This document shows, piece after piece, positions 1 to 64,000 of a stretch of DNA of 64,000 bases. Position 1 is the first letter of the stretch; every line of letters begins with the position of its first letter. The position numbers were made by a program, and so were the translations under genes. The notes under the pieces were generated by a model that saw only the letters and a list, made by a program, of their open reading frames with translations, did no database searches and was not told the origin of the DNA. The stretch comes from Aquificota bacterium (GTDB lineage: Bacteria; Thermosulfidibacterota; Thermosulfidibacteria; Thermosulfidibacterales; B14-G1), in assembly GCA_015486015.1 (NCBI GenBank), contig WFSL01000027.1, positions 11,869 through 75,868 on the forward strand. Direction: 5' to 3'.

Positions 1-2001
1 TACTGTGAGGCCTATGGGGGCCTCACCGAGTATAAGGGCAGGCCAGCCATTGCAGGTACCCTGGTAGATATTACAGAACAGAAGCGGGCCCAGGATGCCC
101 TGAAGGCATCGGAAGAGCGATACCGGACATTGGTGGAAACTGCTCGGGATGTGATATTCCGCCTCTCCTTAAAGGGAGAGATTGTGTCCCTGAATCTCGC
201 TTTTGAGGCCCTCACTGGGTGGTCCCGTTCTCGGTGGATAGGGAAGCACTTTTCCGAGCTTGTACACCCTGAGGATTTCCCCACTGCTGAGGATGTCTTC
301 CGACGGGTCTTAGAGAGGGAATCGCTGCCCCCATTTGATGTCCGGCTCCTCTTAAGATCTGGTGGTTACGGTATTTATGAACTCACTGGTGCACCCGTGG
401 TGCAGGGTGGAAAGGTGGTGGGTGTCTTAGGGATAGCCCGGGACGTCACTGTTCGCAAGGAGATGGAAGAGAAGCTCAAGTGGGATCTTAAGGTGAATGC
501 TCTCCTGTCCGATCTCTCCCGCGATCTGTTGAACCCCCTATTCTCTTTGAGGGATGTAAGTGAAAGACTTCTGCAACGAGTGATGGACCTTACCAGCAGT
601 CAGCATGGCTTCGTTTCCCTTATTGAGCCTGGAGCGGAAAGGGAGGTACGGCTACTCTTTGCTGGTGTGGAGAATAAGGAGTGTGCAAAACGCACAAAGG
701 GTGAGGTAGCCTTCTCTAAGGGTCCTGATGGGCGCTATCATGGTTTGTGGGGGCATGCCCTAAATACGGGCCAGCCCTTCTTTACCAATGAGCCAGGTAC
801 CCATGAGGCAAGCATGGGAGTCCCCAAATGGCACCCTCCATTGCAAAACTTTATGGCGGCCCCTGGTGTGGTAGGTGATGAGGTGGTGGGCCAGATCGCC
901 TTGGCCAATTCCCCCAATGGATTTACTCAGCGCTACTTAGAGGTCCTGGAACGTGTGGCAGGCCTTTATGCCCTGGCAGTGAGGAGGCACTACGATACCA
1001 TAGCCCTTCAGGAATCTGAGGAGCGGTATAGACTTTTGGTGGAGAGTTCCCTCACCGGTGTCTTCATTCATCAGGATGGCAGATACGTGTTTGTCAACAA
1101 ACGATTTGCCCGGATGCATGGCTACGAGCCTGAGGAGTTGATTGGTAGAGACTTCCTGGAGCTGATTCACCCTGAGGACAGAGAAGCTGCAAGGCAGCGA
1201 ACAGCGCAGAGGATAGGTGGGAAGCTACTACCTGAGTACCATGAGATCCGGAGGCTCACAAAGGATGGACGGGTCATCTGGTGTGAGATGATGGCGGTGG
1301 CCATTAAGTACAAGGGGAGGCCTGCAGTTATGGGCAATGTGGTGGACGTCACCAAGCGGAGGCAAGCGGAAGAGGGTCTGAGGGATGCCCTAAGAGGGCT
1401 TCACAGGGTGTTGGAGCAAACTATCCAGGCCTTTGCCTCCACTGTGGAGAAGAGGGATCCCTATACTGCGGGGCATCAGAAGCGGGTGGCCCGACTTGCC
1501 TTAGCTATTGCTAAAGAGATGAGGCTCTCGAGGGAGGAGTGCAGAGGGATTTACATGGCGGGGCTGATCCATGACATTGGGAAGATCTCTGTGCCTGCGG
1601 AGATCTTGGCAAAGCCTACTCGCTTGACGGATGTGGAGTTTGATATGCTGAAGCTGCATTCCAAGGTGGGATACGAGATCTTGAAAAGGGTGGAGTTTCC
1701 ATGGCCCATAGCCGAGATGGTACTTCAACACCACGAGAGATGGGACGGATCCGGTTATCCAATGAGGATAAGGGGCGAGAAGATCCTTTTGGGTGCCCGG
1801 ATCTTGGCTGTGGCAGATGTGGTGGAGGCCATGGCCTCTCACCGTCCATATAGACCGGCCTTGGGTTTGGAGAAGGCGTTGGAAGAAGTGCAACGGGGTA
1901 AGGGTACCGCCTATGATCCCCAGGTGGTGGACGCCTGCGTGAGGCTGTTCAGAAAGAAGGGGTACCGACTGGATAAGGCCTTGGAGAGGGTTGAAGGTTA
2001 G
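1..2001 (+). CDS. PAS-GAF-PAS-HD-GYP sensor protein (5' end outside window)
   Basis: The frame is already open at base 1, reading the end of a PAS domain ([16 protein letters not shown], about bases 52-105), so the gene starts upstream. Then come a second PAS (about 130-460), a GAF domain (about 500-990), a third PAS (about 1010-1370) and a C-terminal HD-GYP domain (about 1400-1990). The HD-GYP part shows HDIGK near 1570 and [11 protein letters not shown] near 1730, the full signature of active cyclic-di-GMP phosphodiesterases. The probable role is a cytoplasmic sensor that lowers c-di-GMP in response to ligands or redox state bound by PAS/GAF; no membrane segment is seen in this part. The stop is followed by 85 bases and then rpe on the same strand. 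Function of the HD-GYP class is established; the signal is unknown. Confidence 0.9.
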
Positions 2002-2086
2002 GCCTCGAACAAATCCCCCTATCTGTGACTTGCGGCCAGGGTTCCTTTTTTGCTCTAATGTTTTTATCTGCATCAAGGAGGACCTT

Positions 2087-2758
2087 ATGGAGAGGCCCAA
2101 GATCAGGATAGCCCCATCCATCCTCAGTGCTGATTTCTGGAGGCTGGGGGAAGAGGTGGCCCAGATAGTGAGGGGGGGTGCCCATCTCATCCATGTTGAT
2201 GTAATGGATGGACATTTTGTGCCTAATATCTCTGTAGGCATCCCTGTAGTGGAGGGCCTCAAGGCCCACACTTCTCTCCCCTTAGATGTGCACCTTATGA
2301 TTATGGGACCTGAGAGATATGTGGCGGCCTTTGCCAGAGCAGGGGCGGACATTATCGCCTTTCATGTGGAGGCCACATTCCATCCCCATCGGGTGATTCA
2401 GATGATCAAGGAGGAGGGGAAGATGGCAGGGGCTGTGCTCAACCCTTCCACCCCCCTGAATGTACTGGACTATATCCTGGGGGATCTGGATATGGTCCTC
2501 CTCATGTCGGTGAATCCAGGCTTTGGTGGCCAGAGGTTCATCCCCTCTGTGATGGAGAAGATCAGGGCGCTGAGGGATAAGGCACCGGAGCTGGATATAG
2601 AGGTGGATGGCGGCATTACCCTAAGCAACGTCCAGGATGTGGTGAGGGCAGGGGCCAATGTGATTGTGGCAGGCTCCGCTATCTTTAATTCTGCTGACCC
2701 TTGCGGGGCCACCAAGGAGATGCTCCGTTTGGCTATGGAGGCTTGGGGGGAGATGTGA
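2087..2758 (+). CDS. rpe: Ribulose-phosphate 3-epimerase
   Basis: Interconverts ribulose-5-phosphate and xylulose-5-phosphate in the pentose phosphate pathway. The 223-residue TIM barrel shows the family landmarks: [11 protein letters not shown] at the N-terminus, [12 protein letters not shown] (metal and catalytic residues), [14 protein letters not shown] and VDGGI. ATG 2087 is chosen because a strong AAGGAGG site ends 5 bases before it and the family starts there; an in-frame upstream extension to 1991 exists but looks non-coding. Its TGA overlaps the GTG of the following EF-G gene (GTGA), so the two are probably translationally coupled. Confidence 0.96.
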
Positions 2759-4794
2759 AGATAGATAGGATCCGCAATATCGGTATCGCCGCCCATATAG
2801 ATGCAGGTAAGACCACCCTTACGGAGCGTATCCTCTTTTATACAGGCCGCATACACCGCATGGGTGAGGTCCATGATGGTCAGGCTACAATGGACTGGAT
2901 GGATCAAGAAAAGGAGAGGGGCATCACTATTACGGCTGCAGCTACTTACTGCCAATGGCGGGGACACCATATCAATATCATAGACACACCGGGGCATGTG
3001 GACTTTACAGTGGAAGTTAAGAGGTCATTAAGGGTGTTGGATGGCCTGGTAGTGGTCTTTTGCGGGGTGGGAGGCGTTGAACCACAGTCGGAGACCGTGT
3101 GGCACCTGGCGGACGAATTCGGTGTCCCCAGGATCGCCTTTGTGAATAAGATGGACAGGGCAGGCGCTTCTATGGACCGGGTGCTGGAAGAGATGGGGGA
3201 GAGGCTGGGGGTCCGGGCTGTTCCAATCCAGCTCCCCTTAGGGGCAGAGAATGGCTTTATAGGGGTGGTAGATCTCTTGGAGATGAAGGCGCTGGTGTGG
3301 GACAGGGATCCTCAAGGTGTTGAGTACAGGGTGACTCAGGTGCCTGATCCGCTGTGTGGAAGGGCCGAGGTGGCACGGGATGCCCTGATAGAGGCGCTTG
3401 CAGATGTGGATGATGAGGTAGCGGAGCGTTACTTAGAGGGGGAAGAGATCCCCCCTGAGACTATGAGGCGGGCCATCAGGAGGGCGACCTTGGAGAGGAG
3501 GCTGGTGCCACTCATGTGTGGATCTGCCTTAAGGAACAAGGGGGTTCAGCCACTTCTTGATGCTGTCTTGGACTATCTTCCCTCCCCATTAGATGTACCC
3601 CCTATTGAGGGGATCAATCCCGCTACCCATGAAAGGGAGATACGCAGGCCCCTGGAAAAGGAACCCTTAGCTGCGCTGGTCTTCAAGGTGATGGTTGAGG
3701 GCGGTAGGAAGTCTGTGTACCTTCGGGTCTATTCGGGGGTCATGAGGGAGGGGAAGAGGGTTTTGAATGCTACGGCGAATAGGAAGGAGCGTGTGGGGAA
3801 TCTCTTTAGGGTGCATGCGAAGCGGATGGAGAAGGTGGAGGCCATGGGGCCTGGTGAGATTGGGGCTGTCACGGGGATGAGATGGGCCTGTACCGGTGAT
3901 ACCCTGTGTCAGGAAGATGCCCCTATCTTATTGGAACAGATCCGGTTTCCCCAGCCTGTAATCTCTGTGGCAGTGGAGCCTTCGAGCCCCTCTGAGATGG
4001 AGAGGCTTGAGGAGGCCTTGGTGCTCTTGGAGGACGAGGATCCCACGTTTCGTTACCACCGGGATCAGGAGACAGAGCAGATGATCATCTCTGGCATGGG
4101 GGAGCTGCATTTGGAGGTATTGGCCGAGCGTCTTCGCCGTCACTATGGGCTTAGGTTTAAGACGGGTAGGCCTCAGGTGGAGCTAAGGGAGACCATTACT
4201 CGGCCTGTGGAGGTTCAGGAAAAGGTTGATAGGGTATTGGGGGAAGAGGAGGGTGTCTATTTGTGTGCAGGGGTGAGGCTCAGGTTGGAGCCCCTGGAAC
4301 GTGGGAAGGGCCTTGTCATAGCCGAGGAGGTGCCTGATAAGTCCCATATCCCTAAGCACAGGGAGGTGATGGAGGCCATCGCCCAGGCCATCCAGGATAC
4401 CGCAACCAGTGGGGTGAAGGCAGGTTATCCCGTTACCGACGTAAGGGTGACCATCTTGGATTACGAATTTGATCCTGGAAGGTCCACAGAAAAGGCCTTT
4501 GCCATTGCAGCATCCCTTGCCTTCAAGAAGGGGTTGGAGGAAGGTGGGAGCGTGCTCTTGGAGCCCATTATGGAGTTGGAGGTGCTGGTACCAGGGGAGA
4601 ACGTGGGGGATGTGGTGGGGGACTTAGGGAGTAGGGGTGCCAGGATAGAAGGGATCATTGACAGGGGTGCCCACCAGGTGATTCGTGCTTTTGTCCCTTT
4701 GAAGTCAATGTTTGGGTATACAACAGCCCTCAGATCCCTCACCAAGGGAAGGGGAACATCCACCATGCAGTTCCATCGCTTTGATCACTTCTGA
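2755..4794 (+). CDS. fusA: Elongation factor G paralog (EF-G2/spdEFG-like)
   Basis: A ribosomal translocation GTPase of 679 residues starting at GTG 2755, which overlaps the rpe stop. The GTPase motifs are intact: AHIDAGKTT (P-loop), [13 protein letters not shown] and NKMD. Domains II-V follow. Domain IV is unusual: the segment that in canonical EF-G carries the GGRGQYGHV stretch is here [18 protein letters not shown] (about bases 4225-4280), and the usual GSYHDVDSSEMAF region reads [13 protein letters not shown]. The gene also sits outside any str operon (no rpsL, rpsG or tuf nearby). It is therefore more likely an EF-G paralog of the kind found beside the main EF-G in Deltaproteobacteria, Spirochaetes and Planctomycetes than the housekeeping copy. 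The symbol is family-level. Confidence 0.88.
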
Positions 4795-4797
4795 TCT

Positions 4798-4824
4798 TAT
4801 GGTGTCAGGTCTCAACATTTGACA
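4798..4824 (+). repeat. Left 27-bp inverted repeat of the RAYT element
   Basis: The repeat begins TATGGTGTCAGGTCTC and ends CATTTGACA. It is an exact reverse complement of 5825-5851; identity stops at both outer and inner edges. Inside it TGTCA (4803-4807) and TGACA (4820-4824) can pair as a 5-bp hairpin with a 12-base loop, like the hairpins bound by REP-associated transposases. Confidence 0.9.
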
Positions 4825-4886
4825 AGCTGTTTTGAGGATGGTAGTGGGAGTGCCCACGGAGAACAGAAATAGAAAGGGCATAGAGC

Positions 4887-5837
4887 ATGGGGAGACCATT
4901 AAGAATTCAATATCCAGGAGCCTTCTATCATGTCACCTCAAGAGGCAATGAACGGAAAGTTATATTTTCGAGCAAGCGGGATCGGGAGCAATTTCTGTCT
5001 TATCTGGAATCAGCCTCTGAGCGGTATGGGGCTGTCATCCATGCTTTTTGTATGATGAATAACCACTACCACCTTCTATTGGAGACCCCTTATTCAAATT
5101 TGTCACAGATTATGCATCATATCAATGGGGCCTATACAAATTATTTCAATACGAAGCGAAGGCGTTCTGGCCATTTGTTTCAGGGAAGGTATAAGGCTAT
5201 ACTTGTTGAGAAGGATGCCTACTCTCAGGAACTTTCGAGATACATTCATTTGAATCCTGTGCGGGCCAAACTGATTGAGGATCCGTTAGATTATCCATGG
5301 TCGAGTTATCCGTACTATGTTGGGGCAAAGAAAAGGCCTGGTTGGCTGAAAATGGATGACATCCTTAGTTATTTTTCAAAAAGCAGGTCCAAAGCGATGC
5401 GGCTTTATAAGCAGTTTGTGGAAGACGGAATTGGGAAAGAAATGCACAATCCTTTCGAGAAAGTGTTTGCATCTACCTTTTTGGCTGGCAGTGATTTTAT
5501 ATCCTGGGTTAGTGAGAAGTGGATAACCCTTAAGGAGGCTGACGAAAGAAACATTCCAGCCTTGAGAAAGATGATGAGAAAGCCGTCTCTGGATGAGATT
5601 GAGCAAGCAGTTGAGTCGATTATCGAAAGAGATGATCCTCTTTATAGGAAAGTTGCTATCTATTGTTGCCATCAATTTAGTGGTGCGAATCTGAAGGAAA
5701 TTGGCGCTCACTTTTCGATGCAGGGATCGGCCGTGAGTCAATCAAGTCGAAGGTTTAAGGTCCAGATCTCTGGAGACAAAAAGCTTCAGGAGATTGTTGA
5801 AAAGATTAAAAGGCGGATTAGGAATGTCAAATGTTGA
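4887..5837 (+). CDS. REP-associated tyrosine transposase (RAYT, Y1/HUH family)
   Basis: A single-strand DNA transposase/nuclease of 316 residues. The Y1 domain occupies residues 1-140, with the metal-binding HUH pair in MMNNHYHLLLE (His60, His62) and the presumed nucleophile Tyr119 in SRYIHLNPVRA. Residues 225-310 look like a DnaA-domain-IV-type helix-turn-helix, common in this family. ATG 4887 gives the canonical MGRPLRI start. The stop codon and the last codons lie inside the right inverted repeat. RAYTs move or maintain REP-like repeats; in this window only the flanking pair is seen. Base composition differs from neighbours. All catalytic residues are present, so it is probably intact. Confidence 0.92.
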   Translation: MGRPLRIQYPGAFYHVTSRGNERKVIFSSKRDREQFLSYLESASERYGAVIHAFCMMNNHYHLLLETPYSNLSQIMHHINGAYTNYFNTKRRRSGHLFQGRYKAILVEKDAYSQELSRYIHLNPVRAKLIEDPLDYPWSSYPYYVGAKKRPGWLKMDDILSYFSKSRSKAMRLYKQFVEDGIGKEMHNPFEKVFASTFLAGSDFISWVSEKWITLKEADERNIPALRKMMRKPSLDEIEQAVESIIERDDPLYRKVAIYCCHQFSGANLKEIGAHFSMQGSAVSQSSRRFKVQISGDKKLQEIVEKIKRRIRNVKC

Positions 5838-5851
5838 GACCTGACACCATA
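5825..5851 (-). repeat. Right 27-bp inverted repeat of the RAYT element
   Basis: Exact reverse complement of 4798-4824. It contains the last codons and TGA stop (5835-5837) of the transposase gene, so the protein C-terminus is fixed by the repeat sequence. Confidence 0.9.
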
Positions 5852-5860
5852 GCTTTTTCT

Positions 5861-5935
5861 TGGAGGCGGCACCCGGATTCGAACCGGGGATTCAGGGATT
5901 TGCAGTCCCTTGCCTTACCACTTGGCTATGCCGCC
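5861..5935 (-). tRNA. tRNA-Cys (GCA)
   Basis: Read on the minus strand it begins GGCGGCATAGCCAAG and ends GGGTGCCGCCTCCA. Acceptor stem GGCGGC/GCCGCC pairs fully, the T arm carries GGTTCGAATCC, and the anticodon GCA lies at 5903-5901. The 3' CCA is encoded. It lies 8 bases downstream of tRNA-Gly and is probably co-transcribed with it. Confidence 0.96.
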
Positions 5936-5943
5936 CAAAACAG

Positions 5944-6019
5944 TGGAGCGGGAAACGGGATTTGAACCCGCGACCCCTGCCTTGGCAAGGCAGTGCTCTA
6001 CCCCTGAGCTATTCCCGCC
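5944..6019 (-). tRNA. tRNA-Gly (GCC)
   Basis: Read on the minus strand it begins GCGGGAATAGCTCAG (preceded by G) with anticodon GCC at 5986-5984, T-arm GGTTCAAATCC and an encoded CCA end. The acceptor stem GCGGGAA/TTCCCGC pairs fully. First gene of the two-tRNA unit. Confidence 0.96.
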
Positions 6020-6027
6020 TTGAATTT

Positions 6028-6056
6028 TTTATACATTCACCCCTGAGGCGTGTCAA
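6028..6056 (-). promoter_or_regulatory. Sigma-70 promoter of the tRNA-Gly/tRNA-Cys unit
   Basis: On the minus strand TTGACA (6056-6051), a 17-base spacer and TATAAA (6033-6028). The expected start point is only a few bases before the tRNA-Gly 5' end at 6019, typical of a strong stable-RNA promoter. Confidence 0.8.
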
Positions 6057-6164
6057 GTGTGTCAGCCCCATTTCACCCGGGGTCACTATTCAGGCCAAGC
6101 CTTGATGGCCCAGGGTCTTTGGGTATAAAGACGTGGATGCAGATCGAGGAAGGGGGGATGGCTT

Positions 6165-8012
6165 ATGCTGAGGACCATGAGGAAGAACATGAAGTCGCTG
6201 AGTGTGGTCCTTTGGGTGGTGGTGGCAGCATTTATTGGGACCATCTTCTTAGTATGGGGAAGGGGGAGACTCAGGGGCAATAGGGACATCCTGGCCCACG
6301 TGGGCGACAGGGTTATCACATATCCAGATTTTAGGAGGGCCTATGCAAAGGCATATGATTTTTATAGGAGGATGTTTAAGGAACACTTCAGTGAGGACCT
6401 TATAAGGAGTCTTCATCTCAAGGAGCAGGTGCTCAACAACCTTATAAATGACCGGTTGATAGAGGTGGTGGCTGAGAAGGAGGGCATTACCGTTTATCCC
6501 CGTGAGGTAGTGGAGGAGATCTCCAAGATGGAGGCATTTAAGACCAATGGCCGGTTCGATCCCGAGAAGTACAGACGTGTGCTCCAGTTGAATAGGCTTA
6601 CCCCTGCAGAATTTGAGGGGGATGTTAGAGGCTCCATCTTGAAGGAGAAGGTGCTGGCGCTGGTGAAGGACAGTGCCATTGTTCCATCAGCAGAGGTTCG
6701 TGATGAGATCATTTATGGGATGGAGGGGATTAAGTTGAGATATGCGGAGCTATCCCCAAAGCTCTTTATGGACAAAGTTGAGGTAAAGGGGGAGCTGCAG
6801 CCGTATTATCAGGAGCATATGGAGGATTTCAGGGTACCCGAAATGGTAAGGGTCGCTTACATCCCATTCCTAATAGAAGCCTTCAAGAGCCGGGTTAAGG
6901 TGAATGAAGGAGAGATGAAGAGGTACTATCAAGAGAATGCCGAGGACTTCCCCGCCCCTTTAAGGCTACACCTTTTGGTGATCACCGTTAAGGATAGGAA
7001 GAGACTGAAGGGTGTGGAGAAAGAATTGGCCAGTGGTGAGTTTTCTAAGGTGGCCAGAAGGTACTCTCAAGATCCCCTGGCCCCAAAGGGTGGGGACATG
7101 GGTTGGGTAGAACTCACAGCCCTTCCCCCTCAGGTATCCCGGGTAGTCTCATCTCTTGGGGAGGGGGAGATATCAAAACCTGTTAAGGTGGGTGGTGTTT
7201 TCAAGATATTCAAGTTGGTGGAAAGGAAGGAGGGGGGGGTGAAGCCATTCGAAGATGTGAAAGGGGAGATCAGGGAAAGGATTGTGGCTGACAAGGCCAG
7301 GAAGGAGGCCCTCAGGAGCGCTGCTATGGCAAGGCAGATGCTGAGGAATGGCGCTACCCTCAAGGAGGTAGCTGCCAAACTGGGTCTCTCCGTGGTTACA
7401 TCCCCCTTCTTCTCTAAACAGGGGCATCTTTCCAAACTCCCTCCCGAGTTGAGGAAGGTGGCCTTTGAGGTAGCTGAGGGCTCGCTTTCGGATATTGTGA
7501 GGACCAAGGAGGGCTTTTACATCCTTAAGGTTCTGGAGAAGAGGCCCTCCTATATACCCCCTTTAAAGGAGGTGAAGGCCCAGGTTGAAGAGGAGGTGAG
7601 GCTCCAGAAGGCCAAGGAGCTCCTTTACAGAAAGGCTAATTGGATAGTCTCTCAGGCCCAATCCCGGGGTCTGAAGGAGGTCTTAAAAGGGATAGGCCTG
7701 TGCCATGTGGAGGTTAAGACATCAAACCTCCTGACACGGGCCTCTCCCGGTACGTGGGAGAGGAGTGCGATAGAAAAGGCATTTGACTTGGATAGGGGTG
7801 CTTATGCATGGGAAAAGAGGGGTGACGGGGTAGTGATTTTCACGGTGGCAGAGAGGCGGGAGGTGAGTGAGGCGAGTATAGAGAAGATGAGGCCGCGGTT
7901 GGAGCGGTACCTTTTGATGAGGAGGCGGAGGGAATTGGAGGATCAGTGGCTTAAGGACCTGAGGGGTAGGATCGAGGTGAAGGTGAATGAGAGGCTGTGG
8001 AATGCCATTTAA
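6165..8012 (+). CDS. ppiD: PpiD-like periplasmic peptidyl-prolyl isomerase/chaperone
   Basis: Membrane-anchored folding factor for newly exported proteins. Residues about 11-31 form one N-terminal transmembrane helix (VVLWVVVAAFIGTIFLVW), followed by a SurA_N-type chaperone region (about 40-190) and a central parvulin domain (about 255-350, with RYSQDPLAPKGGDMGW). A second, weaker parvulin-like stretch follows near residue 400 (VAFEVAEGSLSDIVRTKEGFYILKV). The 615-residue length matches PpiD. ATG 6165 is used; ATG 6177 is an alternative start four codons later. The end overlaps the start of pyrR, so this gene leads a ppiD-pyrR-pyrB-tsaE-mqnP run. Confidence 0.88.
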   Translation: MLRTMRKNMKSLSVVLWVVVAAFIGTIFLVWGRGRLRGNRDILAHVGDRVITYPDFRRAYAKAYDFYRRMFKEHFSEDLIRSLHLKEQVLNNLINDRLIEVVAEKEGITVYPREVVEEISKMEAFKTNGRFDPEKYRRVLQLNRLTPAEFEGDVRGSILKEKVLALVKDSAIVPSAEVRDEIIYGMEGIKLRYAELSPKLFMDKVEVKGELQPYYQEHMEDFRVPEMVRVAYIPFLIEAFKSRVKVNEGEMKRYYQENAEDFPAPLRLHLLVITVKDRKRLKGVEKELASGEFSKVARRYSQDPLAPKGGDMGWVELTALPPQVSRVVSSLGEGEISKPVKVGGVFKIFKLVERKEGGVKPFEDVKGEIRERIVADKARKEALRSAAMARQMLRNGATLKEVAAKLGLSVVTSPFFSKQGHLSKLPPELRKVAFEVAEGSLSDIVRTKEGFYILKVLEKRPSYIPPLKEVKAQVEEEVRLQKAKELLYRKANWIVSQAQSRGLKEVLKGIGLCHVEVKTSNLLTRASPGTWERSAIEKAFDLDRGAYAWEKRGDGVVIFTVAERREVSEASIEKMRPRLERYLLMRRRRELEDQWLKDLRGRIEVKVNERLWNAI

Positions 8013-8583
8013 GGTGGGGATTCCTCAGGGATTCAGGCTGAAAAGGGTGCTCATGGATGAGGATTCCATGGGAAGGACGCTGAGGCGCATGGTCCATGAG
8101 ATACTGGAAAGGAGCAAGGGGGGAGCTAATCTGGCCTTGGTAGGAGTGAGGAGGAGGGGTGATGTGCTGGCATCAAGGATGTCGGAGGCAATTGAGGGGG
8201 TATTGGGCATGGAGGTGCCCCTTGGGGTGCTCGATATCACCTTATACCGGGATGACCTTAGGATGTTGGCGCAACACCCAAAGATTGGGAAGACAGAGAT
8301 ACCCTTTCCTATGGAGGGTAAGCAGGTGGTGCTGATAGATGACGTGATCTTCACTGGAAGGACCACACGGGCTGCATTGGATGCCATTATGGATCTGGGC
8401 AGACCAAAAAGCGTCCAGTTGGCGGTCTTGATAGACAGGGGACACAGGGAGTTGCCTATCCAGCCCGATTATGTGGGGAGAAAGGTGCCCACATCCATCC
8501 ACGAGAACGTGTTGGTGCTCTTGAGGGAGGTGGATGGAGTGGACCAGGTGGTCTTGGTGGAGGAGGAGAATGCTGAAGGGTAG
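8002..8583 (+). CDS. pyrR: PyrR: pyrimidine regulator / uracil phosphoribosyltransferase
   Basis: PRTase-fold protein of 193 residues. The PRPP-binding loop [20 protein letters not shown] and the PyrR-specific stretches [13 protein letters not shown] and [12 protein letters not shown] are present. Family members bind pyr mRNA to cause attenuation and often keep UPRTase activity. ATG 8002 has GAGG 7 bases upstream and overlaps the ppiD end by 11 bases; an in-frame ATG at 7987 is possible. Its stop overlaps pyrB by 14 bases. No untranslated leader with a PyrR-binding loop is visible just upstream, because the start lies inside ppiD. Confidence 0.93.
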
Positions 8584-9487
8584 GGATCTGATCGCCCTGG
8601 CGGACCTCTCTAAGGAGGAGATCCTGTATATCTTAGATACTGCAGAATCTATGAAGGAGGTGCTCACCCGGGACATCAAAAAGGTCCCCACCCTCAGGGG
8701 GAAGACGGTAGTGAACCTATTTTTCGAACCCAGCACCAGGACCCGTACATCGTTTGAGATGGCTGGAAAGAGATTGTCTGCCGATGTGATCAACTTCTCT
8801 CCAGCCACCAGCAGCCTCGTCAAAGGTGAGACCTTAAAGGACACGGCTAAGAACATTGAGGCCATGGGTGTTGATGCTGCAGTGGTTAGACACAAGGCCT
8901 CGGGGGCGTGCAGGTATCTCTCGAAGGTGCTCTCTGCCCCGGTAATAAACGCAGGAGACGGTATCCACGAACACCCTACTCAAGGGCTCCTGGACCTCTT
9001 TACCATAAGGGAGAAAAAGGGGGGGATAGAGGGCCTAAGGGTGGCCATTGCGGGGGACATTTACCACAGCAGGGTGGCGAGATCAGACATCCATGGCTTG
9101 GTCAAGTTGGGGGCCCAAGTGATGGTAGCAGGTCCCCCTACCATGATACCACCAGAGATTGAGTCTATGGGTGTCTGTGTGGTCCCATCGGTGGATGAGA
9201 TCTTGGGAGAGGTTGATGTGGTGATCATGCTCAGGATCCAGATGGAGAGGCAGACCTCTCCCCTCTTTCCGTCTATGAGGGAATATTCCAGGTACTTCGG
9301 GCTCAGCATGGAGAAAATAAAGGATGGCATGGCCAAGGATCTTCTGCTGATGCATCCTGGCCCTGTAAACTGGGGAGTTGAGCTCTCCCCTGAGATGGCT
9401 TATTACTCTAACAACCTGATCTTGAACCAGGTAACCAATGGCGTGGCAGTGAGGATGGCCGTGCTTTATGCCGTTATCGCTGGATGA
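8570..9487 (+). CDS. pyrB: Aspartate carbamoyltransferase catalytic subunit
   Basis: Condenses carbamoyl phosphate with aspartate, the committed step of pyrimidine synthesis. Of 305 residues; carbamoyl-phosphate-binding [13 protein letters not shown], the [11 protein letters not shown] segment and the C-terminal [12 protein letters not shown] are all seen. ATG 8570 is preceded by GGAGGAGG and begins [13 protein letters not shown] as in homologues. pyrC normally follows pyrB in such operons, but here the next gene is tsaE, overlapping by ATGA. Confidence 0.96.
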
Positions 9488-9978
9488 TTGTTTCATTGAG
9501 CACAGAGAGTCCTCAGCAGACGAGGCTCTTGGGTAAAGTCTTATCGGAGACGGCGGGTGGGGGTTGCATTTTGGCCCTAAGAGGGGAGCTTGGGGCCGGT
9601 AAGACCACCTTAGTTCAAGGTGTGGCTGAGGCCTTGGGCATAGAAGAGGCTGTCACCAGTCCTACCTTTACCTTGATAAACGAGTATCGGGGTGTTTGTC
9701 CCCTTTATCACGTGGATCTCTATCGCCTTAGTGCCCCTGTGGACCTGTGGGAGTTTGGCGTGGAGGAATATCTCGAGGGGGAAGGATTGGTGGTGGTGGA
9801 GTGGGCGGAGAAGGTGGGAGACTGGCCCCACTGTCCCATTTGGGTAGTGGAGATGTCGGTTTGTGAGGGTGAGAGAAGGGAGATGCGGATCACGCCTCCA
9901 GAAGAAGGGAAGGGGAGGTCCCTTCAGAGGGCCCTTGTTATGGCTGGTTTTGAGGTGAGGGTATGGGAGGGACCTTGA
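9484..9978 (+). CDS. tsaE: tRNA t6A synthesis ATPase TsaE
   Basis: Small P-loop ATPase that works with TsaB, TsaC and TsaD to make N6-threonylcarbamoyladenosine in ANN-decoding tRNAs. The 164-residue protein shows Walker [14 protein letters not shown] (about residues 34-46), the diagnostic [10 protein letters not shown] and HVDLYRL, and VVEWAEK. It starts inside the pyrB stop (ATGA) and its last 16 bases overlap the following prenyltransferase gene. Confidence 0.94.
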
Positions 9979-10826
9979 GGAAGCTGAGGCTCTTCTTTGA
10001 GATGATAAAGTTTCCTCATACCCTTTTTGCCCTTCCATTTGCCTTTACGGGGGCCCTTATGGCAGCCCATGGAATGCCTCCCTTCAGGGTCATATGCTGG
10101 ATCTGCGTGGCCATGTTTGGGGCGAGATCGGGGGCCATGTCCTTTAATCGCTGGGCCGACGCCATTATAGATGCAGCCAATCCCAGGACCCGCAATAGGC
10201 CCATACCCAGGGGTGACCTCTCCAGAAGGGATGCCCTCCTCTTTTCCGTTGCATCATACGCCCTCCTGGTCTTTGCAGCCCATCAGCTAAATCCACTCTG
10301 CTTCAAACTTTCCCCGGTAGCTGTGTTGATCACCGCTGCTTATTCCTATACGAAACGCTTCACCTGGGCCACCCATATGGTCTTGGGCCTTTCCCTCTCC
10401 ATGGCGCCTATAGGGGCTTGGATTGCCGTTAGGGGTTGTATAGATCCCCCTGCAGTGTATCTTGGTTTGTCGGTCCTCTGCTGGGTGGCAGGCTTTGATA
10501 TCCTCTACGCCCTTCAGGATATAGAGTTCGATAAGAGGTTTGGGCTTTATTCTATCCCAAGGCTCATAGGCGTGGCCCCCTCCCTCTATCTGGCTCGTCT
10601 CCTCCACGGTATCACCCTAATTTTTTTGGTGCTTACTGGTTTGGGATGCAATATGGGGTGGTGGTATTGGCTGGGGCTTATTGTGGTATTGATCCTCTTC
10701 ATTTATGAGCATTCTCTCTTAAGTCCCCATGACCTCAGTAAGTTGGATGTGGCATTCTTCAACATGAATGGGTATATTAGTATAGTAGTATTTTCCTTTA
10801 CCTTATTGGATTACCTTCTGCACTGA
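9963..10826 (+). CDS. mqnP: UbiA-family prenyltransferase, probably MqnP of the futalosine menaquinone pathway
   Basis: Integral membrane prenyltransferase of 287 residues with about eight hydrophobic helices. The first Asp-rich motif is NRWADAIIDAANPRTRNRP and the second lies in ALQDIEFDKRFG. The N-terminal FFEMIKFPHTLFALPFAFTG and the overall length are typical of the MqnP/UbiA-like clade, which prenylates the naphthoate precursor of menaquinone. 4-hydroxybenzoate prenyltransferase (UbiA) is the alternative; no other quinone genes are nearby to decide. GTG/ATG choice: ATG 9963 overlaps tsaE. Confidence 0.82.
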   Translation: MGGTLRKLRLFFEMIKFPHTLFALPFAFTGALMAAHGMPPFRVICWICVAMFGARSGAMSFNRWADAIIDAANPRTRNRPIPRGDLSRRDALLFSVASYALLVFAAHQLNPLCFKLSPVAVLITAAYSYTKRFTWATHMVLGLSLSMAPIGAWIAVRGCIDPPAVYLGLSVLCWVAGFDILYALQDIEFDKRFGLYSIPRLIGVAPSLYLARLLHGITLIFLVLTGLGCNMGWWYWLGLIVVLILFIYEHSLLSPHDLSKLDVAFFNMNGYISIVVFSFTLLDYLLH

Positions 10827-10983
10827 AATATAAGCTGCGCTGAAATATAAGCCTTGGATTATCAAGTTGTTACATGCGTCACCCGCCCGGAATGGGAGAA
10901 AATTCCCCCTTTACTTTATAGGGGTAATTGAGTATAGGCATGCAGAGTTATATCAGGAGATGGATGGAGGCAGGGTTGGGGAT

Positions 10984-11592
10984 ATGAGAGACAGGGTACT
11001 GATAGTGGACGATGAGCCTGAGGTACAGGAGTCCCTTTCCCGGTGTTTGGAGGGCTCTGGGTATCATGTGATGGCCTGTGGATCTCTTTCGGAGGCCGCT
11101 TCTGCCGTGAAGGCGTTTTCTCCTCATCTGGTGCTCCTGGATCTCCATCTCGATAGGGAAGAGGGCCTGGACTTACTCAGGGGAATGGGGGACAACTCCT
11201 GTGGGATCCCTCCTGTGGTAGTGCTTTCCGAGGAGGGTTCCTGGGAGAGTGCTGTAGAGGCCATGAGGCTGGGATGCAGGGACTACCTTGTCAAGCCTGT
11301 GGAAGAGGGCGAATTGCTGTTCAGGGTGAGTGAGGTCATAAGGAGAGGGGCCTTTCGCTATAAAATGGGTAGGGTTCTTCCTATATGCTGCGTGTGTGGC
11401 AAGGTGAAAAGCGAGAATGGAGAGTGGATGGATCCCTCTTCCTATCTTGTGCATGACCTTGGGATGCTCTTGAGTCATACTTACTGCCCCGAGTGTTTTG
11501 AGGTCGAAATGGGAAGGCTGAGTAGGACCCATGAGAAGCACTGCCATCTTCCAGATGAGGGGGGAGATGAGCTTGAACCCTCCAAAGAGTAG
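10984..11592 (+). CDS. Response regulator with C-terminal cysteine cluster
   Basis: Residues 1-120 form a receiver domain with the acidic pocket DDE (9-11), phospho-acceptor Asp53 in LVLLDLHLD and Lys104 in DYLVKP. There is no DNA-binding domain. Residues 133-175 carry five cysteines in the pattern CCxC...CPEC (Cys135, 136, 138, 168, 171), a short module that recurs at the end of single-domain regulators in Deltaproteobacteria and looks metal- or redox-binding. ATG 10984 puts the receiver at the very start. No cognate kinase is adjacent. The last 140 codons are antisense to the M50 protease frame. Confidence 0.85.
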   Translation: MRDRVLIVDDEPEVQESLSRCLEGSGYHVMACGSLSEAASAVKAFSPHLVLLDLHLDREEGLDLLRGMGDNSCGIPPVVVLSEEGSWESAVEAMRLGCRDYLVKPVEEGELLFRVSEVIRRGAFRYKMGRVLPICCVCGKVKSENGEWMDPSSYLVHDLGMLLSHTYCPECFEVEMGRLSRTHEKHCHLPDEGGDELEPSKE

Positions 11593-12201
11593 GAAAACCA
11601 CCAGGATAATTAATCCATAGGGTTCAATCTTTGCATAGCTTTGGGCCAAGTTGGAGGGCAGGACACCTACCAGGATCCTGCCTCCATCCAGTGGAGGGAT
11701 AGGGATGAGATTGAAGATGCCCAGGGCTACATTGATAATGATGCCCAGGGTTATCATTAGGAAGAGGGGAACGGTTACGCAGTATACCCCTTTAAGTGGT
11801 GGTATGAGTCCTGTATGGAAGAAGACCGCCAGGTACCGGAGGAGAAGTGGGTCAAGTCTGGAAAGGACCTGAAAGGGAATGGCAAAGGCGAGGGCCAGGA
11901 GAAAATTGGTTGCGGGCCCGGCCATAGCTACCCACATCATGCCTTTCCTTGGGTCACGAAGGTTCCATGGATTCACGGGTACGGGCTTTGCCCATCCTAT
12001 GAAGCGTGTGATCACAAATACCAGTAGCCCTAAGGGGTCCAGGTGCTTCAAGGGGTTGAGGGTGAGTCGCCCCGCATTTTTGGCAGTAGGATCCCCCAGT
12101 CGGTAAGCCATATAACCATGAGAGACCTCATGACATGTGATGGAGAAGAGGATAGGGGGGGCCGCCAGTGCTATTTGCTGAATGGTGGACTCAAGCCCCA
12201 T
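11173..12201 (-). CDS. M50 site-2 protease family membrane protein with antisense C-terminal extension
   Basis: Membrane metalloprotease of the small S2P-like class. The core (residues 1-about 223) shows the zinc motif HEVSHG, MAGPATNFLLALA and the third motif NLIPIPPLDGGRI, with several hydrophobic helices. ATG 12201 gives MGLESTIQQIALAAPP, the usual start; the gene overlaps the upstream PilT-like gene by 11 bases. Homologues end soon after the last helix (about base 11530), but here no stop appears until 11173. The extra 120 residues are entirely antisense to the response regulator (overlap 11173-11592) and have no recognisable domain. Either the stop was lost and the proteins overlap, or the true end lies elsewhere. 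Confidence 0.8.
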   Translation of the reverse strand: MGLESTIQQIALAAPPILFSITCHEVSHGYMAYRLGDPTAKNAGRLTLNPLKHLDPLGLLVFVITRFIGWAKPVPVNPWNLRDPRKGMMWVAMAGPATNFLLALAFAIPFQVLSRLDPLLLRYLAVFFHTGLIPPLKGVYCVTVPLFLMITLGIIINVALGIFNLIPIPPLDGGRILVGVLPSNLAQSYAKIEPYGLIILVVFLLFGGFKLISPLIWKMAVLLMGPTQPSHFDLKTLGAVSMTQEHPKVMHKIGRGIHPLSILAFHLATHAAYRKNPTHFIAKGPSPYDLTHPEQQFALFHRLDKVVPASQPHGLYSTLPGTLLGKHYHRRDPTGVVPHSPE

Positions 12202-13072
12202 GGAGGAGGGCCTCTTTTTCCTGTCCGGTGTACAGAACGATCTCTTTCTTCTGGACAATCTGTACCACAGCGGGGAGCAACTCCCGAACCACCTGAGAGA
12301 AGAGGTCCTCGTCGCCATAGAGATGGCGGAGTAACTTGATGGCCAGGGAGGGAGACCATGCAGGGAACCTCAGCAGGCATAGGGTGGCCCTGTTGGCTGC
12401 CTCTATGAGCTTCACTACGGACTCTCTGTCTGGTGCGTCACTCACGTACAGTATGTCTGCCTCTAAGAAGCTCCCTTGACTTATTCCGAGGGCCATACTC
12501 TCAACATCTACACCTACCTCCCTCTGGATCACTACAGACTCATTGTTGTTAAGGATGTACTGGATGGGTTTTTCTACGGTGTAGATGATTTGATTTTTTG
12601 TGTCGTTGATGTGTTTTAGAATGGCGTAAATCACCTCTGCCACCTCCGAGGCTTTGCTGCCAGTGAAGAGGATGATCCCTGTCTCATTCTCTATGAGGTG
12701 GGCAATCCTATCTTGTAGCTCTGGGTTGGGTATGCATTCGAGGAGGGCGGGGATGTGAGAGGAGAGCCTTTCTATGAAGACCACGGGGGTACCCCTCTGG
12801 ATGATGAAGTTCACCCTGAGCCTTCCCACATCTTGAGTGGAAAGCGTGAAGGTGCCATGGGTGGTTTTTCCGGCACTCGCTACGATCTGATAGTTGGCGA
12901 TAGTGGCTAACCCACTCAGGGTCTCTCTCACATCTTGGGGGGTTACGGGTGGTAGCCCCGAAGGGACAACGGTCCCACCCATTCGAAGGAGTAATGGGGA
13001 CTTTGGGACTAATAGAATCTTATCACCCTTCCCGGTCTGCAGTGTCTCTATGATCCTGGGTGAAAGGTTCAT
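12191..13072 (-). CDS. Degenerate PilT/PilB-like protein (predicted pseudo-ATPase)
   Basis: A 293-residue protein with the layout of pilus retraction ATPases, but every nucleotide motif is altered. Where PilT has a GPTGSGKS P-loop this has FTGSKASEVAE (about residues 136-146); the Asp box reads TVEKPIQYIL, the Walker B region ILYVSDAPD and the His box LLRFPAWSP. Alignment anchors remain clear: RLRVNFIIQRG, IVQREVG-like VIQREVGVDVES and the leucine-rich end. It probably no longer hydrolyses ATP. ATG 13072 has GGAGGTG in front of it; a GTG at 13078 is in frame. It lies 29 bases after hslU and overlaps the M50 gene. No other pilus genes are nearby. Confidence 0.78.
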   Translation of the reverse strand: MNLSPRIIETLQTGKGDKILLVPKSPLLLRMGGTVVPSGLPPVTPQDVRETLSGLATIANYQIVASAGKTTHGTFTLSTQDVGRLRVNFIIQRGTPVVFIERLSSHIPALLECIPNPELQDRIAHLIENETGIILFTGSKASEVAEVIYAILKHINDTKNQIIYTVEKPIQYILNNNESVVIQREVGVDVESMALGISQGSFLEADILYVSDAPDRESVVKLIEAANRATLCLLRFPAWSPSLAIKLLRHLYGDEDLFSQVVRELLPAVVQIVQKKEIVLYTGQEKEALLHGA

Positions 13073-13101
13073 ATTCACCTCCTAAAGGGGGCAACGCCTC
13101 T

Positions 13102-14460
13102 TCACAGGATGTACCTGCTAAGGTCTTCGTCCCTTATTATGGATTCCAACCTCTCCCTCACGTAGGCCACGTCGATGGTGATTTCCCTCCCCTTCAGATC
13201 TGGGGCATGGAAGGAGAGATCCTCCAGCACCTTCTCCATCACAGTGTAGAGCCTCCTTGCTCCAATGTTTTCCATCCTTTCGTTGAGCTGCACGGAGATG
13301 TTTGCCACCTCCTCTATAGCCTCTGGGGTGCATTCAAGATGGACGCCTTCAGTTTCCATCAGGGCCTTGTACTGCTTGAGGAGGGCATTTTCTGGTTCAG
13401 TAAGGATCCTTACAAAGTCCTCCTTTGTAAGGCTCTTCAGCTCTACCCGGATGGGGAACCTCCCTTGGAGTTCGGGTATAAGGTCTGAAGGTTTTGAGAC
13501 GTGGAAGGCCCCTGCGGCTATGAAGAGGATGTGCTCCGTGCGAACCATCCCGTACTTTGTGGCCACTGTCGTGCCCTCGACAATGGGGAGGAGATCCCTT
13601 TGAACACCCTCCCTGGAAACGTCGGGGCCGTGTCCCCCTTCCCTTCCAGCGATCTTGTCTATCTCGTCCAAGAACACGATCCCTGCATTCTCCACGCGCT
13701 CAATAGCCTCGCGCACCACCTGGTCCATGTCTATAAGCCTCTGGGCCTCTTCTTCAACGAATATCTCTAAGGCTTCTGGGACCTTTACCCTCCTCTTCTT
13801 GTACCTCTTGGGGAATAGGTTCCCCAGCATATCCCTGAAGTTGATGTCCATGTCCTCAAGCCCGGAGGAACTGATCACCTCTATGGCGGCGGTGCTGCCC
13901 TTCTCCTCCGTCTCTATCTCCACCACCCTGTCATCGAGCTTTCCTTGGCGGAGCATCTCCCTGAGCTTTTCCCTGGTTCTCCTGTGTTGCTCCTTCAGTT
14001 CTTCCCCTTGGGAGGTGGGGTAGCCCTTCTTCTCTACTGGAGGTAGGGGAAGGAGGATATCCAAAAGCCTCTCCTCAGCGTTGGCCCTGGCCTTACCCCT
14101 TACTCTCTCCGCCGCCTCACTCTTCACCATCTGAACCGCCAACTTGGTAAGGTCCCTTATGATAGATTCCACGTCCCTCCCTACATATCCCACCTCTGTG
14201 AACTTGGAGGCCTCCACCTTTATGAAGGGGGCCTTGGCCAAGCGCGCCAGTCTCCTTGCAATCTCAGTCTTTCCCACGCCTGTTGGGCCTATCATGATGA
14301 TGTTTTTTGGCAACACCTCCTCCTTTAGGTGGGGGGGGAGTTGCTGGCGCCTCCACCGGTTTCTCAGGGCTATGGCCACGGCCTTTTTGGCTTCTTCCTG
14401 GCCGATGATGAATCTATCTAAGGTCTCTACGATCTCCTTTGGGGTGAGACACTCTATCAT
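13102..14460 (-). CDS. hslU: ATP-dependent protease ATPase subunit HslU
   Basis: AAA+ unfoldase that feeds substrates to HslV. The 452-residue protein has Walker [10 protein letters not shown], Walker [13 protein letters not shown], the GYVGRDV pore motif and the C-terminal sensor 2 region ending in DLSRYIL, whose tail docks into HslV. The start ATG overlaps the hslV stop by one base (TAATG), indicating translational coupling in the xerC-hslV-hslU order. Confidence 0.97.
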
Positions 14461-14993
14461 TACATCTCCTCCAGCAGCACCTCTTGGTTTGTGTAGATGC
14501 AGATGCCTGCAGCGATTTTTAGGGCCCTTAGGGCTATCTCCCTTGGGGTGAGATTTGTGTATGCCATAAGGGCCCGGGCAGCAGCCAGGGCATATGGACC
14601 CCCAGAACCAATGGCGATGAGGCCATCATCGGGCTCAATCACGTCTCCGGTGCCCGATATGAGAAAGGTCTTTTCCCTGTCGGCAGCCACAAGGTAAGCC
14701 TCCAGACGCCTGAGGAGCCTGTCCGTCCTCCAGTCCCTTGCCAGTTCCACTGCTGCCCGGGGTAGGTTCCCCCCATATGTCTCCAATTTCTCCTCCAGGC
14801 GCATCATCAGTGTGAGGGCATCGGCGGACGCCCCTGCAAAGCCCACGATCACCTTGTCCTTGTAAATCCTCCTGACCTTTTTGGCCTTGGCCTTGAGTAC
14901 GGTATTTCCTAAGGTGACTTGACCGTCCCCTGCCACGGCCACTTTCCCTCCCCTTCTCACTGCCACAATAGTTGTACCCCTCATTTGCTTCAT
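14460..14993 (-). CDS. hslV: ATP-dependent protease peptidase subunit HslV
   Basis: Threonine peptidase of the HslVU two-component protease. The mature N-terminal [21 protein letters not shown] is preceded by a short MKQMRG leader, and [14 protein letters not shown] near the C-terminus is typical. ATG 14993 overlaps the xerC TGA by one base; a TTG at 14996 is in frame. 177 residues, normal length. Confidence 0.96.
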
Positions 14994-15868
14994 CAATCCT
15001 TCCTCCTGGCCCTGGGGTGTGATCTGGTGTAAACCTCCTTTAGGCGCTTGGTGGTGAGATGGGTATAGATCTGGGTAGTAGAGAGGTTGGCATGACCCAG
15101 CAGCTCCTGTACCACTCTCAGGTCTGCCCCTCCCTCCAACATGTGAGTGGCAAAGGAGTGGCGTAGTGTATGGGGGGAGAGAGGCTTTCCCAAGCCGGAG
15201 CTTACAGAGGCCTTATTGATAATCCTCCTCACGGTTGTATGTGAGATTCTGCCGCGGGATGTTACAAAGAGGGCCTTATCATCCCCCTTCCCGTACAGGC
15301 CCCTTTTGGTGAGGTACGCCCTCAGGGCCTCTATGGCCTTAGACCCTATCAATACTATTCGTTCCTTTTTACCCTTCCCCATCACCCTGATCTGCCCCTG
15401 TGACAGGTCTATATCATTGAGGTTGAGCCCCACCAGTTCCGATATCCTGATGCCGCTGGCATAGAAGAGCTCTACGATAGCCCTGTCACGGAGGTCCATT
15501 TTACCTGCCTCGAAAAGCCTCTTGGCCTCTGCGATAGAGAGCACCCGGGGTAGGGCCTTTCCCTTCTTTGGTGTGCGCAGGAGCCTTGCGGGGTTGCCCT
15601 TTAGTATGCCCCTCCCCTTGAGGAAAGCATAGAAGCACCTGATGGATGCCACCCTCCTGGCTATGCTGGTAGGGGCTAGTCCCCTCTTTTTACAGTGGAG
15701 GAGGTAGGCCCTCAGATCCCAGGAGGAAGCCTTTATAAGGGATAGGCCCCTCTCTTCCAGAAATGCCTGGAGGTCTCTCACCTCCCTTACATAGTTCCTA
15801 ACAGTATGGGGGGACGCTCCCTTCTCACTTATGAGGTGCTGGCGGAAAGTGTCTAAGGGGTTCACCAC
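14993..15868 (-). CDS. xerC: Tyrosine recombinase XerC
   Basis: Site-specific recombinase that with XerD resolves chromosome dimers at dif. The 291-residue protein has an N-terminal SAM-like core-binding domain and the catalytic set: Arg in [12 protein letters not shown], Lys in [33 protein letters not shown] (nucleophile Tyr). GTG 15868 has AGGAG five bases before it and overlaps gmk by 7 bases. Its place directly before hslVU matches the codV-clpQ-clpY arrangement of Firmicutes and other lineages. Confidence 0.93.
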
Positions 15869-16473
15869 TTCAGCTCCTGAATGCGGCTCACCCTATGGCG
15901 TTCGGCCTCCACAATGCATACAAGCTCTTTTACAGCATCCTCTAACACATCGTTCACAATAAAGTAGTGGAAGAACGGGTACATGGCCACTTCCTCCTCT
16001 GCCCTTTCCCAGCGCTTTTTTATCTCTGAGGGTGTGTCCGTATCTCTAAGGGTGAGTCTCTCCTTAAGGGCCCTTAGGGAGGGGGGAAACACATAGATGG
16101 CCACGGTATCATTTGGAAACTTGGCCTTTATCTGGGAGGCCCCCTGGGTATCTATGTCGAGAAGCAGATCCCTTCCTTCCTCTATAGCCTTGTCCAGGCT
16201 GAAGATGGGGGTGCCGTAGAGGTGGTCATAAACCCTGGCCCATTCTGCCATCTCCCCCCTTTCTACCATATTCAGAAAGGTCTCCTCTTTTACAAATCTG
16301 TAGTCCACACCTTCTCTCTCCTCTGGCCTGGGTGGTCGCGTAGTGTATGAGACGGAGAACTCAATCCCTTGGAGCCTCTCCAATGCCCTTCGACAAAGGG
16401 TGGTCTTCCCCGCACCTGAAGGAGCGGAAACAACAAAGAGTATGCCCTTTCTCTTTATCTTCATAATAGTCAC
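15862..16473 (-). CDS. gmk: Guanylate kinase
   Basis: Phosphorylates GMP to GDP. The 203-residue protein shows Walker A SAPSGAGKTTL, the GMP-binding SYTTRPPRPEEREGVDY and LLDIDTQGA. Starts at GTG 16473, overlapping the yicC stop as GTGA; ATG 16464 (MKIKRKG) is an alternative. rpoZ, often downstream of gmk, is absent here and xerC takes its place. Confidence 0.96.
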   Translation of the reverse strand: MTIMKIKRKGILFVVSAPSGAGKTTLCRRALERLQGIEFSVSYTTRPPRPEEREGVDYRFVKEETFLNMVERGEMAEWARVYDHLYGTPIFSLDKAIEEGRDLLLDIDTQGASQIKAKFPNDTVAIYVFPPSLRALKERLTLRDTDTPSEIKKRWERAEEEVAMYPFFHYFIVNDVLEDAVKELVCIVEAERHRVSRIQELKW

Positions 16474-17348
16474 TCTACATTTTGTATTTGCTCTCGCATT
16501 TTTTCAATTTCTCCCTTCATCTCAACGATCATGTGTGAAATCATGGCATCTTGGGCCTTGGAGGCAATGGTGTTGCTTTCCCTTAGGGCCTCCTGAGCCA
16601 GGAAATCCAGCTTGCGACCACAGGGGGATCCCCTCATCAATGTCTCCCTCATCTCCCCTAAGTGGGTCCTGAGCCTGACTACCTCTTCTGATATATCGGT
16701 CCTTTCTGCCATTAATGCTACCTCTTGTGCCAGCCTCTCCGGTGGCACCTCTATCTTGAGTGACCGAAGGCGCTCTCTCAGTCGGTTTCTATAAAGCTGG
16801 GGCAAGTCCGGTGCCCTGTGGGCTGTCTCTGATAGAAGGTGCTCCATTCTTGTGAGGTGGCTTAGGATATCCTTCTTGAGTGCCTCCCCTTCTCTCTGGC
16901 GCTCCTGTATCATAGCATTTATGGCCTTTCCCAAGGCCTCCTCGATGGTCCCCCACAAAAGCTGGGGATCCTGCTCCTTGCCCCTCATATTGAATACCTC
17001 TTGATGGGCCAAGAGGTGCGATAAGTGGAGCTCCCCCTTTCTCCCTATGGCCTCAGCCACCTGCTCTAAGGCACTCCAGATGGCCATTGCCCTTCCCCAA
17101 TCTATTTCTATCTCAAAACCCTCTTCCCCTGTGGGTGTTACGGTGACGACGATATCCACCTTTCCCCTGTGGCATACCTCCCTCACCTTCTCACGGATCA
17201 GGGACTCTAAGGTAGTGAGGAAGCGTGGAAGCCTGGTGGTGATTTCTAAGAACCTGTGATTGACGCTCTTTACCTCTATTTCAATATCTACCCCCAGGCC
17301 CTGGCTCTCTCCCTTTCCATACCCTGTCATGCTCCTCAGGTATCCCAT
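16470..17348 (-). CDS. yicC: YicC-family endoribonuclease
   Basis: A 292-residue protein with the family signature SMTGYGKGE at the start, VKSVNHRFLEITTRLPR, and the C-terminal DUF1732 block GRKLDFLAQEALRESNTIASKA. E. coli YicC is an RNase that promotes RyhB decay; in most genomes it lies next to gmk, as here. First gene of a seven-gene minus-strand run to the M50 protease. Confidence 0.93.
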   Translation of the reverse strand: MGYLRSMTGYGKGESQGLGVDIEIEVKSVNHRFLEITTRLPRFLTTLESLIREKVREVCHRGKVDIVVTVTPTGEEGFEIEIDWGRAMAIWSALEQVAEAIGRKGELHLSHLLAHQEVFNMRGKEQDPQLLWGTIEEALGKAINAMIQERQREGEALKKDILSHLTRMEHLLSETAHRAPDLPQLYRNRLRERLRSLKIEVPPERLAQEVALMAERTDISEEVVRLRTHLGEMRETLMRGSPCGRKLDFLAQEALRESNTIASKAQDAMISHMIVEMKGEIEKMREQIQNVE

Positions 17349-17471
17349 AAATTAAATGATAATGGGAATGAAGATGGAAAGGCAAGCCAAGGATCCTTTT
17401 GGAAGGAGAGGATTGAGGAAGGCGTGCATTGTTGGTGGCGATACTGCCCAAGTTAGGATAAAATAAAAATT

Positions 17472-18356
17472 ATGAAGGGTAACGAGCTGCTCTTGAGGTA
17501 TCTCACCTTCCTCTCTGTGGAGAAGGGGCTCTCGTCTCATACGATAGAGGGGTACAAGGGCGACATCGAGGACTTCCTGGGGTATCTTAAGGTCCTGGGT
17601 CTGGCGTTACCCGATGCGGTCCGTGATGCGTTTACAGGGTACCTTATGCACCTGGCAGGCAGGGGGCTTTCGCCATCTACCATTAGGAGGAGGTTTTCTG
17701 CCTTAAGGGGGTTGTATGCCTTTATGGTAGAGGAGGGGATACTCTCTTCTGATCCAATGGAGGGCGTGGATACCCCCAGACTATGGGCTACACTTCCCTG
17801 CGTCTTAGACCTTAGGGAAGTGGAGCGTTTGCTGGAGGCCCCCCCTGTGCATACCCCCTTAGGGGTGCGGGACAGGGCTATGCTGGAACTCCTCTACGCC
17901 ACAGGGGTGAGGGTCTCTGAGTTGGTGGGTCTGAGGCTTGTGGACCTGGATATGGTAGAGTGTCTCTTGCGCCTCAGGGGGAAGGGAGGAAAGGAGAGGA
18001 TAGTGCCAGTGGGTCAGGAGGCTCTCCTGTGGCTGGGGCGGTATCTTAATGTGAGGAGAGAGTTGGACAAGAGGGGATCACCCTATCTCTTCCTCACCAC
18101 CAGAGGAGGGCCTATGAGTAGGCAGAGGTTCTGGCAGTTGGTGAAGTCTTACGCTAAAGCGGTGGGGATAGAGAAGGCCATCTCCCCCCATACCCTGCGC
18201 CATTCCTTTGCCACTCACCTGTTGGAGAGGGGGGCCGATTTAAGGGTGGTCCAGGAGCTGCTGGGCCATGCCGATCTCTCTACTACCCAGATCTATACCC
18301 ATGTGGCCCGTTCGCACATTGCAAGGGTCTACAAGAAGAGTCATCCCAGGGCTTGA
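17472..18356 (+). CDS. xerD: Tyrosine recombinase XerD
   Basis: Partner of XerC at dif. The 294-residue protein shows the N-terminal core-binding domain and catalytic residues in [31 protein letters not shown] and [14 protein letters not shown]. XerC and XerD in this window are alike in the last 60 residues but differ in the N-terminal half. It is divergent from yicC across a 123-base gap that shows only a weak ribosome site (AGGA far upstream), so expression may be low. Confidence 0.92.
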   Translation: MKGNELLLRYLTFLSVEKGLSSHTIEGYKGDIEDFLGYLKVLGLALPDAVRDAFTGYLMHLAGRGLSPSTIRRRFSALRGLYAFMVEEGILSSDPMEGVDTPRLWATLPCVLDLREVERLLEAPPVHTPLGVRDRAMLELLYATGVRVSELVGLRLVDLDMVECLLRLRGKGGKERIVPVGQEALLWLGRYLNVRRELDKRGSPYLFLTTRGGPMSRQRFWQLVKSYAKAVGIEKAISPHTLRHSFATHLLERGADLRVVQELLGHADLSTTQIYTHVARSHIARVYKKSHPRA

Positions 18357-18365
18357 GGGGCTGGC

Positions 18366-19481
18366 TCAGTTTATGTATTCCCTCTCTGTGGGGTGAGTGC
18401 CCCCCAGAAGGCAGAAGACCTCGTAAGGTATGGTCTCCATCCATTTGGAAAGTTCAAACACGGATATCCTGTTTTTCCCCTTGCCTCCCAAGATAGTTAC
18501 AGTGTCTCCTATACCTGCTTGGGGAATATGGGTAAGATCTATGATAGTGAGGTCCATGCACACCTTCCCTAAGACTGGGGCCCTTTCGCCCATCACCAGC
18601 ATCTCTCCGCGATTGGAGAGGCACCTCAGATAACCTACACTATACCCCACTGGCACCACCCCAATAATGGTCTCCCTCGAGGTCCTGAATGCCCTCCCAT
18701 AGCTCAAAAACCTATTCCTGGGGACGCGCTTGATGTGAAGGATCCTGCTGGACACTTCCATGGCCTCCGTTATGGAAGTCCCTGGTACCTTTACTCCCCC
18801 GTAGAGGCTGAGGCCAGGCCTCACTAAGTTCCAGTGGGCCCTGGGAAGTTTGATGATGCCGGCGGTGTTGGCCAAGTGGATCCATTTTAGGTTTGGAAGC
18901 CTCTCCTTAGCCTCTTCTACCACCCTTTCGAAGGCCTCTATTTGCTGCTGGGTGTAGGCCATGTCGCTTGCATCGGGGCTGTCGGCCACGGAAAAGTGGG
19001 ACATGAGCCCTTCAACAATTATGCCGGGCATGGACAAAATTTCGTTGATGGTATCCCTCCAGTTCTCTAAGGTTATACCCAGTCTCCCCATTCCCGTATC
19101 CACCTTAAGATGGATGACAGCCTCCTTCTGAAGCTCCTGAGCCGCCCTCGAGAGGGACTTTGCCACCTCTATTCCACTCACCACGGGGGTGATCCCGTGA
19201 GAGATGCAATCCTTAGCCTCCTCAGGCCATATACCCCCAATGAGGAGGATGCCCCCTTTGATCCCATGCTGACGGAGTCTCACCCCGTCGTCCAGCAGGG
19301 AGACTACCAGGAAGCATGCCCCTTCCTCTTTGAAGACCCGTGCACACTCTATCATTCCATGGCCATAGGCCTGTGATTTAACCACAGCGCCTATAGCGGT
19401 GTTGGAGGGGAGCATACGTCTAATTTCCCTCAGGTTGTTCCTCAACACCTGCCGATCTATCACTACCTTGAGATACCCCAT
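18366..19481 (-). CDS. alr: Alanine racemase
   Basis: PLP enzyme making D-alanine for peptidoglycan. The 371-residue protein carries the PLP lysine in VVKSQAYGHG (Lys35) and the second base region VGYSVGYLR, with VCMDLTIIDLT near the C-terminus. The usual KADAYGHG box reads KSQAYGHG, a mild variation. Convergent with xerD with 9 bases between stops. Confidence 0.95.
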   Translation of the reverse strand: MGYLKVVIDRQVLRNNLREIRRMLPSNTAIGAVVKSQAYGHGMIECARVFKEEGACFLVVSLLDDGVRLRQHGIKGGILLIGGIWPEEAKDCISHGITPVVSGIEVAKSLSRAAQELQKEAVIHLKVDTGMGRLGITLENWRDTINEILSMPGIIVEGLMSHFSVADSPDASDMAYTQQQIEAFERVVEEAKERLPNLKWIHLANTAGIIKLPRAHWNLVRPGLSLYGGVKVPGTSITEAMEVSSRILHIKRVPRNRFLSYGRAFRTSRETIIGVVPVGYSVGYLRCLSNRGEMLVMGERAPVLGKVCMDLTIIDLTHIPQAGIGDTVTILGGKGKNRISVFELSKWMETIPYEVFCLLGGTHPTEREYIN

Positions 19482-19511
19482 GGAAAAATCATTACCCCGT
19501 TTGATGTCCTC

Positions 19512-20582
19512 TTACAACCCGTTGGTTAGCCCCATCAACTTGTGGACTGCGGAGAGTAAAGAGAGATTTTCTTTTGCCTTCTTGGTGGCTATCCGGATGA
19601 AACCTTCTCCCAAGCCATGGAAGGATCCACAGTGTCTGGTCAGGATACCTATTTTTGCGAGGGGTTCCCATAGAGGGAAAGGCCCTTCTAACAGAAAATA
19701 GTGTGTTGAGGTAGGGTATACCTTTAGTCCCAGCCTCTTCAGCCTATCCATCAGGTCATCCCTGAGCTTCCTCAATCTTACCCTACTTTCGTGGACAAAA
19801 ACCCTGTCCCTTAGGCAGATTAGACCCACCTCTTGGGCCAGCCCCCCCAAGGTCCATGATGGGGTTCTCTGCACAAGCACCTCTATGAACCCTTTTGGCG
19901 CTACTACGTATCCCAGGCGGATCCCCGGTACCGTGTATATCTTGGTAAAGGAGCCTATAACCACCAGGTTGCTGTATTTCCCCACCTTCTCCACTATCCC
20001 TTTCTCTTCGGTGAAGGGTAGAAAGGCTTCGTCCACCAGGATTCGACAACCCTTGGCATTACAGTATCGGATCAACGCCTCCAGCTCGCCGCAAGGGAGA
20101 TGGTATCCGGTGGGGTTGTTAGGGTTGCATAAGATCAGCATCTCTACCCCTTTCAAACTCTTGCAAATTCTCTCAGCATGCAACTGGAATCCGTCTCCCT
20201 TCGAGAGGGTGTACTCCCTGAGGCTGCACCCATAAGCCACAGCCGCCCTTGCATATTCCCCAAAGGTGGGTTGTGGGATGAGCACTTGCTTGGGTCTGAG
20301 TATTTCAAAGATCCTGTAGATGAGCCATGAGCTTCCAGGGGCAGGCATTACATTATCGGAGGGTACCTCTAAATGCTCTGATAGTGCCATTCTTAGCTCC
20401 TCAGGGAAGATAGGAGGATGGGTGGTCCAGCCCTTCAGCACCTTCTCCCTATCCTCCAGTAACTCGATGACCATGGGGGGTGGTCCGAAGGGATTGAGGT
20501 TTGAACTGAAGTCCAGGATTTTCCCCTGAGGTATCCCAAATCTTTGGGAGATCTCGCTGATGTTGCCGCCATGGACCTGCAT
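19512..20582 (-). CDS. cobD: L-threonine-O-3-phosphate decarboxylase (cobalamin pathway)
   Basis: Class I aminotransferase-fold PLP enzyme of 356 residues that produces (R)-1-amino-2-propanol phosphate, the linker of the cobalamin nucleotide loop. It begins HGGNISEISQRFG, typical of CobD, with LDFSSNLNPFGPP, LCNPNNPTG, VDEAFLPF and the PLP lysine in SFTKIYTVPGIRLGY (Lys214). Histidinol-phosphate aminotransferase is a relative, but the HGGN start and the neighbouring cobS support CobD. It follows cobS by 4 bases. Confidence 0.9.
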   Translation of the reverse strand: MQVHGGNISEISQRFGIPQGKILDFSSNLNPFGPPPMVIELLEDREKVLKGWTTHPPIFPEELRMALSEHLEVPSDNVMPAPGSSWLIYRIFEILRPKQVLIPQPTFGEYARAAVAYGCSLREYTLSKGDGFQLHAERICKSLKGVEMLILCNPNNPTGYHLPCGELEALIRYCNAKGCRILVDEAFLPFTEEKGIVEKVGKYSNLVVIGSFTKIYTVPGIRLGYVVAPKGFIEVLVQRTPSWTLGGLAQEVGLICLRDRVFVHESRVRLRKLRDDLMDRLKRLGLKVYPTSTHYFLLEGPFPLWEPLAKIGILTRHCGSFHGLGEGFIRIATKKAKENLSLLSAVHKLMGLTNGL

Positions 20583-20586
20583 CTCA

Positions 20587-21312
20587 CTACCTAAGCAGGG
20601 AAAGGACGAGGATTAGTGCCTCTGTCGTCTCGCAAGAGGTGCCCATGAGATCTCCCGTCATGCCACCCACTCTCTCCTTCCAGAACCATCTATACCCCAT
20701 GAGGGCAGGATAGAGCCATAGGATGTGGAGGAGCCCTTTAACATGCACTAAGGATATAAGGACAAAGCACCAGCCGGTGGCCATGACAAGCCCCTTCCCC
20801 TGGGAATGTTGCATAATCCAGGCCCCCAATCCTTCCTCCTTTGCCGGTTTGCCTGTGACGGATAGGCATACCAAGGCCCATCTCCCCCAGATGGGGGCCA
20901 AGAGCAAGGGGTAATAGACTCCCCTCTTTAACAGCTCCCAGACGGATACCCACTTCAACAACAGGATCATCACTAAGGCGAGGACCCCAAAGGTACCGAT
21001 GGTGCTTTCTTTCATGATATGCAGGATCTCCTCTCTGGATTTACTCAGGGCCAACCCATCGAAGGTGTCGGCTATTCCGTCTAAGTGGAACCCCCCTGTA
21101 AGTGTCATCATGCAGCACAGGACCAAGAGGGCTGCCAAGGAGGGGGGTAGGACCTTCAGAGTTGCATAGGCTACCAGGGCATATATGAGGCCCAGCAGGA
21201 ACCCCACAACCGGGAAAAAGGGCACAGCCCCAGCTATCTCTTCATGGGATACTGGCCTTCTACCCACCGGCAGTAAGGTAAGAAAGCCTAATGCAGTGGT
21301 GAGCCCCTTCAT
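20587..21312 (-). CDS. cobS: Adenosylcobinamide-GDP ribazoletransferase (cobalamin synthase)
   Basis: Membrane enzyme that joins activated cobinamide and alpha-ribazole in the last steps of B12 assembly. The 241-residue protein has several transmembrane helices and the motif GGFHLDGIADTFDGL with the conserved acidic residues, plus GTFGVLALV and a C-terminal GGMTGDLMG. Divergent from the TetR gene; no cobalamin riboswitch is visible in the short upstream region. Confidence 0.94.
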   Translation of the reverse strand: MKGLTTALGFLTLLPVGRRPVSHEEIAGAVPFFPVVGFLLGLIYALVAYATLKVLPPSLAALLVLCCMMTLTGGFHLDGIADTFDGLALSKSREEILHIMKESTIGTFGVLALVMILLLKWVSVWELLKRGVYYPLLLAPIWGRWALVCLSVTGKPAKEEGLGAWIMQHSQGKGLVMATGWCFVLISLVHVKGLLHILWLYPALMGYRWFWKERVGGMTGDLMGTSCETTEALILVLSLLR

Positions 21313-21370
21313 GAAAATAGAGATAAACAGGGAGGTAAGGAGGGTGTCAAGGGCTGGGAATAATTAGGCC

Positions 21371-21398
21371 TTGACATCGCATCCCTTTCTATTATATG
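21371..21398 (+). promoter_or_regulatory. Predicted promoter of the beta-oxidation regulator gene
   Basis: TTGACA (21371-21376), 16-base spacer, TATATG (21393-21398). The -10 box is embedded in the palindromic operator, so a bound repressor would block RNA polymerase. Confidence 0.6.
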
Positions 21399-21422
21399 AA
21401 TGAGTACTCATTCATATAATAG
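21389..21422. promoter_or_regulatory. 34-bp perfect palindromic operator, FadR-like
   Basis: A perfect palindrome of 34 bp centred between 21405 and 21406. Its core TGAATGAGTACTCATTCA (21397-21414) fits the TGAATGA..TCATTCA type bound by TetR-family fatty-acid regulators such as Bacillus FadR. It lies just upstream of the TetR gene. A second, imperfect copy is at 25673-25690 before the acyl-CoA dehydrogenase gene. Confidence 0.82.
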
Positions 21423-21431
21423 GGGAGGGAG

Positions 21432-22019
21432 ATGAGGGAAGAGAAGGAGCGGAAAAGGAGGGCCATACTGGATGCTGCCATAAAGGTATTTGCCGAGAGG
21501 GGATTCCACGGCTCCAGGATCAGTGATGTAGCGAAGGAGGCAGGGGTAGCAGAGGGCACCATCTATCTATACTTCAAGGGCAAGGACGATCTTCTCCTCT
21601 CTGTCTTCTCCAAGAGGGTGGGCACTTTTGTAGAGAACGTAAGGGCAACAGTGGCTGGTATGTCTACCCCACAGGAGAAATTAAGGGCTATTGTAGAGAA
21701 TCACTTTTCTCATCTGGAGGGTGACCCCCCTTTGGCCCAGGTGATCCAGATAGAATTGAGGTCTTGCAGCGCTTTTATGAGGGGAGGGGTCTCTCCAGAG
21801 CTTAAGGCATACCTGGGGATCATTGAGGGGATCTTGGAGGAGGGGAAGGCAAAGGGGACCTTCAGGCCGGATCTTAATGTGAAGCTTGCTGCTAAGGCCT
21901 TCTTTGGGATGATGGATGAGGTGGCCACAGTTTGGGTCTTGGGGCGTAAAAGACCCCTCACAGAGATGGCGGGAGAGATATTCTCTATCTTTTACCAGGG
22001 GATAAAAAGGGAGGGTTAG
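21432..22019 (+). CDS. TetR-family regulator of fatty-acid degradation (FadR-like)
   Basis: A 195-residue regulator with an N-terminal HTH (residues about 8-55: AAIKVFAERGFHGSRISDVAKEAGVAEGTIYLYFKGKDDLL) and a helical ligand domain of the FadR/TetR_C_33 kind. It sits just behind a perfect palindrome and is followed without a gap by the FadN-type gene. The likely mode is acyl-CoA-responsive repression of itself, the two downstream beta-oxidation genes and the acyl-CoA dehydrogenase. The ligand is inferred from context. Confidence 0.88.
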   Translation: MREEKERKRRAILDAAIKVFAERGFHGSRISDVAKEAGVAEGTIYLYFKGKDDLLLSVFSKRVGTFVENVRATVAGMSTPQEKLRAIVENHFSHLEGDPPLAQVIQIELRSCSAFMRGGVSPELKAYLGIIEGILEEGKAKGTFRPDLNVKLAAKAFFGMMDEVATVWVLGRKRPLTEMAGEIFSIFYQGIKREG

Positions 22020-24413
22020 ATGATGGCGGATGGGATCAAGCGAACAGCGGTACTGGGGGCGGGCACCATGGGTGCTGCCATTGCTGCTCATCTGGCCAAT
22101 GCGGGGGTGAAAGTATTGCTTTTGGATATCGTGCCAGAAGGAGAACAAGACAGAAACAAGATCTCCAGGATGGGCTTGGAAAGGGCCAAGGAGGCCAGGC
22201 CTGCTGCCTTCTATCTTAAGGACTTCGCCCGTCTTGTGGAGGTGGGTAACTTTGAGGATCACATGGAGAGGCTGGTTGATGTGGACTGGATAATCGAGGC
22301 TGTGGTGGAGAGGCTGGACATCAAGCGCCAGCTCTTTGAAAGGGTAGACCAGTTCCGAAGGCCGGGCTCCATTGTGTCCACCAATACCTCGGGTATCTCG
22401 GTGAATGCCATTGCCGAGGGTCGGTCAGAGGACTTCAGAAGGCACTTTATGGGTACCCACTTCTTCAATCCCCCCCGTTACATGAAGCTTTTGGAGATCA
22501 TCCCTGCCAAGGACACTGACCCCGCCGTGGTGGACATCATATCCAGGTTCGGTGAGGATGTGCTCGGTAAAGGGGTCGTACATGCCAAGGACACCCCCAA
22601 CTTCATCGCCAACCGTATCGGTCTCTTTGGTATGATGTATACCTTGAGGGTCATGGAGGAACTGGGTCTCACTATTGAAGAGGTGGATGCCCTTACGGGG
22701 AAGGCTATAGGTAGGCCCAAAGTGGCTACCTTCCGTTTGGCAGACATGGTTGGCATAGACGTCCTTTACCATGTGGCCAAGAACGTCTATGACAATGCTC
22801 CCGACGATGAGTTTAGGGAGATATTCAAACCACCCCGATGGTTGGTAAGAATGGTCCAGAAGGGATGGCTGGGGGACAAGGCTAAGCAGGGCTTCTACAA
22901 GAAGGCGGAGGGTGAGGGGGGCAGGAAGGTACGCCTGGTCTTGGATTACGAGACCTTAGAGTACCGCCCTGCGAAGAGGGCCTCTTTTCCCGGACTGGAG
23001 ATGGCTAAGCAGGAAGAGGATCTGGTTAGACGCATCAGGGCCCTTATCTCTGGTAAGCATAAAGAGGCCCAGTTTGTTGCAAAGACCTTGGCGGCCCTCC
23101 TTGTCTATTCGGCTAATCGGATTCCGGAGATTGCCGATGATGTGGTGAGCATTGATAGGGCCATGAGGTGGGGATTTAACTGGGAAAAGGGGCCTTTTGA
23201 ATTGTGGGATTCTGTTGGATTGGAAAAGGCCTTGGACATCATCAAGGCCAGTGGGTTTGAGGTGCCTGCCAAGGTTCAGGAGATGGTAGATAGAGGCTTA
23301 AGCTCCTTTTACAAGGAAGGGATCAACGATCAAGGTGTAAAACATTATTATTACGACTTTAAGGCCAAAGATTACAAGGAGATAAAGCCCAATCTCAGAA
23401 TGATCATCCTGCCCGATCTCAAAAGGGCCAGAAAGGTGATCTTGGAGAATGCTGAGGCCTCCCTCATTGACATCGGAGACGGCGTGGCCTGTTTAGAGTT
23501 TCACACCAAGATGAATGCCATCGGTCCGGGCATCCTCCAGATGGTTAATGAGTCCCTACAGGAAGTGAGGAGCAACTTTATGGGCCTCGTCATTGGCAAC
23601 CAGGGGGAGCACTTCTCTGCTGGCGCCAATATTGCCTTGCTCCTTATGGCTATCCAGAACGAGGAGTGGGAGGAGATAGATTGGATGGTGCGCTCCTTCC
23701 AGGGTGCTACTATGGCTCTCAAGTACTTCGAGAAGCCCATAGTGGCTGCACCCCATGGCATCACAGTAGGTGGTGGATGCGAGTTCTGTCTCCACTGCCA
23801 CCGTATCAGGGCCGCAGCCGAGACCTATATGGGTCTGGTGGAGGTGGGGGTGGGGCTTGTGCCTGCCGGTGGTGGCAGCAAAGAGATGGCCATGAGGAAC
23901 CTCTCCCATATCCCCGCCGACATGCCCAGGGGCGTGGTGATAGATCCCTTCCCTTACCTAAGAAGGGCCTTTGAGACCATAGGTACGGCCAGGGTGGCCA
24001 ATAGTGCTTATGAGGCCAAGGAGATAGGCTTCCTCACCCCCTGCGATGGTATTTCTATCAACAAGGATTTTCTCATCCATGATGCCAAGGAGACGGTTTT
24101 GGCTCTTGCGAGAATGGGCTACAGGCCCCCTATGCCTACTATGCTCAGGGCACCGGGTAGGGATGGTTATGCCTATCTGGGGACGCTCATTTACAACATG
24201 CAGGTTGCAGGTCATATCACTGAGCACGATGCCAAGATAGGGCGTCACCTGGCAAGGATCCTGTGTGGTGGCGATGTGCCTGCGGGTACTTGGGTAGGGG
24301 AGCAGGAGCTTCTGGATCTGGAGAGGGAAGCCTTTCTCTCCCTGTGTGGCGAGCCCAAGACCCAAGAACGCATCCAGCACATGCTCACTACAGGTAAACC
24401 CCTGAGAAACTGA
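22020..24413 (+). CDS. fadN: 3-hydroxyacyl-CoA dehydrogenase/enoyl-CoA hydratase fusion (FadN type)
   Basis: Bifunctional beta-oxidation enzyme of 797 residues catalysing hydration of enoyl-CoA and NAD-linked oxidation of 3-hydroxyacyl-CoA. The dehydrogenase half comes first: NAD loop [17 protein letters not shown] (about 10-25), [14 protein letters not shown] and a C-terminal 3HCDH segment to about residue 430. The hydratase/isomerase half (about 480-700) has [10 protein letters not shown] and [10 protein letters not shown]. This order, opposite to E. coli FadB, is that of Bacillus FadN and archaeal homologues. Starts with ATG immediately after the TetR stop; fadA follows by 25 bases. Confidence 0.93.
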
Positions 24414-24438
24414 GTCTCGGGGATACAGGAGGTAAGGG

Positions 24439-25620
24439 ATGAGAGAGGCGATGATAGTGGCGGCAACCAGGACGGCGGTGGGCAAAGCCCCCAGGGGCAC
24501 CTTGAAAGACACCCGGCCTGACGAGATGGCAGCAGTGACCATCGCTGAGGTACTGAAGAGGGCAGGCATTGAGCCTGGTCAGGTGGACGACGTGATCCTG
24601 GGTTGTGCCTTTCCTGAGGGTGAGCAGGGGATGAATGTGGCCAGGGTGGCACTCATCCGGGCAGGTTTCCCCAGCTCAGTGCCAGGTATGACTGTAAATC
24701 GCTTCTGTTCTTCAGGGCTTCAGGCCATTGCCATTGCCTGTGAAAAGGTGATGTGCGGTTTTGCCGATATTGTGGTGGCGGGTGGTACAGAGTCCATGTC
24801 CATGATCCCCATGGGTGGGCTCAAACAGGCCCCCAACCCCCAAGTGGTGGAGGATTACCCCCAACTCTACATGGCCATGGGCCTTACTGCAGAAGAGGTG
24901 GCCAGGAGGTGGGAGGTCAGTCGGGAGGACCAAGACGGCTTTGCTTTAGCAAGCCACCAGAAGGCAGCGGCTGCCATTAATGAGGGTCGTTTCAAGGACG
25001 AGATCGTGCCTATCAAGACCTGGGTCCGCAGGGAGTTCCCGGATGGTTCCCAGAAGATCGAGGAGGTGGTCTTCGAGGTAGACGAGGGTGTGAGGCCAGA
25101 TACTACCTTGGAGGCGCTATCCAAGTTGAAGCCTGCCTTTGCCCTTAAAGGCACAGTGACGGCGGGTAACTCCAGTCAGATGTCCGATGGTGCTGCTGCG
25201 GTGGTGGTTATGTCTGACAAGAAGGCGGCAGAGCTGGGTGTCAAGCCCATGGCTGCCTTCAGGGGATATGCCGTGGGTGGTGTGGATCCTGGAATCATGG
25301 GCATTGGCCCCACTGTGGCCATTCCCAAGGTGATGAAGATTACGGGTCTCAAAATCGAGGACATGGATCTCATCGAGCTCAACGAGGCGTTCGCTGCCCA
25401 GTCCCTGGCGTGCATCCGTATTCTGGGTATGGAGGGTTTGATGGATCGGATCAACGTGAATGGCGGGGCCATAGCCCTGGGTCATCCCTTAGGCTGCACG
25501 GGGGCCAAACTCACGGTGACTATCCTTCACGAGATGGCCAGAAGGAATGCCAGATACGGTCTGGTGAGCATGTGCATTGGTGGTGGCATGGGTGCTGCTG
25601 GGGTCCTTGAGAGGGTGTAA
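24439..25620 (+). CDS. fadA: Acetyl-CoA C-acyltransferase (3-ketoacyl-CoA thiolase)
   Basis: Cleaves 3-ketoacyl-CoA with CoA in the last step of each beta-oxidation round. The 393-residue protein carries the nucleophile Cys90 in [10 protein letters not shown], the histidine in [12 protein letters not shown] and the second cysteine in CIGGGMGAA. Length and spacing are standard. It ends in a strong intrinsic terminator. Confidence 0.95.
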
Positions 25621-25662
25621 AAATGGACGGCCGGAGGGAGAACCCTCTGGCCTCCATTTTTT
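25621..25662 (+). terminator. Intrinsic terminator after fadA
   Basis: Seventeen-pair stem with one bulged C, left arm 25621-25638, right arm 25643-25659, loop AGAA, followed by T6 (25657-25662). It closes the TetR-fadN-fadA unit. Confidence 0.88.
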
Positions 25663-25672
25663 GGCAGAATTA

Positions 25673-25690
25673 TGAGTGAGTGCTCATTCA
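25673..25690. promoter_or_regulatory. Second FadR-like operator, upstream of the acyl-CoA dehydrogenase gene
   Basis: TGAGTGAGTGCTCATTCA differs at two positions from the core of the perfect palindrome at 21397-21414. It lies 23 bases before ATG 25713, which suggests the same TetR protein controls this gene. Confidence 0.7.
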
Positions 25691-25712
25691 AGATCTTGAA
25701 GGAGGAGAAGCC

Positions 25713-27500
25713 ATGGAGGAAGGGATGGTAAAGGGTGGGGCCTTTTTGTTGGAGTCTCCTGGGCTTGAAGAGGTCTTTGTTCCCGAGGAATTTACGGAAG
25801 AGCAGAGGATGTTTGCCAGGACAGCAGAGGAGTTTGTCAAGAAGGAGGTGGCCCCAGTGAGCGACGAGATAGAGGCCAAGAACGAGGAGCTCCACATCCA
25901 GCTCTTTAGGAAGGCTGGTGAACTGGGACTTCTCATGACAGATATCCCCGAGAAGTATGGAGGATTGGGACTGGACAAGGTTAGCTCTATGCTGGTCCAG
26001 GAAAAGATATCCAGCGGTCAGGCCTCCTTCTCTGTCACTGTCACCGACCACACAGGCATAGGCACTCTGCCCATCGTCTATTTTGGCACAGAGGGGCAGA
26101 AGCGTAAGTATCTGCCCAAGCTGGCCACGGGGGAACTTATCAGTTCCTACGCCCTCACGGAGACAGGTGCTGGCTCCGATGCCATGGGCATCAAGACCAA
26201 GGCGGTCCTCTCCGAGGATGGGAAATACTATATCCTTAACGGCTCCAAGCAGTTCGTGACCAATGCAGGCTTTGCCGATATTTGCATTGTCTATGCCAAG
26301 GTGGATGGTGAGCATCACGCTGCCTTCATCGTGGATATGAAATCAGAGGGGGTGACCTTAGGGCCTGAGGAGCACAAGATGGGTATCAGGGGCTCCAGTA
26401 CCAGGGCTGTATTTTTTGACAATGTGAAGGTGCCTGTGGAACAGCTTTTAGGGGAGGTGGGTAAGGGTCATCTCATCGCCTTCAACGTCCTGAACATAGG
26501 TCGCTACAAGTTAGGCGTTGCTTGTGTTGGGGGCTCCAAGGCGGCCATTGAGGATGCAGTGAGATACGCCAACCAGAGGTTCCAGTTTGGTGTGCCCATC
26601 TCCAGTTTCGGTATGATCAAGGAGAAGCTGGCAGACATGGTTACCAGGACGTTTGTACTGGAGAGTGCTGTGTATAGGACAGCTGGTTTTATCGATGCCA
26701 TCTTCAGCCACCTGGATCATGGTGATCCCGAATTTGGTAAAAAGGCTATGGAGGCTATTTCCGAATATGCTACCGAGTGTTCCATTATCAAGGTCTATGG
26801 TTCTGAGGCCCTGGAATTTGTGGCAGACGAGGCACTGCAGATCTTTGGGGGCTATGGTTATATCGAAGACTATCCTGTCGAGCGGTTCTACAGGGATTCC
26901 AGGATTAACAGGATCTTTGAAGGAACCAATGAGATCAACCGGATGCTCATCCCTGCTATGCTCATGCGCAGGGCCTTGAAGGGGAAGCTGCCCCTGTTGC
27001 CTGCAGCCCAGAAGCTGGCGAAGGAGGTCATAACCCTCATGCCCCTCTCTATGCTGGGGAGCGGCCCTTTAGCCCAGGAGGAGCTGGCAGTAGAGATGAC
27101 CAGGAAGATTGCCCTTATGGTGGCCGGTCTGGCAGTCCAGAGATATAAAGAAACCTTGAGGGACCAGCAGATGCTGCTGGCCCGCATGGCCGATATTATC
27201 ATTGAGCTCTATGCCATGGAGAGTGCCTTATTGCGTACCAAGAAGGTAATGCAAAAGGGGGATGAGGAAAAGGCCAGGTATCATCTGGCCATCACGCGGC
27301 TCTATGTGGCCCAGGCCTTTGCCAGGGTGACTCATCTTGCCCAGGAGGCCCTATCGGCCATTGAGAGGGGGGATGTGCTCAAGGCCAATCTCTCTATACT
27401 CAGGAAGCTCACCCGCTGGTATACTCCTGTCTCCTCAGTGGATCTCAAGACCATGGTGGCTGATAGACTGATCGAGGAGGAAAGGTATTGGCTCTGTTGA
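25713..27500 (+). CDS. Acyl-CoA dehydrogenase (VLCAD/FadE-like, two-domain)
   Basis: FAD enzyme of 595 residues oxidising acyl-CoA to enoyl-CoA. The ACAD core (about 25-410) shows YALTETGAGSDAMGIKT, the substrate Arg region, QIFGGYGYIEDYPVERFYRD and the catalytic-glutamate region IFEGTNEINR. A further helical domain of about 170 residues follows, as in VLCAD and Bacillus FadE. ATG 25713 has AAGGAGGAG 7 bases upstream; an in-frame upstream start at 25680 would lie inside the operator. Electron-transfer flavoprotein genes are not nearby. Confidence 0.93.
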   Translation: MEEGMVKGGAFLLESPGLEEVFVPEEFTEEQRMFARTAEEFVKKEVAPVSDEIEAKNEELHIQLFRKAGELGLLMTDIPEKYGGLGLDKVSSMLVQEKISSGQASFSVTVTDHTGIGTLPIVYFGTEGQKRKYLPKLATGELISSYALTETGAGSDAMGIKTKAVLSEDGKYYILNGSKQFVTNAGFADICIVYAKVDGEHHAAFIVDMKSEGVTLGPEEHKMGIRGSSTRAVFFDNVKVPVEQLLGEVGKGHLIAFNVLNIGRYKLGVACVGGSKAAIEDAVRYANQRFQFGVPISSFGMIKEKLADMVTRTFVLESAVYRTAGFIDAIFSHLDHGDPEFGKKAMEAISEYATECSIIKVYGSEALEFVADEALQIFGGYGYIEDYPVERFYRDSRINRIFEGTNEINRMLIPAMLMRRALKGKLPLLPAAQKLAKEVITLMPLSMLGSGPLAQEELAVEMTRKIALMVAGLAVQRYKETLRDQQMLLARMADIIIELYAMESALLRTKKVMQKGDEEKARYHLAITRLYVAQAFARVTHLAQEALSAIERGDVLKANLSILRKLTRWYTPVSSVDLKTMVADRLIEEERYWLC

Positions 27501-27520
27501 TTTATTTTACCCCTTTTTCC

Positions 27521-28096
27521 CTACTTCGGGGAGGGTTTTCTCATTAGAAGGGTGGTGTATTCTTCCAAAAAGCGGTTCTTGAGTATATCCATGCTCAGGC
27601 GTCTGTAAGTGAGGAGCACCTGATAGTTCTCATGGTATACTATGCCCGAAAGGAGGAGGTGGCCCCCTGGAGATAACCGCTCCACTATCTGGCTGGCCAA
27701 TCCCAAGAGCACGTCACCTTGGATATTGGCCATGATGAGCTGGAATTTGCCTGGGGCAGCATTTATGCTTCCCACTTCTGCCATCAGATGCACGCCATTG
27801 AGTCTGGCGTTCTCTCGGCATACCTTCACAGCGCAAGGGCTAATATCTACGGCTATTACCTCCTTAGCCCTCAACTTGGCAGCGGCCAGGGCCAGGATCC
27901 CTGTGCCACAACCCAGATCCAGCACTCGCTTCCCCGCTAAGTTCCCTATTTCTGCTAATTCCTCCAGACAGGAGGCGGTGGTCTCGTGCTCACCTGACCC
28001 AAAGGCCCCTCGCTTAATGAGAATGGGGATTGTACCCCTTGGAGGGTGAGCCTCCTGGGGAGATAGGATCGCCCATCTTTGACCTATGATAAACAT
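27521..28096 (-). CDS. PrmA-like methyltransferase lacking the N-terminal domain
   Basis: SAM-dependent class I methyltransferase of 191 residues. It aligns with the C-terminal two thirds of ribosomal protein L11 methyltransferase: RGAFGSGEHETTASCLEEL, SAM loop VLDLGCGTGILALAAA and VDISPCAVKVCRENARLN. The NxxxxP motif region reads MANIQGDVL. About 100 N-terminal residues that bind L11 in PrmA are absent, and the upstream bases to 28104 leave no room for them. It may be a shortened PrmA or an enzyme of different specificity. Probably co-transcribed with the permease, 7 bases upstream. Confidence 0.75.
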   Translation of the reverse strand: MFIIGQRWAILSPQEAHPPRGTIPILIKRGAFGSGEHETTASCLEELAEIGNLAGKRVLDLGCGTGILALAAAKLRAKEVIAVDISPCAVKVCRENARLNGVHLMAEVGSINAAPGKFQLIMANIQGDVLLGLASQIVERLSPGGHLLLSGIVYHENYQVLLTYRRLSMDILKNRFLEEYTTLLMRKPSPK

Positions 28097-28103
28097 CTTC
28101 CCC

Positions 28104-29396
28104 TCACAAGTAGAGTTTGATGATAAATATGCCCCCTAATACCCACAGCACAGGGTGCACCTCTCTCCATCGGCCAGTAAACAGCTTCATTACAGGATAG
28201 GAGATGAACCCAGCGGCCAGGCCGTTGGCAATGGAGTAAGTAAGAGGCATGGTAAAGAGTGTGAGGAATGCGGGTAGTGCCTCCGTGATATCTGCCCATG
28301 GGAGGTCCTTGGCCTGGGAAGTCATGAGGATGCCTACAACTATCAGGGCGGGGGCCGTGGCTGCAGGTGGGACTACCTTGACTATGGGTGTGAAGAAGAG
28401 GGAGAGGAGAAAGAGGAGGCTTACCACCACTGCAGTGATGCCAGTCCTTCCGCCCTCTGCCACCCCTGTGGAACTCTCTATGTAGGTGGTTACAGTGGAG
28501 GTACCTGTCACAGCCCCCATGACGGTTCCAATGGCGTCGGCCATAAGTGCCTGGTCCATGCGCTTTAGTGTCCCATTGCTCATGAACCCTCCCAATGTGC
28601 CCATAGCAGTGAGGGAGCCAATGGTGTCGAACATGTCAACAAATAGCAGGGCCAGTACTGCTTGCCAGAATTCCATGGTAGTGATCCCTGAGAGGTCCAT
28701 CTTGAGGAGGGTGGAAGAGGGATGGGGTGTGGCGAGGAATCCCTTAGGTGGTGAGGTGTTGCCTGTAGCAAGTGCTGTAAGGGTTACAACTATGATACCT
28801 ATAAATATGGCCCCCTTTACCCTCCGAGCCATGAGGACCCCGATAAGGATGAGTCCGATGAATGAGAGGATGGGGGTGGGGGCAGAGAGATGACCCAGAG
28901 TTACTAAGGTGTCGGGGGATCCCCTTATGAACCCGGCATCCCTCATGCCGATGAAGGTGATGAAGAGGCCTATCCCTACAGGGGTGGCCGACCTGATGCT
29001 TTGTGGTATCGCTATCACCAGTCTCCTTCTGAGGCCGAAGAGCGTGAGGAGGATGAAGAGCATCCCCTCTATGAAGACCGCGCCAAGGGCTACCTGCCAG
29101 GTGTAACCCAGCCCCTTCACAATCCCATAGGTGAAGTATGCATTGAGTCCCATTCCTGGGGCCAGGGCAAAGGGGTATCCAGCATATATCCCCATAATTA
29201 AGGTGGCCAGTGCCGAGGCTGTGCAGGTGGCAAATATCACCCCTTCAAAGGGCATACCTGCATGGGATAGGATGGCAGGGTTGACAAATATGATGTATGC
29301 CATGGTGAGAAAGGTGGTCACTCCAGCCCTGACCTCACGACGGAGTTCCTGGGGCGTGAGGCGAGGAAAAGAAGCAGGCCGTAGGTGATCGAGCAT
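28104..29396 (-). CDS. NCS2-family guanine/hypoxanthine permease (AzgA/PbuG-like)
   Basis: Inner-membrane purine:proton symporter of 430 residues with about 12-14 hydrophobic segments. Signatures: AGVTTFLTMAYIIFVNPAIL, ALAPGMGLNAYF, LLFVDMFDTIGSL and GTSTVTTYIESSTGVAEGGRTG, which are diagnostic for the AzgA-like branch. Substrate is inferred. Lies 47 bases after murA (same strand). Confidence 0.9.
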   Translation of the reverse strand: MLDHLRPASFPRLTPQELRREVRAGVTTFLTMAYIIFVNPAILSHAGMPFEGVIFATCTASALATLIMGIYAGYPFALAPGMGLNAYFTYGIVKGLGYTWQVALGAVFIEGMLFILLTLFGLRRRLVIAIPQSIRSATPVGIGLFITFIGMRDAGFIRGSPDTLVTLGHLSAPTPILSFIGLILIGVLMARRVKGAIFIGIIVVTLTALATGNTSPPKGFLATPHPSSTLLKMDLSGITTMEFWQAVLALLFVDMFDTIGSLTAMGTLGGFMSNGTLKRMDQALMADAIGTVMGAVTGTSTVTTYIESSTGVAEGGRTGITAVVVSLLFLLSLFFTPIVKVVPPAATAPALIVVGILMTSQAKDLPWADITEALPAFLTLFTMPLTYSIANGLAAGFISYPVMKLFTGRWREVHPVLWVLGGIFIIKLYL

Positions 29397-29443
29397 GGTT
29401 TCCCCTGTTTGTGGTTCAACCTACTTAAATACCATATCTGGGC

Positions 29444-30709
29444 CTAAGGCCAGTCCTCTTTTATGCGTTCGATTTTGGCCCCCAGGGCTATCAGTTTTCG
29501 GTCCAATCTTTCGTAGCCTCTGTCTAAGTGGTATATCCTGGAAATCCTACTCTCTCCCTTTGCAGCCAGACCAGCCAGCACTAAGGAGGCACTGGCCCTC
29601 AGATCAGTTGCCATAACAGGGGCACCCTTCAGCGTTTCTATGCCCTCCACCACAGCCTTATTGCCCTCTACCTTTATCTGTGCCCCCATGCGCTGCAGCT
29701 CCGCTGCGTGGAGGAACCTGTTTTCGAATATCATCTCCGTAATCACCGAGGTGCCATGAGCGATGCTCATCAGCGCCATGAACTGTGCCTGGACATCCGT
29801 TGGGAAGCCTGGATAAGGGAGGGTAGTGATGTCCACCGCTTTAGGTCGGCAGGAGCCCTTTACCTCTATAGCCCTATCCTCGATATTGAGTTTTATGCCT
29901 GCCTCTTTTAGCTTCTGGGTCACGGCCTCGAGGTGGTGAGGGATCACCCCCTCAACCCTCACATCCCCCCCCGTTATGGCCCCTGCTATAAGGAGGGTGG
30001 CCGCTTCTATCCTGTCTGGCATCACCCTGTGATGGTAGCCCTTGAGCCCCTTCACCCCTCGAATATGCATGGTGTCTGTACCCTCCCCTTCTATGGAGGC
30101 GCCCATGCACCTGAGGACCTGGGCAAGCTCCTGTACCTCGGGCTCTTTGGCGCAGTTCTCCAGTATGGTCTCTCCCTTAGCCAGGCTTGATGCCATAAGG
30201 ATGTTCTCTGTACCCGTGACTGTCACCTTGTCGAAATAGATGGTGTTTCCATGCAGCATGTTGCAGGTGGCCACCACGTATCCTTCTTCCAAGGTTACTC
30301 GAGTACCAAGCCTTTCTAAGGCCTTCAGATGCAGGTCTATAGGTCTCACACCAATGGCACACCCCCCTGGAAGTGAGATCTTGGCCTTGCAGAATCGGCC
30401 AACCATGGGGCCCAGCACGAGGATGGACGCCCTCATGGTCTTCACCAGCTCGTAAGGGGCCTCCATAGAAGAGAGGCCTGCCGCCTGGATGGTGATCCTT
30501 TCTCCTTTCCATGTCACCTGTGCTCCTAAGGCCTTTAAGAGTGAGACCATAGTGCTTACATCCCTAAGCCTGGGCACCCCTTCCAACACGCAAGGCTCAG
30601 GTGTGAGAAGGGCAGCAGCCATAAGCGGCAGTACCGAGTTCTTCGCCCCACTTACAGTCACCTTACCCCTCAGTGGTTTTCCACCGTGTATGAGGAATGC
30701 CTCCATCAT
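29444..30709 (-). CDS. murA: UDP-N-acetylglucosamine 1-carboxyvinyltransferase
   Basis: First committed step of peptidoglycan synthesis. The 421-residue protein has [15 protein letters not shown] and the active-site cysteine Cys117 in [14 protein letters not shown], the target of fosfomycin in this family. Two ATGs (30709 and 30706) follow GGAGGAG; the second shares its first base with the TGA of prmC. In many genomes the order is prfA-prmC-murA; here prfA is missing. Confidence 0.96.
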
Positions 30710-31560
30710 CTCCTCCTGGCCAGCACCACCCTGTCCCTACCCTCTAAATCGGGGAAGAAACTCACCCCTGTATAAGGTTTGCCCTCAAACAAGTCTTCTA
30801 CCTTGTGTCTCTGCTGCCACCCTATCTCCAAGGCCAGGAAGCCGTTGGGCAACAGGTGCCTCCAGGCCTTGGAAACGAGGGCATTCAAATAGAACAGTCC
30901 CCCTTTACCTCCCTTAAGGGCATGGGATGGCTCGTATCCCCGCACCTCTTTGGGCAGGGAGTTCCACTCCTCCTCCGCCACATAGGGGGGGTTTGAGATG
31001 ATGGCATGGAAGGCCTCCTCTTTAAAGGGTGCGAGGAGATCTCCCTGTACAAGGGCAAGTCGGTCTGTTACCTTTATGTGGGCGGCATTTTTCTTGGCTA
31101 TCCTTAGGGCATCTAAGCTGATATCTGCAGCTATTCCCACGGCGTTGGGAAGATCTGCCAAGATAGAGATGATGAGGCATCCAGACCCTGTGCCTACATC
31201 CAAAATCAGGGGTGCATCCCAGTCCCTAAGGGTCTCCAATGTTACCTGTACCAGCACCTCGCTCTCACGCCTGGGGATGAGCACCCGTGGATTCACCACA
31301 AATTCGTGCTTCCAGAAGCCTTGCTTTCCAGTGATGTACTGAAGGGGCTCGCCCTTTATGCGGCGCTTTACCATACCCTTGAAGGTAGCAAGCTCCTCAG
31401 GGTGGAGGGGACGGTGAGGATCTAAATAGAGATCTAAGCGGTTCACGCCTAAGAGATGGGCCACGAGCTGTTCCCCCTCCAACCTCGGGGATGCGAGTCC
31501 CTTTCCCCTGAGGTACTCCTCTGTCCACTTAAGTAGCCTCTGTACCGTCCAGCGCTCCAA
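30706..31560 (-). CDS. prmC: Peptide-chain release factor glutamine methyltransferase
   Basis: Methylates the GGQ glutamine of release factors. The protein shows an N-terminal helical domain, the linker GKQGFWKHEFVVNPRVLIPRRESE, SAM loop DVGTGSGCLIIS and the catalytic NPPY. The start is uncertain: TTG 31560 sits 6 bases after AAGAGGAG and gives the normal length (284 residues); GTG 31566 is too close to that site, and ATG 31608 would overlap pgi by 37 bases with a poor ribosome site. Confidence 0.9.
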   Translation of the reverse strand: MERWTVQRLLKWTEEYLRGKGLASPRLEGEQLVAHLLGVNRLDLYLDPHRPLHPEELATFKGMVKRRIKGEPLQYITGKQGFWKHEFVVNPRVLIPRRESEVLVQVTLETLRDWDAPLILDVGTGSGCLIISILADLPNAVGIAADISLDALRIAKKNAAHIKVTDRLALVQGDLLAPFKEEAFHAIISNPPYVAEEEWNSLPKEVRGYEPSHALKGGKGGLFYLNALVSKAWRHLLPNGFLALEIGWQQRHKVEDLFEGKPYTGVSFFPDLEGRDRVVLARRR

Positions 31561-31571
31561 TTCCACTCCTC

Positions 31572-32915
31572 TTAAACGATGAGGGATGCCTTTATGCTTT
31601 TCTCCCATATCTTTTGGGCCTCATAGCCCTTGTCTTGGTAGCCTTCTCTCCCCATAAGCCCATAGGTGAGCTGTTTCCCCTCTTCAACTCCAGGTTGGTC
31701 AAAGGGGTTTATGCCATAGAGATATCCACTTAGGGCCGTGGCCATCTCATAGACCATGAAAAGGGCCCCCATGCATGCCTCATCTATCTTAGGTAGGGTG
31801 ATGGTGATTGATGGTACTCCCCTCTTGGCCAATGCCGATGCTGTGCCTATCAGTTCCCTTTTCAGCAGCTCCCCCAGCCTGTGTCTGCCCAGGTATGCCA
31901 ATGCAGGTTTGTGCGGATATAGGTGGGGTATTTCATGGTCTAAGGCGAAGTTTTCTACCTGGAGGAAGGTGATCACCTTGTCCCTTGGCCCCTCGTTGTA
32001 TAGCTGTATCTGGGAGTGCTGATCTACGGCCCCTATGGCCTTAACTGGAGTTTGACCCTTCCCATCCTTACCCAGACTTTCTGCCCAGAGCTGACGGTAC
32101 CAGTCTACAAAGGTAGAGAGCCTTTCATGGTAGGCCATCATCACAGAGATACCCCTGTGTTCCAGGGTCTGGTAGAGGTAGTGGAGTCCCGCTATGAGCC
32201 AGGCTGGATTATGGGTCACGGAGTCTTGCCTCTTACAGGCCTCCAGCGCTCTGCTTGCCCCTTCAAGGAGCCTCTTTACATCTATCCCCAGGACAGCGGC
32301 TGGGAATAGCCCTACAGGAGAAAGCACAGAAAACCGGCCGCCTACATTGGAGGGGATATCCAGCGACCTGTAACCCTCTTCTCGAGCCAATTCCCTAAGG
32401 GTGCCTCTGTGGGGATCGGTGATAAAGACTATCCGTTTGCGTGCCTCTTCTCTACCTACGGCCCTTTGTAGCAGGCCCAGGGCTACCAGGAAGTTGGCCA
32501 TAGACTCTGCTGTGGAGCCAGATTTGGAGACCACGCAGAAGCAGGTCGCCTCTATTTTTACTTCACTCATGGTCTTCTCCACCTTCACAGGGTCTACATT
32601 GTCGAGGATGTGGAAGGTAGGGTGTGAATGCCGGTTGTAAGACGGACCCCTCAAGGCGTCAAAGAGGGTCTGTGCACCCAAGGAAGAGCCGCCAATGCCG
32701 ATAAGCACAAAATGATCGTATAGGTTTCTCACCTCTCTGGCCACTTGAAGGACAGGAGAAGGATCCTGAAGGGGCAGATCCATGAATCCCACTTCCCCCC
32801 TTGCTCCCTCTTCCTCCAGCCATTGCTGGGCCTCCAACAGCCTCTCCCGTAGCCCCTCCAATGCCTCCAATGTCACCCTTCCCTGGCCCAAGGCTAAACC
32901 ATAGGCTATCCTCAT
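31572..32915 (-). CDS. pgi: Glucose-6-phosphate isomerase
   Basis: Interconverts glucose-6-phosphate and fructose-6-phosphate. The 447-residue protein is the short bacterial type, with IGIGGSSLGAQTLFDAL, VVSKSGSTAES, the NVGGRFSVLSPVG signature and the C-terminal YEMATALSGYLYGINPFDQPGVE. ATG 32915 is behind GGGGGAGA; the frame is open further upstream but into the divergent promoter region shared with serS. Confidence 0.96.
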   Translation of the reverse strand: MRIAYGLALGQGRVTLEALEGLRERLLEAQQWLEEEGARGEVGFMDLPLQDPSPVLQVAREVRNLYDHFVLIGIGGSSLGAQTLFDALRGPSYNRHSHPTFHILDNVDPVKVEKTMSEVKIEATCFCVVSKSGSTAESMANFLVALGLLQRAVGREEARKRIVFITDPHRGTLRELAREEGYRSLDIPSNVGGRFSVLSPVGLFPAAVLGIDVKRLLEGASRALEACKRQDSVTHNPAWLIAGLHYLYQTLEHRGISVMMAYHERLSTFVDWYRQLWAESLGKDGKGQTPVKAIGAVDQHSQIQLYNEGPRDKVITFLQVENFALDHEIPHLYPHKPALAYLGRHRLGELLKRELIGTASALAKRGVPSITITLPKIDEACMGALFMVYEMATALSGYLYGINPFDQPGVEEGKQLTYGLMGREGYQDKGYEAQKIWEKSIKASLIV

Positions 32916-33029
32916 AGTCTCCCCCTTTTTGTTTGTCTTATGTGACATAGAGGCCCAAAAGGCAATCACCCTTTCCTTGCCTGTGAAGAGGGCTTTATTT
33001 ATAACCCCAGAGGGAGATAGGGAGGGACT

Positions 33030-34304
33030 ATGCTGGAATTGGCCTTTTTGAGGAGGAACCTGGAGTATGTTCGTGAAAGGCTGGCCACCAGAGGGGTTCA
33101 GGTAGACTGGGAATACTTTCTGGAAACCGATGAGAAGAGGCGCAGGGCCATCCAGGAGGTGGAGGAGCTGAAGCATGTGCGCAATACCATCTCCAAGGAG
33201 TTGGGCAGGAGGAAGGCCCGGGGTGAAGATATCTCAGGTGATAGGGAGCAGATGAAGACCCTATCCGAAAGGATTAAAGAGATGGAGTCTCAGGTAGAGG
33301 AATGGGATGCCCGTCTCTATGCATTTCTGGAAACCCTGCCCAATCTTCCCCATGAGTCTGTGCCTGTAGGGCTGGATGAGGGGGGCAACGTGGTGGTGAG
33401 GAGATGGGGTGAACCAAGGGGGTTTCCCTTCCCGCCACGCCCCCACTACGAACTGGGGGAGGCCTTGGGTATCCTGGACCTCAGGAGGGCGGCAAAGATC
33501 TCGGGCTCCAGATTTGCCGTGCTTAGGGGCTGGGGGGCCCGTTTGGAAATGGCGCTCATCCAGTTCATGCTCGATCTCCATGTGAATGCCCACGGTTATA
33601 CCCCGTTTATGACACCGTACATGGTGAATCAGGAGACCATGTATGCCACAGGGCAACTGCCTAAGTTTGAGGAGGAGCTCTATCGCATAGAGAGGGACCA
33701 GCTCTATCTCATACCCACGGCCGAGGTGACCTTGGTGAATCTCCACAGGGGCGAGACCCTCAGCGAGGTGGACTTGCCCCTCTGCTATACTGCCTATACC
33801 CCGTGCTTCAGGCGGGAGGCAGGTTCTCACGGTCAGGACGTGAGGGGGATCATCCGGCAGCACCAGTTTGATAAGGTAGAGTTGGTGAAGTTCACCACAC
33901 CAGAGACCAGCTATGAGGAGCTGGAGAGGCTCACTGCCGATGCAGAGGAGGTGCTGCAAAGGCTGGAGCTGCCCTATCAGGTAGTGGAGCTGTGTACTGG
34001 GGATCTGGGTTTTGCTGCGGCAAAGACCTATGACATAGAGGTATGGATCCCTTCCCAGGGGCGTTACCGGGAGGTGTCCAGCTGCTCAAACTGTGAGGAT
34101 TTCCAGGCCAGGAGGGGAAACATAAGATACAGGCCTGTAAAAGGTGGTAAGAGCAGGCTGGTTCATACCCTCAACGGTTCGGGGGTAGCTGTGGGAAGGG
34201 CCATGGTAGCCCTTTTGGAGAACCATCAGGAGGAGGATGGGACAGTGGTGATTCCTCAGGCCTTGGTCCCCTACTTGGGCATAGATAGGCTCACACCGGG
34301 ATAG
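33030..34304 (+). CDS. serS: Seryl-tRNA synthetase
   Basis: Class II synthetase of 424 residues. N-terminal coiled-coil arm (residues 1-100, with [19 protein letters not shown]), motif 2 [31 protein letters not shown] and motif 3 [19 protein letters not shown]. Its stop abuts the holB ATG with no gap. Confidence 0.97.
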
Positions 34305-35195
34305 ATGGGGACGCTTAATATCAAGGGGCATCAAGAGGTTAGGGCGCTACTTGGTCGCATCCTTGAGGAGGAGAGGCTGGGTCATGCCTACCTTTTTGTG
34401 GGTAGGGAGGGGATAGGTAAGAGACTGGTGGCATTGGAGTTTGCTGTTGGCATCTTAGGAGAGGGTAGTGGAGAAAGGGTACTGAGGGGCATACATCCGG
34501 ACCTCATGGTGGTAGAACCGGAGGAGGGGATTATTAGCATAGACACCATTCGGGATGTCCAAGAGTGGCTCTCCCTCTCACCCATGGAGGGGACCAAGAA
34601 GGTTTTGTTGATGGATGATGCACACGCCATGAGGGAAGAGGCGGCCAATGCCTTTCTCAAGAGTCTTGAGGAACCCCCTATCTCTTCCCTCATCCTCCTT
34701 GTCACTCCTCGTTCTCACCAATTACCTTCTACTATCCTCTCTCGATGCCAGGTGGTACGTTTTGCTCCTCTCAGGGAGAGGGAGGTGGAAGAGGTCCTCC
34801 TGGATCAAGGTGTGGATGAAGCTCTGGCCAAGGAGTTGGCCCCTGTTTCTCAGGGTTCCGTGGGGCAGGCCTTGGCCTTGATAGAGGATGAGGGTATTCT
34901 CAGATACGCCAAAGGGCTCTATGAGGGTGATATTAGGGTATCCTCTCTTCTGAAGGCCCTTTCTTGGAAGGGTAAGGTACCTGCATGGAAGAGGGACAGA
35001 GAAGCTGCCTTGAGGGTCCTGACGCTCCTTAGGGGCATGTTGATGAAAGATATGGAACGGGGTGAGCGATCGCCACTTCTGTGGGAAAGGCATAGGCTAT
35101 TGGCAAGGCTCGAGGAGTCTTTGTATCAATACAATCTCAACCCCCAGTTTATATTAGAGTATCTGGAGCTGAGATGGAGGAGCTTGGCACTATGA
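34305..35195 (+). CDS. holB: DNA polymerase III delta' subunit (clamp-loader), zinc module lost
   Basis: Clamp-loader AAA+ subunit of 296 residues. It shows HAYLFVGREGIGKR (Walker A-like), VLLMDDAHAMREEAANAFLKSLEEPP, ILLVTPRSHQLPSTILSRCQ. The usual zinc module, four cysteines just before GxHPD, is missing: the region reads ILGEGSGERVLRGIHPDL. Downstream order holB-ricT-metG-tatD is common in bacteria. Confidence 0.92.
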   Translation: MGTLNIKGHQEVRALLGRILEEERLGHAYLFVGREGIGKRLVALEFAVGILGEGSGERVLRGIHPDLMVVEPEEGIISIDTIRDVQEWLSLSPMEGTKKVLLMDDAHAMREEAANAFLKSLEEPPISSLILLVTPRSHQLPSTILSRCQVVRFAPLREREVEEVLLDQGVDEALAKELAPVSQGSVGQALALIEDEGILRYAKGLYEGDIRVSSLLKALSWKGKVPAWKRDREAALRVLTLLRGMLMKDMERGERSPLLWERHRLLARLEESLYQYNLNPQFILEYLELRWRSLAL

Positions 35196-36100
35196 TAGGT
35201 GAGGCTGTAAGGCACACCCCTGTAGGGGTGGAGAAGAAGGTGTGGTTGGTCTTTTCCAGGGCAGGGAAGCTCAGGCCCTATCGGTGTGGTTCCATGAATA
35301 TCAAGCCTGGGGATGCAGTTGTGGCTTATACTGAGAAGGGACTTGAGCTGGGGCTGGTAGTAAAGGGACCTGTGATGATGAGAGAGGTGGAGCCCCACAT
35401 CCCAGCTATAGAGAGGATAGCAACCCAGGAGGACAGGGAACTTTGGAAGGAGAACCAGCGGCTGGCAAAGGAGGCAGGGGCTTTCTGTGAAGAGAAGATC
35501 AGGGAGAGGGGCTTGCCCATGAAGCTGGTGGATGTGGGGTATACCTTGGACAGGGCGAAGGTGATATTCTATTTCTCCGCCGAGGGGAGGGTAGATTTTC
35601 GTGCCTTGGTCAGGGACTTGGCCAAGAGGCTCCGTACCCGCATAGAGATGCGTCAAATTGGTATCAGGGATGAGGCAAAGAAGCTTGGGGGCATTGGGCC
35701 CTGTGGTAGGGAGATTTGTTGTTCTAAGTTTATCAGGGAGTTTGAGCCGGTATCTATAAGAATGGCCAAGGACCAGTATTTGATTCTCAACCCCAGTAAG
35801 ATCTCTGGCCTATGCGGTCGTCTCATGTGTTGCCTCTGTTTTGAGTACGATACTTACAAGGAAGCGGGTGGAAGGTTTCCCCGAGTAGGTGAGCGGGTGG
35901 TAACCCTGGATGGCCATGAGGGTGAAGTGGTAAGCGTGAACATCGTCGGCGAAAAGGTGCTCCTTTCCTTAGGAAATGCCAAAGGGCAGCTGAGTGTTCC
36001 CCTGTCCCAGATAGTGAGGAGACAGAAAGGCGGTCGCTCGGAGAAGGAGGAGCATAAAAAGAGATTCTCTAAAACTACCAAGAGGAAGGAGGCCCATTAA
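35192..36100 (+). CDS. ricT: RicT/YaaT (PSP1 domain) protein
   Basis: PSP1-domain protein of 302 residues related to Bacillus RicT, part of the Y-complex (RicA-RicF-RicT) that steers RNase Y. Cysteines in GPCGREICCSKF and GLCGRLMCCLCFEYDTY correspond to the cluster ligands known in RicT. The C-terminus is a basic tail (GGRSEKEEHKKRFSKTTKRK). ATG 35192 overlaps the holB stop (ATGA) behind GGAGGAG; ATG 35174 is an alternative. Lies between holB and metG as in many genomes. Confidence 0.9.
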   Translation: MIGEAVRHTPVGVEKKVWLVFSRAGKLRPYRCGSMNIKPGDAVVAYTEKGLELGLVVKGPVMMREVEPHIPAIERIATQEDRELWKENQRLAKEAGAFCEEKIRERGLPMKLVDVGYTLDRAKVIFYFSAEGRVDFRALVRDLAKRLRTRIEMRQIGIRDEAKKLGGIGPCGREICCSKFIREFEPVSIRMAKDQYLILNPSKISGLCGRLMCCLCFEYDTYKEAGGRFPRVGERVVTLDGHEGEVVSVNIVGEKVLLSLGNAKGQLSVPLSQIVRRQKGGRSEKEEHKKRFSKTTKRKEAH

Positions 36101-36103
36101 GGG

Positions 36104-37990
36104 ATGAAAAAGTTTTATGTGACCACACCCATATACTATGTGAACGATGTACCCCATATTGGCCATGCATACACTACTGTGGCGGCTGATGTAATGGCGC
36201 GCTATAAGAGGCTTTGTGGCTTTAGAACCTTCTTCCTCACGGGTACCGATGAGCATGGTCAGAAGGTGGAGAAGGCTGCCCGCTCCCAGGGCATGGGTCC
36301 TGGGGAGTTGGCAGACCGCGTGGTAGTTCGGTTTCAGGGGTTGTGGAAGAGTCTCAATATCTCCAACGATCACTTTGTGAGGACTACGGACGTGTATCAC
36401 CAAAAGGCTGTCCAGGAGCTTTTCAAGATCATCAAGGAGAAAGGGGATATTTACCTGGGGGAGTATGAGGGGTGGTACTGTACACCATGCGAGACGTTCT
36501 GGAGCGAGGGCCAGCAGTTGGAGGGTAACCTTTGCCCAGACTGTGGCAGGCCTACAGAACGCCTAAAAGAGCCCAGCTATTTCTTCAGGCTCTCCAAGTA
36601 TCAGGATGCCCTTCTCAGGTTTTACGAAGAGCACCCCCACTTTGTCATGCCGGAGGTCAGGATGAATGAGATCGTCTCTTTTGTGAAGATGGGCCTCAAG
36701 GATATCAGCATAAGCCGCACTACCTTCAAGTGGGGGATCCCTGTGCCTGAGGATCCAGAGCATGTGATCTATGTATGGTTTGACGCCCTATTCAACTATG
36801 TGTCTGCAGCAGGTTATGGTTGGGACAGGGATAGATTTGGGACCTTTTGGCCTGCAGATCTCCACATCATAGGGAAGGACATCCTTCGGTTCCATGCCAT
36901 ATACTGGCCTGCCTTTTTGATGTCCGCAGGCCTGCCTCTCCCTAAGAGAGTGTTTGCCCATGGGTGGTGGACCATTGAGGGGCAGAAGATGTCTAAGTCT
37001 CTGAGAAATGTGGTGGATCCACACCGACTCATAGAAGAGTATGGGGCTGATGCCCTTAGATACTTCCTGATGAGGGAGGTCCCCTTTGGTCAAGACGGTG
37101 ATTTTTCTCACAAGGCCATGGCCCACAGGGTCAATTCCGATTTGGCCAATGATTTAGGTAACCTCCTTTACAGGAGCCTTACCATGACCCTGAAATACTT
37201 CAAGGGGGAGGTACCCAGTCCTGGGGGGGACATGAGGGAACTCCAGGGTTTGGCCTCTTCTGTGGTGAGAGATATGGAGGCTTTGATGGATCAGCAGGCC
37301 TTCAGTCGGGCATTGGAAAGGTTATGGGACCTGGTGAAAGGGGTAAACAGGTATATTGATACCAAGGCCCCTTGGGCCCTGGCCAAGGAGAAGCGCCATG
37401 AGGAGCTGGCCACAGTCATATACAGCATCCTTGAGGGGTGTCGGATCATTGCCCTCTTGGTGAGCCCCTTCATGCCTTCCAAGGCCCAGGAGATGTGGGA
37501 TCAGTTGGGGGTGGGTAAAGATGTGGCCATGGCCTCTATAAATGATGCTACCTGGGGAGGGCTCAAGCCGGGCACCAAGGTGAGGAAGGGCAGACCTCTT
37601 TTCCCTCGTCTTGATGAAAAGGCTATTGTGGCAAAGATTCAAAGAGAACTCTCTGAGCAGGTGGAGGAGGAAATCACCCTCCAGGAGTTTTCTAAGGTGA
37701 GGTTGGTGGTAGCCCAGATCCTTCATGCAGAGAGGGTCCCAGGCTCCAAAAGGCTTGTTAGACTCATGTTGGATACGGGAGAAGAGAAGCGTCAAGTGGT
37801 GGCGGGCATTGGTGAACACTATGACCCAGATGTCTTGATAGGCAAGAAGGTGCTCCTTGTGGCCAACCTGAAGCCTGCAAGGCTTATGGGGATGGAGTCC
37901 AAGGGAATGATACTTGCAGCGGTGTGGGAGAAGGGGATGGCTCTTCCCCTTTTCGTAGAAGATGTTCCTCCTGGGGCTGTGGTGAAATGA
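36104..37990 (+). CDS. metG: Methionyl-tRNA synthetase with C-terminal tRNA-binding domain
   Basis: Class I synthetase of 628 residues. HIGH box is HIGH in NDVPHIGHAYT, the KMSKS loop is GQKMSKSLRN, and a four-cysteine zinc knuckle (CTPC...CPDC) lies at about residues 126-150. Residues about 520-628 are the Trbd/EMAP domain used for dimerisation and tRNA binding. Starts 3 bases after ricT; tatD starts inside its stop. Confidence 0.97.
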   Translation: MKKFYVTTPIYYVNDVPHIGHAYTTVAADVMARYKRLCGFRTFFLTGTDEHGQKVEKAARSQGMGPGELADRVVVRFQGLWKSLNISNDHFVRTTDVYHQKAVQELFKIIKEKGDIYLGEYEGWYCTPCETFWSEGQQLEGNLCPDCGRPTERLKEPSYFFRLSKYQDALLRFYEEHPHFVMPEVRMNEIVSFVKMGLKDISISRTTFKWGIPVPEDPEHVIYVWFDALFNYVSAAGYGWDRDRFGTFWPADLHIIGKDILRFHAIYWPAFLMSAGLPLPKRVFAHGWWTIEGQKMSKSLRNVVDPHRLIEEYGADALRYFLMREVPFGQDGDFSHKAMAHRVNSDLANDLGNLLYRSLTMTLKYFKGEVPSPGGDMRELQGLASSVVRDMEALMDQQAFSRALERLWDLVKGVNRYIDTKAPWALAKEKRHEELATVIYSILEGCRIIALLVSPFMPSKAQEMWDQLGVGKDVAMASINDATWGGLKPGTKVRKGRPLFPRLDEKAIVAKIQRELSEQVEEEITLQEFSKVRLVVAQILHAERVPGSKRLVRLMLDTGEEKRQVVAGIGEHYDPDVLIGKKVLLVANLKPARLMGMESKGMILAAVWEKGMALPLFVEDVPPGAVVK

Positions 37991-38772
37991 GCCTTGTTGA
38001 CGCCCACTGTCACCTTCATATGGATGATTACAAGGGCGATCGGGGGGAGGTGATTCAGAGGGCTAAGGAGGAGGGGGTCGTCCACATGGTTACCGTGGGG
38101 ATAGATCTTTCCGATAGCAAAGGTGCCTTAGCCCTAACCCAGAAGGAGAAAGGTATTCTCTGTGCTGTTGGTGTTCATCCACATGCAGCTCGCAGGATGG
38201 GGAATGATGATCTCCGAGTGCTTGAAGAAATGGCAAGGCACCCTGCCGTGGTAGCTATTGGGGAGGTGGGGCTGGATTACTATCGGGACCTGTCGCCTCG
38301 GGAAACTCAAAGGGAGGTCTTAATTGGTCAGATAGGGCTTGCTAAGTCTGTGGGCAAACCCTTGGTGATCCATTGCAGAGACGCTTACAGGGACCTTGTG
38401 AGGATCTTACGTGCGCAGGGGGCGCAAGAGGTTGGAGGGATGATCCACTGCTTCTCCGGGGGTTGGAATGCTGCCAGGGCGTTTCTCGATATGGGATTTT
38501 ATCTCTCCTTTGCAGGACCCCTTACCTATCCCAAGAGTAGGGAACTCAGGGAGGTCTTCAAGAAGATACCGAACCACAGGATCTTGATGGAGACAGACGC
38601 CCCGTTTCTCTCGCCTCAGCCTGTGAGGGGCAGGAGGAACGAGCCTGCCTTTGTGGTTTATACTTACCAAGAGGGGGCACGTCTTAAGGGGCTGGAGCTG
38701 GAAGAGTGGTGCCTCGTGGTCGAGGAGAACTTTTACAAGGCCTTCAGGATATCTTCATGGGGCATTGTTTGA
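37987..38772 (+). CDS. tatD: TatD-family metal-dependent deoxyribonuclease
   Basis: TIM-barrel hydrolase of 261 residues with metal ligands in DAHCHLH, GEVGLDYYR, VIHCRDAY, IHCFSGG and METDAPFLSP. Homologues have 3'-5' exonuclease activity on damaged DNA. ATG 37987 overlaps the metG stop (ATGA). Last gene of the serS-holB-ricT-metG-tatD unit. Confidence 0.94.
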   Translation: MSLVDAHCHLHMDDYKGDRGEVIQRAKEEGVVHMVTVGIDLSDSKGALALTQKEKGILCAVGVHPHAARRMGNDDLRVLEEMARHPAVVAIGEVGLDYYRDLSPRETQREVLIGQIGLAKSVGKPLVIHCRDAYRDLVRILRAQGAQEVGGMIHCFSGGWNAARAFLDMGFYLSFAGPLTYPKSRELREVFKKIPNHRILMETDAPFLSPQPVRGRRNEPAFVVYTYQEGARLKGLELEEWCLVVEENFYKAFRISSWGIV

Positions 38773-38776
38773 TGAA

Positions 38777-38788
38777 ACTCTATAGAGT
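38777..38788. promoter_or_regulatory. Small palindrome in the iclR upstream region
   Basis: ACTCTATAGAGT, a perfect 12-bp palindrome between tatD and the IclR gene, about 70 bases before its -35 box. A weaker CTCATGTGAG dyad lies at 38833-38842. Possible regulator sites; unproven. Confidence 0.3.
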
Positions 38789-38860
38789 CAAATGATAGGG
38801 GGTCGTTACATAGCTCCCCATGGCAAGATCTCTCATGTGAGTCAATTTGTTTAATGGAGC

Positions 38861-38889
38861 TTGACAATTAATTAACCTTGTTCTATATT
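38861..38889 (+). promoter_or_regulatory. Sigma-70 promoter of the IclR-type gene
   Basis: Consensus TTGACA (38861-38866), 17-base spacer, TATATT (38884-38889), in an AT-rich stretch 29 bases before ATG 38918. Confidence 0.8.
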
Positions 38890-38917
38890 TTGGCTGATCA
38901 TAAAAAAGGAGGGAGAC

Positions 38918-39697
38918 ATGCAGAGGCCAAGTAAGAGAGAGACACCTCTGGTTAGGGCAGTTGATCACGCACTACAGCTTCTTTCATGCTACTCGGAGAA
39001 AGAGGAGATGGGTGTAACAGAGTTAAGTAAGAAGCTTGGATTACATAAAAACAATGTATTTAGGATCCTTGCTACCTTAGAGTTTAGGGGGTACATTGAA
39101 CAGAACGAAAAGACCGAGGGATATCGTTTGGGCTCCAAGATCTTTGAATTGGGGCTTTACTTTAAATACCAAATGGGTCTCATAAGGCATGCCAAACCCA
39201 TCATGGGAGAGATCGTGAGGCGCCATAACGAGACTACGTACCTTGGGGTTTTAAGGAATATTTATGCCATCTATATAGACAATGTGGAAACTACGCATAC
39301 TGTGCGGGTGGTCTCCCGGGTGGGGAGTCAGATACCTGCTTATGCCTCCGCTATCGGGAAGGTGCAGCTTGCCTATCTCCCCTCAGACGACTTGGAGCAG
39401 CTCTTGAGAGACAAAAAGCTGAAGCCCCTTACCAGTAACACTATCACGGAGAGGGAACTCTTGCTGGAGGAATTGAATAAGGTGGCGCGTCAAGGATACG
39501 CCTTGGATAACGAGGAGTTTGAGCAGGATGTAAGGTGTGTGGCCGCCCCTATTCGGGATTACACCAGATGGGTGGTGGCTGGGCTTTCTATTTCAGGGCC
39601 GGCCTTCAGGATGACAGACGAGGTCCTACCGGAGCTGATAGAGAGTGTGAAGTGGGGGGCATTGCAGATCTCCAAGAGCTTGGGATATGTGCCCTGA
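38918..39697 (+). CDS. IclR-family transcriptional regulator
   Basis: A 259-residue regulator with an N-terminal winged HTH (residues about 10-75: GVTELSKKLGLHKNNVFRILATLEFRGYI) and a C-terminal IclR effector domain (about 85-255, with AYASAIGKVQLAYLP and GYALDNEEFEQDVRCVAAPI). Such proteins usually sense aromatic or small organic acids. The target is not evident: it stands alone, convergent with pdxA. GGAGG lies 8 bases before the ATG. Confidence 0.93.
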   Translation: MQRPSKRETPLVRAVDHALQLLSCYSEKEEMGVTELSKKLGLHKNNVFRILATLEFRGYIEQNEKTEGYRLGSKIFELGLYFKYQMGLIRHAKPIMGEIVRRHNETTYLGVLRNIYAIYIDNVETTHTVRVVSRVGSQIPAYASAIGKVQLAYLPSDDLEQLLRDKKLKPLTSNTITERELLLEELNKVARQGYALDNEEFEQDVRCVAAPIRDYTRWVVAGLSISGPAFRMTDEVLPELIESVKWGALQISKSLGYVP

Positions 39698-39714
39698 TTT
39701 TTTATATTGGGGAC

Positions 39715-40725
39715 TTACCGAAGCTTAAGCCTCTTCGTTGCCAGTTTTAGGGCCAGTTTATACGCTGCATCTAAGCTTTCAGGATGGGCTATCCCTTTTC
39801 CTGCGATGTCGAAGGCGGTTCCATGATCCACGGATGTCCTCACAATGGGGAGCCCTAAGGTGAGGTTTACTCCCCTATCGAATGCTTCTAATTTAACGGG
39901 GATTAGTCCTTGGTCGTGGTACATCGCCACCACGGCGTGGAATTCCCCTTGGGCGTGACGATGAAAGAGGGTGTCGGCAGGATAGGGCCCCCAAACGGGG
40001 TAGCCGATTTCCCTGAGGTCCTCTATGGCAGGGATAATGATCCTTTCTTCCTCATCACCAAAGGCCCCCTCTTCCCCTGCATGAGGGTTCAGGGCAGCTA
40101 CGGCTACCTTGGGTTCTTCTATGCCGAACCAGTCTTTCAGACACCGGTATGTGAGGCGAGTGATTCGGAACACCTCCTGACGGGTTATAAGGCGAGGCAC
40201 GTCCCTCAATGCCACATGGATGGTGATTAGGCTCACCCGGATGCTGTCGCCTATGAGCATCATGGCATAATCTTGGCATCCTGTGATCTCTGCTAGCAGC
40301 TCTGTATGCCCTGGATAGGGGTATCCTGCTGCATGAATAGAGGCCTTGTGCAGAGGTGCAGTGACAACAGCGGCTATTTTCCCCTTTAATGCGAGGAGGG
40401 CCCCCTCCTTCACATACCTCACTACGGCCTCCCCGCATTTGATGGAGGAGCACCCAGGGGCAAAATGGGCAGACTCCAGGCTGGTGATGGAAAGAATGTA
40501 ACCCCCTTCTTTTAATGGGGCTAAGTTTATTGGATCTCCTTCGACGGGGATTAGGGGGATGTGCATACCAAGGAGTGAGGAGTAAAAATCCATCACCCTT
40601 TTATCCCCTATGATCAAGGGGATGCTCTCCCTTTGCCATTCACTCTTGGAAAGGGCCTTCAGAATAATCTCTGGCCCGATGCCGGCCGGATCCCCCATGG
40701 TTACTCCAATGACTGGTCTTTCCAA
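39715..40725 (-). CDS. pdxA: 4-hydroxythreonine-4-phosphate dehydrogenase
   Basis: NAD-linked enzyme of the DXP-dependent pyridoxal phosphate pathway. The 336-residue protein starts ERPVIGVTMGDPAGIGPEI and shows TAPLHKASIHAAG, GHTELLAE, NPHAGEEGAFGDEE and MYHDQGLIPVK (metal ligands). The start is TTG 40725, behind GGAGG with 5-base spacing, inside the end of the S4 gene (25-base overlap). Confidence 0.95.
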   Translation of the reverse strand: MERPVIGVTMGDPAGIGPEIILKALSKSEWQRESIPLIIGDKRVMDFYSSLLGMHIPLIPVEGDPINLAPLKEGGYILSITSLESAHFAPGCSSIKCGEAVVRYVKEGALLALKGKIAAVVTAPLHKASIHAAGYPYPGHTELLAEITGCQDYAMMLIGDSIRVSLITIHVALRDVPRLITRQEVFRITRLTYRCLKDWFGIEEPKVAVAALNPHAGEEGAFGDEEERIIIPAIEDLREIGYPVWGPYPADTLFHRHAQGEFHAVVAMYHDQGLIPVKLEAFDRGVNLTLGLPIVRTSVDHGTAFDIAGKGIAHPESLDAAYKLALKLATKRLKLR

Positions 40726-40982
40726 TCCTTCCTCCTTTCTTCGAGCAGGGTATATAGGGTATGGGCTTCCCCCTTTTTCACATTACCCCCTGGAAGGGCT
40801 TCAACCCTTACCTTCAGATAGACAGTAGCCAGGTCTATCTCCAAGATGTCTCCGATCTTGAGTGGGTGTGATGGCTTGGCTTCCCTTCCATTTACCTTGA
40901 CCGCCTTGAGGCGGCAGGCCTTGGTAGCCATGCTCCGTCTCCTTAGGATTCGAGAGATCTTGAGAAACCTGTCTAATCTCAA
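40701..40982 (-). CDS. S4-domain RNA-binding protein (RqcP/Hsp15-like)
   Basis: Short protein of 93 residues consisting of an S4 fold: MRLDRFLKISRILRRRSMATKAC at the start, VKVNGREAKPSHPLKIGDILEI. This is the Hsp15/RqcP type that acts on stalled 50S subunits. It lies between trxB and pdxA on the same strand and overlaps pdxA. Confidence 0.87.
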   Translation of the reverse strand: MRLDRFLKISRILRRRSMATKACRLKAVKVNGREAKPSHPLKIGDILEIDLATVYLKVRVEALPGGNVKKGEAHTLYTLLEERRKDWKDQSLE

Positions 40983-41008
40983 TGCATTAGCCTGATTCGA
41001 AAGGCCAT

Positions 41009-41950
41009 TCAGCTTAGGTCCCAGTGGAATGTCCTTTCGAGATACCGCTCTGCTGCATGGGCTGCTGTGGCCCCATCCCCCACTGCAGTGGAGACCTGGC
41101 GGAGGATCTTGCGGCGCACATCTCCTGCGGCAAAGATGCCTGGCACGCTGGTCTCCATGTTCTCTCCTGTGATCACAAATCCCTCTGCGTCCAAGTCTAC
41201 CACGCCTTTGAGGAACGCACTATTTGGTCTCCATCCTACAAATAGGAAGAGGCCTAATACCTTCAGTACTTGCTTTTCCCCTGACTCCAGGTTCCTGACC
41301 CTTATCCCTTCTAAAAGGCCTTCACCAATAAGCTCATCCACGGCGGAAGACCAAAGCACCTCTACCTTATCGCTTTGAAGTAGCCTCTCTTGCAAGATCC
41401 TGGCTGCCCTTAGCTTGTTCCTCCGGTGGATGAGGTACACCTTCTTTGCGAACTTGGTGAGATAAAGGGCTTCTTGAACGGCGGTGTCTCCACCGCCCAC
41501 AACAGCTACATTTTGTCCTTTGTAAAATGGAGCATCGCAGGTGGCGCAGAATGAGATACCCCTACCAATGAACTCATCCTCGCGGGGCAGCCCCAGCCTC
41601 TTGGGTGATGCACCAGAGGCCACCACCACTGTCTTTGCCTCCAGCCAGTCGCTGTCCACATATACCACCTTAAATGCCCTGTCTTCTTCAAGGGCCCGGA
41701 CCTCACCCTGCCTAATGGGCACATTTAGCTTGTCTACTTGGGCTTTGATCCTGCTCACCAATTCCATGCCCGTTATCCCTTCTGGGAAACCTGGGTAGTT
41801 CTCCACCAGATCAGTCATGGCGATCTGTCCCCCTGGGGCCACTCTCTCCACCAAGAGCACATTGAGCCTGGAGCGTGCAGCGTATAGTGCAGCGGTGAGG
41901 CCTGCAGGTCCTCCCCCTACGATAATGAGATCGTATGCCTCTTTCTTCAT
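41009..41950 (-). CDS. trxB: Thioredoxin-disulfide reductase
   Basis: FAD/NADPH enzyme of 313 residues. FAD motif [17 protein letters not shown], redox pair CATC in [18 protein letters not shown] motif [13 protein letters not shown], and a C-terminal [27 protein letters not shown]. Follows the GNAT gene by 60 bases on the same strand; may be in the same transcript. Confidence 0.96.
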
Positions 41951-42010
41951 CCTTCCCCTCCCATATGCCGAGATGCCTCTAAAGGAGGTTATCTCGATGG
42001 CCTTTACACC

Positions 42011-43159
42011 TCAAGGCATCTCATTCCGAGGAGAAGCTTTCAAGGTCATCTCATAGATCCGGTACCTCTTATACAGTCTTCCACCCAGCTTTTCTATGAA
42101 GGAGTTGATGGCATGGTTGTCCTCAAGGGTCCATGATAATTCCCCTCCGTGATATCCCCTTTTTCTCCCTGCCTCTAAGGAGTGGAGAGATAGTAATAGC
42201 TCCAGCCCTTTGTTTCTAAAGGCCTTTCTTACGCCCAGGGCGACGAGCCTCCCCTGGGTTATGTGCCTGGAGTAGAGGTAGAACTTGAATATCCCCAGTG
42301 GGAAGAGGCTGCCCTTCATCCTCTTGAAGACCTGGTTGTAGTCAGGGAGGCTGAGGGAGACCGCCACAGGTTCTCCGTCTGCCTTCTCTGCGATAAGGGC
42401 AAGATCCGGTACCACTAAGGGCTTGAGCCTCTTTGCCATGTGCACCACCTCTTCTCTCTTCAGTGGTACGAAACCCCAGTTAGCCTCCCATGCATCATTA
42501 TACACGGTGATGAAGCGTTCGAGCTCCTCATTGAATCTGCGCACATTGGCCTTGCGTATCTTGAAGCCGTAGCGCTTCTGGAGCTTCTCTGCAAGGTTGA
42601 GGACCTGAGAAGGCACATCCCTCCAGATTTCAAACCAGTATGCATAGAGATCCTTGGCCTTGGTGAAGCCGTAGCGCTCGAGGAAGTCCTTATAGTATGG
42701 TGGATTGTAAGGCATCATGATCACAGGGTCCTCGTTAAACCCCTCGATAAGCAGGCCGCATTCGTGGTTTGTAGAGAAGGAGAGGGGACCCCGCATTACC
42801 TCTATCCCCCTTTCCCGAAGCCACTGCTCCCCAGCATTTAAAAGCTCCTTTGCCACTGCGTAATCCTTTACCGTTTCAAAGAAGCCAAAGGCCCCCATCT
42901 TTTCTCCATGGAACTCCTCATATGCATGGTCTATGGTGATAGCGATTCTGCCCTGAGCACGGCCCTTGGCATCCCTAAGGAGGAAATACACGCCATCTGC
43001 ATGTGAGAAAAAAGGGTTCTTCTCTGGCCTTAAAAACTGGAGATGGTCTACCACAATGGGGGCCACCCAGTGGTTGTCGTAGCGGTAGACCCTCCAAGGC
43101 ATCCGGACGAATTCAATCAAGGCCCTCCGGTTAGCGGGATCAACCACCTCTACAGCCAT
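42011..43159 (-). CDS. GNAT-family acyltransferase (YghO-like; candidate ceramide-synthase type)
   Basis: A 382-residue protein with a C-terminal GNAT fold (about residues 200-375, LVALGVRKAFRNKGLELLLSLHSLEAGRKRGYHGGELSW) and an N-terminal half typical of the YghO group (RVYRYDNHWVAPIVVDHLQFLRPEKNPFF, RGPLSFSTNHECGLLIEGF, MMPYNPPYYKDFLERYGFTKAKDL). In Caulobacter a member of this group is the bacterial ceramide synthase bCerS. Here it directly follows an alpha-oxoamine synthase and a PaaK-like ligase, the sort of set needed to make and N-acylate a long-chain amino ketone. The lipid role is inference. Confidence 0.75.
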   Translation of the reverse strand: MAVEVVDPANRRALIEFVRMPWRVYRYDNHWVAPIVVDHLQFLRPEKNPFFSHADGVYFLLRDAKGRAQGRIAITIDHAYEEFHGEKMGAFGFFETVKDYAVAKELLNAGEQWLRERGIEVMRGPLSFSTNHECGLLIEGFNEDPVIMMPYNPPYYKDFLERYGFTKAKDLYAYWFEIWRDVPSQVLNLAEKLQKRYGFKIRKANVRRFNEELERFITVYNDAWEANWGFVPLKREEVVHMAKRLKPLVVPDLALIAEKADGEPVAVSLSLPDYNQVFKRMKGSLFPLGIFKFYLYSRHITQGRLVALGVRKAFRNKGLELLLSLHSLEAGRKRGYHGGELSWTLEDNHAINSFIEKLGGRLYKRYRIYEMTLKASPRNEMP

Positions 43160-43225
43160 AACTCCTCCCTTTCCCTTTGATCTTCCTCAAGAAAACCATG
43201 CTCTGGGCAGTGATGCAAGGGCTGT

Positions 43226-44410
43226 TTAGATGAGGCCCAATTCTTTGCCTGCTTGGGCGAAAGCATCCAGGGCCAGTGAGAGGTCCTCCTCTGTATGGGT
43301 GGCCATTAAGGTGACCCGAAGGCGGCTTGTGCCAGGAGGTACGGTAGGAGGCCTTATGCCCGCCACAAACACCCCATGCTTCAAAAGCATCTCGCTCATC
43401 TGCATGGTCTTATCCTCAGGGCCAATGATCACAGGTACTACAGCAGTGCCTTGGTTGGTGACATCAAAACCCATAGAGCTCAGTCCATCTACAAAGATTT
43501 TCACGTTGTGATGGAGCCTTTGGCGCCTCTCAGGCTCCTCTTGCATCAACCTTATGGCCTCTAATGCCACAGCCATATCTGCTGGGGGAAGGGCTGTGGT
43601 AAATATGAAGCTTCTGGCCTTGTTGATAAGATACTCCCTGAGGATTTTGCTCCCAGCTATGTAGGCACCAAAACCCCCCAGGGCCTTGCCCAAGGTGCCC
43701 ATTTGTATTGGCACCCTTTTGGTGAGGCCAAAGTACTCTACGGTGCCTGCACCTCTCTCACCCAAGACGCCGGTAGCATGGGCCTCGTCCACCATGATCC
43801 AGGCCCCATACTTCTCGGCCAGCTCCACCATCTCCGGCAAAGGTGCAATATCACCATCCATACTAAAGACCCCATCCACCAAAATCATCCGCCGCCGTCC
43901 CTTCTCATTCCTTAAGAGGTTCTCCAGGGCGTTCATATCCTTATGAGGGAAAACCACTACCTTGGCACGTGAGAGGCGGCATCCATCTATGATGGATGCA
44001 TGGTTGAGCTCGTCTGAGAAGGCCACGTCCCCAGGACCCAAAAGGCTGGAGATGATGCCCACATTGGCCATGTAACCGCAGTTGAATATCAGGGCAGTCT
44101 CAGTACCCTTAAATTTGGCTATGGCCTCCTCCAGTTTCTTGTGGAGGGTCATGGTACCTGATACCAAACGGGAAGCTGAAGCGCTGGTACCGTAACAATC
44201 TATAGCCTTCTTGGCCGCCTCTGTGAGTCTGGGGTGGTTCGCCAGGCCCAGATAGTTGTTGGAGCACATGAGCACCACCTCCCGACCGTCCAGGGTCACA
44301 CGAGGGGATTGGGCCGTCTCTATATTCCGCAAAAAGCGGTAACGACCCGCCGATTTTATGGCTGTTAGCTCTTGGGAGAGGGAGGTGTCCAGCTCTTTCC
44401 TCAATCCCAT
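43226..44410 (-). CDS. Alpha-oxoamine synthase (BioF / serine palmitoyltransferase-like)
   Basis: PLP enzyme of 394 residues that condenses an acyl thioester with an amino acid. Motifs: CSNNYLGLANHP, GTSASASRLVSGT, SDELNHASIIDG, MVDEAHATGVLGERG and the PLP lysine in GTLGKALGGFGAYIAGS. Overall sequence is closest in feel to BioF (8-amino-7-oxononanoate synthase), but no biotin genes are adjacent; a neighbouring GNAT acyltransferase and AMP ligase suggest a serine-palmitoyltransferase-like role. KBL is the third option. Start overlaps the ligase end by 10 bases. Confidence 0.8.
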   Translation of the reverse strand: MGLRKELDTSLSQELTAIKSAGRYRFLRNIETAQSPRVTLDGREVVLMCSNNYLGLANHPRLTEAAKKAIDCYGTSASASRLVSGTMTLHKKLEEAIAKFKGTETALIFNCGYMANVGIISSLLGPGDVAFSDELNHASIIDGCRLSRAKVVVFPHKDMNALENLLRNEKGRRRMILVDGVFSMDGDIAPLPEMVELAEKYGAWIMVDEAHATGVLGERGAGTVEYFGLTKRVPIQMGTLGKALGGFGAYIAGSKILREYLINKARSFIFTTALPPADMAVALEAIRLMQEEPERRQRLHHNVKIFVDGLSSMGFDVTNQGTAVVPVIIGPEDKTMQMSEMLLKHGVFVAGIRPPTVPPGTSRLRVTLMATHTEEDLSLALDAFAQAGKELGLI

Positions 44411-45603
44411 TTCCGCTTATCCTCCAGAAGCTTTCCCTCCCCCAGTTGGCCAATCTCCAAGAGCTTCACAGCATCTACTTTCAGACGGAAGGTCTCTCCA
44501 GCCCGCTTCTGGAGGGCACCCAGATCTTCTGGGGATACACCTTCTCCCTCTACCAGGAGGGTGAGGGTATCCCGTACCCCCTCTCGATCTACCACCACCC
44601 GAAGGGCCTTCGCCCAAGGGAACTCTCTACCTAAGGCCTTTACCTGATGGCCATGAATGAAGAGGCCCCTTACCTTGACAGCGTTTCCCACCCGGCCCAT
44701 GAAGCCTGCCAGTCTGGGAGAAGTCCACCGGCCACATGGGCAAGGATCCTCCAGGAACTTGGAGAGATCCCCTGTACCGAATCGGATGAGGGGATAGACA
44801 GGACTTAATAGGGTGACTACCACTTCACCCACCTTACCCAGGGGCAAGGGTTCTCCCGTGACAGGATCGCAGATCTGGACCACTATGTCTTGGGCCAGAT
44901 GGAGGCCATCCTTTTGGGAGCATTCAAAGCCAATGGTGCCTACATCGGCAGTACCATAACACTGGTAAGTGTCTATGCCCCATTCCTCCTCAAACATGTT
45001 TCGGAGATGGTTCGGCAAGGGCTCGGCAGAGACTAAGGCCTTTTTGATGGGAAATTTCCCGGGACCATGCCCTTTCTCCTGGGCCACCTCCAATAAGGCT
45101 GCCAGGAAGCTGGGGGTGCCTACAAAGCCTGTAATTCCCAGCCTAGTGATGATATTCACCTGGAGCTCCCTGTTCCCTACCCCCGTAGGTACTACCACGG
45201 CCCCCAATACCCTCAAGCCCTCATCATACATGAAGCCGGCAGGTGTAAGGTGGTAGGAAAAGGTGTTTACCACCAGATCTCCCGGGCCGAAGCCCGCTGC
45301 CTCTAAGGCCTGGGCCCTCCTCCAATAATCTGGCACCGCGCCCTGGGGATCGAAGATGGGTCCTGGTGACACAAAAATCCGAGCCAGGAAGGAAACATCT
45401 GCAGCCAAAAGTCCACCAAAAGGGGGGGTCTGAGTTTGGAGATCCCCCAGTTGGTCCTTCTTCAATACAGGGATCCGGGCTAACCCTTCCTCTCCATGGA
45501 TATCCTCGAGGGCCAAGCCTGCCTCCTCCATGCGCCTTCTTAAGACAGGGCATCTCTTCCATGCCAGGGCCAATGTCTCCTTTATTCTGGTGTCTATGTC
45601 CAT
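44401..45603 (-). CDS. PaaK-like (phenylacetate-CoA ligase family) AMP-forming ligase
   Basis: Adenylate-forming ligase of 400 residues, slightly shorter than phenylacetate-CoA ligase. It shows VGTPSFLAALLEVAQ, the adenosine region QCYGTADVGTIGFEC, RFGTGDLSKFLEDPCPCGR and a C-terminal EGKLLEDKRKW. Substrate unknown. Ligases of this family often activate aromatic or fatty acids as CoA or ACP thioesters; in context it may supply acyl groups for the oxoamine synthase or the GNAT enzyme. First gene of the minus-strand unit; divergent from the small ORF at 45761. Confidence 0.75.
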   Translation of the reverse strand: MDIDTRIKETLALAWKRCPVLRRRMEEAGLALEDIHGEEGLARIPVLKKDQLGDLQTQTPPFGGLLAADVSFLARIFVSPGPIFDPQGAVPDYWRRAQALEAAGFGPGDLVVNTFSYHLTPAGFMYDEGLRVLGAVVVPTGVGNRELQVNIITRLGITGFVGTPSFLAALLEVAQEKGHGPGKFPIKKALVSAEPLPNHLRNMFEEEWGIDTYQCYGTADVGTIGFECSQKDGLHLAQDIVVQICDPVTGEPLPLGKVGEVVVTLLSPVYPLIRFGTGDLSKFLEDPCPCGRWTSPRLAGFMGRVGNAVKVRGLFIHGHQVKALGREFPWAKALRVVVDREGVRDTLTLLVEGEGVSPEDLGALQKRAGETFRLKVDAVKLLEIGQLGEGKLLEDKRKWD

Positions 45604-45689
45604 AGCCTCACCCCATGGTTATTTTAAATTTTATCCCTAAATCCTTGAGAGGCCAAGCCCATTTATGGTTTGGTTGTAAAAAAAAATTC

Positions 45690-45718
45690 TTGACAAAACT
45701 GAAGAAATAGGTTATGCC
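45690..45718 (+). promoter_or_regulatory. Possible promoter of the SatP-like unit
   Basis: TTGACA (45690-45695), 17-base spacer, TATGCC (45713-45718). The -10 is weak. It lies in the only gene-poor stretch of the window (45604-45964), which otherwise holds an A9 run at 45679-45687 and the small ORF; nothing else is recognised there. Confidence 0.45.
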
Positions 45719-45760
45719 CCTTCAAAAGCTGTTTGCTCTTTCTGAGAAAGGAGGTGAGTT

Positions 45761-45953
45761 ATGGATGATGAGGAATTATTGCAGCCTTTTGTGCGTGCGT
45801 CCAATGGTGGGGGATCCTTTGTCGATTTTTTGTTATAACGAAGGTCCATACTTGTGTGTGACACGTGGCCCTCCTTATAGGGACAAGTCATTTTATCTGC
45901 TGGATGGGAGGTTGTATTGGTATAAGTACTTAGATCAAATTGCGATAGAATAG
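45761..45953 (+). CDS. Small ORF upstream of the SatP-like gene, possible frameshift
   Basis: ATG 45761 has an excellent AAAGGAGGT 5 bases upstream and encodes 25 residues (MDDEELLQPFVRASNGGGS...) before TAA at 45836-45838. The next frame stays open to 45953 and reads YNEGPYLCVTRGPPYRDKSF and YLLDGRLYWYKYLDQ. Removing one T from the T6 run at about 45822-45827 would join them into one 63-residue protein. Alternatively an ATG at 45765 gives a 62-residue protein wholly in the second frame. No family recognised. It ends 11 bases before the SatP-like gene, whose ribosome site lies in the gap. Confidence 0.4.
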
Positions 45954-45964
45954 AGGAGGTAAAA

Positions 45965-46483
45965 ATGGAGCATATGGCACATGTAGCAATGAATACCCTT
46001 ATTTGGGAAGCAGCAATAATGTTGTGGATAATTGGATTGGTTGAGCTGGGTGTGGATAAGCGGCATGACCCAAAGGATTTTGGGTGGGTGTTGCTTACAG
46101 GTGGTTTGATGGAAACGGTGGCGATGTGCTTCCTCATTGGTGCTGGGGATATGTTTGGGGCCACCGCCGCCGCCGCATTCATACTCCTCCTTTGGGTGTT
46201 GGGTGTAGGTTTAGTGACTGGCACAAACCGTGCTGTCCAGAATCATGCGATATGGTTTACTGGCTTCTATTTCTTGGGGGCCACCATATTCACTGCTTCT
46301 CACCATCTTGTGTTTTTGAGCTTTATGCTTGGCATTTTGGTACCCCTCACGTGGCTTCTCTCACTGGCAAACTATACAGGGATACATGGTTTGGCTAAAA
46401 TCGGAGGGTTCTTATCGGCAGTGGATGGGATCCTGTTCTTTATATGGGCCTTATCAACAGCTATTGGTCATCATCTGCCTTAG
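45965..46483 (+). CDS. Six-helix membrane protein, SatP/YaaH (GPR1/FUN34) -like
   Basis: A 172-residue protein with six hydrophobic helices. The central block GGLMETVAMCFLIGAGDMFGATAAAAFILL resembles the GG...E...GD.FGATA pattern of the acetate/succinate uptake family (SatP), and the end GGFLSAVDGILFFIWALS matches its last helix. It is shorter than typical SatP and lacks the N-terminal NPAPLG box, so the substrate assignment is tentative; AmiS/UreI channels are another six-helix possibility. GGAGG precedes the ATG. Confidence 0.6.
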   Translation: MEHMAHVAMNTLIWEAAIMLWIIGLVELGVDKRHDPKDFGWVLLTGGLMETVAMCFLIGAGDMFGATAAAAFILLLWVLGVGLVTGTNRAVQNHAIWFTGFYFLGATIFTASHHLVFLSFMLGILVPLTWLLSLANYTGIHGLAKIGGFLSAVDGILFFIWALSTAIGHHLP

Positions 46484-46514
46484 AAGTGTACCAACTTTTT
46501 CTAATACGTTACCC

Positions 46515-46548
46515 TATGTAGGCCCCCACGGGGGCCTACATAATTTTA
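46515..46548 (+). terminator. Intrinsic terminator after the SatP-like gene
   Basis: Perfect stem of 11-13 pairs: TATGTAGGCCCCC (46515-46527) with GGGGGCCTACATA (46530-46542), then ATTTTATTT. It separates this unit from the convergent galT. Confidence 0.88.
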
Positions 46549-46550
46549 TT

Positions 46551-47585
46551 TCATAGCTTTATTCTTATATTCCTCAATTCTTCTGCTGCCACCTCTGGGG
46601 GGGTGGGATTGATGTAAAAGCCTGTGCCCCATTCGAAGCCTGCTATTCTGGTCAGCCTGGGGATAAGCTCGATATGCCAGTGATAGTCATACTCAATGGT
46701 GCCCCAGTAATGGGGCTTGCCGGGGCGAGGAGTGAGAGAGGGACAGGTATGAAGGACAAAGTTATAGGGGGGATCGTTAAGCGTGAGCTTTATGCGCAGT
46801 AGCATGTCCTTCAAGGCCCTGGCCAAGACCAGAAGCTCATCGTCGGCGAGAAGGGCAAAGTCGTGGCGATGCTTCAATGGGAAGAGCCATGTTTCAAAGG
46901 GGAAGGAAGAAGCGAATGGGGTCCAGAGCATATAGTCACTGTCTGCCTTTACCACCCTTTTACCTATGGCGAGCTCTTGTTTGATGATATCGCAAAAGAT
47001 ACATCTCTCTTTTTTGAGATAGTGTTCTTGGGCCGTCTTCAGCTCCTGGATCACGATAAATGGGGTTACAGGGGTGGCGATGATTTGGCTATGGGAATGG
47101 GAGATGGATGCCCCTGCTGCTGCCCTATGGTTCTTGAAAACCAGGATGTAACGGAAACGCTTATCCTGCCTCAAATCCCTGATCCGTTCCCTGTAAGCCA
47201 ACAATACGTCTCTGATCTCCTCTACCGAGAGGTCGGCCAGGGAACGGTCATGGTCGGGATTTTCTATCACCACCTCATGGGCCCCTATACCCGCCATCCT
47301 GTCAAAGATACCTACCCCCTCCCTTTGCAGTTCCCCTTCTATGCGCAGGGCAGGGTATTTGTTTGGGGTGACCCTAACACTCCAGCCCGGGGTATTGGGG
47401 AGAGATCCTGGGGGACGTATGGCGAAGACCTCTGGTGGGGTTTTATCTTCATTGCCATAGCAGAAAGGGCAGACATGGAGGTGCCTCTCTTCTTCAGGGA
47501 TCTGATAATCTTTGGGCCTCCTTGCCCTTTCCACGGCTATAATTACAGTCCTGTGCCTAATGGGGTCCATCCTCAGCTCTGGCAT
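46551..47585 (-). CDS. galT: Galactose-1-phosphate uridylyltransferase
   Basis: HIT-superfamily enzyme of 344 residues that moves UMP between UDP-glucose and galactose-1-phosphate. It shows the catalytic HSHSQ in AGASISHSHSQIIATP, cysteine pairs CPFC and CIFC, and the second His region YDYHWHIELIPR. Members of this branch may also act on other sugar phosphates. Starts 2 bases after the GH57 stop; last gene of the six-gene minus-strand unit. Confidence 0.92.
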   Translation of the reverse strand: MPELRMDPIRHRTVIIAVERARRPKDYQIPEEERHLHVCPFCYGNEDKTPPEVFAIRPPGSLPNTPGWSVRVTPNKYPALRIEGELQREGVGIFDRMAGIGAHEVVIENPDHDRSLADLSVEEIRDVLLAYRERIRDLRQDKRFRYILVFKNHRAAAGASISHSHSQIIATPVTPFIVIQELKTAQEHYLKKERCIFCDIIKQELAIGKRVVKADSDYMLWTPFASSFPFETWLFPLKHRHDFALLADDELLVLARALKDMLLRIKLTLNDPPYNFVLHTCPSLTPRPGKPHYWGTIEYDYHWHIELIPRLTRIAGFEWGTGFYINPTPPEVAAEELRNIRIKL

Positions 47586-47587
47586 CT

Positions 47588-49558
47588 CTATTCTCCTTCC
47601 CTTATGGAGACATTGGCCCTAGTGCCTCTCAGTAGCAACAAGAAACCCGTGCCCTGATATATGCGGTCGAAACCCCCTTCAGATTGGGACACGGTGAAAA
47701 AGGGCACCTGCCACAGTGTAGCCTCTCCTTCTACTTTGAGCACTACTGGGGAGGGAAGGGAGGGATCCAAACAGCTCCATTCCTCTATTGGGCCCCAGTC
47801 TCTCGCCTCTGTGGCAGGGAGTGATGTATTACCTACAGAGACCCTTGCCTCCTGCGCCCATGGCATGTGAAGGTTGATCTCTACCGCGAGCAGCCAATCC
47901 TGGGAGAAGCCCCATTTGTATTGGCATAGGAGTCCGTCTTTCAACCTGTAGACCTTTTCTATGAAGCCCCAGTCCCCCCTTGCATGCATCTTTGCAGATG
48001 AGGAACTGATAGGTGAATGGCGGTAGGGCTGATCTCCCAGCCTCTTCCCCTGCAGTCTCCCCCGTTGCCAGTCTTCTATGGTTTCTCCTGGCATTATGAG
48101 GCTGTCTAAGAAGCTGTAACGGGGCAGGGGATCGTAGATCAGGTCTTCTTTGGGGGGATGTTTGGCCCGTTTATGGATACTGGGGGTCCCCTCTTCCTCT
48201 TCTCCCTCCATACCTCTATGATAATGTTCGAATCGCCTGGCCAAGGTATCGGTGATGTTTACTCCTGGGAGGCGGAGGTCCAGTTCCACCAAGGCGCCCC
48301 CATAAGAAGGTTTGATCACGGCGAGGTACTCGGTATTGGAGAGTACAAGCTCTTCGTAACCGTCTGCATCCATATCCCCACGCCATTCGTAGCACAGGGC
48401 CTCTTTACTGAGGCGCTCGGCCTCCAGGAGATGATGGAACACGGATCGCCTTAAGTGTGGAAGATAGATGCCGCCAAAGATGCCATGCCAGTATGCATCA
48501 TTACATTGGGCCTTGTACAGGGCCCTTTTAGCCTCTCCCTTCTTCTTGAGTCTTTTACTTGTCCAAATCATCCTTTTGTGCATGTGATTGGCTTCTGGGT
48601 ACTTTATCAGGAAGTGCTTCCATATCCCTCCCCGGATGTACGGCCGGTACCGCTCCCAATCGCCCCGCCTCTTTAGCTCTTCTACAATCCTATGAAACTC
48701 TGAGGCCTGAGGAGCAGGAAGGCTCCACTCTCCCATTTCAAGGTAGGAGGCCGTAGGGAGATAGGCCCTCCCTTGGGGTGGGTGTTTATCCATAAACGAA
48801 GAAAAAGTGCGGGTCTTGAGCCATGTGGCAGAGGCTAAGGCATTTAAGAACCTATTCAGCCATCCTTCTTTGTACACCCAGTCATGGGTCCCAGGCCAGA
48901 CCCCGAACTTCTCAGCGTCGTCATAAAGGATGGCACCTGGCCCAGGGCAATCTTTCAGGTATTCCATTACCTGCTTTACAGGTCTAAAGGGCACCAAGTA
49001 CCGGAGGCGCTCGCTAATGGGGAAGATGGCCATGGTCTTTCCCCCTTCCTCTGTGAGAAAGTAACCCCCCAACTTCTCCTGAGGCACCCCAGCACAGAGG
49101 AAGTGGTAGTCGTCCACCAGTACGTATCGGATTCCAGACTCTATGAGCCCAGGCAGTATCTGGGGTTCCCACACCCTTTCTGTGAGCCATAGACCCTGGG
49201 GACGCACCCCCCATTTGGTTTTCACATATTCTATGGACATCTCTATTTGGCCCAGTTGGTCTTCAGGGGGAATAGAGGCCAGGACAGGTTCGTAGAATCC
49301 ACTTACCTGTATCTCTAACTGCCCCCTTTCCACCATCTCGCCTATCCAGTCCAGGAAGTAGGGCCTTTCTTTCTCTATCCATTCCCAAAGGGGTCCGCTG
49401 TAGTGGAGGGAGAAGGCAAATTCTGGATGTGCCCTCATCGCTTCTATGAATGGTTTGTATGCCCTTTCGAAGGCCCCCTCTATCACCCATGGGAGGTTCC
49501 CCTGGGGTTGGTGACCATGTACCCCAAAGAGGAAGAGGATCTCATTGTCCCCTTCCAC
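47588..49558 (-). CDS. GH57 4-alpha-glucanotransferase/amylase (TLGT type)
   Basis: Retaining alpha-glucan enzyme of 656 residues, close to the 659 of Thermococcus litoralis glucanotransferase. N-terminal GH57 barrel (about 10-310): FGVHGHQPQGNLP, nucleophile Glu in LWLTERVWEPQ, acid/base Asp in LYDDAEKFGVWPGTHDWVY. Then DUF1925 and DUF1926-type beta domains (ITDTLARRFEHYHRG). It probably remodels glycogen or maltodextrins in the cytoplasm; no signal peptide. GTG 49558 has GGAGG 6 bases upstream and overlaps the previous gene by 17 bases. Confidence 0.92.
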   Translation of the reverse strand: MEGDNEILFLFGVHGHQPQGNLPWVIEGAFERAYKPFIEAMRAHPEFAFSLHYSGPLWEWIEKERPYFLDWIGEMVERGQLEIQVSGFYEPVLASIPPEDQLGQIEMSIEYVKTKWGVRPQGLWLTERVWEPQILPGLIESGIRYVLVDDYHFLCAGVPQEKLGGYFLTEEGGKTMAIFPISERLRYLVPFRPVKQVMEYLKDCPGPGAILYDDAEKFGVWPGTHDWVYKEGWLNRFLNALASATWLKTRTFSSFMDKHPPQGRAYLPTASYLEMGEWSLPAPQASEFHRIVEELKRRGDWERYRPYIRGGIWKHFLIKYPEANHMHKRMIWTSKRLKKKGEAKRALYKAQCNDAYWHGIFGGIYLPHLRRSVFHHLLEAERLSKEALCYEWRGDMDADGYEELVLSNTEYLAVIKPSYGGALVELDLRLPGVNITDTLARRFEHYHRGMEGEEEEGTPSIHKRAKHPPKEDLIYDPLPRYSFLDSLIMPGETIEDWQRGRLQGKRLGDQPYRHSPISSSSAKMHARGDWGFIEKVYRLKDGLLCQYKWGFSQDWLLAVEINLHMPWAQEARVSVGNTSLPATEARDWGPIEEWSCLDPSLPSPVVLKVEGEATLWQVPFFTVSQSEGGFDRIYQGTGFLLLLRGTRANVSIREGE

Positions 49559-52064
49559 TCTTGGCCTCCTCCTTCCATTCTTCCACCAAGGACTGGTATC
49601 TCCCCAAAAGCTCTAAGGCCTCTCCTTCTTCCTTTGCCTCTGCAAAGAGATGGAAGACGGGCTTCACCTGGTCTGGCAATAGGAGGATCCATGATCCAGA
49701 GGGGAAGAATATCTTGATGCCATCAATGAAGGAGGCTTCCTTGTCAGCAGCCTCACTGCTCAATTGTCGCATGATTGTGCCTTTGAACTCCCATGGACAG
49801 GGAACCTCCTTATGTAGGTAGGCGCTTGAAGGCAGTCTCGCTCTGGCTTGGCTGAGGGAAAGATTGCCCTTGGCCATCATCTCTAAGGTGTTAGCAAGGG
49901 CAAAGAGGGCATCATAGACATAGTGGAAACGCGGAAAGATGAAGCCTCCTTCCAGCGATGCACCCATCACCACCTTTCCTTTCCTACAGGCCTCCACAAT
50001 GCTTCGTGGTCCCTGGGGAACCCGATATAGGGTGAAGCCTGCCTGGACCGCTGCCTCTTCCAGCACGGATGGGGCTGCCATGGGTACCACTATGGTCCCA
50101 GGATCGCCCGCGGCTACTGTCAGTGCAGCCATCCCCATGAGGGCCTCCACTCCCTGATACACCTTTCCCTTTTCATCTACCAGGATAAGCTCTTCCCCAG
50201 AGGGGGATATCCTGAACCCTCCCTGTGCCTCTAAGGCCACTACGATCTTGGAGAGGGCCTCTAAGGAATCTGTGGTCCCTCGGGTCTCATTGAGGGCACG
50301 TTCTTCTAAGTATGCATTGATCCCTACCACATCGCACCCCATTTCCCCCAGTATTTCTGGAAGGATGGTGCTGGATGGGCCATGGGCGAAGTCCACTACA
50401 ATCCGGAAATGGGCCTCTTTTATGGCTTCCCTGTTTAGGGCTTTTAGGAAGCCCTCCCGATAGAAGTCCACCACCTTGGGCATCTCCAATATACCCCCTG
50501 GCTCTGAGGGGTGGACCCTACGAAAGTCCTCCCTTGAGAATATCCTTTCTATCCCTTTTTCTTGAGATGTGGAAATGCTGAGTCCTTCTGTGTCGTAGAA
50601 ACAGATCTCCGTCATGGAGGGATTTTCCCGAGACTGGCGAAACACTACCCCTCCCACCTCTCCAAAGGACTGGAGCTTATAGCGGAGCACAGGTTCAGAG
50701 ATGAGGCGCAGATCCTTCACATGAACACCTGCGGAGAGCACACCACCTATGAATGCCCTCTTGAGCATGCGAGAGGCCCTAAAGGCATCTCTCCCTGTGA
50801 GGATGGATGCATTTTTGGGAATGGTGGATCCATAGGCTACCCCCAACTTGGCGACAAACTCTGGGGTGAGGTCCATATTTGTAATGCCTGTGACCCTGGA
50901 GCTCTCGAAGAGGCGTCTCTTCCATTTCTCCCCCCAGATGAGATTGTCGGTGAGGACCGAGCCCTCCTCCAGCATCTTGTTGGGCCAGATCATTACCCCT
51001 TCCTTTACCACTACCCCAGCACCCAGGGAGCAACCCTCGGCTACCACTGCCCCCTTTTCCACCTCTGAGCCCGCTCCTACCTTCACGCTGTTGCACACCA
51101 CTGCCCCTGCCATATGGACCCCTTCTTCCAACAACACATTGTCCCAGATCACGCTGTCCTGCGCCTTAGTATGGGGGCCTATGAAGCAGTTGCTTCCTAT
51201 CACACAATTTCTCATAAAGGCCTTATCCCCTATACGGGTGTTGTTTCCTATGATCACTGCTCCCTCGAATCTTATATTCTCCCCCAAGGATACCTCGTTA
51301 CCCACGCGTACGTCTCTGCCCACTAGGTCCAGCTTGTGCCCGGGGATCTCTATTCTTACCTTTCCATCGAAGGCATCGTTATGGGCCTGTCGGTAAGACT
51401 CGGGGTCACCAATGTCCCTCCAGTATCTCTTGCTGTGGAACCCAAACAACGGTTTCCCCTCTCTCAATAGCGCAGGGAACAGGTCTCTGCTAAAGTCAAA
51501 TTCCTCGTCCTCTGGGATCCACTCTAAGACCTGGGGCTCCAACATATAAACCCCTGTGTTTATCGTGTCGCTGAAGACCTCCCCCCATCCCGGTTTTTCC
51601 AGGAACTTGACTACACGTCCCTCTCTGTCAGTGATCACCACACCAAACTGAAGGGGGTTTACCACGGAGACCAGACCTAAGGTAACCCATGCCCCCTTCT
51701 CTGCATGGTAGTTCGCAAAAGCAGTGAGATCCATGTCGGTGAGGAGGTCCCCAGAGATCACGAGGAAGGATTCGTTTAGATAGTCTTGAGCAGCCTTCAC
51801 TGCCCCGGCAGTGCCCAGGTCCTTGGCTGGAGTGATGTATGTAATCTGTACCCCCCATTCATGGCCATCGCTAAAGTAGTCTTTGATCACCTGGGGCTGA
51901 AAATAAAGTAGAAGTACCAATTCAGAGAACCCGTGCCTCCTCAAGAGCCGCACAATATGTTCCATAATGGGGGCATTCATTAGAGGAAGCATGGGTTTTG
52001 GGAGGGAAGAGGTCAGGGGGCGTATACGGGTGCCAAAACCCCCTGCCATGATTACAGCCTTCAT
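49542..52064 (-). CDS. Nucleotidyltransferase - hexapeptide - phosphomannomutase-like fusion
   Basis: An 840-residue three-part protein. Residues 1-235 are a sugar-nucleotide transferase (MAGGFGTRIRPLTSSLPKPMLP, ISGDLLTD). Residues 250-375 are left-handed hexapeptide repeats. Residues 390-835 have the phosphomannomutase/phosphoglucomutase fold, but the phosphoserine loop TASHNP is replaced by FRQSRENPS (about 476-483), the metal loop DGDxDR by RISPSGEE (618-625), and the sugar loop reads SLEGGF. The mutase half is thus probably inactive or regulatory. The transferase likely makes GDP-mannose or another NDP-hexose. Two bases separate it from the response regulator. Confidence 0.87.
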   Translation of the reverse strand: MKAVIMAGGFGTRIRPLTSSLPKPMLPLMNAPIMEHIVRLLRRHGFSELVLLLYFQPQVIKDYFSDGHEWGVQITYITPAKDLGTAGAVKAAQDYLNESFLVISGDLLTDMDLTAFANYHAEKGAWVTLGLVSVVNPLQFGVVITDREGRVVKFLEKPGWGEVFSDTINTGVYMLEPQVLEWIPEDEEFDFSRDLFPALLREGKPLFGFHSKRYWRDIGDPESYRQAHNDAFDGKVRIEIPGHKLDLVGRDVRVGNEVSLGENIRFEGAVIIGNNTRIGDKAFMRNCVIGSNCFIGPHTKAQDSVIWDNVLLEEGVHMAGAVVCNSVKVGAGSEVEKGAVVAEGCSLGAGVVVKEGVMIWPNKMLEEGSVLTDNLIWGEKWKRRLFESSRVTGITNMDLTPEFVAKLGVAYGSTIPKNASILTGRDAFRASRMLKRAFIGGVLSAGVHVKDLRLISEPVLRYKLQSFGEVGGVVFRQSRENPSMTEICFYDTEGLSISTSQEKGIERIFSREDFRRVHPSEPGGILEMPKVVDFYREGFLKALNREAIKEAHFRIVVDFAHGPSSTILPEILGEMGCDVVGINAYLEERALNETRGTTDSLEALSKIVVALEAQGGFRISPSGEELILVDEKGKVYQGVEALMGMAALTVAAGDPGTIVVPMAAPSVLEEAAVQAGFTLYRVPQGPRSIVEACRKGKVVMGASLEGGFIFPRFHYVYDALFALANTLEMMAKGNLSLSQARARLPSSAYLHKEVPCPWEFKGTIMRQLSSEAADKEASFIDGIKIFFPSGSWILLLPDQVKPVFHLFAEAKEEGEALELLGRYQSLVEEWKEEAKSGRGQ

Positions 52065-52066
52065 TC

Positions 52067-52444
52067 TTATGTACCCCTCCCATACTTCTTCAGGAGCCTT
52101 TTTACCTCCTCTTTGAGTTCGGTAAGGTCTGAGGATTTTATGACATAGGCGTCTGCCAGCCAGCTGGAGAAGTCGTCCTGATAAGAGGAGTAGGCGGAAC
52201 AGAGGATCACCGGTAGATTCTTCTTTTCCTTCACGATACGCTGAAGGGCTTCGAGGCCACTCATCTCCTTCATCCTGATGTCAAGGATCACCAGGTCCAC
52301 AGGCTCCTTTCCCAGGACCTTCAGGGCCTCCTCTCCTGATGAGGCCAAAAGGACATCGTATCCCTCATCAGTAAACTCCTGCTCATAAAGAAGCCGGATA
52401 CTCTCCTCGTCATCTACTACCAACAAGCGAGGCTTCTCTGCCAT
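52067..52444 (-). CDS. Single-domain response regulator
   Basis: CheY-like receiver of 125 residues. Acidic pocket DDEE (11-14), phospho-acceptor Asp55 in LVILDIRM, Ser/Thr switch in LCSAYSS and lysine in YVIKSSDL (without the usual KP). No output domain, so it must act through a partner. Lies in the same unit as the histidine kinase, 9 bases after the SAP-Cys gene. Confidence 0.92.
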   Translation of the reverse strand: MAEKPRLLVVDDEESIRLLYEQEFTDEGYDVLLASSGEEALKVLGKEPVDLVILDIRMKEMSGLEALQRIVKEKKNLPVILCSAYSSYQDDFSSWLADAYVIKSSDLTELKEEVKRLLKKYGRGT

Positions 52445-52453
52445 GGTGTCCCC

Positions 52454-52654
52454 CTATCGGAGTCTTTTGTAAACCTTCAGGCAGTCGGCCTTCCAGAGGC
52501 ACCCCCCCTCCCCGCAGGTCTCAACCTGCGACGTCCCAAAGCAGGGGAGGTTTCCCTCTTTGCCCTGGATCTCTCTGATGAGCTCCCCTTTCCGCATCCT
52601 CTCTCTGGTTAATCCCATTTTCCTGGCCTTCTCTTTTATTTCCGCCAACCTCAT
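52454..52654 (-). CDS. Small SAP/Rho-N-like protein with a four-cysteine motif
   Basis: A 66-residue protein. Residues 1-32 form a SAP-type helix-extended-helix (MRLAEIKEKARKMGL...MRKGELIREIQGKEG), the same fold as the Rho N-terminal domain, which binds nucleic acid. Residues 36-60 hold cysteines in CFGTSQVETCGEGGCLWKADC, a likely zinc or iron-sulfur site. GGAGGAAGGA precedes ATG 52654. Similar proteins occur in sulfate-reducing bacteria. It lies between the kinase and the response regulator with gaps of 12 and 9 bases. Confidence 0.72.
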   Translation of the reverse strand: MRLAEIKEKARKMGLTRERMRKGELIREIQGKEGNLPCFGTSQVETCGEGGCLWKADCLKVYKRLR

Positions 52655-52666
52655 GTCCTTCCTCCT

Positions 52667-54247
52667 TTATAATCTCTGATGGCTGGACACCTCCCCTTTC
52701 ATAGGCAGCCATACCTTCACGCGGGTGCCCTGCTCTAACGGTTGGATCTCCATCTTTCCACCGTATTCGCTGATAATATTGTTGCATATGGTGAGTCCCA
52801 TACCTGTGCCACCCTTGGTGCTAAAGAATGGCTGGATCACCTTGTCCAAGGCGTCCTTTGGAATGCCTACACCCCTATCCTCCACAGTCAGGAGCACACC
52901 CTCCTCGCAAGTGCTTAGAGAGATCCTGATCTCCCCCCCTTGTGGCATGGCCTCCATAGCGTTTTTTAATAAGTTCCACAGGAGGATGCGCACGTGTTTG
53001 GGATCCACTTGCACCATGATGGGTTCCTCTTCCGCGGATATCGAAAAGGTATGCTTGCCATTTCGGAGAGTCTCCTCCACCTCCTCTAAGGCCTTTCTCA
53101 CTACGGTGCCCATGTCTAAGAGGGTCTTAGAGGGGCAAATGGAGTCGGCAAAGGAGACGAGATCCTCCACCAAGTCTTCCAACCGGGTGGCCTCTTCCAC
53201 AATGGCATGGAGTATCTCTCTTTCTGCCCTTCCCGTACGTAGCACATACCTGGCCAGTCCACCAATGGCGGTGAGGGGATTCCTGATCTCGTGGGCCATT
53301 TTGGATGTGATGGTCCCCACCACCTTCATCTTCTCCAGCTTGGTGAGGGAATCGAACTGGCGCCTCATGTCCTGTGAATACCGCTCCAGCATCCTCACTT
53401 TGTTTTCTAAACACCTATAGAGCCCTGCCCTTTCCACTGCTATGGCCGCCTGGGCTGAAAATGTGTCCAGTGCCTTCACATCAGCAGGATTGAATGGCTC
53501 ACAGGTAACTACGTTGTCCACTAAGATGCATCCCAGGATATGTTCACCGCTCCAAAGGGGCAACACCAACAGGTCCCTCACACCTAAGAGGTCCAGAAGG
53601 CCCACCAGCTCTGGGCATGAGGACCTCTCCACCATAGAGGCCTTCTTTGCCTTTAGCAGGCTAAATAGGGGATCCCTCTCGTCAATGGGAAAGACCAGGC
53701 GTTCCAATAAGGGCTGCAGCTTCTCCCTTTCCCTGTATAGGGTCCCCCTCCTTTGTAAGAGTTCGTGAACGGAGCAGCGTTCAGAGTTTATACAGCTCCA
53801 GATCTCCATGGCCTCTTCTGGATCCCTGGGACCAATGGCCCAGGAACCCTTAAGCTTTCCCCCTTCAGCCAGAAGGACCCAGGCCCTGTTATAACCGAAG
53901 CCATCCCCCGCCGTGAGATAGGTGAGGATGGTATGGATGATCTCGTCCAAGTTGGTGGATTCCCTGATGAGGCTGGTTACCTCACAAAGGGCCTTGAGCC
54001 TATGCTCACCCCTGGTGAGTTTCTCCTTGAGCGTCTGATCCCCATCCAATACCCTGGGCAGTAGCTCCATAGCCATCCGATGCGGCGCCTCACAACTGGT
54101 AAGGTCCATCATCAGCTTGGGGCACTCCACACATTTCTCCTTCATCCTTGCCCTGGGATCCCTCAAAAGGTGAGCCTCCCTTTCGGGGTCTATATTGGGG
54201 CACTCTCCTGGTTCCAAGAGGGGCTTTAGCCAGCACCTATCTGCCAT
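52667..54247 (-). CDS. Sensor histidine kinase with N-terminal Cys motif and GAF domain
   Basis: Cytoplasmic kinase of 526 residues. Residues 1-55 carry five cysteines (Cys5, 16, 39, 42, 52), including CVEC, likely a metal or redox site. A GAF domain follows (about 85-275), then a HisKA dimerisation domain with the phospho-acceptor His in SKMAHEIRNPLTAIGG and a HATPase domain (NLLKNAMEAM, DRGVGIP, GGTGMGLTI). ATG 54247 lies 8 bases after GGAGGG. First gene of the unit through galT. The signal is unknown; the cysteines suggest redox or metal. Confidence 0.92.
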   Translation of the reverse strand: MADRCWLKPLLEPGECPNIDPEREAHLLRDPRARMKEKCVECPKLMMDLTSCEAPHRMAMELLPRVLDGDQTLKEKLTRGEHRLKALCEVTSLIRESTNLDEIIHTILTYLTAGDGFGYNRAWVLLAEGGKLKGSWAIGPRDPEEAMEIWSCINSERCSVHELLQRRGTLYREREKLQPLLERLVFPIDERDPLFSLLKAKKASMVERSSCPELVGLLDLLGVRDLLVLPLWSGEHILGCILVDNVVTCEPFNPADVKALDTFSAQAAIAVERAGLYRCLENKVRMLERYSQDMRRQFDSLTKLEKMKVVGTITSKMAHEIRNPLTAIGGLARYVLRTGRAEREILHAIVEEATRLEDLVEDLVSFADSICPSKTLLDMGTVVRKALEEVEETLRNGKHTFSISAEEEPIMVQVDPKHVRILLWNLLKNAMEAMPQGGEIRISLSTCEEGVLLTVEDRGVGIPKDALDKVIQPFFSTKGGTGMGLTICNNIISEYGGKMEIQPLEQGTRVKVWLPMKGEVSSHQRL

Positions 54248-54338
54248 TTACCATTCCCTCCGTAAGGATGTATGGTATATGGTTAAAGGATTGTCAACTT
54301 GAGAATCGTTTGAGAGTGTAAAATTCTCACGGCCTTGT

Positions 54339-55586
54339 TCAGGCGAATATTGCTTTGAAAAGGACAAACAGGAGCATGGCTAACCCCGACGTGAAGGGGA
54401 GGGTTACAACCCATGAGATGAAAATCTCCCTGATTATCCGTAGGTTCAATGCCTCTATTCCCCTGGCAAGTCCTACGCCTACTACAGAGCCTACCAGGGT
54501 ATGGGTAGTAGAAATTGGCATACCCAGTTTGGAGCAGACCAGAACGGTGGTGGCACACCCAAATTCGGCACAAAACCCCCTGCTGGGGGTAATACCAGTG
54601 ATGCGCCTACCTACTGTCTCTATCACCCTGTAACCCCAGGTGGCCAGGCCTACTACGATTCCCAGGCCCCCAACAAATAGGACCCACAGGGGCACCGAAA
54701 CTCTGGTTTGGATAGAGGTTGTCTTCATAGTACCAAATATGGCTGCTATGGGTCCTGTGGCATTGGCTACATCATTGGCCCCGTGGGCGAAGGCCATGTA
54801 GCATGCCGTCATGACCTGGAGGTACTTAAATATCCCCTCTACCTCCGTGAGCCGTTCCCTGATCCTAACCCCGGGCAGGATCCTGAAGTGGCCCATGGCA
54901 TAGGCAGTGAAGAGCGTTCCCCCCAATCCCACGGCCAGGGCTATCAAGAGGGCTTCGCCGAAAGGTAGATTCAGCTTTAGATTCTTCAGGCCCTTGTAAG
55001 TGAAGGAAAGTGTAAGGATGGAGAGCACCAGCATTACCAGAAAGGGGGCGTATCTCCTGGTCGCCTTCACAGGGTGAGGTTGTTCCAAAATGCGCTTGGA
55101 GACTTGGCGAAAGAGGACAAAAGAGATGATAGCGCCCATGATGGGGGAGATTACCCAGCTGGCCACAATGGAGGCCAGCTTGCCCCACTCAATTGCGGAG
55201 ATACCATGGGAGACTAGGCCAAAACCCACGATGGCCCCTACGATGGAGTGGGTAGTGGATACAGGCAACCCCATGTACGTGGCCACCTGCAGCCATATCC
55301 CAGCAGAGAGGAGAGCAGCCAGCATCCCGAGTATGAACTCTCTCTGGGCCCCTGAGAAGAGTCTGGGATTAACTATCCCCTTGCTAATGGTTTGGGTAAC
55401 GTGAGACCCAACCAGCACTGCGCCTAAGAACTCGAAGAGTCCAGCGATAATGATGGCTTGCTTGAGTGTGACGGCCTTGGAACCCACCGATGTGCCCATG
55501 GCATTGGCCACATCGTTGGCTCCTATGTTCCAGGCCATGTACAGTCCACCGGCCAGAGCTATTCCCAGGATAAGGATGTTTACCAT
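54339..55586 (-). CDS. pit: PiT-family inorganic phosphate transporter
   Basis: Membrane symporter of 415 residues with two inverted halves. Signature GANDVANA occurs at both ends of the sequence ([18 protein letters not shown] and [19 protein letters not shown]), with about 10 hydrophobic helices. Moves phosphate (or sulfate) with a cation. Follows a DUF47 gene by 9 bases, the usual pairing. Confidence 0.94.
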
Positions 55587-55595
55587 GGGAACCCC

Positions 55596-56264
55596 TCACT
55601 TGGAGAGGAACAAGCGGACCCTGTTACACATCCTTTCAGCGTAGTTGGCGATATCTCCTGTCTTGGCCACGATCTTTAGCCATAGCCATAATTCCCCTGG
55701 AGTATAGGCCTCTTCATGGGTAAGCAAGCCCTTCGTTGCTTTCCTTTGGCTCTCGTCGGCGCAGTGCTCCATGTCACATACCCTATCGATCATGGAGATA
55801 ACCCTTTGGGCCTCAGTACCACCAAAGGAGGTCTCTACCAAGACATCGAGTTCTTCTATTACCTTGGATGCCTCTTCCACAACCTTGAGCACCTTATCCA
55901 CCAACTCTTCTAAGCATTGCCTGAGTGGAGGAGCCACCTTTAGGTCTTTGAGTGTCATAAGGACAGCCACATCCTCGGTGGCATCAGCAATGGCGTCCTC
56001 ATTGGCCAAGATCTCCAGTATATCTCCACGGGCCACGGGCATGAGGATACCCTTGGGTAAAGTGGACCTGATGCGGTTTTTAACCTGATCCGCCTCGAAC
56101 TCCAGATGGGAGATCCTTTCTACCATTCTACAAAGCCTCTCCTTGTCCCCTTCTATTAGGGCCTCATAGAGAGGCTTCACTTCAAATGCGCACTCCTTCA
56201 CTTTGGCCATCATTTCCTGTAATGGCTGGAAAGGGGACTTTCTAAAGATGTCGAAGATCCTCAC
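55596..56264 (-). CDS. DUF47 (PhoU-like) phosphate-transport accessory protein
   Basis: An all-helical protein of 222 residues of the PhoU/DUF47 (TIGR00153) class, starting MRIFDIFRKSPFQPLQEMMAK with the acidic metal sites HLEFEADQVKN and ANEDAIADATEDVA. In most bacteria it partners PiT permeases and probably controls them. It lies 24 bases after the LolC/E gene. Confidence 0.9.
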   Translation of the reverse strand: MRIFDIFRKSPFQPLQEMMAKVKECAFEVKPLYEALIEGDKERLCRMVERISHLEFEADQVKNRIRSTLPKGILMPVARGDILEILANEDAIADATEDVAVLMTLKDLKVAPPLRQCLEELVDKVLKVVEEASKVIEELDVLVETSFGGTEAQRVISMIDRVCDMEHCADESQRKATKGLLTHEEAYTPGELWLWLKIVAKTGDIANYAERMCNRVRLFLSK

Positions 56265-56288
56265 TTAACACCTCCCGTTGGTTGTACT

Positions 56289-57512
56289 TCACCCCTCATA
56301 CCTCAGTGCCGCAGCGGGGTCCAGCCTGCCCGCCTGTCTTGCAGGGTAAACGGTGGAGATTAGGGTGATGATCAGGGCAGAGATGGCTATGGCTATCACG
56401 TCCCTGGGCACGATTTGCACGGGTAGGGTAGTTACATAGTACACATCACTGGGCAGATGGATGAAGTGGTAGCGCTTTAAGAGTAAAGAGACGCCGATGC
56501 CTAAGCACACCCCTGTTGTGGTCCCCACCACCCCCATGATGAGCCCTTGGAGGAGAAATACCCTGGTGATGGTACCGGTGGTGCAGCCCATGGCCTTTAG
56601 GATTCCTATCTCCCGCTTCTTTTCTATCACCGTCATGGAGAGGGTGGATACAATGTTAAAGGCCGCCACCACTATGATGAGGGTGAGAATAAGGAACATG
56701 GTCACCTTCTCAAGCTTCAACGCTGAAAAGAGGTTCCGGTTCATCTCCATCCAATCCCTTGCAAAGAAGGGGTAACCCACCTTGGAGATGAGCCTCCTTT
56801 CTACTTCCTTGACCTTGTATATGTCCCTGGTCTTTACCTCCACCCCTGTGACACCGTGTATGCCCAGCAGCCTTTGGGCATCCCGGAGGGAAAGAAGGAC
56901 CAGGTTGGCGTCAAAGTCGTACATGCCTGTGTCGAAGATCCCCCCCACCCTGTATGTGGCGAAGCGCGGGATAAGCCCCATGGGGGTAATGCGCCCCTCG
57001 GTAGTAAAGATGGTGACAGGGTCACCTAAGAAGAGGCCCATCCGCTGGGCCATCACCTTGCCAATAATCACGTAACCCCCTTGAGCAAGGGCCTTCCATT
57101 CCCCCTGGATGATACATGAAGGCAAGATGGTGACTTTTCCTTCTGAGGCCGGTTCTACCCCCCTTATTACCACACCCTGAGTACCTTCTTGGGTTTTCAG
57201 GAGCCCTTGAGATATGATGAAAGGCGCCGCTGCCTTTACCTGGGATAGCCCTTGGGCCGCTTTTATCACCCTTGATGGATCGTCCACCGTTCCCCGGTAG
57301 CTCATCACCACGAGGTGGGCGTTTGTGCCCAGGATCTTTTCCCTCAGATGGGTGTCGAAGCCTGTCATCACAGCAATTACGGCGATGAGGGCCCCCACTC
57401 CCAGGGCAATACCCATCACAGAGATCCCTGAAGTGAGGGAGAAGAGCCCTCTCCCCCTTCTGGGCCTGAGGTATCTCAGGGCGATGAAGGCCTCCAATCC
57501 CATGCTCATCAC
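56289..57512 (-). CDS. lolC: Lipoprotein-releasing ABC transporter permease (LolC/LolE)
   Basis: Permease of 407 residues that extracts lipoproteins from the inner membrane with LolD. It shows the N-terminal helix (LTSGISVMGIALGVGALIAVIAVM), a periplasmic MacB-like domain (about 50-260), then three C-terminal helices with EKKREIGILKAMG. Supports a Gram-negative envelope. Only one permease is present and no lolD is nearby, which fits lineages with a single LolF-like permease. Confidence 0.9.
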   Translation of the reverse strand: MMSMGLEAFIALRYLRPRRGRGLFSLTSGISVMGIALGVGALIAVIAVMTGFDTHLREKILGTNAHLVVMSYRGTVDDPSRVIKAAQGLSQVKAAAPFIISQGLLKTQEGTQGVVIRGVEPASEGKVTILPSCIIQGEWKALAQGGYVIIGKVMAQRMGLFLGDPVTIFTTEGRITPMGLIPRFATYRVGGIFDTGMYDFDANLVLLSLRDAQRLLGIHGVTGVEVKTRDIYKVKEVERRLISKVGYPFFARDWMEMNRNLFSALKLEKVTMFLILTLIIVVAAFNIVSTLSMTVIEKKREIGILKAMGCTTGTITRVFLLQGLIMGVVGTTTGVCLGIGVSLLLKRYHFIHLPSDVYYVTTLPVQIVPRDVIAIAISALIITLISTVYPARQAGRLDPAAALRYEG

Positions 57513-57537
57513 CGGGAACAGCTCATATTCCTATCGT

Positions 57538-59028
57538 TTATCCCCTTTCTGGCCTGAGGGTGGGGAACAGGATCGCATCTCGGATAGAGGGGACATCTGC
57601 GAGGATCATCACCAATCTGTCTATGCCGATACCTTCCCCTGCAGTAGGTGGCAGACCATACTCTAAGGCCCTAACATAGTCCTCATCCATCCTGTGGGCT
57701 TCCTCATCTCCTTTGGCCCTTTCTTTGATCTGTGCCAAGAAGCGCTTTCTCTGGTCTAAAGGGTCGTTGAGCTCGGTATAGGCGTTGGCCACCTCTTTAC
57801 ATGCTATGAAGAGCTCGAACCGCTCCACCAATGTTGGATCCCCCTCTTTGCACTTGGCCAAGGGAGAGATGTCCAAGGGGTAATCGTACACAAAGGTGGG
57901 CTGTAACAGCATGGGCTCCACCCTTTTGTCGAAGATCTCCCCGAGAATCTTACCGTGGGTGGTAAGCTTCTCTTCCTCTATCTCCATCTCCCTTGCGTAA
58001 ACCCTGGCATTTCTCTCATCCTCTATCACTTCTGCCGGGACTCCCCCTACTTTTAATAGGGCATCCTTGAAAGTGATGCGGCGATAAGGGGGCTTGAGGT
58101 CAATCACCTGGCCCCCATAAGAGATCTCCTCAGACCCCAGTGTGCCTCGGGCCAAGCCCGAAATGAGTTCTTCCGTGAGGGCCATGAGCTCCATGTAGTC
58201 GGCATAGGCCATATAGAACTCCACCATGGTGAACTCTGGGTTGTGCTCAGTAGATATGCCTTCGTTCCTAAAACACTTGCCCAGCTCAAACACTCGATCA
58301 AAGCCTCCTACTACCAGCCTCTTGAGATAGAGCTCTGGGGCTATACGTAGGTAGAGGTCTATGTCTAAGGCATTGTGGTGGGTGACGAAGGGCTTGGCCG
58401 CTGCCCCTCCAGGTATGGGCTGCATCATGGGCGTCTCCACCTCAATGAATCCCTTGCCCATAAGGAAGTCTCTTATCCCTTGTATCACCTTGCTCCGCAA
58501 CAGGAACACCCTTCTTGAGGTCTCATTGGCGATAAGGTCCAGGTACCTTTGGCGGTATCGGAGCTCGACATCTCTAAGCCCGTGCCACTTCTCTGGTAGG
58601 GGCCTGAGCACCTTCGACAGCAGTGTAACCTCTTGGACATGGAGAGTGAGCTCCCCGGTCCTTGTCCTGAAGAGGGCCCCCTTTACCCCCAAGAAGTCTC
58701 CCACATCCAGTTTCTTGAAGACCCTGTTATAGAGATCCTTACCCACCACATCCTGCTCCATCAGGATCTGGATACTGCCTGTGTAATCCCTGATATGGGC
58801 AAAGGAGATACGTCCATGGAGGCGAAGGGAGGTCATCCTACCTGCCAGGGTAAATTCCCCTGCAGCCTTCAAGGCCGTTGTATCTGTCTCTTCTCTGAAG
58901 CGCTCGACCACCTCTCCAATGGTATGGCTCACCTTGAATCGGTTGGGGTAAGGATTGATCCCCAGTTCCCTAAAGGCTTCTAACTTTTTCAGCAATTCTT
59001 CCCTGATCTTTTCTTTACCTTGGCCCAT
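57538..59028 (-). CDS. lysS: Lysyl-tRNA synthetase (class II)
   Basis: Class II synthetase of 496 residues. N-terminal OB fold ([30 protein letters not shown]), motif 2 [26 protein letters not shown] and motif 3 [27 protein letters not shown] 59028 follows GGGAGAG and begins [23 protein letters not shown]; the frame is open 18 codons upstream but into non-conserved sequence. Confidence 0.97.
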
Positions 59029-59165
59029 TCTCTCTCCCTGTTTACCGATTCTACATAAAGATACGGGAGCCTTTGCTCCCAACAGGATATGAAATATCCT
59101 CTGTTTCCCCTCGTTGTCAAAGGGAGGAGGGTGGAAAATCGTGCGCTTTAGGTTACACTATATTT

Positions 59166-60170
59166 ATGGAAAGGAAGGTTGCTATTGTGCTCCCTACTTG
59201 GCTGGGGGACTTTATCATGGCCCTTCCCCACCTATTGGGGGCCCTCAACGAGGATCTGGCATTGCTGGTGGGCCCAGCATCTTTTTATCCCCTCCTTGCT
59301 GGTAGGTTTCCCCCCGACACATACGTACCATTTGAGAAGGGGGGAGTTTTTGGTCTGATAAGGGGTGCCGCGGCCCTTTTCAGGTGCCCTGTAGATAGGG
59401 CTATCCTTCTGCCTAACAGCTTCCGATCGGCGCTCATGTGTCTGCTTGGTGGTGTACCCCGTACCGTGGGATTCCCCACTGATGGGAGGGGATTCCTCCT
59501 ACATAGGAGGATCCCATTGCCAGGGGAATCACTTCATCAGTCCCAGGTCTATCGCCATATTATGGAGGCGTCAGGGCTCCTTCTACCCTATGAAGGACCC
59601 TGTGTCTTTCCTTTACCTGCCTCCCGGGATAGGGCTTTAACCTATTGGAGGCAGGAGCACCTCCTTAACAAGACAGTGGTTGCTGTGCATCCTTTCTCCT
59701 CCAAGGAACCCCGCACATGGTCCCCTCGCCGTTTCAGGCTTCTCATCGAGAGGCTATCGAAGGAAGGAGTTGTGCCTATGATTCTTGGGAAGCCTGGGGA
59801 GCGTGAAAAGGCCCGAGCCATGATAGAGGGGATCAAAGGGCCCTTTATAGACCTTACCTCCCTCAATGTGGATCTGGGAGATGTGGCTGCCTTTTTGGAG
59901 CGTGCCTCCCTGTTTATAGGTAATGACAGTGGTCCGGGGCATCTGGCCGCTGCTTTGGGTATCCCCACCATCACCATTCATGGCCCCACTTCGCCTTATA
60001 TCACGGGGCCCAAAGGGCCCCATAGTCGATATGTGTGGAGTTCCTTTCCTTGTTCTCCTTGCAGGGAACGCTTTTACAAAGAGTGCCATCCAGGGGAGGA
60101 AAATCGTCCGCCCTGCTTAGAGGCCATCACCGTAGAAGAGGTATGGGGGGAGGTACTCAAGGCGATATGA
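59166..60170 (+). CDS. Glycosyltransferase family 9 (heptosyltransferase II-like)
   Basis: ADP-heptose:LPS heptosyltransferase-type enzyme of 334 residues. GT9 features are the N-terminal VLPTWLGDFIMALPHL, VAVHPFSSKEPRTWSP and FIGNDSGPGHLAAALGIPTITIHGPTSP, the sugar-nucleotide-binding block. Cysteines in CSPCRERFYKECHPGE are common in the family. Probably builds LPS core on the cytoplasmic face. ATG 59166 starts the conserved sequence; divergent from lysS. Confidence 0.9.
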   Translation: MERKVAIVLPTWLGDFIMALPHLLGALNEDLALLVGPASFYPLLAGRFPPDTYVPFEKGGVFGLIRGAAALFRCPVDRAILLPNSFRSALMCLLGGVPRTVGFPTDGRGFLLHRRIPLPGESLHQSQVYRHIMEASGLLLPYEGPCVFPLPASRDRALTYWRQEHLLNKTVVAVHPFSSKEPRTWSPRRFRLLIERLSKEGVVPMILGKPGEREKARAMIEGIKGPFIDLTSLNVDLGDVAAFLERASLFIGNDSGPGHLAAALGIPTITIHGPTSPYITGPKGPHSRYVWSSFPCSPCRERFYKECHPGEENRPPCLEAITVEEVWGEVLKAI

Positions 60171-60210
60171 GGCTGAAGGGAAAGGGCGGAGGGCAAGGCA
60201 AAGTGGATAG

Positions 60211-60246
60211 AGAAAATAAAAGGGGAATCTTGAAAGACTCCCCTTT
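60211..60246 (-). terminator. Intrinsic terminator after rpsU
   Basis: On the minus strand a stem AAAGGGGAGTCTT / AAGATTCCCCTTT (one mismatch, loop TC) followed by TATTTTCTC. Arms at 60235-60246 and 60219-60230. It may also stop transcripts from the opposite GT9 gene. Confidence 0.82.
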
Positions 60247-60265
60247 AGTAATAGTGCCTCAAGTC

Positions 60266-60484
60266 TCAGTACCGATCGTACCTGGCCATCTTCTCCTGCA
60301 TTCGACGCATCTTCTTTCTGGCCTTCAACATCTTCCTACGCCTACGCTGAGTAGGCTTCTCATAATACATGTTCTTCTTTATCTCCTTAATAAGCCCCTC
60401 CTTTTCAATCTTTTTTCTCAGCCTCTTCAGCGCAGAATCCAGATCACTGTCCACCTTCACGAAGGCGTTTACCACATTTGCCAT
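60266..60484 (-). CDS. rpsU: 30S ribosomal protein S21
   Basis: Small basic ribosomal protein of 72 residues: MANVVNAFVKVDSDLDSALK and the conserved YEKPTQRRRRKMLKARKK with a basic tail. ATG 60484 begins the family sequence; the frame is open upstream but not conserved. Standing alone, between a GT9 gene and an HD gene, it has its own terminator. Confidence 0.96.
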   Translation of the reverse strand: MANVVNAFVKVDSDLDSALKRLRKKIEKEGLIKEIKKNMYYEKPTQRRRRKMLKARKKMRRMQEKMARYDRY

Positions 60485-60697
60485 AGATAACCTCATCCCC
60501 CCTTTCCCTGCCAGACTAATAAAGGCAAGCATTAATAACCTAAGGGATATGAATTGATAGGTCAAGCCCTTTTGCATGGCCTTCTCCCTAAGCTGTTTGA
60601 GAGCCTTCAAGGCCGGGCTTGGACTGTCAATGCCTTGTGCGGATGTTTCAAAGGGCCTATAAAGCCCCTTAGATATATCTTACGAAGGGAGGAGAGG

Positions 60698-61243
60698 ATG
60701 AATAGGGAAGAGGCCCATGCTCTATTGATGAGGCACGTGAAGAACAAAAACCTTCGGAAACACTGCCTTGCCGTGGAGGCTGTTATGAAGGCCTTGGCCC
60801 GCCATTTTGGTGAAGACGAGGGGCAGTGGGGATTGGCGGGCCTCCTTCATGATTTGGACTATGATGAGACGGCCAACGACATGGCCCGTCATGGCTACAG
60901 GACAGTGGAGATGCTCCAGGACAAGGGCTTGTCCCAAGAGATCCTCCATGCCATCTTGGCCCATCCCGGCCATGTAGAGAGGGAAAGCCTCATGGATAAG
61001 GCCCTCTATTGTGCCGATCCTGTAACAGGTCTCATCGTTGCCGCTGCCCTCATTCACCCTGCCAAGAGGCTGGAGCCTTTAGATGTGGATTTCCTTATAC
61101 ACCGCTTTAAGGAGAAACATTTTGCCCGAGGGGCGAACAGGGAGCAGATCCGGGCCTGCCAAGAACTGGGCCTTTCCCTGGAGGATTTCTTGGGCATTGC
61201 CCTGGAAGCTATGAAGGGGATCTCTGAAGAGCTGGGTCTTTGA
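60698..61243 (+). CDS. HD-domain hydrolase
   Basis: A 181-residue metal-dependent phosphohydrolase of the HDIG/HD type. Conserved His in LRKHCLAVEAVM, then GLLHDLDYDE, HGYRTVEML, ILAHPGH and the last Asp in ALYCADPVTGLIVA. ATG 60698 follows GGAGGAGAG. Substrate unknown. It is followed 11 bases later by the macrodomain gene, suggesting a joint role in nucleotide or ADP-ribose turnover (inference). Confidence 0.88.
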   Translation: MNREEAHALLMRHVKNKNLRKHCLAVEAVMKALARHFGEDEGQWGLAGLLHDLDYDETANDMARHGYRTVEMLQDKGLSQEILHAILAHPGHVERESLMDKALYCADPVTGLIVAAALIHPAKRLEPLDVDFLIHRFKEKHFARGANREQIRACQELGLSLEDFLGIALEAMKGISEELGL

Positions 61244-61254
61244 GGAGGTGAGCC

Positions 61255-61785
61255 ATGGAGAAGGATTTTGGTGGGGTTAAGGTGAGATTGGTGGAGGGGG
61301 ATATCACGGAGTTGGCCACCGATGCCATTGTTAATGCTGCCAATAACCACTTCTGGATGGGGGCAGGGGTGGCAGGGGCCATCAAGCGGAAAGGGGGGGT
61401 AGAGATAGAGCAAGAGGCCATGGCAAAAGGTCCTCAGCCTGTAGGGGAGGCCATAGTGACAGGGGCAGGAAGGCTCAATGCAAGGTATGTGATCCATGCT
61501 GCCGTTATGGGTCAGGATCTCACCACTGATGCAGAGAAGATCGGTAATGCCACCTACAATGCCCTCCTTAGGGCTCACGAACTGGGGCTCGAATCCATTG
61601 CCTTTCCCGCATTGGGCACAGGGGTAGGGGGATTCTCCTTACAAGAGGCAGCTCGAGTGATGTATGAGGCAACCGAAAGATTCTTGAAGGAGCATCGGGA
61701 TACCTCCTTAAGGGAGGTGGTTTTTTGCCTCTTCGGAAAGGATGCCTACGATGCCTTCACAGGAGTTATGGCCTCTTGGTCCTGA
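61255..61785 (+). CDS. Macrodomain (ADP-ribose-binding) protein
   Basis: Stand-alone macrodomain of 176 residues. It shows VEGDITELATDAIVNAANN, MGAGVAGAIKRKGG and the phosphate loop ALGTGVGGFS. Homologues hydrolyse O-acetyl-ADP-ribose or ADP-ribosyl esters. It overlaps nothing; its stop is 6 bases from that of convergent argJ. GGAGG is 8 bases before the ATG. Confidence 0.92.
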   Translation: MEKDFGGVKVRLVEGDITELATDAIVNAANNHFWMGAGVAGAIKRKGGVEIEQEAMAKGPQPVGEAIVTGAGRLNARYVIHAAVMGQDLTTDAEKIGNATYNALLRAHELGLESIAFPALGTGVGGFSLQEAARVMYEATERFLKEHRDTSLREVVFCLFGKDAYDAFTGVMASWS

Positions 61786-61791
61786 TGGAGG

Positions 61792-62982
61792 CTAACTCCT
61801 GGATGCTGCATTGATGCGGACGTAGTCGTAGCTGAGGTCGCAGGTCCATATCCAGGCCTCGCATCCACCCAGCCCCAAGTCTATAGTGATGGTAAATTCC
61901 TTCTGTTTCATTGTTTCTTGGGCCTTTCTTTCTGCTTCTGGTATGCCAGTGCCGTGTTGCACCACTTGGGTCTCCCCTATCCATATTCCCACTGTAGATG
62001 GTTCCACCATAGAACCCGATGACCCTAAGGCGGCCATGAGTCTGCCCCAGTTGGGGTCCTCTCCATAGAGGGCCGTTTTTACCAATGGGGAGTTGGCCAG
62101 CCTCCTGGCAGCCTTATCTGCATCTTCTTCTGTTCTGGCGCCCTTTACCAGTATCTTCACCGCCTTAGTTGCCCCTTCCCCGTCATGGACAATCATGAGG
62201 GCCAGTCTCTGGCACACCTTTAGTAGGGCCTCTTGGAAGGCCCTTAGGGCCTCTCCCTCCCCTTTGACCCCAGATGCCCCGTTGGCGAATGCCAGCACTG
62301 TGTCGTTGGTGCTCGTGTCACCATCCACGGAAATCCTGTTAAAAGAATGCTTGACAGCCTCTTTTAGTATCTCTCTCAATAAGGCTGGATCTATTCTTAG
62401 GTCTGTGGTGATGAAGCCCAACATGGTAGCCATTTGGGGATGGATCATCCCTGCTCCCTTTGCTGCTCCCCCTATTCGAAATGACCCATTTAGGGTTTCT
62501 ACCTTGAATGCTACCTCCTTAATGGATCTATCGGTGGTGAGGATGGCATGGGCAAAGGCCTTACCTCCCTGAGGGGACAACTGATTGGCCAGCCTTCGAA
62601 TCCCGTTTTTAACAAGTTTTATGGGGAGTGGTTTGCCAATGATGCCAGTGGAGCACACCAGTACGTCCCGATGGGGAATGCTTAGGGCCCTGGCCGTTTC
62701 TGCTACCATCTCCCAGGCGTGATTCAATCCTTCCTCTCCTGTGCATGCGTTGGCGTTACCGCTATTTACCACTACGGCCCTTCCTCTACCCTTGGTGATC
62801 TGTTGAAGCGACACCTTTACTGAAGCGGCCTTGACCAGATTGGTGGTGAAGACCCCTGCCACAGAGGCCTCGCTTTCACTCATGAGGATGCCCAAGTCTG
62901 GCACTCCTCTCTTTATGCCGCAGCACGTGCCGCCGGCAAGATACTTCTTGGGTACGGTGACTCCACCGGGTATCTCTTTCAT
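61792..62982 (-). CDS. argJ: Glutamate N-acetyltransferase / amino-acid acetyltransferase ArgJ
   Basis: Arginine biosynthesis enzyme of 396 residues that recycles acetyl groups from acetylornithine to glutamate. The self-cleavage site and nucleophile Thr lie in HPQMATMLGFITTD; also VVVNSGNANACTG, STGIIGKPLP and DPNWGRLMAALG. Full-length and typical. No other arg genes are in view. Divergent from ispG across 60 bases. Confidence 0.96.
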   Translation of the reverse strand: MKEIPGGVTVPKKYLAGGTCCGIKRGVPDLGILMSESEASVAGVFTTNLVKAASVKVSLQQITKGRGRAVVVNSGNANACTGEEGLNHAWEMVAETARALSIPHRDVLVCSTGIIGKPLPIKLVKNGIRRLANQLSPQGGKAFAHAILTTDRSIKEVAFKVETLNGSFRIGGAAKGAGMIHPQMATMLGFITTDLRIDPALLREILKEAVKHSFNRISVDGDTSTNDTVLAFANGASGVKGEGEALRAFQEALLKVCQRLALMIVHDGEGATKAVKILVKGARTEEDADKAARRLANSPLVKTALYGEDPNWGRLMAALGSSGSMVEPSTVGIWIGETQVVQHGTGIPEAERKAQETMKQKEFTITIDLGLGGCEAWIWTCDLSYDYVRINAASRS

Positions 62983-63042
62983 CTTGGACCTCCCTGGCTT
63001 GATAAGTTCACTCTATGATAGAGGAGGCTACAGGGAAAGGGG

Positions 63043-64000
63043 ATGCAGAATCGGAGAAGGACACGCAGGATTCACTTGGGGCCCCTTGCCATCGGGGGAG
63101 GTGCCCCTGTGTCTATTCAGTCCATGACAAAGACCGATACTCGGGATGTGGATGCTACCCTGTTCCAGGCAAAGAGACTGGAGGCTGTGGGTTGTGAGGT
63201 GATCCGGATGGCGGTTCCTGACATGGAGGCAGCTTCTAAGCTTTCACTCTATAAGAGGGCCTTGAAGGTCCCTTTGGTGGCCGATATCCACTTTGACCAT
63301 CGTTTGGCCTTGGCGGCGTTGGAGGAAGGCGTGGATGGTCTAAGGCTCAATCCTGGGAATATTGGGCCTCTCTGGAAGGTGAAGGAGGTGGTAGAGGCTG
63401 CGAAGGAGAGGAATGTGCCCATACGCATAGGGGTTAATGCGGGTTCCTTAGAGAAGGGCCTCCTTGAAAGATACGGTGGCCCCCATCCCAGGGCCATGGT
63501 GGAGAGTGCCTTGAGGCACGTGAGATTATTGGAGGAACTGGATTATTTGCAGATGAAGGTTTCCCTCAAGGCCTCCAGCGTGACCGCAATGGTGGAAGCA
63601 AATGCCATCTTTTCATGCCTCAGAGACTATCCCATCCATCTCGGGGTCACCGAGGCAGGGGTAGGCATCTCTGGGTTGGTGAAGTCCACGGCAGGGGTGT
63701 CCATCCTTCTCGCTGAGGGAATAGGCGACACCTTGAGGATCTCTCTGACAGGAGATCCTCTGCAGGAGGTGTTGGTGGGCAGGGAGATCCTCAGGGCCGT
63801 GGGATGGAGGCGGGATGGTGTTGAGATTATCTCTTGCCCCACCTGCGGTCGCTGTATGTGGGATCTTGTTCCTGTGGTAGAGGCTGCAGTGGAACGACTC
63901 TCTCATGTGAGGGCACCATTGAAGGTGGCTATCATGGGCTGTGAGGTGAATGGTCCAGGGGAGGCTAAGGAGGCCCATGTGGGGCTGGCGGGGGGAAGGG
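63043..64000 (+). CDS. ispG: 4-hydroxy-3-methylbut-2-enyl-diphosphate synthase (3' end outside window)
   Basis: Iron-sulfur enzyme of the MEP isoprenoid pathway. The 319 residues visible show the N-terminal barrel (IGGGAPVSIQSMTKTDT, LVADIHFDH, LRLNPGNIG, LGVTEAGVG) and the C-terminal cluster site CPTCGR (Cys265, Cys268) and MGCEVNGPGEA (Cys300), the three [4Fe-4S] ligands. ATG 63043 lies behind GGGAAAGGGG. Only the last ~35 residues are cut off. Confidence 0.95.
   Translation, partial: MQNRRRTRRIHLGPLAIGGGAPVSIQSMTKTDTRDVDATLFQAKRLEAVGCEVIRMAVPDMEAASKLSLYKRALKVPLVADIHFDHRLALAALEEGVDGLRLNPGNIGPLWKVKEVVEAAKERNVPIRIGVNAGSLEKGLLERYGGPHPRAMVESALRHVRLLEELDYLQMKVSLKASSVTAMVEANAIFSCLRDYPIHLGVTEAGVGISGLVKSTAGVSILLAEGIGDTLRISLTGDPLQEVLVGREILRAVGWRRDGVEIISCPTCGRCMWDLVPVVEAAVERLSHVRAPLKVAIMGCEVNGPGEAKEAHVGLAGGR

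Follow-up and report, generated by a model that had tools for sequence, protein, structure and literature searches.

A ligase-bioF pair, probably for biotin, joined at a lineage-specific junction to a ceramide synthase family gene cut off from Spt

Do three neighboring genes for a PaaK-like ligase, an α-oxoamine synthase and a GNAT acyltransferase form a lipid-building operon, or has their adjacency another origin? The genes lie in a 64,000-nucleotide stretch of DNA, the whole of which is referred to here as the window, and comprise three intact minus-strand open reading frames at 44401–45603 (ligase, 400 residues), 43226–44410 (oxoamine synthase, 394 residues) and 42011–43159 (GNAT, 382 residues). 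The first two overlap by 10 bp and the last two are separated by 66 bp, an arrangement given accurately in a preliminary description of this DNA. Model searches placed the GNAT in PF00583 (weakly, E = 1.2e-4), the oxoamine synthase in the Aminotran_1_2/α-oxoamine synthase family and the ligase among PaaK-like AMP-binding enzymes. Relatives keep each of the three at 74–80% identity, and comparison of the GNAT with that of a same-genus MAG (dN 0.14 and dS 2.4, the latter near saturation) indicates purifying selection; the three reading frames are thus real genes. The explanation that we consider very likely, from sequence comparison, is that a rearrangement placed a ligase-bioF pair upstream of a gene of the bacterial ceramide synthase (bCerS) family, where the GNAT is most likely a ceramide synthase, its Spt partner is encoded on another contig (C37), the oxoamine synthase of the window is BioF, and the ligase is perhaps the supplier of acyl-CoA to BioF.

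The closest relatives of the window genome (G000) are the same-genus MAG (G001) and two genomes of the same family (G002 and G003). All three carry Spt-GNAT as one locus and retain the ligase-bioF pair as another. Because these are two separate loci in the closest relatives, gene order identifies the trio as a lineage-specific junction arising from chromosome rearrangement, and not as a conserved lipid operon. The combination of ligase, BioF and GNAT is absent from every relative examined and from 80 named GNAT loci, so that the lipid operon proposed in the preliminary description was not borne out by the scan of related genomes. Where coverage permits, relatives show the block ilvD-ilvB-ilvN-ilvC-psd-pssA-ychF-Spt-GNAT-trxB-S4-pdxA, some with a small membrane gene between GNAT and trxB (ilv, pssA and ychF were named by reading of the sequences and psd by its Pfam model). 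The window genome has the left half of this block on C37 and the right half in the window; the C37 side is recognized as the left half of the order-wide block because psd sits at C37:7876–8343. The flanks in the window match two different loci. Upstream, galT (a galT-like gene at 46551–47585, minus strand, in synteny with L132) and the genes beyond it correspond to the ligase-bioF locus of the same-genus MAG, and downstream, trxB-S4-pdxA, IclR, tatD and metG correspond to the locus that holds the GNAT in G002 and G003. The trxB gene itself (41009–41950, minus strand; TIGR01292, 381 bits) likewise comes next after the GNAT in relatives L111, L112 and L115. A chromosomal rearrangement in this lineage would thereby have set the ligase-bioF pair directly upstream of the bCerS-family gene and, in the same event, have parted that gene from its original partner, spt. 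The organism had been called Desulfobacterota-like, for which no support was found; the same-genus relative carries the label Aquificota.

The ligase belongs by sequence to the same family as the PaaK phenylacetate-CoA ligases (PDB codes 4r1l and 2y27) and retains their YGT-DVG, TGD, and CxCGR regions. It differs from these in its shorter chain, in falling below all NCBIfam cut-offs (179 bits against a cut-off of 700 for the top model, paak_haloarch (NF041878), and 137.7 against 646 for TIGR02155) and in its P-loop, where SPGPIFDP is found in place of SSGTTGxP. In nearly every close homologue read, across several lineages, SPGPIFDP or SPGPIYDP likewise replaces the PaaK P-loop SSGTTGKP, pointing to a PaaK-like subfamily in which the ATP-binding loop has been swapped for another conserved motif, SPGPI[FY]DP. 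A search of 386 genomes at E ≤ 1e-70 detected the subfamily in 18. In other phyla most members follow Liv-type transporter genes or have 2-oxoacid:ferredoxin-oxidoreductase-like genes in the vicinity, and a CBS-domain gene is sometimes close by (the last two kinds of neighbor were named by reading of the sequences).

The ligase stop and the bioF start overlap in four genomes of one family, as ATGGGATTGA in three of them; in the fourth, the same-genus MAG, the start is a variant. The ligase, coupled in this way to bioF, may supply acyl-CoA to BioF. Its proposed role as the acyl activator of a lipid trio is unsupported; in relatives it pairs with bioF, away from Spt-GNAT. A sharper version of the biotin assignment holds that the ligase is a pimeloyl-CoA synthetase standing in for BioW, that ligase-bioF is a biotin operon, and that the GNAT is an unrelated passenger. 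This is a refinement of the rearrangement explanation and does not exclude it. Besides the overlapping genes, it is favored by the searches for alternative routes: BioW (PF03744) was found in none of 10 genomes, and for BioC nothing but generic methyltransferases was obtained, none over a cut-off that is strict (1 of 14 controls passes). These two results make a pimeloyl-CoA role possible. Against it, genomes of the sister family that bear bioF contain no homologue of the ligase subfamily, genome G005 contains the ligase without bioF, the homologues of other phyla mostly keep to the transporter and oxidoreductase neighborhoods described above, the P-loop is replaced, and the strictness of the BioC cut-off tempers that negative result. 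A literature search on PaaK with pimeloyl-CoA and biotin found no paper. The passenger reading as a whole appears unlikely, and the idea that the ligase takes the place of BioW as a pimeloyl-CoA synthetase and provides substrate to the BioF coupled to it is, if anything, slightly more doubtful. If true, it would open a novel path into the biotin pathway, by way of an enzyme that adenylates or transfers acyl groups and whose ATP-binding loop is unusual.

The oxoamine synthase of the window is identified as BioF by profile models, motif, position in the tree and elimination. It exceeds the cut-off of the bioF equivalog model TIGR00858 (502.2 bits against 426.45), as do its orthologues in two relatives (497 and 494 bits), and falls far under the cut-offs of three serine palmitoyltransferase models. 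The lysine motif is GTLGKALGG and not the GTFSKS of the SPT type. A maximum-likelihood tree built from 42 sequences places the window gene, together with its orthologues, on the side of BioF/Kbl/HemA (support 99/97). The genes bioA, bioB, and bioD are found elsewhere in the genome, each over its model cut-off, and at E ≤ 1e-40 the genome contains only two oxoamine synthases, this one and the gene on C37. Since bioA, bioB, and bioD are present and the C37 gene, the sole further oxoamine synthase, is of the SPT type, the window gene is bioF by elimination, and its product is predicted to make 8-amino-7-oxononanoate for biotin (8-amino-7-oxononanoate synthase). It differs from a conventional bioF in lying outside any bio operon, with a PaaK-like ligase as its partner and not bioW or bioC. 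The preliminary description had cast this enzyme as the Spt of a lipid pathway, which these data do not support; the place of the synthase on the BioF/Kbl/HemA side of the tree and the presence elsewhere of the other biotin genes, without a bioF of their own, speak against the lipid operon. Adjacency alone would have put a BioF into lipid synthesis, and a tempting pathway call is corrected here. The ligase and bioF of the window appear instead to be a probable biotin pair that has become joined to a bCerS gene now separated from its Spt.

The fork between BioF and Kbl is not resolved in the same tree, and a double BioF/Kbl function, as annotated for PDB entry 7poa, is for this reason possible. 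It could further be argued that the enzyme is mainly a glycine C-acetyltransferase (Kbl), biotin being made by another enzyme or not at all, as the Kbl-type model NF005394 scores 455, just short of its cut-off of 460. This appears improbable, as the bioF model clearly leads and exceeds its own cut-off, and a genome with bioA, bioB, and bioD offers no second bioF candidate.

The second oxoamine synthase, at C37:10200–11381, carries GTFSKS, as do its orthologues. Its top NCBIfam model is the SPT model NF047600 (591 bits, just below the cut-off of 640), its top PDB match is the Sphingobacterium SPT (PDB code 3a2b, 466 bits), and it shares 57% identity with a Parabacteroides homologue. On the SPT side of the 42-sequence tree it groups with the SPT of Escherichia coli BL21, Roseomonas, Parabacteroides, and Sphingobacterium (99/97). 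These matches identify the C37 gene, beside psd-pssA, as the real Spt of this genome, whose product would make a 3-ketosphinganine-type base.

The GNAT shares 34% identity with E. coli K-12 YghO over 368 residues (E = 5e-70), which bears out the label YghO-type given to it earlier, and 35% with a Roseomonas homologue in a sphingolipid locus, where the genes for an acyl carrier protein and an SPT-type synthase lie ∼10 kb away. The AlphaFold model (pLDDT 92) has as its top fold match a tandem GNAT (PDB code 7q3a, TM 0.65), and the protein retains every residue that is invariant across a 17-sequence alignment, although this follows by construction of that list. It is the only GNAT of the bCerS/YghO family in the genome. 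The 80 named GNAT loci span many phyla. At 56 of them an oxoamine synthase gene immediately precedes the GNAT, no more than 600 bp away and in the same orientation, and all 56 of these synthases are closest to the SPT-type query; a CerR-like epimerase was found within the fetched stretch at 45 of the 80 loci. No BioF-type synthase or SPGPI[FY]DP-type ligase adjoins the GNAT at any of them. In E. coli BL21 the genes yghO-aasR-epi-acpR-spt stand in a row, where aasR encodes a fatty acyl-AMP ligase, epi an epimerase, and acpR an acyl carrier protein (ACP). Both yghO (ECD_02850) and Caulobacter CC_1154 were listed in 2022 as the ceramide N-acyltransferase gene aca (PMC9386255), and bCerS has been described as a cytoplasmic peripheral membrane protein that acts after Spt (PMC11087976). 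With these bCerS/Aca/YghO proteins the window GNAT shares homology over its full length (measured against YghO and the Roseomonas protein), the tandem-GNAT fold and the conserved stretches of the family, and in relatives of the window organism the gene likewise lies directly behind spt. The difference is one of setting, as in the window the GNAT gene is apart from spt, behind bioF, with no CerR, ACP, or FAAL-type ligase alongside. Homology and the Spt neighborhood at other loci thus confirm the earlier assignment to the bCerS type and place the GNAT in the bCerS/YghO ceramide synthase family, and the enzyme is most likely still working as a bacterial ceramide synthase. It would be cytoplasmic, probably peripheral to the membrane, and would N-acylate the 3-ketosphinganine-type base made by Spt.

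The organism therefore very probably has a sphingolipid pathway of Spt and bCerS, predicted from its gene content and split over two loci, and probably makes ceramide-like lipids. The general idea of a sphingolipid-like pathway in the preliminary description thus stands through the C37 Spt and the GNAT, but the oxoamine synthase and ligase of the window are not parts of it. As in the Spt-bCerS-CerR pathway of Caulobacter and of Black Sea metagenomes (PMC11087976, PMC11334938), homologues of both Spt and bCerS are encoded in the genome, and elsewhere in the order they are neighbors; the window organism differs in having them at two separate loci and in yielding no convincing CerR candidate. The best candidate in the genome, at C9:31301–32245, is 28% identical to the BL21 enzyme and 36% to a CerR-like epimerase, but it was rejected since it neighbors a hemL-like aminotransferase gene, a pairing also seen in relatives, and its top NCBIfam match is HpnA, far under the cut-off. 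A capacity for ceramide-like lipids has already been inferred for about 40 phyla (PMC11334938). A small lineage, with Spt and bCerS next to psd-pssA across its order, now gains a place among the probable sphingolipid makers. Sphingolipid genes of this kind have been published for many phyla; the one odd part is the ligase.

The junction itself (43160–43225, minus strand) is the 66-bp gap from the bioF stop to the GNAT start. Its alignment to the spacer that separates Spt and GNAT in the same-genus MAG scores 9.0 against a shuffle mean of 2.9 (z = 4.1), part of which is owed to the shared ribosome-binding site, and the likeness of the gap to the ancestral spacer begins only just after the bioF stop. 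A decayed 3′ end of spt was considered as the source of the gap and found unsupported (score 5.0 against a shuffle mean of 3.2), the spacer fitting better. Reciprocal exchange between the two oxoamine synthase genes was also rejected, as there are no shared 16-mers and the genes downstream of spt on C37 differ from those that follow bioF in relatives.

An assembly error, with the GNAT truly still behind spt, might be suspected from the fragmented assembly (43 contigs) and from the union of spt and GNAT in other genomes. The junction region and the Spt contig share no 16-mer, however, which argues against a repeat-driven misassembly; the likeness to the spacer starts precisely past the bioF stop, and both contigs run well past the breakpoint with other genes. 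An artifact of this kind appears improbable. Least probable is a genuine three-gene lipid operon whose ligase would activate a long-chain acid for condensation with an amino acid by the neighboring synthase, with N-acylation of the resulting product left to the GNAT: adjacency, the 10-bp overlap, and a bCerS-like GNAT speak for it, but the trio recurs in no relative and at none of the 80 loci, and the adjacent synthase is BioF-type with a true SPT-type enzyme elsewhere in the genome. For the rearranged locus, the gap sequence bears on present expression. No terminator-like site was found within the 66 bp, and the GNAT gene may consequently now be co-transcribed with bioF.

The genes psd (identified by its Pfam model), pssA and one encoding a YchF-like GTPase are followed directly by the gene pair for the SPT-type oxoamine synthase (Spt) and the GNAT protein, an arrangement that is found order-wide (L111-L116, with L110 on contig C37 of the genome under study). 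This block would unite both serine-using lipid branches. Contig C37 also carries, some kb from bioB, a cluster of small genes resembling toxin-antitoxin pairs (PIN-domain-like and MazEF-like; L137:10993-17807). The 5' end of yghO is overlapped by IS5 in E. coli K-12 MG1655 (L150:5044-7341), and the yghO-spt cluster is present in BL21.

The PaaK-like ligase of the window (44401-45603, minus strand) belongs to a subfamily with a conserved SPGPI[FY]DP motif instead at the P-loop position, and the genes of this subfamily (also at L130, L149, L136 and L306-L317) are frequently set in Liv-type transporter operons, with CBS-domain genes adjoining. Two copies were observed in the same-family genome G002 (L149 and L130, on contigs C35 and C28), one paired with bioF and the other inside a Liv transporter cluster.

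The gene for the candidate CerR-like epimerase overlaps that of a hemL-like class III aminotransferase (L278:7299-9598, contig C9 of the genome under study), and this pair also occurs in G002, G003, G004, G005, G007 and G008.
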